Shown here one piece after another: positions 1 to 64,000 of a DNA stretch of 64,000 nucleotides; position 1 is the first letter of the stretch; the number at the start of each line of letters is the position of its first letter. The translations under genes and the position numbers were made by a program. The notes under the pieces are model-generated. The model had not been told where the DNA came from. It ran no database searches and saw only the letters and a list, made by a program, of their open reading frames with translations. The stretch lies in the NCBI GenBank assembly GCA_025093555.1, contig JAIWNF010000006.1, forward strand, positions 930,001 through 994,000, in the 5' to 3' direction. Origin of the DNA: Circinella umbellata (lineage: Eukaryota > Mucoromycota > Mucoromycetes > Mucorales > Lichtheimiaceae).

Positions 1-422
1 GTTTTTTTTCACTCAGAAAATAATGGATACTTTTAAATGTTATCATATGTAACAAATAGAATAAATATATATTTAAACCTACACAAAAAAAAATCCTAGT
101 CGAGCCAACATTACACCAGTATAATATGTAGCAATAATAATTCATTGATATGTCATTGTCAAGGAAAGAAAAACGTGCCACAGATTTACACTATTACCTT
201 ATACACTCTACATCGTTTCTTTTAAAGGTAGTAAATTTGTTAGTTATAATAATCCATCAGTGTCTGAATATATAATACGAAGCAAGCATTATTAAATTTA
301 AATTTTGTTTATATTTTGAGAAAGCTACAACAGTCCAGCTGTTTTTTTTTATTTAATGGAATGTTTTTTAAGAAAGAAAAGAGGGAAATGAATGGTATAT
401 ATATATATATATTTGATATTTT
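1..422. other. AT-rich flank, no gene seen
   Basis: Sequence 3' of the thaumatin-like gene. It is AT-rich with a short TA run near 395-412 and no supported reading frame. It probably holds the 3' UTR of the minus-strand gene that ends at 423. Confidence 0.6.
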
Positions 423-1235
423 TTAGGGGCAGAAAGTGACAGTGTACTTGTCAGCTTTACATCCAAATGTACTCTTGGCATCATCATAAGCATAACTATA
501 AGCATCGGAACAACCAGACTTGAATTGATCAGCATATTCGCTAGCCTTACACTTGTCAGGAGAGTTATATTCACCAGTACAACAGTATTCTTCAGTACCA
601 AAGGCAGCACAAGCACTTTTACATGCACCATCATCGCCCTTTAATTCATCAGGACATGTTGGCAAGCTTGAACATGTAGGTGATCCACAGTTATAACCAT
701 CACCACCACCACCAGATTGGCCTTCAGGCTCGATACTCATGGGTAAGTTGAAACCATCGACAAACGAAATATCATAGAAATCACTTCCTTCATAACCCTT
801 GAATAAGAATTCGGCAAGTGAAACCGCAGAGCCATATGAACCACAATCACCACCATCTTTACAGCCCCAGAATCGACCAGACCAGTCGGAGCTGACTTGG
901 AAATCATGCGACGAACCAGCAGAAACATCTTGATCTTCTTGATCGCCACCACCATTGGTTAACTTGTAGACTTTAAGATTATTGCTACAACTATTTTTGA
1001 CAGTAACTTTAACGTCACCACCACCGCCGCCGCCACCACCATCACCGGATGAAGTAGAATTACCACCGCCTGAGGAAGCAGATGCAGATGGACTTGAAGA
1101 GGATGAAGTAGAAGAACCACCACCTGCTCCAGAAGATGAAGGTGAAGCAGAGTCAGGTGATGTGGAACTAGCAGGAGCAGCCAAGCTAACGCCAGCGAAA
1201 GCAAGGATAGCAGTAATCTTGATAATGTTTAACAT
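423..1235 (-). CDS. Secreted thaumatin-like protein (GH64-TLP/PR-5 fold)
   Basis: Single-exon gene of 270 aa. The first ~19 residues form a signal peptide ending near Ala-Ala-Pro-Ala. Residues ~20-75 are a Ser/Pro/Gly-rich linker with a run of nine Gly. The rest is a thaumatin domain: GRFWGC, GDCGS, AEFLFKG, DFYDISFVDGFNLPM and the C-terminal SYAYDD...TFCP are diagnostic. The five REDDD cleft residues all appear present (Arg in GRFWG, Glu in AEF, Asp in FYD, VDG and AYDD). About 14 Cys are visible; plant thaumatin has 16. Family members bind or cleave beta-1,3-glucan or act as antifungal/wall-associated proteins; the substrate here is not shown. A long low-complexity linker before the domain suggests wall attachment or display. 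The start is the only ATG giving a signal peptide. Confidence 0.93.
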   Translation of the reverse strand: MLNIIKITAILAFAGVSLAAPASSTSPDSASPSSSGAGGGSSTSSSSSPSASASSGGGNSTSSGDGGGGGGGGDVKVTVKNSCSNNLKVYKLTNGGGDQEDQDVSAGSSHDFQVSSDWSGRFWGCKDGGDCGSYGSAVSLAEFLFKGYEGSDFYDISFVDGFNLPMSIEPEGQSGGGGDGYNCGSPTCSSLPTCPDELKGDDGACKSACAAFGTEEYCCTGEYNSPDKCKASEYADQFKSGCSDAYSYAYDDAKSTFGCKADKYTVTFCP

Positions 1236-1305
1236 ATTTTTCTTGGATATAATGTATTTGTATAAAGATAATTAAAAAAAAAGTCGAAATATGTCCCTGG
1301 ATGGC

Positions 1306-1314
1306 CTTTTTATA
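1306..1314 (-). promoter_or_regulatory. TATA box of the thaumatin-like gene
   Basis: On the minus strand the sequence reads TATAAAAAG about 70-80 nt upstream of the start codon at 1235, preceded by GGA. Spacing suits a core promoter of a highly expressed secreted protein; no transcript evidence is available. Confidence 0.45.
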
Positions 1315-4222
1315 TCCATTTTTTCTGTACCTGAAATAATAATGGCCGCTAAATCTAAATCATATTGAGTTGCCCTGAAAACGATATGTTCTTCTGGTTT
1401 ATGGTTTGTAAAGTATCAGAACAATCGCAATAATGATCGCCAAGAATTATAATGATGTTATTGTTTCTAATGTTTAAAAGATTTAATTTGTTAGATGCCA
1501 TGCTTAGTATTGTTTTGTTTGACGTTACTGAATTCTTACTGGATAATAAGCAAACCCTTGTAATTACTAAATTCGAATGTTCTAAACTAGACTCTCTTAC
1601 TACCTGATCCCGACTGGTCTGTGTGAGGTCCCCTCATAGTGGATAAATATTGAATAGCAACTCAGCAGTAACGCTGGAACGAATATTATCTTTTGACAAT
1701 AGACTTAGATTCTCGAACATTAGATGATGAAACAAGGAATATTTAGCTCAAAAAAATCATAGCTCTGTTTAATTATGTCATACAATGGCATATGTTACTA
1801 GTGTTTTCTTTTTTATGGCATGTGTCTATGTTTGTACTGCTGTCTGTGCACAGCTAGTAATCTAATATACTTATTGACTTTATAATATATAGGCATCATT
1901 CTTTGTTTTCATTGAAACATACCAACTTAGAAAATCAAGAAACTGTACAATAACAGTGGAATACAGACATTATGCTCGACAGAAATTTAGAGTGCAATTC
2001 TATCTTGTAAGTATAATGTTTAATTTTATAAAACAGCCAAGAGACTCCGTTTTGATGGACGTGCTGTTGTAATGAGGGTAGCAAAAAAAAAAGTTCTGTT
2101 CTGTAAAAACGCAAACGTAAGATACGTATACTTTGAGGAATATTATGAATACATTATTATCAATGTCATGCACTCATTTCTTTACCGTCAACACGGTTGA
2201 TTTTATTAGCACGAGAGTTTTTTTTTCAATATCTATTATAAATATGTTGTCTTTGATATCGGTTATTGTGTTGGTATATTCTAACGTGAGACTCAAATCG
2301 ACACTTCTAGTAGTAGTACAGAAATACATAATTTCAATTCACCACGGTTTTGTGATTAAAAAGATCAAGTCCCTGTTTGCCATTGTATACGTACATATGT
2401 ACATTTTCTCTTGTGTATATTTTCTTTTGATACAGATATTTTCTTCTACATGCTTTTTTGTTTTTTTTTGGTACGTATCAACAATAGATGTGTACACAAT
2501 CAATAGCGAGCACATGAAAAAAAAAGAGTCTTTCTTCAAGCTATATGTACTGTACTTTATGAATTTCCACTTTTCTTAATCAAATAATAGAATTGCATAT
2601 TAAAACTTTGCAAAACGTTACTTTACTAGTATATATAACTTAATTGTTGAATGATATGATCCATAAACGATAGATACATACTATACATATGTGTCACGCA
2701 ATAATATTACAACAGTATATAGGAATAACAAATGTAAATTTTTTGTTACTACGTACTACTGCAATAATAAGCTACGTCACAGCCCTTCTCTGACCACTTA
2801 TATAACCTCTGTAGAATGTTTTACGTTAAGGTTTGTCAACAATGAAACTTAACAAAAAAGGAACTTAAACATCGTGGCGAAATGTCAGAAGACAAGAAAA
2901 AGGAGATAACTTTTATCAATATGAATAAAACAATAAAAATAAATAGATTGAATTTTGCTTATAGGTATAAAAATAAGGAGATGGTAATAGTTCTTTTTAC
3001 AGTATTGATGGAGAGTGGACTATCTCCTGCTATATAGAATAAGTTTATATGTAACGAAAAGTTATACAACACTACGTAAAGATATTTTGTTTAATAGAAC
3101 TGAGATAATTCACTTCTAAAAGTATTATAAATTGATCTCCGGCCATACCCCTTACAAGTATCATGATGCTCATAATAATTAGGTTTTTTTTTATCTGCAT
3201 GAATTGAAATTGTTATTGTATATATATGAAACACTTTGAAGCAATAATAACACCATATGATTTAGGAGTTGCATATCTAATAAACTTCATTTCAATCAAA
3301 TGTTAAAGAATCTTTTCTGTAACACGTACATTTCATTTGATTAATAATAATCCTATATGGTTTTTACTTGTGATTTTTGTTTGCACATAATATAGTGTTA
3401 TTAATTTATATATTATCTTTTGTATAGGATGTCAATTCTGCAGCTGTCTTTTTTTTTTATCTTTGGCAACGGCAGCAGAAATATGATAATATAAGATGTT
3501 GCTTAAGTCTAGATAATACAAGAAAAAGTAAATTAGCTATACTCTATAACTCCCCCCTTTTTTTTTCTCCTTGGCGGTTACATTCATAATATATATTTAT
3601 TATGATATACAAGTGTTCTGGAATCAGTACAATTCAAACCTTTCAATTACTTTACCGATATTTAATGTACCGTTATTATTTTATCACGTCACGCTTCCTT
3701 TATCAATATAATGAAGAAACTTGGCTGTTTTTATATGAATAATAATATTATTAGGAACTGGGGCTTAGGCAGATATTACTAGTAGTATGAATGTGTATAA
3801 AAATAAAAGGAGGTTTCTAGGGTAAAAAATAAGGGATGCCAAAATAGTAGTAAGCGGAAATTGGGTCTGATCTTGATTTCAGTCCAAAATAAGCAATATG
3901 CACACGAGTAAAGATTAGTTTGCTTTTACCTGTTGTTTTTAAACTTTCACTCCCTCTATAACAATAGCAATATAATTTGTTGTTGTGGTTGGGTGTGAGT
4001 TAATATTCTTTCTTTTTTTTGTTTTTTCTTTTTTTTTCTTCTTCTTCTTCTTCTTATTCGTTTCGTTCCCTTTTCCTTAAAGGAAAACGAATCATCTTCT
4101 ATTCTCTCTCTTTTTTTTTTCTTCATTCTCTTTCCTTTTATTTTCAAATACAGCTCATTCATCCTCGAACAAAAAAAAAAAAAATTACAAACAAAGAAAA
4201 GACATTATAGATTGTGTTCATC
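1315..4222. other. Gene-poor AT-rich intergenic region
   Basis: About 2.9 kb without a supported gene. Short ORFs here are hydrophobic and rich in Phe/Ile/Tyr/Val from AT-rich DNA, with no recognisable domain or intron signals. The last ~200 nt (about 4010-4200) form a T/C-rich tract followed by A-runs directly before the TBC-gene start, a likely promoter/5' UTR. Confidence 0.6.
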
Positions 4223-7200
4223 ATGGGATCACTTCAGGTTCCTGCCGATTCCTTAACTGTTACATCAAGTACGAGTACTCCCTTACGAAAAGCAATGACT
4301 TCGGGTAACTATCAACAATCTACACCTAGCTTATTACCACAAAGTCGTTCGGTCAAAAGCTCAAGTGCAGTTTCGATCTATGCAGCAGCAGCTTATGATG
4401 CCAATAATATCCGAAAACAACGATCTGAATCATTTGTACAACAAAGAAAAAGTAGAGATCATCATCATTTTGAACACGATACAGTACCAAGAGCACCTTC
4501 TCAAATTTGTTTAAGTCGTCATTCACCTATACGTACAACAACATTACCTCAATCAACATCGATGTCATCAACAACGACTACTGCAAAAGAATTTATTCCA
4601 CCATCATCATTATCTCACACTCCTTCTACATCCTCCTCTTCTTCTTCAACTCTCTCTTCTTCTGATTCAGAAGATGAAGTAGAAGTTCAACTAGAACGAA
4701 TTCATCATAATGCCCACAATAAAAAGCCATCACCATTACAGCGTGAAAATAGTGCGAGTAGTGATAATATGACAGCAACGACAGATGATAGTAATAATGA
4801 GCAACAGGGAAACGAAGAAGAAGATGAAGAGGGAGCAATCCTTGAAGGTGTTATGATTCGGCGTGCAGTAAGGCCTAGCTTTGTTCCACCTATACAAACA
4901 AATGGAACAGAACATGGTGATAATGAAGAAAAAGAAAAAACACATAGAAAAGTAGATCAAAAACGAACATCACCTAAAGCACAACCTAAAGTGATTACAA
5001 GTAGAGAATATTGGTCACCACCACCCATCTCATCACCTACTGCTGCTGATGGATTATCATCACCTGTATTAACAGGTTTTCATGCAGCTGATGATCCTAA
5101 TGCTATTATTTCATCACCATTATCTCCAACAAACAACAATGATAATGCAAAAAAACAACATTTTTTTAAATTAAAGAAAAGTAACAGTAATGCATCAAAT
5201 CATTCATTATTTCACTTCAGTAAACGGTTTCAAAATAATCATCTTCATCGACACCATGATATTGCACAAAATACAAGTCTTGTTTATCCACCACCTCCTG
5301 TATCTTTTGGTGAGAATCCTGAAACGTATGTCTTTTTTTATTATCATGATTTATAGTGTTACGAACTTCTTTAATATTTAATTTATTTTTATTTTTGGGG
5401 AGGCTGGGTAACTTGAATAATAATCCCAATGTTGGGGTAATGTAACTCATAAATATATATTAAATATATAATACTTTGTAGTGATCGTTATGGATTTAAA
5501 AAAGCATCACAATGGATCACTTTAGAAAATCATCGTGAATTTGATGAAACTTATATACCTATCTTGGAACGACGATCTATAAAATGGCAGCGATTACTTG
5601 AAGAATATGAACCAAAATTACCTGAGAGAAGTTCAAAAGGTATATTAAAATCGGAAGGGAAAAAAAAAAAAAAGTGGAACTACAATTTACGTAGGACAAA
5701 AGAACTTTATACTAAAAGCAGATCAAAATTAATAAATAATTAGTTAAACGATATGTTCGTAAAGGTATTCCTGCTCATCTTCGAGGAAGAGTAAGTTTAC
5801 TCGTTTCTTTTTAATATAGATAGTTGGTTAAACAACAATAATGGAAAGGATAGTGAAGTGGATGGGGTAAAACAAAAAAAAAAAAAATGTTTTTATAAAA
5901 ATACTTATAGTTCTTAACCAGGTATGGCTACACTATAGCGGAGCGGAGGCCAAGATGGCCTCTAACCCAGGTGTATATGCCAAATTTCTCGGCAAAGCCG
6001 AAGAATTAGGTGATGGAAATGAATTTGCTGATATCATTGCTCGCGATTTACATCGTACTTTCCCTGATAATATTCAATTTCGCGCACCTTCAGCATCAAC
6101 AACAGATCCGCAACAACAACAAAGAGAACGAGAACAAGAAGAACTACCAGCCATTATTTCTGCATTACAACGCGTTTTATCTGCATTTTCAGTTTATTCT
6201 CCTTCTATTGGTTATTGTCAATCATTGAATTATATTGTAGGTATGCTTCTTTTATTTATGAATGAAGAAGAAGCATTTTGGACCCTGGTGGCCATTGTAC
6301 AGAATATTTTACCTGCAGGTGTCTATGATGTGACCATGGAAGGGTCGAATATTGATCAAACAGTGTTGATGATGTTAATATGGGAACGGATGCCAACCTT
6401 GTGGAACAAGTTGGCTGAGAAAAAAGCTTCGTTTTGGGATTATGCTGCAGATGGGACATCAATGCCAACTATCACGCTAGTTACCAATCATTGGTTTCTT
6501 ACACTTTTTATTAATATTCTTCCTATAGAGGTAAAAATATATTTCATACTATCGGGGAGAACGAGATTTGTTTGGTCTTATACTAAGTAACTTTATTATT
6601 GTTGATCATTTAGACGGTACTCCGAGTGTGGGATTGCTTCTTTTAGTAAGTTGTTAATTTTTATATTAAAAAAAGAGTTCTGTCCTCCTCTTCTCTTCTA
6701 AACTCCTATCATCCACCTTTCATATTTTCCTATTTCTTTTCCCATTTACATAAAAAAGATGTTTACAGTAGTAGCTCATAAGTTTGTTATTAATTTTATC
6801 GTCATCATTATTATAGTGAAGGAGCTAGTGTCTTATTCCGTGTTGCACTCACCTTATTCAAAATGAGCGAAAATACCATTATGCCAATAGAGGATTCATT
6901 GGAAATTTTTCAAGTCATACAGGTAAAAAAATAAAAAATAAAAAATAAACGTGCATAGATGCGTGTAACCATACCCTTTGTTGTTTAACTAACTTGAAAT
7001 TCACCACGTGTACTTTTCTTCCACCAGAACATGCCAAAAAAAATCATTGACTGCCAGAACTTGTTAGATGTAAGCGCTATCAATTTTAACTTTCCGTGAA
7101 CCGATACCATGTGTTTCACAATGAAAAATTTGATAAGCTAACTACTATAAAATTATATAGTACACATTTCGACGATATGGATCATTTACAGAAGTAACTC

Positions 7201-7349
7201 ATGAGGATTTGGAACGTAGAAGAGAAATGTGTCGAGATAGACGTCGATCAGGTCGCATACCGATAAATACCAAATCAAGAACGTTGCCAAGGAGACCATT
7301 TGGTACAACACCATGGAAAAGAAAAACGTCAGCTAAACGACATATATAA
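4223..7349 (+). CDS. TBC-domain Rab GTPase-activating protein (Msb3/Gyp3/GRTP1-like)
   Basis: Eight exons: 4223-5325, 5482-5639, 5744-5790, 5922-6530, 6614-6645, 6817-6922, 7028-7069, 7161-7349. They total 762 codons (761 aa), all GT-AG and in frame. Residues 1-~365 are low-complexity, Ser-rich and acidic. The pre-TBC segment DRYGFKKASQW and then KGIPAHLRGRVW (exon 3/4) open the TBC domain. Both catalytic fingers are present: the arginine finger in IARDLHRT (I475-x-x-D478-x-x-R481) and the glutamine finger YCQ at 534-536. The family accelerates GTP hydrolysis by Rab/Ypt proteins in secretion and membrane traffic; the Rab partner cannot be read from sequence. The C-terminus is short and basic. 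The start is the ATG at 4223, just after a CT/A-rich leader. It is convergent with the antiporter gene. Confidence 0.92.
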
Positions 7350-7987
7350 TTTCTAAATGAACACGTCAAGCACGCACTAAAAAATACCCTTATAATTATT
7401 TCTTTACACAACTCACACACTCTCATCACCATTCCAGCACTGCACTATTTTCTTTATTATTATACTTTATTATTGTTATTATTTACTATTTCTATTACTA
7501 TTACTATTATCATTTTTTTTTCAAACGCAACACAAGCACACAGACGCATTTATATACATACATTGTTGTTGTATAGATCATTCCCAACCTTTTCCACACG
7601 CACCACACCATGTAATCAATCGCACATTCATAATTTTTTTTTGCATAGCATTTATATATATATATATTTCTATATATTTATAATTATATATTTTGAAGCA
7701 TAATACACATCATTTTGTTTATTTATTTATTTATTTTTTAAGAAAAAACACACATTTGTGATAAATAAGAATAAGAATAATTGTTAAAGAAAAGTATATA
7801 AGCTTGTAGATATATATAAAAAAAAAGAATATACGTAATGGGTAGTAAAGGTAGAGAGATAAAAGAACAATATACAAATTGATGTTTGTTTTTTTAGTGT
7901 ACATGTACGCGAAAAGATGACTGCTAGGGATTATTATTTTGAAATGAAAAATATGAATGATATAAGAAAACAAGGAAAGGGAAAGGT
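7350..7987. other. Convergent 3' intergenic region
   Basis: AT-rich spacer between two 3' ends with TA, TTAT and TTTA runs. No gene is supported; it presumably contains the 3' UTRs and poly(A) sites of both neighbours. Confidence 0.6.
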
Positions 7988-10027
7988 TTAATTGACACTG
8001 CTTCCTGGAGGATATTCTTGAGCAATTTGATTTTCCAACTCTTTAATTTTTTCCTTTGTTTTTTGTTTCCAATTTGAATCCTTTTTATCCACCACGGCAT
8101 GAGGCTCTGCTGCTTGACTATCTTCAATAACAACATGATGATTTTCTTCCCATACTTCAATTCTTGGGTGGAGTGGTTTATGATGTTCTTCTACGGCTTG
8201 GGCTGCGACTGCAGGTGAAATACCAGGAATATCAGATACTTGCTCGGCTTCTTTTTCAGATTGTGGTTGTGGTATCATTCCTGAAACAATCTGTGGTGAA
8301 GGTGAAGATGATTGTAGATTATTTTTGTTTCGTCGGAACAAGTTTCGTAATCCACCGCCACCACCACCGTTCAAACCAGATACTTCACTACTATTGTTTG
8401 TACCAGTTGTTTGTCCAGTTTGTTGATCTTCCATTTTATTATCTTCGTCTTTTTGTCGATTAATCCAACTTCGTAAACTGGAAACACTTGCTTCATTCTT
8501 TTCAATATTCAAATTAGCTTGTGACGTGCCTCTTGGCTTAACGGGTTCCAAAAATCGAATATTAGCGTTTGGATTGTTGTTATTATTACGTGTTGCTCTT
8601 TCGTCATCGTCATCTGAATCACCGGGTAAGAAATCCTCCTCGGCTGTGTCGTCATCCACCATATCTACAGCATAATGTTCATTTCCATTTTCTCGTTGCA
8701 TTTCTTTTTCCCGTTGAATGGTATTAATCAAAGTATTTCGTTGTGTTTCACTCAACATGGGTCCTTCACCAAGATCACCATTACCATTGTGATTGTTTTC
8801 ATTAAGCGACTGATTATTACGTCGAATTTTAGGCAATCGGACCGTATTGCTTCCTGTGCTTGTGATGGATAATGTACGCGTTCGGATACGCTTACCGAGT
8901 TGGAATAATGGAATTGTAGTACCGTGTACCAGGGTGGAGGCAAGTACAATAAATAATACCACGGGACTTAATAATTCGATGACGACTGGTTTTTCCACTG
9001 AATCTTCAAAGACTTTTTCCATTTCTTCTTTGGCAATCATAGATAAGAAGACGGCACCAACACCCATGGGACCAAACCATCCACTGAAAACGGCTTCACG
9101 ATACGTCTTAATGGCAGGCATAATAGGCTTAAGCGCGAGAACAATGGGGAGGCGTCGAAAGAGTAGAATTAAAATGGCAATAACAACAAGTCGCCAGGGG
9201 CTCAAACCGATTTCTGCATTACCAAATTCATGCCAAGGCTAAAAAAAAATTTCAGCGTGTATTATATTAGTTTTCAGTGATTTCTATTTCTTATTTTCAC
9301 TTCTGTATGAAACAGTCAGATATTAGTATATATTTATTATATATTCTACTTACAATAATAGCACCAATATAAGCAAATACACCCAAATTCAACATCATAT
9401 CAATGACCTCTTGAAAATGAGCTTCTTCAGTTTCTTGTCGGAACCAATCATCCCAGGAAAATGCATTTCCTGCAACAAAACATGCGAGTACATCATCACT
9501 TCCAGAAAAACCCGTCATGCTCATTAAAAATAACTAGTATATATAAAAGCATAAAAAAAAGGTTAATTTTTATTTATTCAAATGCATACATACATCCTTC
9601 CTAACCTCCCGGCCCCCTCCTTTTTCATTTTGCATAAAATAACTTACTGCAAGAGCAATAGCAAAACAAAGAAAAGATGGTTTGTCAATAAGGCGACTAT
9701 TTTTAACCAAAAAAAAAAAACAATATAGTTTAGTTACAATTCACATACACACAATATACATAGGGTAGATTGAAAGTTTTGAATGATAACTCACTGTCTT
9801 TCTGACCACTGTAAAATTTTACGTGCAACCCAACCAACGACAACACCAATAACGCAAGATAATACGATTTGGAAAAGACATGTTTCATAAACCCATTTAC
9901 CAATAGCTTTACCAGTACCTGGTTCACCAATCAAAAAGATAGCTAAAAACAAGAATGGAAAACCCATGCCATCATTACCACCACTATATACAATTTAAAA
10001 AAAAGAAATAGTGAGTTCCATCCTGCA

Positions 10028-10070
<43 letters not shown>

Positions 10071-11211
10071 ACTCCGTCTTTTTTCTCCAATCAAAATACA
10101 ACCCTTCCAACTATTTCATGATGGGAAATTTAAAAAAACCAGTTTTTTTTTTTTTCCTTACCTTTCTGCAGATAAAACATTTCGAATATGTGCAGGAACA
10201 TGTTTTTCAGCAAATCGTCCTTTAACAACAGAGTTTGCCAAGATCTGTAAAAAGTATATAATAAACATTTAATGTGAGTGTTTTCGGCTTCTTTTGCGAC
10301 AGAATATTATGCTTATGGTGGTACAAAAAAGATAACGGGAAAAAGAAAAAGCTTACTGGATCGGTAGGACAAACACATGCGGCGATTACAAGAGCATTTA
10401 ACTAAAAAAAATATATAATAATAATAATAATGAGTCGAAACATATAAACTGAATTCAACGAACACATTATATATAAACGTACATAATCTAAGGTTGGAAT
10501 CAATGCCCAAATAAATAGACCACTGATTAACCACATGAAAATCATGATGGGAAGCATCAATATCAAAAAAGTCCGCCATTCCTTCTTCAGATAATGTCTA
10601 AAAAAAAAGGGGGGGCAGGGAAGGGAAGAAAAAAAATGTGTCAATCGCATATATTAAACTTTTTCATTGATGATCTTTATTTTTTTGATCATATTTCTTT
10701 TTTTTTTTTCTATAAAGCCATTTTACCTTGGTAAATCAATTCCGACAGCCATAACCTAAGAAACAAAATGTGTATATTTTTTTAATATCCCATGACAACT
10801 GTAACCTTTTTCTAATAGTTGTACAAAAACGCATCATCTATATCTTACCTGAATAGCAATGACACATCGGGTAATTTGTTTGGTAATTTCATCAGTATCA
10901 TCCCAATCATAGGGATTTAATCCATTTGCTACTAAAGGTCCTGCAATGATACCAACAATTAAAGCAACAACTATTTATGGTTCGAATCAATTGACCAAAA
11001 AAGAAAAAAACCGTTAGATCAAAAATTCTCCTATGTTGATTATAACCTCATAAAACTATAGAAGTGAAAAAAAAGACTTACAAGCTTCGGATATAAACAT
11101 TCTTTCTTTGACAAACATAGATACGAAACCAAAAATGACAATAAAGCCACTTAAGATCGCGATCGCAATACTAAATGTCGAGAATTGTCCAGGGATCAAC
11201 TCGACTGTCAT
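7988..11211 (-). CDS. Plasma-membrane Na+(K+)/H+ antiporter, NHA1/SOD2 type
   Basis: Ten exons, 5' to 3': 11211-11082, 10970-10849, 10755-10727, 10597-10483, 10401-10357, 10244-10162, 9983-9795, 9696-9648, 9533-9354, 9238-7988. They sum to 731 codons (730 aa). The first ~440 residues are multi-pass membrane sequence of the fungal CPA1 family. Diagnostic stretches are GIIAGP, ACVCPTDP, SGGNDGMGFPF, RLIDKPSFL and FSGSDDVLACFVAGNAFSWDDWF. The adjacent Asp pair needed for cation exchange is D267-D268. The tail from ~residue 440 is hydrophilic and acidic, about 290 aa, much shorter than the yeast Nha1 tail. It exchanges cytosolic Na+ or K+ for protons, giving salt tolerance and pH/potassium control. 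One intron carries a pure TA microsatellite. Confidence 0.95.
10030..10068. repeat. (TA)n microsatellite inside an antiporter intron
   Basis: About 19 perfect TA units in the intron between exons 6 and 7 of the antiporter gene (intron 9984-10161). Likely length-polymorphic. Confidence 0.95.
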
Positions 11212-11530
11212 TATGGAAATATATAATAATAGTAACTAATAGGTAATAGTAATAATACAGGAACTTCAAAAAGACTTATGTTTGTACAGTAAGAGTAAAA
11301 AAAAAAAGTTGCGGGAAAAAAGGAGAGAATGATAGAAAATGAAGGAGACGATATTAGGAAGAGAAAGGTTATATTGTATAATTCCCTTTTACTTTTCTTT
11401 TTTTTTTTCAACCCGCAATAGAAAAAAAAACAAAAAAGAAAAAAACTTCGACTACAACACAAAGAAAAGAAGAAAAAAAAAAAGGAAAAAAAAAAAAAAA
11501 AAGAATCCGCAAAACAGAGCAACGAAATTA
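11212..11530 (-). promoter_or_regulatory. Polypyrimidine leader/promoter of the antiporter gene
   Basis: Read on the minus strand, this stretch is dominated by T- and C-runs immediately before the start codon. The same architecture precedes the TBC, Spa2, NOP58 and MADS genes, so it looks like a general promoter or 5' UTR feature of this genome. Confidence 0.45.
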
Positions 11531-14500
11531 TATCGACCCAAAACGGATAAAGCGTTCCGTTGAGTTCAAAAAGTCGCCTAAAACAGTAAAAATCCTTTAC
11601 AAGGAAAAAAAAAAGAGTGGTAGTGTATGTATAATATGCTATTCACAGTTACGCACTATAGCCTAATTCACTGCCCCGATAAATAAATAACATAGATAAT
11701 GTTTTATCTGTAGAAGTGTTTATTATTTGTGTTCATATAAATATATGCACATTTTCATTCTTCTACTACATATTATAAGAAAGAATATACTCCATATAGA
11801 CTTATTGTTATGCTTTACGTGGAATTTATAAAGAAGATGGTGATTGTAAAAAGAGAAGACGCATATCAGTTTCCACATTAATCCAGTTAGAATTTTTGGT
11901 TAGTATTCACATAAGCAACTCCAATTATGTTTCAAAAAAAAAAAACAGGTTTTTTCATAATTGTCGATCAACCCCATTATTCTATTTTTCAATAATTTTA
12001 CTAGATATATCTAAATATCTCCATATGCTGCAATAAACAAAAAGATATGGTAAAAGAAAAATAGAATTGTAGGATTTTTACTTAATACAGTGAATTTGAC
12101 CTATATGTTTTGTTTTTCTTCTAAAGATTCTTTTTATTGGCGCATAAACGGGATCCATTAGGTTAAGAAATCGTTTTCAAGTAACACAAAACACTTATTT
12201 CGTTGTCAAGGCACCTAACTCGCCCGATTTAAACACATGGTACAAGTTTCCCCGAAACAAACTAGTTACCGACGACGGGTTTTTTTTTTTTTTTACTCAG
12301 ATGCATTTACTGAAATCCAGAATATTTTTATTTTGTTGTCAAATCTCATTATCTGTTATTATTAAACGATGGTCCCCCCCCCACTTTACACCTCCTCCCC
12401 TTCTTACCATGATGTGTAGTATCTATGTCGAGTTGAAATAGAGCATGGGATATTAGCTGTAGATATACCCTTTTTATTTTGTTTTCTTCCACAAGATTAT
12501 TATATAACATTTTTGTATAGTAATCCCATTAGATTTAATTGATAGCCAAAGGAGTGAGGTAATTGGTAAAGAATGCAAGAGGTTATTAAAACGTATATTA
12601 TATTTATGATTTTCCTAATAAGTTTTTATTGTCTATTGTTGCTGTCTCGAATACTTCAGATTTCTATTATTGTATGAGCGGAAAATGCATATTAAATTGT
12701 TGTTTTGAAAACTTGTTTTTTTTACGAGACTAATGTAAAAAATTACAATTGAGCTGCCTTTTTGATGAATTTTTTTTTTGTCGTCATAACCCACTTTCTG
12801 TTATTTTCCCAGCAAGGGTACACAGACTTGAAATAAAATTTAGCTATGATATCATGATTCTTTTCATGGTAAAGAGCGAATCTGTCGATATGTACAAATA
12901 TGACATTGAGAACATGATCAATATGTAGTTCATAGCGTGACTTCTCGATGTTTTCGATAATCATATCATACTTTCAGTCATCAGATATTAAAAACATTAA
13001 CATATTTGCATATTAGCACTAACAATTACCTTTCTATCACTCTATGGGCTAGGTCATACGTAACCTTTTTTTAATTTTCTCCTTTGGGTCAGTATTTATG
13101 TGAAATAACAAACCGTGATTTACTGTGATCTGGATTCTCCTTATACTACATAAACATACTGCTTATTACTATACTATACATTTACGGACTCTTTATAAAC
13201 AATAATTATGAGCTGGTTTTTTCTTTTATTTTTTTTCGGCTTGTTATAAGTGCGCTATTAACAATATGCCTACCAGTAGACTGGTATCCTTTTTTATGAC
13301 AAAGTGTAGTAACCGTACGTTATGATTTGTATGACTACATGTATCCTAAAAATAGATAAGAGCTATTAGCTATCTAAATAAGATTACTAGTACCAGTATA
13401 GTATCAACGACACGAACAAAAACAACAATTGACTACCAATCATCGTTTTTGTTATTTAGGTTGCATGTGACCTTTCTAGATCTAACTATGTATGATTTGT
13501 TTTCTTTCAAACACCAAGACATAAGCATATATGGATTGGACTTGCAGAAAAGACTATATTTGTATCCTACTGTTGAAGAAGCATACAATCTTTTTCAAAA
13601 TAGAAAAGAAAAAGCTCTTTCGAAACCCACATGAGGCTTTTAACATCATTATGCAACTCCCTCTAATTTTCGGAAAATACAACCTATAAATCATTGCATG
13701 ATCTCAAACACTAAAGTGTTCCTTCTTTTATTCTTCTTGGCACAAATGTAGTAATATTGTTAGTTGGTTTTATATATAGAGTTCAGCTAATAGTTCTTTA
13801 GAAGACGATTTTATATAACCATTTTTGTTATATTCAATATGCATCCAATTACTTTTTCTTAAAAAGCGAAAAGAAAAACATAAATAATAAGAAGATGTAT
13901 TAACCAAAAAGAAGTTGTTGTTGTTGTTGTTGTTGTTGATCTCCACAAGTTTCAAAAAAACGTTTAGAGTCTTTTTTTTTTACGAAAAAGAAAGCAAATG
14001 TCATCATTAACACATATGCATAAGATTATCTGATGAGAAAAATTTATCCTGTGACGCTGAAGAACCCAATCGAAAAAAAAAAAAAATTGTGACACCTACT
14101 TGACGCTAACTAAGTTTTTTTTTTTCTTGTGCATGTATAAACACTGAGTAACATTTTATGATGTCAACAATAAAATTAAAAACATATGCTGAATCGATTA
14201 TAGTTATATAACGTATTCCGTGTATATTCTAATGCATTCACACACACACAGAGATAAATATATGACAATATCATTGTCATGGATGTATCACTATTGATAA
14301 CCAAATATCATACAACAGCTTTTATTTGTGCATAAAAAGACGTAAGACTATATTTTGGTGTTCATAAATTAGATAGATTTCGTAAACAATATCATAACCA
14401 GCCAGCTAGTAAATATTATGGTATAATCATTATTGAAGATATATCTTGCAGTCAAAAGAAGTTATCCTTTATCGTAGCAGACATTCTTGGGTTTGTAGGC

Positions 14501-16680
14501 TAGATTGCCTTTTCTGGAAGCCGTCCTCAATTTTCATGGTCATTATTGCATGTAATGTAACTGCAAAAAAAAAAGACTTATCTTCATAACAGTATTCGAA
14601 AAATACTTTATTAATTATATAAACCCCCCCCCCATTAATCCTCTTCGGGCCCTTAGAAATCCCAAGTGATCGAAGAACTTGGTGGAAACCGAGAAACTAT
14701 GGAAACTTTCGTGAGAGAGATGTAGAGTGATTGTTGTTTAGAAATAACAATTTACATGTAAACCGTCCCAAGAAAGAAAGATTAACTTTACTATCATCTG
14801 AAACTAATAGTTTAATCTAATTAAATAATCTGTATCGCAAATATACCTGTTGGTTGCATGACACAAAAAGAATAATCTCTTATAGAGACAAAGTTGGAAG
14901 GGAAGATGACACTGCAACAGAACAAGGATTGGAACTGGTTTTTTGAATTCGGAGATGAAAGCTATTCTAATTTTTTGGTTACTTTTCCATAATCCTGCTA
15001 CACCATAATAAAAAAAAACTTTTGTAATAATAAGGGTATTTGATTAGTAAAGAAGCAAAAAATGACAAGCTCACAGGTGCTTCATTATATTTATTATCAT
15101 TTAATATTGCTTAATTTTAATATAAGATACAAATTTCTGAAAGCTTTAATATAATAATCATAAAAATATTTTCTTTTCCTTTTTCCCGTTATTACATAAA
15201 CTATATTATTAGCAATGATAGCATCTTTACTATTGAACAGCCCTAATCAACCCATTCATTTCTTTTGCATAATATATAAAACGAGTTCCAATGTAGATAT
15301 CTAAATAATTCTATTCCTAGTAAAAGAAATAGTTGGCTTTACAGGTCTCGTCTCGTCATGAGAAGTAAACTATAAAATCATAAATACGTATATATTTATC
15401 CATCAAAACAATCATAAAAATGGTAATGAAAAAAAATCAATTATTACAATTATTAATCTTATATTCTTTAATAGTACATTATTACTGTTGTAATAAGAAA
15501 ATTCAATGCCATGGTACTTCTATGATATATTTAATATTTTCGGTATTATAGAAAAGTATATTCACTTTTTTTTTAGTTTGACACCTCAGCATATAATAAT
15601 AATAATAATAATAAAGAGAAATATGTGAAACTGAAGTTGTTTCTTTATGGATGTGGTGTACTATTAATGAAATAATTAATTTTCATAATATGGTACAGGA
15701 TAGAGCTGAGTTGTACATTATTAAAGATCGACGAATCATACAATGTCTTTTTTTTTTATTGGGAGTGTGGCGCACAAGGAAAGAAGAAAATCATCTCATA
15801 ATCCATAGTACCAGTTTTTTTATATGCAAAGAAACCTACTACTAAACAGCGTTGTTTTTTATGTAATCTAAATACATCACACTCCAAAAAAAAATATTCT
15901 TTGTTATGTTTGTGTTACCAAGAAAATGTTATTTAGCAATGAAAAGTGAAACAAAAAAGTAATTGAACAATAGTAATTTTTTCTTGCAGACGATCCCGCT
16001 CATACAAGAAAAATAATGGAAGGCTGATTCAAAATCCGTGTTCCAGACCAAAAAGAGAGTATATGTGTGGTGATTAATAAGTATTTTTACTCCGGTCGTG
16101 GATCATTTTGCTGATGGGGCCCTAAAAGAATAAAAAATTACTTTTACGAAACGTATGACAATGTCATATAATTTACAAGCACCGTTTTATTTTGATTGGG
16201 AGGTGAAGGGGAAAAAGGCTAGAAAGAAAGGGAAGAGAGGGGAAGAAAAGGTATTGGAGTTACTTTAATCAGTAATTTGTTCGTTCTACGTAGTACACAA
16301 GAAAGGGAAACAAGTTATATAATATATATTTATATAATAATATAAATGTATTTTCTCTTTTCAATCATTCAGTTTTTGTATTACACTAGTGTAAACTTTC
16401 ATTATGAAAGAGAAGTGGTATAGTCAAAGTACCTGATGTTTTTTTTTATGTTTTTCATGTGTGGCTCGTGCTTCAGTCTGTGTAGCAACAGAATAGCATA
16501 AACATGGCAACAGATCCCATGGTGATAATAAACAATACTGGTAGTTGATGTTGTGGAATCTAGAAAAGAAAAAGCCAAGGTTTTTTTTTTCTGACGTTTC
16601 ACAAAAAGTATCACAATGTACTATAACCAGATATGATTATTAGTAGTTATATCGTTGCAAGCTTATTATTTTATAAACAG
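11531..16680. other. Long gene-poor region
   Basis: About 5 kb of AT-rich DNA. I see no gene with domain support. It contains a 61-codon coding-like frame at 13449-13634, a (TTG)n run at about 13915-13937 and an (ATA)n run near 15593-15613. No tRNA, 5S or snRNA gene is recognised. Confidence 0.5.
13449..13634 (+). pseudogene. Short coding-like fragment, unknown
   Basis: 61-codon frame; the C-terminal half contains DIYGLDLQKRLYLYP-like and amphipathic segments such as TVEEAYNLFQNRKEK, more protein-like than its surroundings. A TTATTTAG acceptor-like site lies just inside the 5' end (about 13453-13460). I recognise no family. It may be a terminal exon or a relic. Confidence 0.2.
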
Positions 16681-16890
16681 CAGAAACCCTTTTTTTTTTT
16701 TTTTTTTTTTGCTCACACACTCTCTCTCTTTCCCTGGTTTTGCCACATAATACCCTCTTTTTTTTGTTCTTTGGAAAAAAAAAGTACTCTTTCCTTTCTT
16801 TCATAAACTTTTTTTCGAGGCGCTTTTTTTTTTATCTTACCCATACCTTCTTCTTTAATTCCTATCAGTGAAACGCGGCAGTAAGTATAC
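16681..16890 (+). promoter_or_regulatory. T/C-rich leader of the Spa2 gene
   Basis: Contains a 20+ nt T run, CTCTCTCTCTTTCCC and further T-runs up to the start codon at 16891. Probably core promoter plus 5' UTR. Confidence 0.45.
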
Positions 16891-19800
16891 ATGGCTTATC
16901 CTCGATCGCCACCTGCTTCTTCTCACGATGATTGGGATTCTCGTGGACCACAACCTCTTTCAAAAGCATTTTCAACTTCTTCATCTCGATCTGGTGGAGG
17001 AAATGGGCGTGCTCAATCTGTTACTTCTCAATCTAGTCGAGGAACAAGTTCAGCAAATAATGCCAGTTATGAAACTGCTGCACGAACATTTTATGGAGAA
17101 CTGAAAAAGTTTCTGGCTTCGGTCCTTGCTAAAGGTTGGAATATATTTTTTTGATTGTATCTACATATATATATACAAGGAAAATGGGACTAGTTCATAG
17201 AGATAATTAACACAAGAGAGGGGAATGTTGGTGTTTATTTGATTAGAGGCTGCTGAAGGAGCACAACCACAGCGAGTATCAGCACGTCAGAAACTTTCTC
17301 GGCTTAATAATCTTCAGTTTCATGAATTGGCTATGGATGTATATGATGAATTGATGCGTAGAAATCTCAATGATAAGCAAGGTAAGGAATTACTCTCTTC
17401 TCTCCGAACACGTTACATTACATATTAATTTATTATCATAATTAGTACCTTTTCTTGCTGTACGTGAAGAATTTCATCCACGTCGTAACCAAGCTAGACA
17501 AAAGTTAGCAACATTACCAAGTGCTCGTTTTAAAGATCTTGCAAGCGATGTTTATCATGAATTAACCAGGCGCTATCCTCAAGTTGTTGACTCAGATGTA
17601 AGGAAAAGAAGAGGTGTAACGTGTATTAAGCGATGGGAATAGTAACATGGGTCAAAGAAAAAAAAAAGGGAAGAAACTAATGTCATGTTTATACAGGATG
17701 CAATGCGACCTCCAGTACCACCTATTCCAAATACAAATAATAATTCACCAAATCTTGCAAGTCGTGCAACAAACATCGTCCCTGTCAAGGGAACAATCAA
17801 TGTCGAATCAATAGCATTATCAGATGATGAAAAGGCTTATATGTCACAAAGGGATGGGAATGACGAGCGTCAAACTTATCTTAGTGATAGTGGGGGTAGT
17901 AGTAGTACAGGAAGTAGTAATGCTGCTAACGGATATCAAAATAAATCATCGGCCCCACAAACCAATGGGCATCTTAGTAGCGGTAGTAATGGAAGTGAAG
18001 GCAATTTTCAATCCTTGGATAGTTTAATGGCTGATTTGGGTAACATGGTAACGACCAAAAGCCCAGGTAATAATAATATTACTGAAAGAGGTGGTGATTT
18101 AGATGATAATAGAGTAAGTTTCTTGTTTATCGCACGCTCCTATTTTCCCTTTTTAATTCAATAATATTGCTGCGGATATATATGCTAAAATGGATATAAA
18201 CAACATTAATTTATTATTAAAGTATAATGAAAAAATGGAAAAAATGCGAGCTGATTACGAACAACGACTTGCCAGTATGTCAAAACGCACACAACAATTA
18301 GAAAATGAATTATTGGTATGTTGTATAATATATATATATGGCTATAGAAGAAAACGCGTATGACATTTCTCACCCCCATCAAAAACATATGATTTCTATT
18401 CTGTTCTAATTACTATAATTATTTTTATATTATTATTATAAAAAAATACTTTTGTAACTAGAATGCAAGGGAAAGAAAGGAGTCAATAAAGTCGGATGAT
18501 CAGGACATTAATCATCTACGAAAGGTAAAAATTTATTTTGACGCTTCTTTTTTTTTTGGAATGCATATAGATATGAAAAGGTTATGCATATTGCTGATCC
18601 TTTTTTTTTTTCTTTTTTTTTTCTAACCCCTTTCCCTCTCTCTCTCCCCAAACTATGAATTATTTTAGATGGATAATTCCCGCTTAAAACAGTTACAAGA
18701 GGAATATAATCGTTTGGATGATCAATACAGGCAGCTAGACCAAGAGCATCGTGATCAACAAGACGTATGTTATTAAAACCAACCCCTCATCGATACTTTT
18801 AAACAAAATTAAAAACATAAGTCGTTCACATATCCATACCTATATTTAAAACATAATTATTAACATATAGGCTGTACGAGAAGTACGCGACGAAGCAGGC
18901 CATCTTTTGGAACAAATCAAACTTTTATCTTCAAAGAATGATGATCTTCGAGCTGAAAAAGCAAGAAGTGATGATCGTGTTAGACAACTTACTGAAGAGG
19001 TAAAATACAAAATTAAAATCTCTTTTAACATAAATGATTCAATTGTAACTAACTATCTATTCTTGTTTAGGCTCAAGAATGGCAAAGTAAATATGAAAAA
19101 AGTCGATTGGAATTACGTACATTGAAAGGTAATTATCATTCTACTTTGGTTAAGGATTTATGTATGAATGGAGAAAGGATCATGCGTGGGGGGCATATGG
19201 GAAATCTACACAGAAGCAGAGAAAGAAAGAGCATATATAGTAATCTCTTTGAATTCAATATAATTATCAGCTTCATCCTTGATCGATTCTGCTATTCCAC
19301 AGCAAACTGGATTTATTCAACCAACTCGTAACGGTGTTATATCACACGATCATATTTTAACATACCAAACAAGTATTGATGAACTGTTACGAACTGCTAG
19401 GTAAGAAAAAAATAAGTCAAGAATAAACGATATATATATATATAAGAAGGATGTGAAGGAGAATATATAGAAAGCGGGGTAAATTTTATTTTCGATTACC
19501 AACAAATTTTCTTTATACAGATCCCATAAACCGTCTAACGTGCTATCATCCATGCAAAAGATTGTCATGACATGTAAAAAGGTGACGGAAGAAGTCGAAG
19601 AGCATGAAACTCGAGGAGGGTTGACATCCATAACACAGAGCAACTTGTATAATTTGAAGAGTCAATTCTCGACAGCTTTGACTCATCTCTTGACCGCTGC
19701 CAAAAATCATGCTAATGGTATGGGTATCAGTCCTGTCAGCTTATTGGATGCTGCTGCAGGACATATGACGACCGTTATGGTGGATTTGGCTAAACTTTTG

Positions 19801-20373
19801 GGTATCAAACCGGGTACTGCTTCATCTTCTAATGAAGTTCCTCTCGCTAATATGGATTCAAATCGTAACGACACGTTAGACGCATTGAGTCGTGGTCCTA
19901 GTACTGGTAGCTCATTGCGACGAAAAGATTCAGCTAATGAAAAAAGTAACAATCGAATTGCAGCTGCAGCGGCTGCTGGTGATTCCTTACTTCCTGAAGA
20001 ATTAAGTGAATATTTGAAGAGTGAGACCGATCATATCGTTCAAACGATACAACGACTTTTGGCAGCTTTACGTTCACCAAGGGATGCAGGTCAAGTGTAT
20101 GGCATTATTACATCACTTATTAATATTGTTGCAAGCATAATGGAGGTGTGTGATAGTACATTTGATTCAACAGCAGGCTATCGTTATCGTAAACAAGGTA
20201 CTTTAGTTATGTCTGACCTTCAACATTGTAAGCAAACATTGACTCAAATGCGTGATTCATCGTTTGGTCAATCGCCAGAAATGGCAAGCTCCACGGCCAA
20301 GCGGGATCTAGCCAAGGAAGCATATGAAATTGCCAAATATACAAAAGAACTTATCAATATTTTTGATAGTTAG
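16891..20373 (+). CDS. SPA2: Polarisome scaffold Spa2 (two SHD/GIT repeats)
   Basis: Eleven exons: 16891-17134, 17247-17381, 17446-17597, 17697-18113, 18223-18315, 18462-18524, 18669-18764, 18871-18999, 19071-19128, 19271-19400, 19521-20373. Sum is 790 codons (789 aa). Two Spa2-homology repeats at ~93-122 and ~141-170 read ARQKLSRL..FHELAMDVYDELMRR and ARQKLATL..FKDLASDVYHELTRR. Residues ~317-465 are coiled coil; ~505-789 is the conserved C-terminal helical domain. Spa2 scaffolds formin, Pea2/Bud6-type partners and MAPK modules at hyphal tips. The exon 9/10 junction was chosen because the acceptor at 19270 restores the frame and gives LKASS, as in other Spa2 proteins. The first donor (GTTGGA) and the exon 5 acceptor (AAAG) are weak but keep the frame. 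Confidence 0.92.
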
Positions 20374-21193
20374 AAAAAAAAAACGTTTAACTGGCATAAA
20401 CACACACACTCACTCATTCACTCACGTATAGCTTATTTATTCGTTAACCTCTTTCTTCCTTCTTATTTTTTTTTGTATCGTTGTAAATAATCTTATTTTT
20501 ATAATTTATTCAAGCACACCGCTTCTTACCACCTCTCTTTTTTTTATTATAAAAAAAAAGATATTCCCAAACACTTTTATCAAATTCTAGTCGTTCATTT
20601 TTGTTATTATATATTAAAAAAACACAACCATTTTATGTATGCATTATAAATAATAGCTTTTTGTTCAGTTCAATAGATACATTATCTTAAAAGTCATAGT
20701 ATGTAACTCTGGCATTGACGGATAGCGACATAGTAAAACGATACTTCTTTTTATGATATATTTCAATTTGAACCTGCTGAATTCATGCCAAATTTTTGGA
20801 TTCATTGTCTACTTAGCAACCCGTGATGAGAGTATAATCACTTGTATAACTTATGACAAACGACTCTGGCAAGTAGTCATTTAACAATATGAAGAGAAAA
20901 AAATATTAGAAAAACTGTTCAGTCTAGTTTTTGAGTAGTGAAATAATATATTTCTGTGAGCTTATGTACAGCACCTCAGTTTTTTAACAAGCTGATTATT
21001 ACATATTGTCTTCAATTCTAGTTTGACATTTATTATATTCCACATACAGCATAGCGTCTAATTTGTTCAGGTAAATCACAATTTTCTCGATAATTTTAAA
21101 AAAGTTCTTTCATATATACTAAGCTTGTGAAAAATAAAAAAATAAAATCACAGAAAAGAAAAGTTACTTGTAGCGTTTATTGAATCATAATTA
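20374..21193. other. Convergent intergenic region
   Basis: Spacer between the 3' ends of the Spa2 and carotenoid oxygenase genes. It is AT-rich, with no coding or RNA feature recognised. Confidence 0.6.
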
Positions 21194-23242
21194 CTAACTT
21201 ATTGATACATTTTTATAATCACTATCAACATAAGATCCATGAAAAGTACTGATATTATATGTACCAATATCACAGCGTGCTATTTCTTGCATTGTGCGTC
21301 CGTCCAAAATTAGCAAAAAACTGCTATCTTCCTCGGGTCCAATTTCACCAATCACGTTGACCAAACATACAACCGCTCCTTCGTCTTCAGAATGATTGTT
21401 GCCATTATCATCAGCGATATACTTTTTCTTGGGTACAAATATGGGTTCCGAGCAAGAGTAACGTGGTTTGTTATATGAAACAATGGTACCCGACTCCATA
21501 TCAATTTTCACCAGACTGTATCGCTCAGCTTCTTTTGTTGCTGATGGCTTCAAAAGTTGACATCCCCACACGAATCGATTTTGTCGTAGTGCATAATGTT
21601 GTGAGAACCTTGGGAATTCGATATTATATGCAATCGTGGTATAGGATCCGGAACCATCTGTAAGATCTCGATTCCATGAAAGACGATATCGTCTTAAATC
21701 TCCAAAAGAAGGTTGTCGAATAGGTGGAAAACTAATACCCATAGGCCTTGTTTGTCTTTTATCCGTCGTTGTTGCTATAGGTACGGAATGATCCGATCCA
21801 CGCAAATAAGTACCAAAACTATGGAGTTGATAAATAACATCTGCATTGGAAAATGCACAGGTATCCAAAATAATTACTGGGTTACCGTTCTTGTCATCTA
21901 TTGTGTCCCAGGAATTTCCATGGTGGAAACTGAAGAAGTTGTCGACAGGAATTGTAATTACGTGGCCAATGTCTGGGCGGCGACTAATAATATGAAAAAA
22001 GGTAGGCGATTTTTCATCCCAAACATAGCTGCCAACAGCATTGCCCGCAAATAAAATGTCGGCATTATTGTAGTAAAGTGGTGATTCAGGAATAATAACA
22101 TGATTTTGGGTAAGCATAAATGCATGTATAAAGCTTGGTCGAATTCTTGTACCGAAATGACGATTATTCTTGTTGGGTAACTTTCGATGAGTAATTTCGG
22201 CTAGTATGGATACTTGTCCTGAACGGCTAATGGAAAAAACAATCATTTTTGGCACAGGTCCAAGATGGATAGTGTAATTAAATGTTTCTTCGGTAATGGG
22301 ATCGTATTGATGGTGCGATGAAGATAGATCTCCATTGAGTCTCTTGTCATAATCGCTGTAATCATACAAGCGTTTTGGTTCTTTTATTAAACACAAATTA
22401 TATTTATTAGCCTTCTTGTTGCTTCTAATGAATTCTTGCTTTAAAATCATAAATAATAAAAGAAAAAAAAAAGCGTTCTTACCAAGAGTGTTTGCATGTA
22501 TTTGTTGTAAAACGTTAAGATCCGTTTTGGAGACAAGATGATGCTCACCAAGCAATTCTTTTGATCTTTCAACCCAATTTACAGGCATAGGAAAATTAGG
22601 CGTTGGTGTAACACCGACCATCATTGACGATGGATCACTACGATCAATAATACCGCTAAAGAATATTTCTCGAAAACGCTGTACTGTCGCGATACATCGT
22701 TCCCATATTGATAAATTTTGTACATGACCAAAAAATACAGAGGACTTGGAACGTTTCTCAATCATTTGACGCTCAAAAGATCCAGCCAAATTTCTTGCAT
22801 TATATCGTACAGCTTGTCTCTCAGAAGAGAGCTCAAAACGATGCATAAAAGGTAAACCATCAAAAGCATGTTTAATCATGACCTTACTTTCACCAAGATT
22901 ATATTTTCCCGGACCTAAAAAATAAAAGAGGTTAATAATATTCATACTAAGTAAGAAGATAAACAAATAGCAAGAAGGCGAATTGTTGTAATGTACTGTA
23001 ATAAAAACATATAAGCTTTATCTTTATTACTTACCGATACGATACATGACCCCACTCAGCCATTGGGGAATAACACCTTGAATAGGAATCCAGACAGGTT
23101 CAGGTACTTCTTTAGCATTACGAAATATATTGCCTTGTTGTACAATATTCAATTCATCAATAAATCGATAGATCCTGTTAATTGAAATCATGAATTTGTA
23201 GCCACCAACGATGGTCAATATTGATAACACTATATATAGCAT
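21194..23242 (-). CDS. Carotenoid cleavage oxygenase (CarS/AcaA-like candidate)
   Basis: Three exons: 23242-23035, 22914-22483, 22380-21194, totalling 609 codons (608 aa). It is a seven-bladed-propeller carotenoid oxygenase (RPE65/CCD family). The four Fe(II)-binding His can be placed: in SHHQYDPITEE (H236/237), PSFIHAFMLTQNHVIIPE (H299), FFSFHHGNSWD (H366) and near the end FHGSYV (H594). In Mucorales, such enzymes cleave beta-carotene in steps to the apocarotenoid precursors of trisporic acid, the mating signal. Which step this copy performs cannot be decided by eye. The first ~18 residues are hydrophobic and may anchor it to membrane. The start is less certain than the rest because an AG|GATC acceptor-like site lies inside the first exon. 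Confidence 0.9.
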
Positions 23243-23639
23243 ATTTTTGAGGTTTTATAATAGGCTGACGAGAAAAGAAAGAAATAGAAGAACAAGAAGT
23301 ATAACTTTGAAAGTGGATGAAAATGATTTAATATTCAGTGTTTTTTTTTCGGGAGATCAAGTCAAATTTCATTGTTCTTTTTTAAGGTGTTTTATTTGCC
23401 CCTGGATCTTTAGCATGACTGCGGGCCTTGAAAACGTGTGATCATATTATAAGCATATTTGAATATTATTATGCCTACTAATACTTGAATATAATATCTT
23501 AGTGGAATATCGTCAGCACCCCATAACATTTTATAGAAAAGAAATTCGAACTTATTAATATACGGAGAACAACACGATGGAATAAAAAGAAAGAGGGAAG
23601 GGTAATAAACATGTAGCTGATTTCAACTGACAGCATTTA

Positions 23640-23925
23640 TTTTATGCAACCCTCGTGCTACCCAGGAGTTTTAACTTACACGTTTTTTAACACAGGGCTA
23701 CTCCAGTGTACAGAGTCCCGAAGGACAGAAGTAAACCTGCTCCTGGAGGCGGTACGTCCCACAACGCATGAGGTCGTCAGCCGAAGCTTCTGACAACATG
23801 CTCACAAATTTTAAAGTCCAGAAAGAAGAAGCATAAATGCTCTTGGTTGTCGAGCGTTGTCTTTCTAAGGATCTAGTATTAAAAAATGGAGCAGGTCCAA
23901 AGGACCCACCCGCGATGAATCAGAG
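23640..23925. other. GC-richer island of unknown nature
   Basis: Stands out from flanking DNA by base composition and small palindromes (CTCCTGGAG, GGTCCAAAGGACC, GTCCCGAAGGAC). No open frame spans it and no RNA family is recognised. It could be a repeat-element relic or a structured RNA. Confidence 0.35.
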
Positions 23926-24168
23926 AAAAAAAAAAGAAATATTTTAAGTTCGTCTCCTGCATTTATGAATATGACATATAATTTCCACCATCATCCGTTA
24001 CCGAAAAAAAAAGAACCATAATAATTACATATTCTGAAAAATGTATCGTTTAAAAGTAATAAATGTCACTTGTAACCAGTAGTGACAGTAACGAAAATAT
24101 AGGCTGACAGGCGTCTTGACCATAAAAAAGAAACCAAATAGTAGATAAAAAACATTGATCTCATTCAG

Positions 24169-24286
24169 GATAATCTTGTTAACCAGAAGAGATCTTGAAA
24201 AAAGTCATGGTAGCCCACGAGTAGTACCAGAAGAAAAACCAGATGGGAAAAAGAAACAATTCGTCGTTGAACCAGTAGAAATTTGA
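24169..24286 (+). pseudogene. Coding-like terminal-exon fragment, unknown
   Basis: After a TCATTCAG acceptor-like site, 38 codons read RRDLEKSHGSPRVVPEEKP then DGKKKQFVVEPVEI and stop, unlike surrounding AT-rich noise. No matching upstream exon is seen and no family is recognised. Confidence 0.2.
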
Positions 24287-27137
24287 TAGACCTAATGTTT
24301 TATGACTTATTGGCTGAGATGGTAGAAATGTTAAAAAAAATACGAGGATGTACATTACGTACTATACAGTGTATGATGAAAATGATAAAATAGAGAGTAA
24401 AAAGAAAACGATGAAGATTATATTCGTCCCTCTTTATATTTTTATATTATGAGTCAAATCATGAAACTAAAAGAAAGTCGATATTACTTTATGTAATGTT
24501 TATACCATTCTTTGGGTCTTTAAAAAATCATTTTGACAAGTACAGAATTGGACTTTTGACAAAAAGTACTACATCGATATCTTTTAGATAACTAGATGTC
24601 AGCGATAACTTATTAAGAGCAAAAAAGACGAGTGCCATTGAATAGCCAATAAGCATATTATTATTTTGGTTATAGTACGTATACATTTTGTTAAAAGTAT
24701 TAGTAGAAAGTTTGTTGTAAGTCATAAGAATTATAACGATTATTTTTATTTTAATTCGCCCATAGTTTTGTTATTTATGAAAAAAAAGAAAATGATTTAT
24801 CAGTCCAAGAATGAGAAAATATAATGTAAAAGTTCAAATGCTTGTGATACGTATAAGTAAATATTAAACAAGTGATAAACTTGTCAACGTTCTTAAAGTT
24901 AGTGACTTTTCAATGTTAATGACCATACAGCTACTAATTGAATAATAAATAAAAATTATACGTTTAATAATCGGAAAAATTTTTATTAAAATAATAATAA
25001 TATAGGCATCCAAATATCAATTATTATGCTATAGTATGATTATTTTGATACGTACGCCAATATTTTATAATTAAGCAAAGCAATGAAAGATACGATGAAT
25101 TGATATTACTATTATTAAGCCTCATTAACATGAAAATTGTGACATGTCATATATGTACTGATCTTAAAATGTTAAAACATTTTCTACACCTTTCCAGTTC
25201 GACACTAGGATAGATATAAACAGATACTCGGATGAACATGACACATATATAATGTGACGCACTATTTTATCGATTATATTACTACATATCTCTAATAATA
25301 AACATGCTCTCGTCCACCCGATACACAGAACCATAATTCGTTTTTCTTATATTTCATCAACTTTTTAATATTTCCATCGTTTCAATACTTTTTATTTGGA
25401 CTCGTATTAAATTGCTACTGAAATGAAAGTTGCCACTAAATTGATTTCATTTCTCAATGAATACATACAACGGAGAGTATATTTTTGATTTTGTTAGATC
25501 ACGTCCCGCGTTTTTGAGAAACAGCTGGGGTGTACCCCTCGCCCGGTGCCAAACATTTGTTCATCCTTTCATCTAAAATTACTAGACATAATATCACAGG
25601 CTTCACCTTATCGTTCTATTATATTACACTTTGCAAACAATTTTTCTTTACCAAGATACCTAATGCCATTATTAACTAACGATCTAAGACATGAATTAAA
25701 CTTTATACTTAATTATCTATGATGTCTCTGTTGTCCCTAATCCATGAATGGAATGAACTCTTCTAGTTTGAAGCGACGTATAACGCTTGAAATTCTTTAT
25801 AGAAAAAAAAGTTACCTATAAATAATATACAAAGCATCATTATTTATATGGAATTATCTATTACGGCAAGAGAAAGCAGTGCTAGCGTAACACGGATTAT
25901 GTTTCACAAGGTTCTAGCTTATGCATCAGGTCCCAATTTATAAATTGTTCTTAAGACATAGAGCAGTTATGATTTCCTTGATTTCTTTCTCTTAGTTAAA
26001 CTCGTGATTATTATGAGTCAACATATGAAAAGTTGGGTGCTAGAAATAAAAAGATGGATGGTGCCAAATACTTCTCAAATTAATAAGTGTTTGCTTACAT
26101 GCTTTATATTCAGGAGTCTATCAAATGTAGCATAATTCTATGCCCGTTGCTATGATACTGCTTGTACACTATAATGACGGAATAAGCAGAAATTCGTGTT
26201 TTATTATGAAATACGTATTTATGCGCTTTCAGAAGTATGATTACTTTTCTTGCTCTATGGATGTTCAATTGATTATATAAATATATATGGGTATTATAAC
26301 AGTAGAGATACTTTACACTGTAACATCTTTAATGAGTCGGAGAGCTTGAAATGGTTATTGATACGAGGAGAAAAGGAGTAGTAGAGTAGGAAGAAGTCGG
26401 TAAGATATATACAAATAAATATATAAAGGAGAAGAAAATCTTTCCGCTTTTTTATGAAGATATATACCAACAGTTATAATAATTATTATCAGTACCAAAG
26501 CTTTTTGTTGTTGATATATATCGTTTTGATTATCATATTATAATATAACAAATCAACAAAGCCATTCTTGACCACGGTAAATAAAAATTCGTCCAGATTA
26601 TATCCTTTTATATATATATCAAATAAATGACAAAATGTTACAAAATGTTACAAAATGAAAATGATGTAAAGAGGTAGTCTAAACGAAAAGAAATTGTATA
26701 AGGGACAAGACGGATACAGTAAAATGAACACAAAATAAAAGAAAGTCTGTGAACAAAAGATGAAACCATACAAGTTATATAGAGGGTGCGAGAAAAAAGA
26801 TAACAACAAAAGTGTTGTTAGTAAATAATACTCGAAAAGTGTAAAAACATCCTTTGAATAAGATGAAGCTTCTCAGCTTCAGCATTTCTAAACATGTTTT
26901 GACAACTTGTTAAACGATACAAACAAACATAGAATATATCAAAAGAACTACAGCCGTGTGTGCCTTCTTGATAAGTATAGTCTTTATCTTCAAAAAAAAA
27001 AAAAGCAAATAAAATCAATGCTACACCAAGAAGCACGCCGCTACCTTGTATCAAACCGTGATATTAGTATGATTGATGAAGATAAACCATAATGGTCTTT
27101 TTTAAGAAGGGGGAAATTTAAAAAGTGCTACTTTCCT

Positions 27138-27721
27138 TTAGCGTAGAGCTTCTTGTTGTAATAATGACAACCACCATAGTGCCAGATTTCCCATCCTTCA
27201 AATATGATTCACGCAATAAGGCAATATCAATCTCCAGACACCGTTCCTACACACATAAAAATATGCGGAGGAAAAGCTTTTTGTCGTTCCCTGGGATGGG
27301 AACCAAGCTGCTAGATTGTTTCGGCTAGTCTTTGCCTTTCAATGTCCCCAGCAAAAACCGGTGTTGTCGCAATGGTGCAAAAAGTACCACTGCCAGTGGC
27401 CGATCCTTATTACATCACATCCATGACAATATCAATCTCCAGACACCGTTCCTACAAAGATAAAAATATGCGAAGGAAAAGCTTTTTGTCGTTCCCTGGG
27501 ATGGGAACCAAGCTGCTAGATTGCTTCGGCTAGTCTTTGCCTTTCAATGTCCCCAGCAAAAACCGGTGTTGTCGCAATGGTACAAAAAGTACCACTGCCA
27601 GTGGCCGATCCACGGAGTGAAAATCGTTGAAAGATGGAAAAGTAATCCTAATAAAAAAAAAGTTGTTGTCCATTGATAATAGAGAATATAGAAAAATATG
27701 AGAATTGTTATTTCCAAAGAG

Positions 27722-27755
<34 letters not shown>

Positions 27756-27849
27756 CATGTGCACAATCAAAATAAATAATTCACCTTTAGTATGGATTTT
27801 CCTATTAGTAATGACAACTACCACAGCGTCAGATTTTTCATCCTTCATG
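27138..27849. repeat. Nested direct-repeat locus: 185-bp tandem pair inside 62-bp flanking repeats
   Basis: Two 185-bp units, 27222-27406 and 27427-27611, differ at only a few positions and are separated by 20 bp. A diverged ~62-bp direct repeat flanks them (27138-27200 and 27787-27849; both include AATGACAAC and CATCCTTCA). Units are GC-richer than the surroundings. No ORF explains them. Possible relic of a mobile element or a recent local duplication. Confidence 0.85.
27721..27758. repeat. Compound (CA)n(TA)n microsatellite
   Basis: A CA run passes directly into a TA run between the 185-bp tandem repeats and the downstream 62-bp flank. Confidence 0.9.
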
Positions 27850-28974
27850 ATGTACGTTGACTTTATAAATGTAAAACTAGTGGCTTTTTATTTATATAAC
27901 TGTCAATAAAGAGATAAACTATAATGTATAAAATAAGGGTAAAACTTACTATTCTCGTAGATAAAATAAAGTAAAAAAAAGAGAAGAAAAGTGGGATGGG
28001 GAGAGTCAAAGTACTATTCATCAGCGGCGAGTGCATTTTCAATTCCATATTTCAAATGCATTAGTGTTATTAGTGACAGTTGGAAAAAGCTAACTGCTAG
28101 ACTCCATTTTTAACTGCTTATGTTTTATCTCCCCATTCTGTAGTATTTAAAATAACAAGAAGATGATTATAAGTGACATACAAATGACAATTACTGTTAT
28201 TTTTCTACGTTAACATATCAAACACGCACATTTTTGATAGGCACTTCTTACTCGTGGTTCTGAGCAATATTTGTTACAGTTATTAGTTATAAAGAGAACA
28301 CTTTTTCATTTCTAGATATAGTAATGGAAGTAAAAATTGTTAATGGAGGCTAAACGTAGTTCCCACCAATTATATAATGTTCTGGATGCTTCAAATTCAT
28401 ACTTTGCAGGCCAAAAGTAGCCAACTTTGACTTTTTTAATAGATAACAACGAAGAAGTAATACACTACTTTTGTTCTAAAAGCCCCTAAAACAATAATAG
28501 TGGATGTCTTTTATGCTTCATAATGACATGGAAAAGTAGTAGGAATTTTAAAAAAATTGTATAAAATCGCAGATTATATTAAATCTCGCGCATTCTATGA
28601 TTATTATTTGCATAACTTCTTCTGACATCTTAAACTTCAACAGCTTTATTTTATTGAAACACATAACAATATTTATCAGGCTATTATTTTTTAACAATGG
28701 TCTGAGACCTTGTTGAGCAACTATTTTGATAGATACATGTAAATCGCCCAGTACATGGAAGGATCAAAAATGGTTTCTTGAATATACTGTAGTTGTTTTC
28801 TTTGTTGTCTCCTCCGTAAGTATTTACAATTTTTTGTGTTTTGTTTTTGTTTTTCAAGAAGAAAAAACTCTTTCAAGTGAGTATAAAAATTAGCATGATC
28901 AAAGGTGCAAAAGACAGGTAGTGCGACTTCTTGACTTTTCAATAGCATTTCGAAAATCTGGCGTGTTTAAAGTA
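27850..28974. other. Intergenic, nothing recognised
   Basis: AT-rich sequence without a supported gene; lies 3' of the broken repeat-family gene. Confidence 0.5.
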
Positions 28975-30672
28975 TCACGATGATGCATTCCCATTTATTT
29001 CCATCGCATACCTTTCAACAGCTTCCAGATATAATTCCTCCGGATCGGGTCTTGGTACTTCATTGGTAGGCACTTCAGGTTGAGACGTATTTATATTACG
29101 AGATACTTCATGATTTTCTAGGTCTCTTGAGACTGTTGCAAATGTGTTGTAAAAATCCAAGAAATCATCAAGTTTTGGAATTATACTAGGTAGCTGTTCA
29201 ATAGATGTAGGCAAATCGACATGGAATAATTCCATAATAACATATAATCCATCATCCTCCAGAAATTCAATGTAAAAAGATAATTTGGAACCTATTGTGA
29301 GAAAACATCAATCAGGTTATTTGATTTCTATATAAAACGCCATATCATTCTTTTCTGTTGACCATATTAATTCAGCAATTGTCCTTACCAATAATCTGAA
29401 ACAGTAACACTTTGTTCATCTTGTTTACATCAATACAGTCTTTGCCGAAAACTGCCAATCGGGTGAAATCAATCGCAGTGTGTTTAAAATCAGCAGTTTC
29501 TGATTTGGCTTCACCAAATGCTCAACTTTCTGAAAACATCAAATCATTAACATGGCTAATAATTGCATCAGGACGTTCTATTCTTCTTGTTCTACATTTT
29601 CGCTCTTCTGCATTGATTTCAAGCCACCGAAGCCTATTACCGTTTACCCACGCACAGAGGAATCCTGACTGTCAACCTCAAGATTTTCATCTTGAAGTTC
29701 CTATGGTTTAAAAAAAATTAGGTTTATGCTAAAAAAACTCGAATACAATATTAGAATAAACTATTTAGATGAGAGTAAAATAAGCTTACGTGGAGAGAAA
29801 GGACTCGGAACTCTTTCAGATTTCTCTCCACCCCATCTTGAAGTTGAAGATCTTCATCTTCATCAATCAATTGTAATGGGGCAGCAGGATGGCGACGATG
29901 ACCATATCGGGTACGCGAGGATACAGCATCAGCAGCTGTATTATCACGAGCAAGAGTATCAAGAGTGCTGATATCTTCTCGGTGCTATCAATTATATTAA
30001 AGAAAATGAACATTAATTTAGAATATCACAAGTAAACTTATAGTTAACATGTTTATATGAAAAAAAAAACAATCATACATTAACAAAATAGTTATGTACC
30101 ACCCTTGATACATATAAAGGTGGCGCTGTGACAGCACCACCCGACAATTCACGAACGCAACGTGAATGCGACGAATGACAAAACGCACAAGTGCTTGGCA
30201 CCAGCGTCTTCATTCTTCCAATGGTGGTATCGACATGTTTCTCGATACCAGCCAGCTTCTTCTGCTGCTCGTCAACATTCCCATTGACGAATGCCAAGAC
30301 GGCTCCTTCCACGTCAGACTTCGTGGGGTTCCTCACCTTGCCCCTGCTGTCGCGAGGCTGGCGCAAGAAGCCCAACGGTAACTCGTCAGCTTCGTCATCA
30401 CTGCCAGCTCTGTCTTGGCCGCCACTTGCCACGCCTTGCTGTCCTTGACGTTCCACTAGTAGATTAACAGTCTCCTGCAATCTACTAATGGCTTGACTTA
30501 TGGAAGTCATCTCGCCTTCCATTCTATCCAGTCTTGCTACAAGAACGGGATCGCTCACCGCTTGGTACACGGGAAGTTGTTGATTCATCAACTGAGCAAA
30601 TGATGCTCCAGGATGCTGATGAGGAGCCTGTGAGGTAGGCTGGGGTTGTTCATTGGCTCTAGGTACAGTCAT
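28975..30672 (-). pseudogene. Broken member of a Mucoromycota repeat-gene family with PD-(D/E)XK-like signature
   Basis: Four exons fit: 30672-30079, 29984-29790, 29668-29389, 29291-28975, totalling 462 codons including the stop, but exon 3 has an in-frame TGA at 29524-29522. Exon 1 (GC-richer) encodes a Pro/Gln-rich start, a coiled coil (MTSISQAISRLQETVNLLVE) and a Cys/His cluster (CAFCHSSHSRC). Exon 3 has RRIERPDAII..., the stop, then AFGEAK; RPD...GE(A/V)K resembles the PD-(D/E)XK nuclease core. Exon 4 continues IIGSKLSFYIEFLEDDGLY and ends acidic. I recall similar uncharacterised ORFs repeated in Mucoromycota genomes; their function is unknown. The stop sits just before the putative catalytic Glu-x-Lys, so this copy is probably inactive. 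Confidence 0.65.
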
Positions 30673-30728
30673 GATAAAAAAAAAGTAAAGTTAGGAATAA
30701 AAATTTGTAAACAAAAAAGTACGCGTAA

Positions 30729-31388
30729 ATGGTATATCACCTTGGCGGACCTCAAATATTTAAGAAAGAGTATTTCAATAATTACTGCACTATCATCATC
30801 AACAAAATTGAGCGACATAGTGATCTTGTACAGCAACGCAATCTTTCCATCAAAGGCAAAGATTTAGTGGTCAACTCGTTACTTCTGAGTAAGTTATGGC
30901 ACATTCTAACTGTAACACCTGCTTCACCATCTATCTTCCAACAAGTCAAATCTATCTGTGGGAAATTCCTAAAAACTAGGTACCCTCCTACTTCTCGGGA
31001 CTCTTACTGCCAACCGCGTTCTAAAGGTGGCATTGGGGTTATTGATCCTTCCTTACAAAAACCAGCACTACAATCTCGTTGGATAAGCATATTCCATCAA
31101 CTGTACCGATGAAGGAGATGAAGAAACACAGTTGCGGGATCATTATGAAAGTAGTATTGATGATTACACCGATGCCAACTTAAGACATTATCTGGTGAAA
31201 TTTTGGAGACGCAAGTTCGCTAACCATAGAATCGATTAGAATGATATTACTGACCCTATTATAGTAGGGCGAAGACTTTATATAAAGAAAACAGTATATG
31301 ATGCAATTAAGACGAAGAGGAAGACGGACAAACTATGTTATTTTGTTAAGATGGATAAAGAAGTAGACATAAAAAAAAGCTAGACGCA
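30729..31388 (+). mobile_element. Decayed LINE (non-LTR retrotransposon) reverse-transcriptase fragment
   Basis: 30729-31110 encodes the region just after the RT catalytic core: VYHLGGPQIF, then LSIKGKDLVVNSLLLSKLW, KFLK, SKGGIGVIDPSLQ and ALQSRW, the order typical of fungal LINE thumb/connection regions. It has no 5' RT core (no FADD motif) in the window. Reading continues after a +1 shift near 31105 (LRDHYESSIDDYTDANLRHY), with a TAG at about 31239, and fades near 31388. It is a truncated, mutated copy. Confidence 0.8.
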
Positions 31389-32235
31389 ATGCTCCAGTGG
31401 ATCTGCAAGTTCAGACATTTTTTGGAGAAGTTATCATGTATTTTGTGCATGAATATAACGGTAAAGTAGAACATGCTTGCTAAAAGAGTAGATAATAGAT
31501 TTAACCATTTATTTTCATTGGTAGGCAAAAAACAAATATTGTGTTTTGTAGACATTCTTAATGGCGTGGATCTTAATAGTGCTGGTTGTCCGTGTGGCCC
31601 ATACACGATAGGTCATACTGGTGGTAAACGTTATGTTGTTGAAGTGGAAGCAATCAGAAGCCATGCTGGTATTTTAAGCATGCCGTTGACCTCTGCATCG
31701 ATAACTGACAATGTAACTCATTGTAATTATTACATTTACCCCAAAATGCTACCTAGAACTAGTATAGTCGGTGACGTTGGTTTACTGTAAAGAAAACAAA
31801 GAAGACAAAACCACTGAAAGTCCTATCAAATATTATTTTACTAATATTCATTTTATTGATCCATACAGTTTCTTTTTTTATTATCATTTTCATATCTCTT
31901 CTTTTTACTTCTATATGTTTCTCCAAATATCTTTCTCTTTTTCTTCCACGTTTTATATTTTTCACTTCATTCAACGCTTAAAAGCATAAATTCAACAATA
32001 GCTATTTTATCATAAGTTTAAACGCACGTTCAATAACTTAGTTTCAAACAGTGTTTTCTATATTTTTTTAGAGCCCAATTTATTTTTATAACAATTTATC
32101 CTTCTACATTCGCTATAATTACTTTTGGTTGGTATATCCTTTTACGCTTACATACTATAACAATTTTCTCGATACAAATGTCAATTAAACCATTATTTTT
32201 AAATTAATACATATGTTACAAGTAAACCATGATTT
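31389..32235. other. Decayed repeat DNA between LINE pieces
   Basis: Includes a 105-codon open stretch (31473-31790, plus) with no recognised domain, containing a Cys/Gly-rich patch AGCPCGPYTIGHTGGKRY. Likely TE-derived. The rest is AT-rich. Confidence 0.4.
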
Positions 32236-32482
32236 TACATGACTCTACAGAATATTACAGTATTTATATTTTTTTGCTCATATGATTTCACAGGATTTTA
32301 CATGATTTTACAATGTTTAACAACACCGATATCATTTTATTTTTGGTCCACAGGATTTTTACATGATTTCACAGGATTTTACAAGATTTTTTTGCTCTAC
32401 TTCCAAATTGAGAATAGCGCACAGGATTTTTACAGGATTTTACAGGATTTTACAGGATTTCACAGGATTTTACAGGATTTTT
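32236..32482 (+). repeat. Degenerate ACAGGATTTT decamer array
   Basis: Repeated 10-11-nt units ACAGGATTTT(T)/ACATGATTTT(T), perfect and contiguous around 32420-32482 and scattered before that. Apparent ORFs over it simply read the repeat. No unique spacers lie between units, so it is not CRISPR-like. Confidence 0.9.
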
Positions 32483-32710
32483 TTTATGGTGCTATATTTT
32501 GAGTCACTTAATAAGGGACGTAAAATTGGATCAACGACTAATGTTATGATATCGTGTTCACCGTATGGTATTACTGTTGGGACCAAGGGATATTCTTCCA
32601 ACCTAAACATTCGTATCTTCATTCCAAAATACACACAAAAGCTTCATATTAATAATAATATCGAAAGATACAATCAATATCAAGATAAATTTTCATTTTT
32701 TACTTTTAAC

Positions 32711-33048
32711 TTACATACTCAGTATTACACGCAAAATTCGATAGTCAAATGATTTCCTCTTGAAACCACCAAGTCGATCCTTTATTTCTTTAATAAACTT
32801 GTCTCTTTTGAAGCCAGGCTTTTGTGCTTTCTACAATAGTTATATAATAATTCTTTAATCATCTTTTTCTAATCCCACATGACACGCTAGATAATGAGTC
32901 TGTTTTACCTTGGCAATCTTCTTTAAAAGTTCTTTGATTGATGTTCGACCTTGTTATTAGATGAGACATGTTTCTTTATTTTCTTGTAGAACTTTGATAG
33001 TGTTTTTTCACCAAATAAATCCTTTTGTCTGTCAGAGTACTGATTCGT
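32711..33048 (-). pseudogene. Frameshifted basic-protein remnant, unknown
   Basis: Minus-strand exons 33048-32909 and 32830-32711 with clean splice sites (donor GTAAAA, acceptor TTGTAG). The first reads TNQYSDRQKDLFGEKTLSKFY.. then, after a one-base shift near AAGGTCG, TSIKELLKKIAK. The second reads KAQKPGFKRDKFIKEIKDRL and continues GGFKRKSFDYRILRV to a stop. The frameshift marks it as broken. Lys-rich helical character; no family assigned, possibly TE-encoded. Confidence 0.45.
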
Positions 33049-33367
33049 CTTTAAAAATAGAATATGTGTAATAGATCTTATTCCAACAAGTTATATGTTA
33101 GTTTTCTTTTACATTGTTCATGACAAACAAAATCAAACTTAAAAAAAAACTCACAAGATGTCATGAAGGTTCGTTTCATAAAATAAGGGATTTTTTTCAT
33201 TCAAAACATTTTGCTTGTAGTTGTAAAAGTATCTTGCCACATTACACGCATCTTTGCTGGGTGCCACTCCGACATCCAAACGAGAAATTGGTAGCATTCC
33301 CGGGTTTGATGAAAGTTCAATACACTAATATAAGTAGTGTAATATACTCAACCACTTACCAAGGTCT

Positions 33368-33800
33368 GAATTTGGTCTGACTGTAGATAAATGGCAAACG
33401 GTTTGGCCAGCTCTCATACGTGTCTTACGCGAAATTGACTACTTGAGCCATCCAAATGACGATTTTGACATGGACGAACCAGCACCAGAGGATGCTATGG
33501 ATATACCCATCTCCTCTCCGACCCAACCCCTACATCTAAATTAGAATACCTTTTATATTACTCTCTTTGCAGCGCCATTCCTCCTTCCCTTCTTTTTTCT
33601 CAATTTTTCTCTTCCTCTTTAGCCACACCAAACAGCCTTTGCTCTCACCAATTTAACTTTTTCCCATACTGGGTTTTTTCAGTTTCATTCTCTACCCCTA
33701 TTTCATATGTATATATACAATTGTTCTTAATCATACCGTACCGCAAGGAAGCGACCACAGGTCTATCGCGAAGGTCCATTAGTCTTCCATCATAATAAAT
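33368..33800 (+). mobile_element. Retroelement ORF C-terminus and 3' UTR
   Basis: 33368-33544 is an open frame ending in an acidic tail (DKWQTVWPALIRVLREIDYL, then DDFDMDEPAPEDAM, stop TAG). The CT-rich stretch after it, to the CAAGGAAGCGACC box and AGTCTTCCAT terminus at ~33792, matches the inserted element at 42222-42549 in reverse orientation. The shared 3' part with A-rich end indicates a LINE-type element. Confidence 0.6.
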
Positions 33801-33880
33801 TTAAAAAATTTTAAACTAAGTAGTGTAATAGATTAGCTTATAATTATAATATTAATAGCAGTACATAAATAGATCACATG

Positions 33881-34565
33881 TCATATTACTTCTTGATTAT
33901 TAGTATTTGCTTCTTGTTCACCACCTTCTTCGTTATCGTTACTATTACTTTCACTGTCTTCTTCTTCTTCTTTTTCATCTTTATCTTCTTCATCTTCATC
34001 TTGGACTTCCTCTCCAGCAATAATAGCGGCAATGACATAATCTTTTTTTGGTTTTTTTGTAGTCAAGGGTTCTATTCCTATATAACATGAATAAGAGTTG
34101 TAAAATTATCGTCTGTTCCTTTTTTTACCATCTTTCCTTTTTATGCTTACCTGATAATAATGAGCGCTTTGAGGACAATGATAATGGTGCTGTTGAACGA
34201 TTCTGAACAGTCCCATAATTATTCATTATAACTTGACTATCCGGTTTGGCTGTTATTTTAATTGGTTGTTGCTGCTGTGGTGGTTGTGATTTTTTTTCTT
34301 CTTCATCATTGTTAATATTAAATTCCAAAGTTTTAACATAATATTTGATTGGTTCTGGGGTCTTCTTGGCAGATTTAATCAAGCTGAGGCAATGCTTGTA
34401 GGACGAATTTAAGGTAGACATACGGTGGGGTTTTGCTAGTGTTTCATTTACATATTTGGTGAAATTGTCATAATTCCAATCAATAGCAAAGTTTTGATTG
34501 AAAAACAATAATACAGGATATTTTGTTTTGAAGTTGGATTTATACGTTTTTAGTAAGTTTTCCAT
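33881..34565 (-). CDS. Small acidic-tailed protein, unknown function
   Basis: Two exons: 34565-34151 and 34077-33881, 204 codons (203 aa). The N-terminus MENLLKTYKSNFKTKYPVLL begins a compact ~70-aa segment with aromatic residues. The middle is Gln-rich and the C-terminus is strongly acidic (EDEEDKDEKEEEEDSESNSN). No signal peptide or membrane segment. I do not recognise the family. The acidic tail would suit a nuclear or chaperone-like protein, but this is only a composition remark. It lies between LINE remnants and a MITE, so a mobile-element origin is possible. The start at 34565 was preferred over an upstream non-ATG extension. Confidence 0.6.
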
Positions 34566-34725
34566 AGTGTATATAATAATAAAGAAAGAAAAGAAAGAAA
34601 AGGCAGCAATCAAGTCTTCACTTTTTTATCTTCCCTTGCAAGCAGTAAATTTAATGTTTATCCCTTATTTTTGATATCTTCTGCTCTTTATTCTGAATCA
34701 AATAATCATGTGAAACTCCCATATA

Positions 34726-35432
34726 TAGTGAGTATTCGCTAAACCAGTACTCCGGTTTAGCGAATTGAAATGCAGCTGATATATGTAGAATATACTGGAG
34801 AAATAACTATAATTGTTTTAAGCTGTATGGAAAAGAAAAAAAAGATAGTTCATATAATGTAGAATTGCTACTAATATGAGCTAATCTTTTAGTGATAAAA
34901 ATGATAATAGTGTATAGATCAAATAGTAAATTAACCAGAGACTGGATTAATAATGAATTTACAACAAAGTGTGTTTAATATGGACCATGGTTAGCAGTTG
35001 AATAGATAGGTAAAAATAAATTGTGTCAACATCATATTTACATATTCAATGGTAATGAACAAGTACATAACAAAGTTGAAAAGAAGTACTTACGTATGCA
35101 GATGAGGAAGAGGAAAAAGCATCTGTGTGAAGTTGGCGAAAAAGAGATACTGTTATCAGCAAGATGTTGAAAAGCTTTCTCTTGACAACAAGTGTGATTT
35201 GTTTATTTTTAACTGCTATGGAAACAAAGTAGCCAACTGAAAACAAAAGAAAGCTGTATTACTGATTGTACTGATATTATAACATATAAAATAAAATAAT
35301 ACTATTATAAACCCGGTAAATATTTAAGAAAGCTCACCGGATTGCCGGTATTTTACAAAGTATGTAAAAAAATACGTAATTGGTTTAGCGAAATACCGGT
35401 TTAACGAGTACCGGTTTAGCGAATACTCACTG
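34726..35432. mobile_element. Pogo/Tigger-like MITE (about 0.7 kb)
   Basis: Terminal inverted repeats: left AGTGAGTATTCGCTAAACC with AGTACTC following, right the inverse of CAGTGAGTATTCGCTAAACC with GGTACTC following. Internal GGTTTAGCGAA / CCGGTTTAACG repeats are typical of pogo-class ends. TA lies at the left end; the right flank is TT, so the duplication has decayed. No transposase ORF inside, so non-autonomous. Confidence 0.8.
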
Positions 35433-37044
35433 TTTTCTAAGCTGCTATAATGATGATCACTTGTTCATCACCTTTTTTTTTAACAACAAAATCACCTTCC
35501 CTACTTTATTATTTATAGTATGCCATATGTTAAAACAAAGAAAAATCCGTGTAAGCCACTAAATGAGTTGGTGATTTATACACTGTTATATTTTTTTTGC
35601 AATGAACATCAAACTGTTTCACAGCCATCTCCGAAAAAGCACAGACCTCCAACCTTATTTATTATTTTGGTACAACACTAAACAACTTTATTTTTTTACT
35701 TTTGCGTACGTAGGACACAGAAAAAATTCATGTGTCGAACTAGATTCTAACAGAATTGTTTGAGACACTCAAATAAAAAAAGGTGCTCACAAGCCTGAAA
35801 AATTAAAAAATAATCCCCATATTTGATTTTGAAAAAAATTTTACTAAAATAACATACGCGCGCCGACCTGACTTTTTTGCCATTTGCTTGATTACTACTC
35901 TTTTAACCACACTTTTATTATTGATCAAAAATGGTCCAGTATATATCCCGTTTCGATTATTCGGTCATGAATAAGAGGCTAGTTGAGTATATTATTAACA
36001 TATATTTGATTTACTAGAGACATAGCGATTCCAATCATTTCCAAGTCAATATGAGAATCATAAGCTCGTTGTTGTTGTTGTTGTTGTTGTTCAGTTTAAA
36101 AGCACAATACTTCGCTTCGCGTTGCCACGGGTAGTTTAGCAATAGGATTTTAAAACATTTATCCGTACTCTCATATTTTATTTGCTGATAACTAAATGTA
36201 GAAATCTTTCCATACTTGGATGGTGTCTTTTTTTTATTTTACATGTTTGTGAGCAGCTAATATATGTCAGCGAAAAATAAGTATAAAAATGAGTAAACAA
36301 AAGTCAAAAATAACACATGTTGAAAATCAAGTTAAAATTCTTGTACAGTGTAGAATTCCTCTAATAAGAAGAAATTATTTGGTTGTGAACCCCCATTGTT
36401 CGGTTCTACGGATATGTGCTATCTGCATGGTAACAATAGCAGCATATTTGATCAAAGATATACGAGAATAACAATAATTATATACTTACATAGTTCTACC
36501 ATGAGAAAAATAGGTGGTTATATGCTATATGTTCCCAGAATAATTTAATAGTTTTTTTTTTATATCAGGAATGAGTTTGATTGAGGGAACGCACTGCTCT
36601 AAAAAAATTATTTATTCGCCTCCGGAAAATCTTAATAATCTAGTTCTCAGCCAAAAACATGAAATTATATCTAAAACGGTAGCCACAAGATGGATCCTTG
36701 AATAAATGGGTGATTTAAATAATTCTTTTAAGGCGAACATAACTATTGTAAATGAAGGTACTGTGGTAGATGTAAAATTCTATGGTCGAATAGTATATAT
36801 TGAGGGTAACTCAACTCTTAATGCATAATATCAACTCCTAGTGCACGACACGTGATTATTGTCACTAGTCAACTCTAGTCTTTTATTTTATGCGTCAATA
36901 CACAAGGTATTATACTTTTATTCCCTGTATAACTATGTGTCTTTTTTTTAAAAAAAAAGAGCTTATTGCACGAACATATGAATGTTTATTGTTAAATAAT
37001 AATAAACAAAAAAATTGTGAAATGCAGGAGGGCAAAATTAAAAA
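35433..37044. other. Intergenic region with TE-like debris
   Basis: AT-rich. Contains a (TTG)n run at about 36069-36091 and an 85-codon frame at 36571-36828 interrupted by one TAA at 36703-36705 (no family recognised). No other feature supported. Confidence 0.45.
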
Positions 37045-38851
37045 TCAACAAGTAGAAGTATCCACATAAATAGTTTTCGGCTTTTCAAAACCAGCAAAAT
37101 GACAAGTAGCAATTGCATACGCCCCCAAGTTTTCAGCATAGATCCAATCGCCTATATTTAAAATGGGAAGCTGTATATTCTCACCAAGACAGTCCTCTGG
37201 TTCATCTGTATGACCCCATACAGTACTGGGATACGTTTCTTCATCAGTTTGCCTTTCTCCATAAGTATAAATACCGTTTCTCATTAACACTATAAGGATT
37301 ATAGTAACGTGTGATATATTAAAATTAGATACATGTGATAAAAGTAATGATACTACATACTTTCATACGAAGAGGAATATTCTTTGTATGGAGCTTCTGT
37401 ATTTAATATAGAATACCTCTCAAATCAATTACGTCGCTGTAAAACAATCTGGTAGCAAATGAAGAATGTAAAAGATCATTTACATAATCTACTAGTATAA
37501 GGAGCAGCAAATATTAGTAATAGTAGTAGCATAGCAGCAATATTTTATAATCAATTAAATTTTAAATATATCCCAAGTACTTGCATATATATTTTTTGTT
37601 TGCTGTTGCTTTAGTATTCTTATCGCACGACTCTTTTGACACTATTTTTCGTCCAACTACCTGGCAGCACAAAGCCAAGGTAGATGTTGCATAATAACGC
37701 CCAGGCTCTGCAATGACTTGAACATCTGATGGAAATAATGAGTCTATTTCGTCACGAATTACTGAAGCGATTTCCTCGAATGATGGCTTTTCAGGATAAT
37801 CAACTCCAAAGAACCCACCACCAATATCAAGTAAGTTACAATTGAAACCAAATTCTTTCGCACGATCGAATATTGTACGAGAGTTTTGTAAAGTACTTTG
37901 ATAAGCACTTACGTTCGAACACCCACTACCAACATGAAAACTGTCGTACGTACAGAAAAAAAAAAGCAAATTAATATTGTTGCTGCTATAGGTATAGTTT
38001 TAGAAAAAAAAGAAATATTATACTCGTTGTTAATACCTGACCCCAACAATATTCAAACCAAGTGTTTTTGCTGTCTTTAATAAATTATCAACCTCAGACA
38101 TTGGCGCACCGTACTTGATTCCCAATCCCCATTTTGCTTTTGTATCATCAGTCAAGATTCGTAGCAAAAGTTTAGCAGCCGGATAATGCGTTTTGATTTT
38201 ATAAAGTTCATCGATATTATCAAAAGTCATTTTATGTACTCTACAATCAGCTGCAAATTTCAAATGGGAAACTTGTTTACAAGTATGAGCATAGATAATT
38301 TTTGAAGGATCAGCTCCATGATTTAATACCAATTGTATTTCTGGTCCACTAGCACAATCAAAGCCTAAACCAAGTGATACAAGATATTGGATAATTTCAA
38401 TATCGGGATTACATTTGACAGCTTTATAATATAACAATAATGAGTATTGGGAAAAAATAATAGTATTGATTGTGTTACGTAGTATATTATATTATATATA
38501 TATATATATATATATAAAAGTTGAAAATATTTCGAGTATATTACCATAATAAGGCTGGATTCGTGGAAAACACTTTTTCCATTTTTGGTGCTGTAACGTC
38601 AATTGCCCTAAATCAAGTATATAAAACGAATCATCTTGTACTGGATTATTTTTATTCGATATAGTAGTGGTTTCTAACTCTTTCTTGATTGCTTCTTTTA
38701 TACACTTTGTCGGTTTGTTTGTGGAATTACAAATGTTACGAACTTGTTGCTTATTTGTATTAAATTTACTTGATTCACTATTATTATTATTATTATTATG
38801 TAAATCTTGCTTGGAAATCGAAGAGTCTGTGAGTAATGAACCGATCAACAT
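37045..38851 (-). CDS. Ornithine decarboxylase paralogue A: PLP site kept, catalytic Cys lost
   Basis: Five exons: 38851-38545, 38421-38037, 37940-37585, 37488-37417, 37289-37045; 455 codons (454 aa). Fold-type III PLP decarboxylase (eukaryotic ODC). Intact: PLP Lys in YYAVKCNPD, FDCAS, LLLRILTDD, HVGSGC, GGGF and EPGRYY (the Glu that pairs with the PLP ring nitrogen). Lost: the WGPTCD loop reads VWGHTDEPEDC, so Cys360 and Asp361 (mouse/T. brucei numbering) become Asp and Glu; the Y323/D332 region reads LLHSSFATRLFYSD, so both appear replaced. ODC makes putrescine, the first polyamine step. This copy resembles antizyme-inhibitor/prozyme-like regulators more than a normal enzyme. Intron 3 has a GC donor (GCAAGT), supported by the paralogue's exon of identical length. 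Divergent from paralogue B. Confidence 0.92.
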
Positions 38852-40433
38852 TTGTAATATTGTTTTGAGTAAATCATTAAACTGAAAAATCTAAAACAAC
38901 AAGTTTTCTTAAAAAAATTAAAAAAGAAAAAGAGATTACCCTACTACCAGATCCTCCTCTTCATATCATCAATTATACTCCCTATGCAACATTTCACCTG
39001 CAAGAGTATTTTGCATATTGCATATTGCGTATTGCATCTAAAACTAAATTGTAAACCCAGTTACAGTATTGTGATCACTGTTTTTTAGTATTACTCTTTT
39101 GTTACTATGATGTAATTTTTTTTGAAGATTCCTGATAACTAGTTACTAATTGGCTACACTAATTACTTTATTTTGCTCTTATATCACATATTACACACAT
39201 AATAGTTACTTATTATGTAAAAAAAATAATTAAGGAAATTTCATTTCATAAAAAACAATTGTACTATCAAATGCTATTTGTGATTTAGGGTTAAAGAAAA
39301 TCGTTATTGCAGTCCGAAAAATGAGGTCTAGACTGCATAACACTGTATACAACAGGTCAGCACCAGCAATACGATTAGCTATATGTTGCGATCGTAATGT
39401 TATTACATAATTCACAGTATAATAGTTGTAATTATCTATTAATAATTAATCTCTCTCACCCCACAAAGAAATCAAAATAATATACTGATTACAATTTCTA
39501 ATTGATTCACAATGGCATGGGGATGACAGATATTCACAAAGGAAAACTCCTAAATTTATTAGCTTTAAATGCATGCAAATATAAATTAATAAACTGGGCG
39601 CCCAGTACAATTCAACTAATCCTTTATTTCTAAAACTGTTATATATTTTTTAAGAGGTAGTTCAATAAATCATGTTGAGGAGTTCCTGCATGTATAAAGG
39701 TATATTATGCATTCGCGGAATTACTTTTTTCTTTTAGATAAATGATGACGATACTTCAACGGCAGAAATTCATATGATGTTCTAAATAAAATTCGGTTGA
39801 ATAGCTTCTTTATTTGTTTCTGTTGGCGTTAGAAAAGCTCCTTGATTTTTTTTCCCTCTTCATCTTTTCTGCGTTGTTTTGCATGTGGTCAATCCCCTAC
39901 ATCATATTTTTGAAAAAAAAAAAAAAAAGTTCACTGATAAGTACTGATGTATTTAATACTATACCTTTAGTAACAAATAAATAAAAAATAATCTTCAACC
40001 TTATCAAAGAACATAATGCGTTAATTTCTGCAGGCTACACCAACTAATAAGTACTATTACTTTATATATATATATATATATATACCAGAATTGTTTTCTC
40101 TTTCCCAATAGTGACTAGTACGTAGTACTTTTTGATATATAAGAAGCATACATCTCACATGAAAACAAAAATGGTATTTTAACAAAACTTTGCTTGTAAT
40201 CCACCATCATTCAGAAAAGTTTTCTCACCAAAACAGTTCTACGTATCTTTTTATATCCAACAAAAATACAGCAATAATAAAAACAAATGCTCGTTACTTT
40301 AAATCATACCATTCCATCACAACTTGCTGTTTCTACAGCATTAAATAAATATAATGATTCATCTACTACTATAGTAGTTAATTCAACCTATTAGCATAAT
40401 AAGAAGAAAAAGAATTGTATCAAGAATGCCATT
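38852..40433. promoter_or_regulatory. Shared divergent intergenic/promoter region of the ODC pair
   Basis: About 1.6 kb between the two head-to-head ODC starts. AT-rich with a TA run near 40064-40084. At its right end, codons from ATG 40287 to TAG 40392 look like the lost N-terminus of paralogue B (Thr/Ser/Asn-rich, then STY-stop) before the usable ATG at 40434. Confidence 0.5.
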
Positions 40434-42109
40434 ATGGAAAAACTAAAGTCTGCTACGTTAAACAAAGAGTTAGGACAAGACGATAGTTTTTATATTCTTG
40501 ACTTGGGACAATTATATCACCAGCATCAGAAATGGAAACGTTCTTTTCCAAGAATTCAACCTTATTATGGTATATTAAAATAGTATTTTTTTTTTATTTA
40601 CGTAACTAATTATATAATATAGAGGCTCTCTTCTGTCAAAAGGAAAAATACTAAACTTTATATAACTTGTTTATTCCGTGTCATATAATCTATTTTTTTT
40701 TTCTCAGCCATCAAGTGTAACTCTGATCCAAAAGTCATCCAGTATTTAACTTCATTAGGGTTTGGTTTTGAATGTATTAGTGCATTTGAAATGAAAAAAA
40801 TTCTAGACTATGGTGTTGATCCATCCAAAGTTATATTTAATCATACATGTAAACCACCTTCTCATATTAAATTTGCTGTTAATCACGGAGTACTTAAAAT
40901 GACTTTTGATACTATTGATGAACTTTATAAATTAAAAAAATTCTATCCAAATGCCGAGCTTTTGTTACGGATATTGACGGATGATTCAAAATCACAGTGG
41001 GGAACCGGCGATAAATATGGAACAGACATTAATTATGTTAATGAACTATTAAGTACCGCTCGAAAACTCAATCTAAATATCATAGGGGTCAGGTAAAAAT
41101 AATACCCATTTTTTTTTCTTTTGTTGTTATCGATAAAGATAAATTATGAGTACGTAAAAACAGAAAAAAACAAAAAAAAACATGGCAACCATTGATTTAA
41201 CAGTACTCTAATAATATACAGTTTTCATGTGGGTAGCGGATGTCTTGATACTGATATATATCAAGATGCGTTAAAAAATGCAAAATTCGTTTTTGATCGA
41301 GCAAAAAGTTTTGGATTTGATTTTAATTTACTGAATATGGGTGGTGGGTTTATTGAAGTACACGACAATACTAAGAAACCATCATTTGACCAGATTGCAT
41401 CTGTGATTCAGAAAACTGTAGACTTGATGTTTCCATCCAATGTTCAAATTATCGCTAGTCCTAGTAGATTTTATGTAACACCTACACTTACAGTATGTTT
41501 CCAAGTTGTTGGGCGTAAAATACTTGATAATAACCAACCTAATAGACATAAGAAAGCTGAACATAATAAGTACATGTGTAAGTTTTTAGTAAATATTCAC
41601 GGGGGGTTTTTTTTTCTTTCTAATTAATGTAAGTAATAATAATTTATAGATTATGTCAATGAAAGCTTACATGCTTCATTCGCGTCTAGATTATTATATC
41701 GTGAATCACCAGTAGACTTAAAAGGTCATTCTTTTTTTTATGTTTCTATGTATTATATATATGATAGCAAAGGAGCTAAAAATAATATTTTGTTTATAGT
41801 AAAATATATTCAAACCAAAAATTAAATCAATGTAACGTTCTAATATTTTTAAAAAAAGTAGTGTTCATGAAGAATGGAATTTGTGTATATCATCAAGATC
41901 TCAAAGAAGAACAAACCTATTCATCTATTGTTTGGGGTCACACGTGTGAACCTGGGGATTGTCTTACAGAAGATATCAGACTTCCCCTATTGAATATAGG
42001 AGATTGGTTATATACAGAAAATATGGGTAGTTATATATGTGCTAACTCACAATTCTGTGGTTTCCAACGACCAACGACAATTTATATTAATTCTTTTTGT
42101 AAAGATTGA
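40434..42109 (+). CDS. Ornithine decarboxylase paralogue B: catalytic Cys kept, PLP-site Glu lost
   Basis: Five exons: 40434-40569, 40708-41092, 41222-41577, 41650-41724, 41862-42109; 400 codons (399 aa). Exons 2 and 3 are exactly as long as in paralogue A (385 and 356 nt), so intron positions are shared. Kept: PLP Lys (YYAIKCN), HVGSGC, GGGF, Arg of SRFY and Cys in VWGHTCEPGDC. Changed: EPGRYY to SPSRFY (PLP-ring Glu274 to Ser, Gly to Ser), FDCAS to FECIS, LDIGGG to LNMGGG, Asp361 to Glu, and the Y323/D332 positions (SLHASFASRLLYRE). An in-frame TAG at 40392 cuts off an older N-terminus that aligns with paralogue A. The exon 4 donor GTCATT is weak. Either a partner subunit, a pseudoenzyme or an early pseudogene. 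Confidence 0.9.
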
Positions 42110-42205
42110 ATAAATCAATACGTAATGGTTTTCCTTTCTTTTTTTTTACATGCTGTATCAATAAATCTATATATTATACTATTCAAAATAATATTACCTC
42201 TAAAC

Positions 42206-42565
42206 CGTTTTGCACAAATAGGTTAAATTTTTTTTTATTTAATGGAAGACTTATTTGACCAGCACCTATAGGCATATGGTCGCTTCCTTGCTGTACATTG
42301 AGGGTAGAAAAAGTATATATACTATACAAAGAGAAAGAATGGAGGTATTAGCTGAAAACCCCCTTAAAAAGGGGAAAGTTAAACTAGTGAAGGGCAAAGA
42401 GAAGAAGATATAAGAATTAAAGAGAATATAGTAGAGTTATAGGATATGAAAGTGAGATCCAGAGATAGCTATGAAAAACTGGGTAGCTTACTGAGTATGA
42501 GAGGGCGGGAGAGGCGAAGAAACGGTGACGTTCTCGGGGTTTGGGTCATCGTTTTGCACAAATAG
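42206..42565 (-). mobile_element. 5'-truncated LINE-type insertion with 16-bp target-site duplication
   Basis: The insert 42222-42549 is flanked by identical copies of CGTTTTGCACAAATAG at 42206-42221 and 42550-42565. Read on the minus strand it is CT-rich, contains TTTAACTTTCCCC, a GGTTTTCAG stretch, AGCAAGGAAGCGACC and AGTCTTCCATT, then an A-rich tail. The same order occurs at 33650-33792 on the plus strand. No ORF. The hallmarks (5' truncation, A-rich end, 16-bp TSD) are those of target-primed reverse transcription. Confidence 0.85.
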
Positions 42566-43275
42566 ATCAATAAGTATACCTTTATTGGTTTACCCCCATA
42601 TAGTGAAGATAAAAGAAAAATAGGGGCTGCGCAAAAGATCCATTTTTTTTTACCAAATATAAAAGGATGAACCTTGCATAATAAGTCAGCTAAAAAAGTA
42701 TCTGTGTATGTATGTGTTTAAGGGAAGCCTCATTTATTTTGAGCTTCTCTTGATCCGCAAAAAAAACAGAGTCTTTATCACATTTATACACTTAAAGAAA
42801 TATAGTAATGGATTTAATTAACCCCCCCCAGAATAGTGTAACCTAGTTACATATATAGAGACACACACAGACACATAAGACATGAAATAATAAGATGTAC
42901 AAAAGAGAAAAAAAAATACTTTAATTTGTATACAATGGGAAAAGCAAGTTCATGTTTTGCAGGGTGTTTTTTTTATGGAGATTGTAAAAATAAAAAATAT
43001 AGGTGATGAAATGCAAAAAGAAAGAAAGAGAGAGAAATAACTGAAGAAAAAAAAAAACTCAATAAGAAAAAAATGCGTAAAAAAAAAAAAATCTTTTTAA
43101 AATATAGAAAAAATTAATAAAGACTTTTCTTTTTTGAGTGCTGAAAGACAATTAAATGTATTGTAGTTAAATGAAAAAAAAAATGGGTGGAAAAAAAGGG
43201 GAGGTAAGACAGGAAGAATAAGACAAAATAAAGAGAAAGAGAGAGACCGAGAGAAAAAGAAATGAATTATATTAT
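42566..43275. other. Intergenic, low-complexity A/T-rich
   Basis: Spacer between the LINE-type insertion and the NOP58 3' end with many A-runs and AGAGAG stretches. No gene or RNA recognised; likely includes the NOP58 3' UTR. Confidence 0.5.
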
Positions 43276-45052
43276 TTAATCCTTGCTCTTCTTCTTCTTT
43301 TCTTTCTTTTCTTTCTTTTCCTTCTTATCCTTTTTATCCTTCTTTTCCTTCTTAGCCTTCTTGGGTTCTACTGATGATTCTTCGGTATCTTCCAATTTAC
43401 GCTTATTTGATGATGGTTCTGGGGATTCTACGGAGGGTTGTGCTGGTGATTCTTCTTCTTTCTTTGCTGGTGCTTCAGTCATGACGGCATCCGATTGATC
43501 ATTATATTGTGTAGGTTTGTTAAACTTGAACTTTTGTTGTTTTTGAGAAGAGCGATCACGGTTGGCGCGTGCACTATGACCACTTTCAAGCATACGAATA
43601 CGTGCTTCAACCTTTGTACGTCCTTCAATACCAATATCAGCTGTTTCAGTTTCACCCAAAGCATCGACTCTGAGAGCAATAGCAGTCTTGGTAGCCAACA
43701 TTCTTGCAACCTTGGCCTTGGATTTAGGTCCAGCTTGACCTACCAAAGAAGCATGGTAAATCAAACCATACTTGGGAGTATTATGCTTGGTCTTAAGAGC
43801 ACGGAAAAGAGCCTTTTCAGCACCCAAAATTTGAATAGTGGAAGCAGGTTGCTTGGCCAAGTTCATAAGAGAACCAGCATGAGCAATAAGACGAGCACCA
43901 ACAAGTTCACCAACAAGAGAAGTTAAGTTGGGAGCAATAGCATTCATACGGTTCTTGAGATAATCATACAATTGAGCTCTGTATTCGGAAATGTTAATGA
44001 CTTGGTCACACAAGCTGTGAATGTTTTCAAGATCTTCTTCAGAAATTTCGGTACCCATAGAGATTTCAGCAGCATCTTTTACTTCAGCTTCTAATTCTTC
44101 TGGCAAAATAGCAGACAAATCGGTAGTGCTAGTGTTGGTACGGAAACCAATAGCCTTGACAACCTTAGCATAAGCAAGGTTATCAACAATAATCTTGCCC
44201 ATTTCAGGGAAATGCCAACCATACCATTCCTTAACACGCATAGCATAAGTGTTCAATTCTTTGTCAAGATCATCCAAAAGACCAATAGCTTGAACAATCA
44301 TGGTATCAACTTTATCAGGACTGAACTTGAGTTTATAACGTGAAAGTGAGTGAGAAAGACCAAGGGACATGGCATTCAAATCAGAATGAGACAAACCAGT
44401 AACCAAGGATTCAAATTGTTCACGAATACCACGGTAAAGATCCAATACACTTGAATCAGAGACAACGCTAATACCCAACTTTTTGTTGACAGCACTACCT
44501 ATTAATCCCGCCCCACAAAAATAATATATTTAGTATATCTGATTTAGATATATATATTCATTAAATATATATATATATAAACTTACCAAGCTTAGCATCT
44601 CCAACAATAAGTTTTTCTTTCTTCATTTCCTTTTCAGAAATTTCATCAGACAAAAACTTTTTCAAGTTCTTGGGAATTTTTCCTTCAACAATACCAGTGA
44701 CAGCAGATAAAGCATCAGTAGTGTTTTCAAACTTTGAAAAAGCTTTCAACTTTAAACTATAATAAATGAAAAAGAAAATAGAGGGAATGGAAAGTTGTTT
44801 TTGTTGTTATTTGTTTTGTTCGTTCAAAGTGATTAATATAGACTACGATAACAATATAAAGACATATTGTTTTTTTCAATCCAAAATAAAAAAAAAACGA
44901 TTTGAATTTAAAAAAGATAATAATAATTACGTTTTGTTGGCTTGATCAGGAGTTTCGAAATCTTTCCAAAGGTTTTCAGGTTTTTCGATTTTCTTATCGT
45001 CGACAAGCTTAAATAAAGCATAACCTGCTGCAGTTTCGTAAAGGACCAACAT
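43276..45052 (-). CDS. NOP58: Box C/D snoRNP core protein Nop58
   Basis: Three exons: 45052-44931, 44756-44587, 44498-43276; 505 codons (504 aa), the usual Nop58 length. The N-terminus [16 protein letters not shown] begins the Nop5/56 N-terminal domain. The NOP domain is clear: [79 protein letters not shown]. The tail is the lineage-typical Lys-rich KKEKKDKK repeat. It binds box C/D snoRNAs with fibrillarin, Nop56 and Snu13 for 2'-O-methylation and pre-rRNA processing in the nucleolus. The introns look plain; I found no C/D snoRNA in them. The minus-strand 5' region (45053-45270) is T/C-rich. Confidence 0.97.
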
Positions 45053-45432
45053 GGTTGTTTCGAGTTAAAACACACAACAACAACAAAAAAAAAAGGGAAG
45101 AAAGGGTTGGGTGTTTATATAAAAAAATATGTATAAAAAAAAAGAGGGCTTTTTTTTTTTCTGCTGGTGACAAAAAGTTGACAGACAAAAAAAAAAAAAA
45201 AAAGACCGAACTACCAACAATTTTTCCTTTCTTCTTCATAAGCCACTCTTTTTTTTTTTTAGAAGATCAAAAAGGCGGGTGACTTTTTTATTATTCGGTA
45301 CATAATTTTATCCGTATTTTTTTGCATTGAAACCCTCATTTTTTTTTTTTTTTGCATAAAAAAGAACAATGTTGTATTGTTTCATTTTCCATCTTTTTTT
45401 TTTCTTTCTTTAAACCTTTTTTTCTTTGTTTA
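45053..45432. promoter_or_regulatory. Divergent promoter region of NOP58 and the membrane-protein gene
   Basis: About 380 nt between two divergent start codons, consisting mostly of long poly-T and poly-A tracts on both sides. Probable bidirectional promoter. Confidence 0.5.
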
Positions 45433-47179
45433 ATGATGAATAGTGAAAAACAATCTAATAGTTTACCAGAATATAATACATATTATTCATCCCAACAACA
45501 AGTTCAACGACGAGGTAACTATTTTGGTTTAATATGATAATAAACTCACGTTTAGTGTTCATTGATTATTGTATTATTATATATAGGTCGTTGGCGTTGG
45601 TGGAAGATATTATTATTCACTGGTGCCATTGGTTTATTTACATATATTCAAATGGATAAAATTACTTGGCTTAAAAAGGTTCTTATTTATATATTCAATT
45701 TTATCAGAAAATCATCATATCATTCAATCAGTTTATTCATGAATTAATTATTTAATAGACTTTAAGTGGTGAAAATAATTATAATGATAATAAGGAAATT
45801 ATAAGTTTGGGTTTTCCAGCCAAAGTTTCTAATTTACAAGGACCTAAAGAACTTGAAAATTTTATGCAAAATTTACAAAATATGTTTGGTGAAAAAGAAA
45901 AAGAATGTCACCATCATCATCAAGAAGAAAAATATCGACATAAAGATCAAATTAAAGAAGATTGTATTGATATGGATATGGATAATAATTATAATGGTCC
46001 ACGTTGTGGAAAACTTTCTATTGCTTTTCCTCCTGGTAAAGTGAATTGAGGGAGGGGTTCAAGCATATAAACATATTCACAAACAAACAAAAGTACTAAC
46101 AAAATATTAAATTTAGAATATGCTCGTCATCCACGTCCTCCTCGTCGACATGAAACATTTTGTAAACCGGAAGAATTAATTCCATCTTCTTCTATTTTTA
46201 AATTTTCACCTGATGAATTTAAAAAAGCAAGTGTTTATTTAGATGGTAGTTTTTCTCATGGAGGTGTTGTCACTGTAGATAGAGCAGACTCATCAACAGA
46301 AAATGACATCAAAGTAAATGTAACTACTTTTGTGGGTCGTAAAGAATTACAAAAGGATGTCTCTATTTCTGGTTTTGATAACGAAGGTCGATACAGGTAA
46401 ATAATAAATAACCACATCATGAATCCCCTTTACTAATATTATTTATTTTACAGTGTCCAAGTTAAACGTAAAGGAGGTCATCGACATTGGCATCAAAAAC
46501 CCCCAGTTAAAAAAGATTGTGTAACCTATTCAATTCATGTGGTCTTCCCATCTCATTTAAAATTCTATGAAGATTTTGATTTACATATTAAACAAGCATT
46601 ACGTATTCATACAACAACAGATTTGAGCAAGTTAAATTTTGGTAATTTTACCGCTGGTATTGGTCATGGTGCTATTCATTTCTCGGTAAATTTTTTTTGA
46701 TATGATATGATACATATGAACAAGAGAGAAGAATATAAAATTAATTGAATTCTATTAAATATACATAGGAATTGAAAGGAGATCATATTTATCTTGGAAC
46801 TCTTTATGGTGTTGTATTAGGTGATTATTCACCTAATAAAGTACTTTCTAGTGCTGCCATTCATGGTGCAAGTAAAGTGAAAATACATACTATGAATCAT
46901 CATGTCAATGTGACATCAGCTGCCATAGTAGGTCCAGCTACTGCAGAATTACCTGCCAATGGATATGAAGGAAATTTTATTATATCTAGTTGGACAGGTT
47001 CTCCAGTTATTGAAGCACCTAACCCAGAAGATATTCATGTTATCAAGAACCGATATACATATAAATCTGGTTATTATAAAAAACAAGATACTGAATCCAA
47101 TGTTATTGTTAGTTCTAAACATGGTGATAGTGAACTACTCTTCAAGGATTATGATAATAGTGATCTTGAATACATGTAA
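45433..47179 (+). CDS. Single-pass membrane protein with extracellular adhesin-like domain, unknown
   Basis: Six exons: 45433-45514, 45587-45678, 45759-46035, 46117-46396, 46454-46685, 46769-47179; 458 codons (457 aa). A short Ser/Gln-rich cytosolic N-terminus is followed by RRGRWRWWK and one hydrophobic segment (ILLFTGAIGLFTYIQ, ~35-50), so type II topology is likely. Residues ~60-135 are His/Asp-rich with charged repeats. Residues ~145-450 are beta-rich with repeated Gly/Val/Asn motifs (VKNNV-type, AAIHGASKVKIHTMNHHVNV), resembling bacterial-like auto-adhesin/DUF4097 beta-helical domains. I recognise no named family. Its stop codon lies only 11 nt from the stop of the convergent AP-4 gene, so their 3' UTRs must overlap. 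Confidence 0.8.
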
Positions 47180-47190
47180 ATAAAATATTA

Positions 47191-50100
47191 TTATTGAAAA
47201 CATGAATTTAAAAACCGATTTAAAATGGATTGGGTAGTTGTTCGAAACGTTAATTCAATTATTTCATCATTGATATTCCCATGTAATAATATTTGATTTT
47301 TTTTTTGTTGTGCTGCTATAAATTCTTGTCCAATCACTTGAACAATATAAAATTTCCATTGACTTGATATTAATTTTGTGATCGTTTCCATTGAATAAGG
47401 TTCATCCACTGTTGTTTTATATTCAATTGAGTAATTTAACCATAATTTTCCAAAAGATTCAGTATCTAATAATTTTACTTGTTCAAGTTCTAAAGTCATT
47501 AAACTTGCAACCATGGATTCCTTTATATATATATATACATATTGTTAATATTTTAGAATTATTCTTTTAATGATGGTTTTTTTGTTCAAATACAAACCTC
47601 CATGTTAGTATTAGTAGTAGGATGATTATTTTTTCGATCAGCACTACTATTGGAAGAAGATAATGATTCTGATTTATATCGTTGTTGTCGTTGTTGATGA
47701 CGTTGTATAGGTTGTTTTTCTTGTCGACGACTTTTAATAGATGAAAAAGATTGTATATCTGTGATATCATCGAGCTGTTGCGAGCTTGAAACTTTAAAAA
47801 GTGCATTTAAAAGATTAGTACTAGATAACGAGATACTCATAAAAAGACAACTTACCATTTTCTTCAATAAATTGACTCGGCTTTTGAGGTCGATTTGGGT
47901 TGGCAAACAACTAAATTATTACATAAAATCATTTAACCCATGTTTAAAAAAATGTATGAATAGTAAGTTTATTACTTACTTTTGTAGAATCAGTAAAAGA
48001 GTTCGTCAAACTGGTATTTTGCAACATCTTTTCAAACTGAGAATCTTCTATCATATCCAATATTTCACGCGCAATCTAAAAAAGAAAAAATAGATAATAA
48101 TGTCAATGAAAAAAGAAAAACATATGTAAAAAAAGATCATTTGACCAAAATATAAAAGGTAGTTTTCTTACGATTTGTTTTTCATATATAGGTGATCGTA
48201 TAAAAGTATTTGCAATATCGTTTAGATCTGAATGCCATATTTTGGATCGAGTCATACAATGTTTAATTGCTTGTAAAGCATGAATATGTTGAAAATCATC
48301 TAATATAAAGAATAAGATAACAATATGAGTTATTCAAGAAATGACCATCGAGTGGAACACTTATTTATTATTTTACCTTTTAAAATAAGAATCCATTTCT
48401 GTAATTGCCACATAACATCAGCTTCTGTACAGGTAGAACAAAGATAAGTATATTCTCCCAGACTCTATTAAATATATAATAATTTAATAAAATGATTTTC
48501 AAGTTTGTTAGTTATCAATATACTTACTGAAAATGCAAGTTCTAGCAAACTAGTTGATAAATGATCTTGATTATTCTTTTTTAAAATCTTATAAAATGAA
48601 GATACAGCTATATCTCGAAGTTCTGTCGTTTCAATTTCATCTTCCAATTCTTTAAAACGGATCAGAATAATTAATACTTATACATAATTATCAGATAGAG
48701 AAACAAATGATTACTTGCCTTTCTTCATTCGTTTACATATAGATGAAATATATTCTTCATCAAGATTCTTTTTGGTTAACGATAATATAGACAATGTTGT
48801 TTCTAAAAACCACGAGTCTACTGTCTCTGTATATATGACCCCATCCCAAAAGAGTTAAAAATTGAAAATTGTATATGACTTTTGATGTTTGTATAAAAAA
48901 AAAGGATATGAATTAAGCTTATCCATAAACCAGTAAGCAATTTTTGTTTGGAGGTTAGATTCTGAATTGTTTTCTATTGCTTTTAATAATTTAGGAGTAA
49001 TTGTATGTAATATTGAAGAATCATCTATAATATGATCTAATATATCTAATGCCTAAAATATATTATAATTATTAGTTCATTAGAAAGTTATTGGGATAAA
49101 ATAACCATACAAACCTTAAATGCTAATGTATTATCATCACCAGCAATTTCAATAGCATCTACTAATATTAACCCATTACGCCATTCTTCAAACCATAAAT
49201 TTTTATCTGTTTTTTCTAATCCAAGTAATCCAAGATATTTCAAATTATGATTTGTAGATAAAAGAAATCCATTCAATATTTGAAATGGATTTCTATCTTC
49301 TGATGAAATAATACTTTCAAGGAATAAAGTATCCATACTATTTAATAATCTTATACATTCCAAAATAATAGCTTAAATAGGAGGTATTAGCATATCTTAT
49401 AACTTAATATTATTATTAAATACCTTTTACTTACCATAAGCTGCATCTACTTTACTTTCAACTAAAGATAAACATTCTGTTGTAAGTTGATATAGCTCTT
49501 GTTGAGATCTAAATAAAATAGGTTAGAAATTATATATAATTCATTTATAACTTATATATAACCTTTCTTACCCAACACCATATTTAATATAGACACCTAA
49601 TATTTGTAAACAAGTTACTTGTGCCCATGGTGAAGGTACACCGTGATATTGGAATGATCGATGTTTTTGATTTTTCATTATTTGATTCATAAGTTGTAGA
49701 AAAATGGATAATAAATCCTCATAATGTTCTACTTTTTTTTGATCCTTTATTTATATAAGCTTATTTATTATCTTATATTTTTCAGCCCCATCCAATTTTA
49801 ACTTACTTTACAAAGAATTTCTTTCCATATAGTCAACCCAGCAAAAACAACACTTTGATCTTTATCTACAAGTACTCCTCTAAAAAAGGGTTCTAAACGA
49901 TCCATCAAATCGGGTGATCTTTGATACATACAAAAAAGTGCAAGAGCTGCTTTTTTACGAACTATTTGTCTAATACATTCATATTAATAATCAACACAAC
50001 TTAATTATAGATATAATAACTTACTTTGGGAAATCCATAGAAGCAATAACATGATCTAATAATGTAGTTTGCATCTCTTTATGATTTAAATAACAAATTG

Positions 50101-50855
50101 TATTTAAAGCAGCACATCGATCTAAAAAGTTGAAGCTTTTTAAATCCTAGTATAATATTATATATATTAATATTCTATTATTATACATTCTATCCATTCT
50201 ATCCATTAAATCCATTGATAGACTTACTCTTTGTAACGTATTAATTAACATAATACCAAGATCGTCATTATCTTTTAAAAATAATGTACATGCCAAATAA
50301 CCTTTTTAATTATATCCATTAATAAATTTATAAAGTCTAGTTTCCCCCCCCCCTCCCCGTCTTTCCCCTCTTATCTATAATATATAATTAATTTACCTAT
50401 TCTACGTTCAATAGCTGTTTCACCACTTTGTGATGCCATAATTGCATAAATTATACCAAAATCAACATTATGACCCAATATAAAACAATGAATCAAGCGT
50501 ATTAAATAATCTTTCATCCGTGCCTGAATAAGATAATATTTTATAAGATTTTTTTTCTCGCAAAGGAACCCCCCGTTTTTTACTATTTTAACAAAACATA
50601 CTGAAGAAACATTAGGTAATCCCATTTTATTTGATAAGTTGTCAAGTTCATTCGTAACATGAGAATGTTCTTCCTAAAAAGATAAAAAAGAGAACTACTA
50701 TTACTACTATTTTTTTTCAATCAACGTAACAAAAAAAAAGACTTTCTTACCGCTTTACTTTTTGCTTCAGTTACTCGTTTTAAAAATGCATAGAATTCAG
50801 GAGTTTGTCCTGATGCTAAAAATTCAGTAGTAAATAAAGATTGTACACGCGCCAT
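47191..50855 (-). CDS. AP-4 adaptor complex epsilon subunit
   Basis: Eighteen exons: 50855-50751, 50673-50602, 50523-50397, 50301-50228, 50146-50025, 49969-49807, 49744-49572, 49508-49435, 49371-49115, 49052-48910, 48828-48719, 48649-48528, 48464-48377, 48299-48172, 48075-47980, 47910-47856, 47791-47598, 47520-47191; 811 codons (810 aa). Adaptin trunk: MKDYLIRLIHCFILGHNVDF, RRIGYLACTLFL, KQIVRKKAALALFCMYQRSP and FQYHGVPSPWAQVTCLQILG. The MLGHD-like and RKKA..YQRSP motifs fit AP4 epsilon better than AP-1 gamma or AP-2 alpha. AP-4 sorts cargo at the trans-Golgi. The protein is shorter than animal AP4E, with a ~110-aa C-terminal domain after a polar linker. Intron 48829-48909 is AT-AC (U12-type); the intron after 48719 has a GC donor. 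The rest are GT-AG. Confidence 0.87.
48829..48909 (-). other. U12-type AT-AC intron in the AP-4 epsilon gene
   Basis: 81-nt intron. The minus-strand donor is ATATCCTTT, the U12 5' splice consensus. A TTTTTAACT branch-site-like motif lies ~25 nt before the terminal ATATAC. Splicing TC|A gives ..KLNSETVDSWF.. in frame. No GT-AG choice in the interval keeps the frame: the only nearby GT gives a TGA at the junction. Confidence 0.75.
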
Positions 50856-52359
50856 TTTGATTATTAAGAAAGACAAAGAGAAAGAGAAATTATGCCGCTA
50901 TTGCAGTGAGAAAAAAAAAACTCACAAGAGGGGCTTTATTTTTCAAGTGTAACCTTTCCAAAGGCAGGTAAGTTGTGTCACTGTGCTCAGTAGTGCCATT
51001 GACCCTGCTATCCTGCAAAATGTATCTTTGCATAAATAATATAACTTTATTGTAGCAATTTCAATAGCACTTGTTCTTCACTACCTAGAACGCACTAAGC
51101 GACCACCATTATTAGCATTCGCTAAAATCACAAGACCAAAAAAATAGTTCCTTGGGTAATCGTTCGTCCCGGTCGAGCTAGCCAAAACTTTATACAGGAC
51201 AGACAATTCAACTCTCGCCCAAAGGCGAGTGTAGTAATAAAAGTATGTTTTTCAATGACATCCACATAACTTTTGTCCCACACCTTTTCAAGTACTCATA
51301 CCATAATTACATTACAAATTAAGATGTAATATAAAATAACGGGGAATAACAAGGATGTTCTGCAATATTTATGTGTATGTTTAATATTAGGTTACGTACG
51401 TATACAAGCTAAAATAGAATCTTTACATGGAATTTGTGATAAGATATGAATATATATAAAATTTATGAATGTCTTCATGTAGTAAAAATGATGTATGTAG
51501 AGTATTCTTCTTCGTGCACAGGAAGTCCCTTTTGGTTTTTTTTAGAAGGAGCTTGCAAATGAGGTGTTGCACATGCTGGTCGTAAACAAGTGATGTATTC
51601 ATTTTGTCACTGTGACGACCTTTTGTTCTTCTGTCTTGGTATACCTTATATTCAAAAGCCTGTGAATACATTCTTGTAAAGAATTAGCCTTAAATAATAC
51701 ACACACCTATCTATATATACGGTAGCATATTAACCACTTTATTTCACATAGATTTGTGAGTTTTTAACTTTGCTTCGATCATATAGTAGCTCCATTCAAA
51801 GTTGAAAGCACTTACCAACTTTGAGCCTCAAAGAAACAAAATTATGAAAGCCAAACGAACTAATCGATAAACATTGTTCTCCGTAATTATATACGTAGCT
51901 TTCATTTTTGTGGGTTAGTTTTCATTTTGGGTTCATTAATAGGCCATTATTAAAAGACAAAAAAAAAATATCGATTCTAAAATGTATGCACCTTATACTT
52001 TCCATCTGTTCGAATCTTGTCAATAACACTATGTCAGAAAGGTCCCCGTATAAGATTCAGGAACGCAATTTCTACCATCCAATACAATTCTGAACCTCCT
52101 AAAATTACTTTAAAAAAATTGGACTTCTACACCGAAATCCGTATTGAATGTGAGATAACATATCAACTATAAAATCTGGTAAGACGATAAACCCGCAACC
52201 ACAGGATCGATTACACCATGAACAATAAGTATGTCCATCATTGTCCAAAGTTCTTTACCCAGTCCCACCAAATCACTCTCGCCTGGATTTCGATCACTGG
52301 ACTTTTATATTTTCCGCATTTTGATAGCGTTGGTATTACTATTATATAAAGTACGTAAA
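50856..52359. other. Intergenic, no gene recognised
   Basis: 5' flank of the AP-4 gene and AT-rich spacer. Short ORFs here lack any domain or splice context. Confidence 0.5.
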
Positions 52360-52462
52360 CAGTAATTTTTCGTTCATCCAGTACTCGTCAAACGGGTATC
52401 TTGATAAACCGGTACAAATCATCACATAATCTTGGGGTACCAGTTTAACGAAAAAATTACTT
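52360..52462. mobile_element. Miniature pogo-like MITE (~100 bp)
   Basis: Left end CAGTAATTTTTCGTTCATCC then AGTAC; right end is the inverse of AGTAATTTTTTCGTTAAACT followed by GGTACC. Internal ATAAACCGGTAC fits the pogo-type end motif seen at 34726-35432. TA-containing flanks (GTAAA left, TTTATC right). Far too short to encode anything. Confidence 0.7.
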
Positions 52463-52714
52463 TATCACTTGCCAAACACTATCTATATATGTAAGCACTG
52501 TTTATAAAGGCATCCAAAATAGTAAAGGACAAGGTTGAACTTGTACGTATAGTGGGTAGAGAAACAAAACACAATTTTTTTGGAAAGTAACAGAAGCAGG
52601 ATAGTGCTGTTTTTTTATGTTAAATTCTTGACAAAAAAAAAAATTAAAACCAGAAGGTAGGACACGACCATAGAATGCCTGTCCTTTTTAATCCTTATTA
52701 TTATTATTATTTTA
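52463..52714. other. 3' flank of the APC8 gene
   Basis: AT-rich spacer containing (TTA)n near 52695-52715; nothing else seen. Confidence 0.5.
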
Positions 52715-55301
52715 TTATGTAGAATTAATTGTTTCATATGTTCTTCTTGCTCTAATTTCTTCTAAAACAGATTTACCATCTTCATAATACTGATATAATA
52801 AAATAAATAGCATTAATATAACAATAATCTTTTGATTTCTATCAAAAAATAAAATAAAAAAGAAAGATATTTACTGGAAAGTTATAATCCAATGCTGCTG
52901 TAGCATATTCTTCTGCTTCAATCCATTCTGATTTTTCCAAATGATATCTAGCAAGAAATAATCCTGCTTCTGCAATTTCTTCTGTTTCCTGCTATAAATA
53001 TTATTATTCTCAGTGCCTGTTTCTCTTCTTTTTTTTTTTCTAATATAGAAAATAATTACATTTTCTTCTACATATCGATCAAGTGCTCGACGATAATAAT
53101 CTGCTGCTACATTATTTTCTCCTAGTTTATCATATGTTCTAGCCAATTGAATCATAATTCGATGTTTTCCATCAGGATCACATTCAGCTGCTCTTTTATA
53201 CCATTTAATTGCTTCTCGATCTCTTTGTAAAAGAGCATAACAAGCACCTAATGCCTTCCACATACGTGCATCATTTGGTCTTTATATATGAAAGAATAAA
53301 TTAAAATAATGTTCTCTTTCTCTCTCTCTCTCTCTCTCTTTTTATTTTAATTTTTACCTTAATTCTGTCGTTTTTTGATAATAATGAGTTGCATAAAATG
53401 GTAAACCAAGAATTTCGTATGCTTGACCAAGTCCATACCATGCTCGATAATCACGACTATTTACATCTATATATGTAATACATATAGATTAGCAAAAAAA
53501 AAATATATATCTCTATAAATTCACTTTGAAGAATTACCAATAGCTCGACGATAACATTCAATAGCTGAATGCATATTTTTTAATTCAATATAATCATGTC
53601 CTAATAATGTCCATGCAAGATGATAATCTCTATCTAAAGCTAATGCACGTTTAAAATATTCAACGGATTCTTTAATTTCCCCTCTTGCACTATGATAATT
53701 GGCTTAAAATAGAGATACGTTTTAACATTATATCAAAATAATTCTTTTTATTTTAGTTATTTTTCATGATAGAAAACTTTACCTACTATACAACATGTTT
53801 CAGGTCGATATTTATCAATACGTGTACATTGATGAGCAAGAACACTTAATTTCATACGTGAACCTTGAAGATATAATAAATTTGAATATATATCCATATC
53901 TTCTAATCGACAAGGATTTTCTTGACGTATTTGATCAAATAATGCTTCTGCTTCGTTATATTCTATAAAATAATATTGTTTATATATATGTCAAATATAG
54001 ATAAGGTGAGTGATTTATTCTCAATATCACTGTGTGTTGTTAACTTACCAAACCAATCATAATAGGCTGTTGCTAATTGGGATTTAACATAAATACTATT
54101 TTGAAAATGAAATTGTAATGGTGTCATAAAGTTCCAAAATGTTTCTTGAGATAAATTTATTTCTAAAGCTCTACGAGCAAAAAAAAAGTTTTTTATAATA
54201 CTTTTTGGCATTCGTTCATTTAATACTTGTTCAAGATCATGAAACTAAATAAGAATAATAAGAATAATAACTTTAATGATTATTCATGTTTTTTTTCGTA
54301 TATATAATATATTACAGAAGATTTACCTGTTTTTTACTTGTAACAAGAGCACCTAATTCCATCCATGCAGACCAATTATATTCATATTTTTTTAAAGAAG
54401 ATAATAATATTGTAGCAGCTTGATCATTTAATTCTTTTTTTCTTAATAACATTCCATATCTATTTTATATACATAAGTAAACTCGATCCATGAAACCCCT
54501 CCTTCTTTTTTTTTCTCTATACATAGATTTAATCATATTTACAAATAAAGATTAAAAGCATCCAATTTATCTTCTTGAAATTGTTTTAATTCTTGATATA
54601 TAGTATCTAACTCATCCACATTTTTTGAATGTGAATTATCAGAAATAACATCTATATAAAGATGTTAGTTTTTTTTTTTATTTATTTCTAGAAACATAAA
54701 CCATATTTCTATATTTTACCAAACATATCTTGAATTCGTTCATTTTTACGTTTTTCTGCTGCCTTTAATGTATGATTAAAATTATATGTATATATTGATC
54801 CGAATTATGTGTATGTTCTTACCAGATATTTTGCATGAAGTCGTAAAAATAAAAGTCTTGGTGCTGTATAACCATTTAAGATAAAAGCAACGTTATCATA
54901 TTGTTGCATTCTAAATAATGCTCTGGCATATTGATATTTGCAATGTTCTTTTTCTGTAAGAGAAGGTAAAGACGATTCATAATCAGTACAAATAAGTGTT
55001 GTTTCTGAAATAATAGGTATTTCTTCTTGTTGTTGTTGTTCTTCTTTTGTTGTAATTCCATCAAGAATCTCTGTTGCCCTAATATAAATGAATATTATTT
55101 ATAATTATTATGATTTGTAAAAATTATCTTTCCTTCCCCCCCCTCCCTTCATTTTGCCAAACACGTTATAAATATTAACCATTGAGCGGACAAAGTTAAA
55201 CAACGTTCACGACAAATAAGAATAGATTGTCTTAATTGAGATCGAAACGCGTCAATATCACCAACATTTAATTCTCGAATAGGTCGATACGTTTCCGACA
55301 T
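52715..55301 (-). CDS. CDC23: Anaphase-promoting complex subunit 8 (Apc8/Cdc23)
   Basis: Twelve exons: 55301-55180, 55078-54823, 54762-54720, 54651-54543, 54459-54327, 54244-54049, 53962-53783, 53702-53538, 53466-53358, 53279-53060, 52991-52875, 52789-52715; 575 codons (574 aa), the normal family length. The N-terminal APC8 domain has [20 protein letters not shown]. The TPR superhelix at ~290-525 includes [24 protein letters not shown]-like [51 protein letters not shown] and [10 protein letters not shown]. As part of the APC/C E3 ligase TPR lobe it helps drive cyclin and securin destruction. The C-terminus ends shortly after the TPRs. All splice sites are GT-AG. The start at 55301 ([11 protein letters not shown]) was preferred over an upstream in-frame Met-like extension. 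Confidence 0.95.
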
Positions 55302-56346
55302 TTTTAAATTTGGAATTATTATCAAAAACAAAAATATTTAAGGGTTGGCAGGAGAAAGAAGGGGTTTTTTTTTTGTTACTATTTTGGAGTGCTATGATTT
55401 GAAAAAAGCATAATAATAATGAATGTATTTCCCAAAAAAGAAAGATTTGAATGTCCCTGCAGGTTTCTTTTTTTTTTTATCTAGAAACTAATAATTGTCA
55501 TGGTAATTCACTTGTTGCTTGGTTATTAGTTACGTAACAACTATCATGTAACTTCTATTATTATCAAAAAGAAATGGAAGCAAGTGCAACAAATATTTAA
55601 TAAAATTTTTAAAAAAAAAGGAGAATAGTTTACATTTGTGGTCGTCTTTTGCATATAAACAGTTTATAAAAAAGGCTTCTCTTATCCAATCTATCGGGTA
55701 TATAAATAATATTAAGGGGAGGGGAGAAAAAGAAGATCAAAAAATAAAATTAAAGTTATTATCACTTCCCCTGTTGTTGTCGACTTAAACTTTTTTTTTT
55801 CATACGTAAAATGAAAATGTTCCCTTAAAATATACTAATCAATACATTGAATATATACTTATTTGCATTAATGAACATATATAGAGAGAGGACAAGAATA
55901 TAATCCTAAATGTGATAATACGTACGTGCAAAAATAAATTTCCATGTAATTAATGCATGTTTGACAAATAATGATACCATCACTGTATTGTTATATTTTA
56001 TAACCCATTAACATACATGAATGTATGTAATTCTAATGATTATTATTATAAAGAGAAGATTTGTATAGTTAAAGTTTAAAATGATGACACTATATCACAT
56101 GACAACGACTTTTTTTTAAAAAAAACAAATACTTTTCTTCCACAATGTATTAGCATCCTTTTCAATTAAATGAAAATGTATTGTTATTCTTGCTAGTGTA
56201 TATATATATATAAATATATATAAATATATTTAGATTGACATCAAACTACATCAACTCTGCAAAAAAAAAAAAAAATAGATAGATAGAAAAAGAAGAAGGA
56301 ACAAAGAAAAATATAACAATAGAAAACAGGTTGAAAGAAGAAAAAA

Positions 56347-56397
<51 letters not shown>

Positions 56398-56671
56398 CGA
56401 AGAGGTATAAAATAAGAATGCTTTGTTGATTTATAAGAAAAAAGAAGAGATGATTTTTGTTTTTTTGCTTTTTTGTTTTTTTTGTTTTGTTTTGTTTTAG
56501 TTGTTTGTTTGTTATTTTACTATTCATCATCATCATTTTGGGTTGTTGTCGTTAAAAAATATATATAATATGAAATGTTTCTTTTGCTTTGGTTGTTGTA
56601 ATATAATGCGTTTGGGGCTTTTCTTTTTTCGTAGATATGCTATATATATATATATATATAATTGTATAATC
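55302..56671. other. Intergenic with GA microsatellite
   Basis: About 1.4 kb between APC8 and the MADS-box gene. AT-rich; holds the GA tract at 56351-56393 and a TA run near 56641-56660. No gene supported. Confidence 0.55.
56351..56393. repeat. (GA)n microsatellite
   Basis: About 21 perfect GA units; apparent Ser/Leu-repeat ORFs across it are artefacts. Confidence 0.95.
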
Positions 56672-57653
56672 TTAATGCGGTGGCATTCCTGACGAAATTC
56701 CTCCCCAATCTGTATAACATCATTGAAACATTAAATATTATCACTATATCTATTAACAGTTAAACCAAGTTAATAAAATGAGTTGGAAAGGTAGTTGAGA
56801 AAAAAAGAATATATAATACATACATAAGGAGAAGACTGTTGTTCAGCTGGAGAATCTTGAGCATTTAAACAAGCTTGAATTAAATTCTTTCCTTCTGGTT
56901 TTGTTACCAAAGGTTGTAACTTTGGTGTTGTAAATGTATAAACAAGGCCTGTTTCAGATACTACAAGTAATAATACTTGAGTACCAGTTAATGTACTTAA
57001 TTCATATGCCTATAAAATACACATAGAGAGTATTATTATCATTATAATAAATTTATATAAAAGGAGAAAAAAGGGGTTTATTTTGGCTAAGAAAAAAAAA
57101 AGGGAAAGGGAAAGCGAAAGAGAGAGAGAGAGAGAAAAGGGGGGAAGAGGAAAAAAAACACACACACACACACATAGAAAATAATGAAAATAATACACAA
57201 AGAAACACAAAAAAAAAAGTTATAAACTTTTTTAAATAAGAATATAGATAAAAAAAGAAAAAGAGTTACCTTTTTCATAATACCGGCTTTACGTTTTGAA
57301 AAAGTAATGTGTCGACGTGTTTTATCAGTAATGTACTCAATTTTAATCTTGCGTCGACCTGCATGTTTATTCTTATTAGGTTGTGAAGGTGATTTGGATT
57401 CTTCGTCTTCATCATCGCCTTGTCCGTCGTCAAATACAATAGCACTTGCTGACTGTTGTTGCTGTTGTTGTTGCTGTTGTCCTTGTTGTGGTTGTTGTTG
57501 TGCTCCTCCTAAGTTTAATAATTACAAATTCAAAAAAAAAAAAAAATAAGTATGCTTTTATTCTTAATGGGGTAAAAAAAAAAAATAAAGGATATTTTAT
57601 ATACCTGACGATGATAATGGTGCAATCATTAGATTTGAATTTGAATTGGACAT
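56672..57653 (-). CDS. MCM1: MADS-box transcription factor, Mcm1/SRF type
   Basis: Four exons: 57653-57605, 57508-57270, 57009-56820, 56709-56672; 172 codons (171 aa). A Gln-rich and acidic N-terminus precedes the MADS domain at ~67-125: GRRKIKIEYITDKTRRHITF, SKRKAGIMKKAYELSTLTGT, QVLLLVVSETGLVYTFTTPK. KIEYI..RRHITFSKRK with the following SAM-like extension is SRF/Mcm1 type rather than MEF2 type. It binds CArG-like sites with partner factors to control cell cycle, mating or metabolism genes. The last junction is ambiguous: donor at 56819 gives a C-terminus WGGISSGMPPH, preferred; donor at 56823 gives another short tail. It lies 490 nt downstream of the Skn7 gene on the same strand. Confidence 0.93.
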
Positions 57654-57783
57654 TCGATATTGTTTATGTTATTGCGGTTGTTGTATTTAAATATTATTAA
57701 AAAAAAGGGGCGGGAGAAGAAAAGAGAAAACAAGGGACGAAAAGGGAAGAAAGAAGGAAAAAGAAAAGAAAGAGAGAGTAGTT

Positions 57784-57822
<39 letters not shown>

Positions 57823-58143
57823 CCTCGAGATTTTTCTTGATGCAGAACCAAAAAAAGGAAAAAAAAAAAAGTTGGTAAGCGCTGTATGAATTTTTCATAT
57901 TAGTGAACAGCAAAAAAAAAAAAAAAGACAACACAACACAACAAATAGAGTTTTGTTATAAAAAGGCAACCATAATATTATATATATCATATATATATAT
58001 AAGAAGAAGAAGAAACTAAAAGCACGATTTTGATACTAGATAATAGTAATAATAATATATACACAAATTTCCACATATAATAACATGTAAAAAAAAAAGC
58101 GCTAACAGATATAATAATGGAAATACTTTTAAGAAGGTTTTTT
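57654..58143. other. Spacer between SKN7 and MCM1 genes
   Basis: Contains a pyrimidine-rich tract (minus strand) and a (GT)n run at 57787-57814 upstream of the MADS-box start; likely its promoter. Confidence 0.5.
57787..57814. repeat. (GT)n microsatellite
   Basis: About 13 GT units about 135-160 nt upstream of the MADS-box gene start. Confidence 0.9.
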
Positions 58144-58417
58144 TTAATCATCACTAGAAGATAATTTAGCTTTTTTCCATACACGAGTTACTTCATCATC
58201 TTCAATTTGTCCAGTTGGTTGAGATGTTGGAGGAATAAAATGTGAATTATTTACAAAAACTTGCCATCGATGATTTGAACTGTCTTGGTCATGTTGTTGT
58301 TGTTGATTTTGTTGTTGATGTGGATCTAATTGAATAGTATCTGTTTGCATAGAATCAAGAAATGATGATGTTGATATTATTACAGGTGGTGTCGCAATCA
58401 AAGGTTGTTTTCCTTTT

Positions 58418-58450
<33 letters not shown>

Positions 58451-60950
58451 TCATCGATAATATCTGTAATTTGAGCACCTTCAATGGCATTATTATTACC
58501 ATAATAACCTTGACGAACTGCTTTTAAATGAGCACAATAACGTTCCAATAATTTACGTAATGTTCGTTGATCCAATGGTTTAGGTAATACATCTGTCATA
58601 CCACTTAAGATATATTCTTGAACATCACGATCTGTTGTATTTGACGTCATTGAAATAATAGGTGTCCATGTATCATATTGTCGAATATTTCGGGTAGCTG
58701 AAATACCATCCAATTTTGGCATCATGATATCCTATAATTTATTCATTATTTAACGATCGAATGCTTTGTTATTGTTGATAATTCAAAAAGAATGCATTTT
58801 TTTTTACCATCAAGACAATATCGTAGGAACCAGATCCAAGTTTAGTAATTGCTTCCAAACCATCAGCTGCAACATCAATTGTACAGCCTGCCACTTGTAG
58901 CAATTTGGTGGATAAACGTCGAAAGATTAAATCATCATCAACCAACAACACACGTGGGGGTATTGACCAACCAGGAATATTTGATTTTCGTCGTAATGAA
59001 GGAGATGACATAGCAACCTTTAATGGCATAGATGGAGGAATTGAAGTTTGTTGTGGAGTCGTTGTCGTTACAGGATAAGGGGGCATATATGAATGTTGTT
59101 GTTGATGTGAATTATTATATGATGCTGTAGTAATATTATTATTAGTAGTGGGAGTATTATTAGTATTATTATGAATTGCGAAATTAAAAGGTGCCGGCGG
59201 GCCCATGGATGGTATTGTTGTAGCAGCTGTTGTAGTAGTAGCAGCTGAGGTTGTTATAGATGACATAGTTATTGCACTATCACTTTGCATATGTTCTACA
59301 AGTTTTGATATTCGGTTCATTTGATCAGTGTTTGCTCGTGACACTTCATTATATGTTTGTAATAACTTTTGCATTTCAGGTGAAGGACTTTCACTATTAT
59401 TATCTATATGTATATATATATATAAATATATATCAATCTTTTTGGATGATCTCTTATATAAATATATATATATCAGTAATAACTATTTACCATTTGAAGT
59501 AGAAGATGCTGTTGTTGTTATTGGAATCATTAAATGTTGCATAATATCTCGCATTAAAGTTTCTTGAGCAGTCATATTATTTCGAAATCGGTCTACAGCT
59601 TCCACAATAGCATTATATTTCGTATCACACGATTGCATATGACTACTCATTTTTGTCTGATTCTCTTGAATTTTTTGAATTTGTCCTTGAAGTTTAATTG
59701 TCATTTCCTTTAGTTCATTTTTTGTACAATTTGAAGATGATAATGATGAAGAAGATAAATTTGAATGACGATGAGTATCAGATCCATCGATCGATGAATT
59801 ATTATTAATAGCCGCACGTGCTGCAGCTGCTGCTTTTCCAGTCGCTTTTCTCTATATTTTTTTTATAAAATAAATAAATAAATAAAATGTATGTGTATGT
59901 TGTGTTTGTTTGTTCATAAGGAGGTGAAAGAAAAAGGAAAAAAGAGGGGGTTTGAAAAGAAGGGGGGAGGGAGATGAGGAAGGAATAAAAAGAGTTAGAC
60001 ATGAATAAAATAATCAAAAAGAAAGAGATAATAAAAAAAATTAAAAAGGTTCTAGACTAATCATTCTTTTTTTTTGCGTTTACCTTGATACCCTCTAGGA
60101 GATCTTTTCGGTTATACTTGAAATTTGGATGTTGGAATTCCCAAGCCTTTATTATTTTTATTATTAAAATGAAAATATGATTTAGAAAAGATGTATATAA
60201 TCATTTAAATATCAAGAAGGAGGGAGTTTGAGAGACGAAGGTGGTAATGAATGAGAAAAGGATGAACGAGCGAACAAAAAAAAAAAAAATAGCAATGGAT
60301 TTTTTCATTCCTTTCTTTTTTTCATATTAGATAATAAGAACTTTTTTTTTTACCTGATCACCATAAACTCGACGTCGTCGATCATCTGGATTTCGAACTT
60401 TATGAAAATCATACTTATTAAGTTGCCGTACAAAACTAGAGAAATTAGAATGTTTAAAATGACTTGGTAAAATCACTTTGGCAAATTCACTTGGATCTTT
60501 AACGACAAATGTATCCCCTTTAGCACTCCATGAAAATATATGTGGATAAATACATTCTTCCAACATACTAAATAATAATAAAATAATAAATTACAGTTGT
60601 TAATAAAAATAAATCCTTGTCAAAAACCCCTTCCACGCACCCCGCTTCTTTATATGTATAAATGTATCTATCATTTTATACGGGTCTTTTTTTGTTTTTT
60701 TTTTTGGTCGGTTGCTACGTTGGTTGTCATAGTAACATTTATAACCTTTTTCTTGTCTTCCTACTTTCTCTTTTTTATAACTCATTACACAATGAGTTTT
60801 ATTTTATTTTTCTTACCAAAACAATTTCTTGACAAAATCCGGAATGCCGGTACCTCCTTGCTGATTTCCTTTCTTAGTTACAGTTTTTGTCGTTGTTGTT
60901 GGTATCGTAGTTGAACTAGCCGAGGGATCAGGTAATGTTGGATCAAGCAT
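58144..60950 (-). CDS. SKN7: Skn7/Prr1-type response regulator with HSF DNA-binding domain
   Basis: Six exons: 60950-60817, 60567-60354, 60146-60084, 59851-59491, 59403-58808, 58731-58144; 652 codons (651 aa). HSF-type domain at ~30-120: [56 protein letters not shown]. Coiled coil ~175-240. Receiver domain ~407-530: LLVDDD (413-415), phospho-acceptor D457 in [13 protein letters not shown]485 in ISMTS and K507 in LPKPL, so all phosphotransfer residues are intact. An intron falls exactly before the D457 codon. The output end is Gln/Asn/Ser-rich, with an Asn run encoded by an (ATT)n tract. It receives phosphate from an Sln1-Ypd1-like relay and drives oxidative, osmotic and cell-wall stress genes. 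Confidence 0.96.
58425..58450 (-). repeat. (AAT)n trinucleotide repeat coding poly-Asn in SKN7
   Basis: Perfect in-frame trinucleotide run giving ten consecutive Asn with a flanking Glu-Asn; length likely to vary between strains. Confidence 0.85.
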
Positions 60951-61657
60951 AATTATAAAAAATAAAATAAAAACGAAAGAGAGAGAAAGAGAGGAAAAGG
61001 GGTGAAAAAAAAATTAAGAGACAAAGAGATAGAGGGAAAGGAGAGAGGGGGTGAGGTTGGAGAGAGAGAGAGAGAGTATGGTTCGAACTGGGTAACCAAA
61101 AAGAGAAACTCCAGAGAGCCCTGTCTCGGATCGCCATACAAAAAAAAACTAAATGTGTTACTGCTATAAAAGAAAAAAAAAAGACCGCCGGTGTAATGTT
61201 GTTAAAAATAGTTCTTTTTTTTTTGTATTACAAAGACAACATATTTTTGACATTACACACACTCTCTTACTTATTTTTAATAATGCCAATGGTAATATAT
61301 GGATAAATATAATATAAAGCGAAACCCCCTTCTTCTACACTAAACCTCTTTAATTATATATCCCTCCCCCCCCTTTCATTTATATAAAAAAAAAATCACG
61401 ACACACAGACATCTTCTCCACGTTTTTTTTTTCTTCATGAAATCCATGGGGGTTTTTGGAGTTAGGGAAATGGAACATGTGGAGTTTATTATTATTATTA
61501 TTAATATTATTATTTTATAAAATAATAATAATAAATGGTTTATTAACATTCCGCAACAGAAAAAATTACAACTTGGCTTTGTGTAACATCATAAAAATCG
61601 GGTTTTTTTTAATCGTCATTATCGTCATTAATATTCATTTATTATTAATTCTAAATT
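60951..61657. other. SKN7 5' region and YAK1 3' region
   Basis: Read on the minus strand, 60951-61080 is a C/T-rich leader (CT and TC repeats). 61480-61535 holds ATT/ATA runs. No gene or tRNA supported. Confidence 0.5.
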
Positions 61658-64000
61658 TTACATTTTTTTGTGTCTTCCCATCCTTAATAATCCACCAGCT
61701 GCTTCACCAGCATGTTTCGATGATGGCTTTCGTGTAAAACTACTCTTTCTATTAAGAGTATTATTTGAAATAATATCATTTGTAATATTCGTTTTCGTAT
61801 TATTTTCATTATCAAAACTATTCAATTTCACTTGACTTGAATTATTATGTTGAAAAAAGAAATCATTTTTTAGTGTTGTTGCTGTTGTGAACGTTGCTTC
61901 ATTGTTGCTGCTACTGCTACTGCCATATTGACAATGTATTTCATCAGGCATTCGATAAGAATCATGAGAGCCTCTTCGTAATTTAACTAGAGGTGCAATT
62001 TTAATACGTCGTGATATATCAGGCTCACTATTATTATTATTAATCCCATTGACGTTTTTATTGTTATAGTTCATGATAGAAGCCGTACTATTGTTTTTGT
62101 TCAGAATACTATTTGTGATTGCTGGTGCTATTGTTGTTGGGGAAATAGTTGTGGCAGTAGTAGTGTTAGGAATGATAGAAGTATGCATAGTAGCAGCAGC
62201 AGCAGTAGTAGTAATAGTGCTTTTGGCAATAGCAGCATCAACAATAGGTGATGATGTCAATGAAATGGCTCCTGCAGGAGATCCATCTTGTTTATAAGTC
62301 ATACTTAATATTTTAAGAATATCTTTTGTGGTTGTGCGAGATTGGCCGTTTCCATTATTATTAGGTGATGATGTGTTTGCTGCTTCTGCTGCTGTTGTAT
62401 TGGATGTAGTAAAATTACTAGCAGTTACAGTTGCTTCTGGCATGATAATGATGCTTTGTTTATAGCTGGTATTAATATTATTATTATTATAATTACCATC
62501 ATAACTATCGTTATTTTGGTTATTGTTATAGTTAATAATATTACCGTTGATAGGTTGAGATGGTGCTTTTCGATGATCATTAAATAATTGAGATCTAGTA
62601 TAAGGTATGGGCTCTAAATGATGATGTTGTACATTCCCTGATGTTGTAGGGAACGATTTTGAATGCTGTTGCTTTTGTTGTTGCTGTTTGGATAATGAAA
62701 CTTCAGCTAGTAATTTTCCTTTCACTGGTACATGATCCGGCATGGACGTTTTGTTTGTTCCCGCTGGCATCATCACTGTCGATAAAGAATTTTCTTTTTT
62801 ACTGTGTTCTTGTTTTTGTTGCTGGTTTATCACAGTTGCAGTAATAGAATTATCAAGATTACTATTTCTATTATAATCCGTCGTTACAATATTCTGAGTA
62901 CTAGTAGTTGTACCAGTGGTAGTACTAGATTTCTTCCCATCATCTGATTTTCCATTTCCTGCTGCCGTTGTACTACTATTACTACCACTGGTATTTTTCT
63001 CTTTTGTTGGAATGTAAGGCCGTGATAATGGTTTTCCTGATATAAATGGATGATCTCGTGCTTGTTTTGGTGTCCACCGATTTTCTGGATCAATTGTTAA
63101 TAGTCCTTTTAAAAAATCAGCGAAACACTGACGTAACTCAATTTCTACAAATTACGTATTTAATTATAGTTTTATTATTATTAGATAAGCAACAAATTTA
63201 TTTTTTTGGGTAGATTACAGTGTAATTAATAGAATTTAAAAATAGAAGATATATAGTGCTCACCTTTTCTTTTATCATCATAACTTTCATGAGGAGGCAA
63301 TAATGGATTGGTATAATTCAATATAAGATCAGTTAACCCCATCTTTGGAAAATTGCTTGGTATAGGTACATCCGGTATATTGTGGTCTTGACTATACTCT
63401 TCTTGACTTTTCATTCGAAAAATAGCTGGTCTAGTATTATCTTTGTTGATGTCAAGCGTTTTACGAAGATAAAATTTCTTTGTGTTAGTTCCTCCCTTGT
63501 TTAACATTTCTGGTGGTATAGATCTATATAAGTATATATATAAAGAAATAGTAAATAATAGAGATAGCATAATTTTATTAATAGTACATAACTTAGATGT
63601 AATAATCTGTAGAAAAGTATTTCTATATACCCTAATATATCAATTATCCGACGTAACTGATTATGTTCAGATATACCATTAAATAAAGGTTTTCCAAGAA
63701 ATACTTCACCAATAACACAACCTGCAGACCACATGTCAATGGGAAAGCTATAAGGCATTCCTAGAATGACTTCAGGTGCTCGATAAAATCTTGTTTGTAT
63801 ATAGGTAAACTCTTTTTTATTTTCATGGCATGCTGCACCATAATCTATAACTTTGATTTCTGGTGAATCTACACTATTATTTTAACATGAGAAAAAAAAA
63901 ACAATATACGTTATACCATCATGAGCAATGCAATAATTTATACAACTTTTACAATCTATTACTTAAACAAATTACATATGCTTTACCTTTTTAATAAAAT
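61658..64000 (-). CDS. YAK1: Yak1/DYRK-family protein kinase, 3' part (5' end beyond window)
   Basis: Partial gene. Visible exons: 64000(+)-63987, 63873-63631, 63523-63264, 63144-61658, with consistent phases and GT-AG sites. The sequence starts in subdomain VII: NILLKS-like ILLKS, VDSPEIKVIDYGAACHE (DFG as DYG), FTYIQTRFYRAPEVILG with the DYRK activation-loop Tyr (YIQTRFYR), then PYSFPIDMWSAGCVIGEVFLG and DPENRWTPKQARDHPFI closing the kinase domain. A ~450-residue tail follows, very rich in Asn, Thr, Ser and Gln. Yak1 restrains growth when PKA/TOR signalling is low and activates stress factors. The SPEIKVID and YIQTRFYR motifs favour Yak1 over other DYRKs such as Pom1. The catalytic loop and N-lobe lie outside the window. 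Confidence 0.9.

Follow-up and report, generated by a model that had tools for sequence, protein, structure and literature searches.

ODC paralogues arranged head to head in Circinella umbellata, with complementary losses at the two faces of the active site

Two diverged genes of the ODC family, here called A and B, lie head to head in the genome of Circinella umbellata, and each keeps a catalytic residue that the other has lost: A has Glu at position 274 and Asp at position 360, B has Ser at 274 and Cys at 360. This residue pattern, described in an earlier note on the same DNA, is confirmed; the interpretation given there, a heterodimer of A and B, is partly supported. The two genes seem to have been kept by selection over the long term, perhaps functional only together or as helpers of two normal-looking ODCs encoded elsewhere in the genome. 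Our favoured reading, with a probability of about 0.4, is a heteromer in which A would hold PLP and either B or a canonical ODC would lend Cys360. That A and B dimerise, bind PLP, are co-expressed and catalyse a reaction, and on which substrate, we infer.

The window (the whole stretch of 64,000 nucleotides that was analysed) is part of contig C167 of a genome of 50.8 Mb in 210 contigs, and its GC content ranges from 28 to 36% in 4-kb steps. Ten long open frames of the window were submitted to Pfam and seven were given a family; the neighbouring families are thaumatin, RabGAP-TBC, Na/H exchanger, VBS/GIT1_C, RPE65, Nop, and response-regulator receiver. An Rfam scan of the whole window gave no matches. 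The models of A and B were spliced by hand, guided by homology and without transcripts. Gene A (38851-37045, minus strand) has five exons and encodes 454 amino acids with no internal stops. Its exon 1 (38545..38851) holds the start codon, an N-terminal extension and the motif FYILDLG; exon 2 (38037..38421) holds K69 (38414-38416), D88 (38357-38359) and R154; exon 3 (37585..37940) holds HVGSGC, GGGF and E274 (GAG, 37706-37708) and is followed by a GC-AG intron (donor GCAAGT); exon 4 (37417..37488) holds H323 and a position 332 without Asp; and exon 5 (37045..37289) holds the loop WGHTDEPED, in which Cys360 is replaced by Asp (GAT, 37204-37206), with E361, D364 and the stop. Gene B (40434-42109, plus strand) also has five exons, encodes 399 amino acids and is free of internal stops. 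Exon 1 (40434..40569) begins with the ATG at 40434; exon 2 (40708..41092) carries K69 (40713-40715), Glu in place of D88 (40770-40772) and R154; exon 3 (41222..41577) carries HVGSGC, GGGF, Ser in place of E274 (AGT, 41457-41459) and Ser in place of G276 (41463-41465); exon 4 (41650..41724) carries H323 and again lacks Asp at 332; and exon 5 (41862..42109) carries WGHTCEPGD, with Cys360 kept (TGT, 41945-41947), E361, D364 and the stop. The donor of B's intron 4 (GTCATT) is weak. Intron positions in both genes are common to other ODC-family copies of the genome. The 5' ends are turned towards each other, and 1582 bases separate the start codons (38852..40433). This divergent upstream region, common to both genes, holds six short imperfect inverted repeat pairs; no direct repeat family was found in it, and the repeats give no regulatory claim. 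A short open frame on the plus strand upstream of B (40287..40394), in B's frame and ended by a TAG at 40392-40394, is either an upstream ORF or a piece of an unrecognised exon and intron.

Both proteins are members of the ODC-fold family (fold III, Orn/Arg/DAP decarboxylases), scoring 275.2 bits (A) and 238.7 bits (B) against PF02784 (curated cut-off 23.4), and 45.5 and 60 bits, respectively, against PF00278 (curated cut-off 23). T. brucei and mammalian ODC match them across nearly the whole fold; the matches in an NCBIfam scan were only far under the curated cut-offs. In the numbering of T. brucei ODC (chain 1njj), A has K69, D88, R154, H197, S200, G235-G237, E274, G276, R277, Y278, D364, Y389 and F397, and departs from the canonical enzyme at D360, E361, H358 and H323. 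B has K69, R154, H197, S200, G235-G237, R277, C360, D364, Y389 and F397, and departs at E88, I90, S274, S276, F278, E361, H358 and H323. Thus K69, H197, S200, G235-G237 and R277 of a canonical ODC are present in both proteins, neither chain combines E274 with C360, and neither has Y323, D332 or D361, which we take to be the residues for the ornithine side chain. For 332 the register is alignment-dependent, with Tyr in both proteins in one alignment and Tyr in A and Arg in B in another; Asp stands there in neither, and an acidic residue follows one or two places further on in both. The codons make a one-base sequencing error an unsuitable explanation for either key change, since going from Glu to AGT alters three bases and going from Cys to Asp no fewer than two. 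In all these respects the earlier description holds: a head-to-head pair (now as spliced models), the opposite fates of E274 and Cys360, Asp-Glu in the WGPTCD loop of A, the PLP Lys and HVGSGC in both copies, and, with the caveat on the register of 332, the loss of Asp332 and the change of Asp361.

Seven outside comparators (T. brucei, human, and the bacterial relatives L023-L027) show how unusual the separate changes are. All seven have both E274 and C360, whereas F278 is found in three of the seven and E361 in two (L026 and L027), so F278 and E361 are not to be counted as losses; D361E reads rather as a substrate or loop change than as decay. Over the 15 positions that we take to form the PLP face (67, 69, 88, 154, 197, 200, 235-238, 274, 276-278 and 389), A does not differ from T. 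brucei ODC at all (0/15) and B differs at four (4/15), of which Y278F also occurs in C68, another copy of the genome, and in three bacterial relatives, leaving three. The bacterial relatives came from a scan of prokaryote genomes, in which 108 stretches had the pattern and five, all in bacterial records, encode a relative; all five (5/5) served only as comparators. A scan of viral contigs for relatives gave 44 stretches with the pattern and none confirmed. For both scans the alignment (A1) comprised six of the seven ODC-family copies of the genome, that is, without C189.

The ODC family of this fungus comprises at least seven genes: A, B, the canonical C135 and C150, and the more diverged C130, C189 and C68. 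A search of the genome gave at least 13 exon-level matches to PF02784, belonging to these seven genes, and at least seven to PF00278, one per gene, both counts being lower bounds. Further canonical ODC genes, for which the earlier note had proposed a search, do therefore exist, together with three diverged paralogues. C135 and C150 have the full set of canonical residues at the positions tabulated, except for Phe in place of Tyr at 331. C130 has WGPTGC (C360G, D361C); C189 has WGPTCC, HVGSEC and a frame break after EPGR; and C68 has WGQACT, N332 and F323. Residue 361 is thus changed in five of the seven copies and Cys360 lost in two (A and C130). All seven retain K169 and D364, presumably a salt bridge of the dimer. 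A role of the diverged copies in rhizoferrin synthesis was considered and dropped, with two IucA/IucC matches and nothing further in its favour. A maximum-likelihood tree of the proteins, in which T. brucei and human serve as outgroups, joins A and B as sisters (support 100/100) and places them beside C130, C189 and C68 (85/82), with C135 and C150 apart from this group (98.6/95); the branch of B (0.49) is longer than that of A (0.39). On the most parsimonious account, positions 323, 358, 361 and 332 would have changed before the split of A and B, C360D would fall on the A branch, and E274S, G276S and D88E on the B branch. The loss of Cys360 in C130, judged from the tree, is a separate event.

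That both copies are decaying into pseudogenes, decay being one of the alternatives raised in the earlier note, is very improbable. Otherwise conserved residues are changed in both, B has a short N-terminus, the in-frame upstream TAG and the weak intron 4 donor, and another copy of the family (C189) has a broken frame, all of which would suit decay. Against it, the frames of A and B are open over all five exons with the shared intron positions, and neither gene has the broken frame or the neutral evolution of a pseudogene. A and B are identical at 217 of 360 aligned residues (60%), and their third bases at fourfold sites agree at only 23 of 59 (0.39, where saturation would give 0.30), which points to an old duplication. 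When a codon model was fitted to the seven copies over 360 codons, omega = 1 was rejected on A (2dlnL 11.2) and on B (13.8), and not on the stem before their split (0.12); separate omegas for A, B and the stem gained only 1.6 in lnL over a single omega of 0.057. Synonymous saturation is apparent in the fit (dS about 53 on B, omega about 12 on the stem) and makes individual omegas unreliable and the fit unstable on B and the stem; of this fit we use no more than the rejection of omega = 1 for A and for B. This rejection, with 60% identity at near-saturated synonymous sites, makes decay unlikely; neutral decay along the whole of either branch is not tenable, and a very recent loss of function is possible, as it would escape both the omega and the fourfold-site tests.

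The favoured heteromer would have arisen from an already specialised ODC paralogue with Y323H, P358H, D361E and no D332, of which an old local inverted duplication gave A and B. A would then have lost Cys360, the residue with which an ODC subunit completes the site of its partner, and B the PLP-face residues at 274, 276 and 88. A would bind PLP and substrate, and its site would be completed by the Cys360 of B, encoded across the shared divergent upstream region, or by that of a canonical ODC; B's own barrel would stand idle, and the substrate would probably not be ornithine. The direction of change offers a further view of this scheme. In the barrel (residues 45-283), T. brucei, human and the five other copies all agree at 73 columns; of these, A alone is changed in 2, B alone in 12, both in 7 and neither in 52, and the skew of 2 against 12 has a two-sided binomial p of 0.013. 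With the five other fungal copies as sole comparators the barrel counts are 4 (A), 16 (B), 23 (both) and 66 (neither). The skew fits what would be expected of a dimer that uses A's PLP site only. B may, however, simply be the faster-changing copy: all polarised barrel differences (from residue 37) divide as 31 for B and 19 for A (p = 0.12), and those of the tail as 16 and 13. The 25 conserved tail columns are changed in none for A alone, 2 for B alone, 4 for both and 19 for neither (0, 3, 7 and 27 with the five fungal copies as sole comparators), position 360 lying outside these columns because C130 has Gly there. The tail of A has no matching decay beyond C360D and is no mirror image of the barrel of B.

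In favour of the heteromer, therefore, stand the complementary residues at the two faces, the preferential change of B's barrel, the origin of A and B as sisters placed head to head, their long-term constraint, and the retention of K169 and D364. On the other side, by our own arithmetic two key losses would be complementary by chance half the time, which is a coin toss; since 323 and 332 are changed in both copies, the putative composite site is altered as well; and C130 lacks Cys360, yet no copy except B lacks E274. The tail of A, unchanged beyond C360D in the sense above, the stem, on which omega = 1 is not rejected, and the weak intron 4 donor of B count in the same direction, as do the canonical ODCs as alternative partners. 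The one-site A:B dimer of the earlier note thus gains from the complementarity and the B-barrel skew and loses from the tail of A and the other possible partners; its statement that each homodimer would be dead was too strong, as activity in ODC mutants is reportedly strongly reduced rather than zero. A dimer of A with B, of either with a canonical ODC, and of either with antizyme are all possible from the sequences, and as the two canonical ODCs could also complement A or B, the exclusivity of A:B is unproven. In its strict form the heteromer is doubtful: the divergent gene pair would encode a natural, obligate heterodimer of the ODC fold with exactly one composite site (A's PLP face and B's Cys360), two old paralogues would have reached this state through reciprocal loss, and the substrate would not be ornithine. 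If so, the pair might also belong to a wider mix-and-match set, in which the seven ODC-family subunits of this one fungus would share sites in trans.

A further reading, unlikely though somewhat less so than decay, takes each of A and B for a homodimeric PLP enzyme of its own, with altered chemistry or substrate, in which A would use Asp360 and B would tolerate Ser274. In its favour, the H323, E361 and changed 332 that they have in common arose most simply before the duplication, two distant relatives likewise have E361, and both copies are constrained; against it, the invariance of E274 and C360 in the outside comparators would make the loss of either in a working homodimer unusual.

A close rival of the heteromer, and a reading that we hold to be quite possible from the same residues, takes A and B for pseudoenzyme regulators. 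They would act on canonical ODC as its dimer partners, in a prozyme-like or dominant-negative way, or absorb antizyme as an antizyme inhibitor does, the lost residues being immaterial. The genome does encode, besides the two canonical ODCs, an antizyme: the six-frame match is weak (17.6 bits, E 0.114) before its exons are joined by hand, and the hand-spliced model reaches 37.3 bits against a cut-off of 24.2. The repeated changes at 361 and losses of Cys360 across the family would suit regulators too, and constraint on A and B needs no catalysis. However, A keeps all 15 residues of the PLP face, although a pure regulator could do without them; both copies retain R277 and Y389, which we take to be dimer-promoting residues lost in monomeric AZIN1; and Lys at 125 and at 140, presumably AZIN1 traits, is found in neither A nor B.

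Should the heteromer prove true, A and B would be a natural pair that splits the two halves of an active site between genes, an evolutionary parallel of mutant-mixing experiments, and a clean system for how paralogues become locked into a heteromer; should A and B be regulators, they would be to this fungus what antizyme inhibitor is elsewhere.

Among the nearest known systems is eukaryotic ODC itself (T. brucei 1njj/1f3t, human 2on3/4zgy, mouse 7odc), a fold III PLP decarboxylase and a textbook example of two subunits contributing to one active site. The homology extends over nearly the whole fold, and A and B keep its K69, R154, H197, S200, R277, Y389, K169 and D364; unlike it, A is without C360, B without E274, G276 and D88, and both without Y323, D332 and D361. 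Antizyme inhibitor 1 (3btn, 4zgz) is likewise an ODC paralogue that lacks catalytic residues, with antizyme in the same genome, and the match of AZIN1 3btn has an E value of 3.7e-75 with A and 3.3e-76 with B; ODC nevertheless scores higher than AZIN1 with both (332.8 versus 256.5 bits for A, 305.4 versus 259.9 bits for B). In the trypanosomatid prozymes (AdoMetDC, deoxyhypusine synthase), an inactive paralogue activates or completes the other copy. These also are paralogue pairs, although of other enzymes and folds; for A and B activation is only putative, the complementarity lies at the level of residues, both copies lack something, and the genes are placed head to head. The ODC mutants K69A and C360A, when mixed in the laboratory, are said to restore one site per heterodimer, again with two faces from two subunits; the losses in A and B, by contrast, are natural, lie in old paralogues and, on the PLP side, concern E274 and not K69.

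The trans-supplied cysteine of ODC (Cys360, T. brucei numbering) is also missing from a paralogue outside the window, on contig C130 of the source fungus genome assembly (G000; C130:145000-149800, locus L011). In its spliced model and the residue alignment of the ODC copies, WGPTGC replaces WGPTCD (C360G and D361C), while the PLP face is intact; the C130 copy represents a second, independent loss of this cysteine within one genome. A further paralogue, hand-spliced from C189:842500-848000 (L012), carries HVGSEC in place of HVGSGC, and its reading frame is broken directly 3' of EPGR; this copy is a pseudogene, or else the assembly is faulty here. In the hand-built models, the third intron of gene A (window 37489-37584, minus strand) has a GC-AG boundary, whereas the corresponding introns of all six other ODC copies start with GT.

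An ornithine decarboxylase antizyme gene (L015) was recognized by its Pfam match on contig C131, around 310926-311006: the match was under the cut-off in the six-frame search of the assembly, and over it with a hand-spliced model of three introns. A simple pattern search did not find a TCCTGA site at this gene.

Putrescine is consumed by rhizoferrin synthesis, with which two IucA/IucC-type siderophore synthetase matches (six-frame profile matches at C149:309790-310356 and C183:101196-101849) are possibly involved. In six-frame translation, one of the two is interrupted by a TAG. Within the window, an open frame at 21194-22966 matches the RPE65-type oxygenases (Pfam, 210.9 bits), which in Mucoromycota serve carotenoid or trisporoid metabolism.
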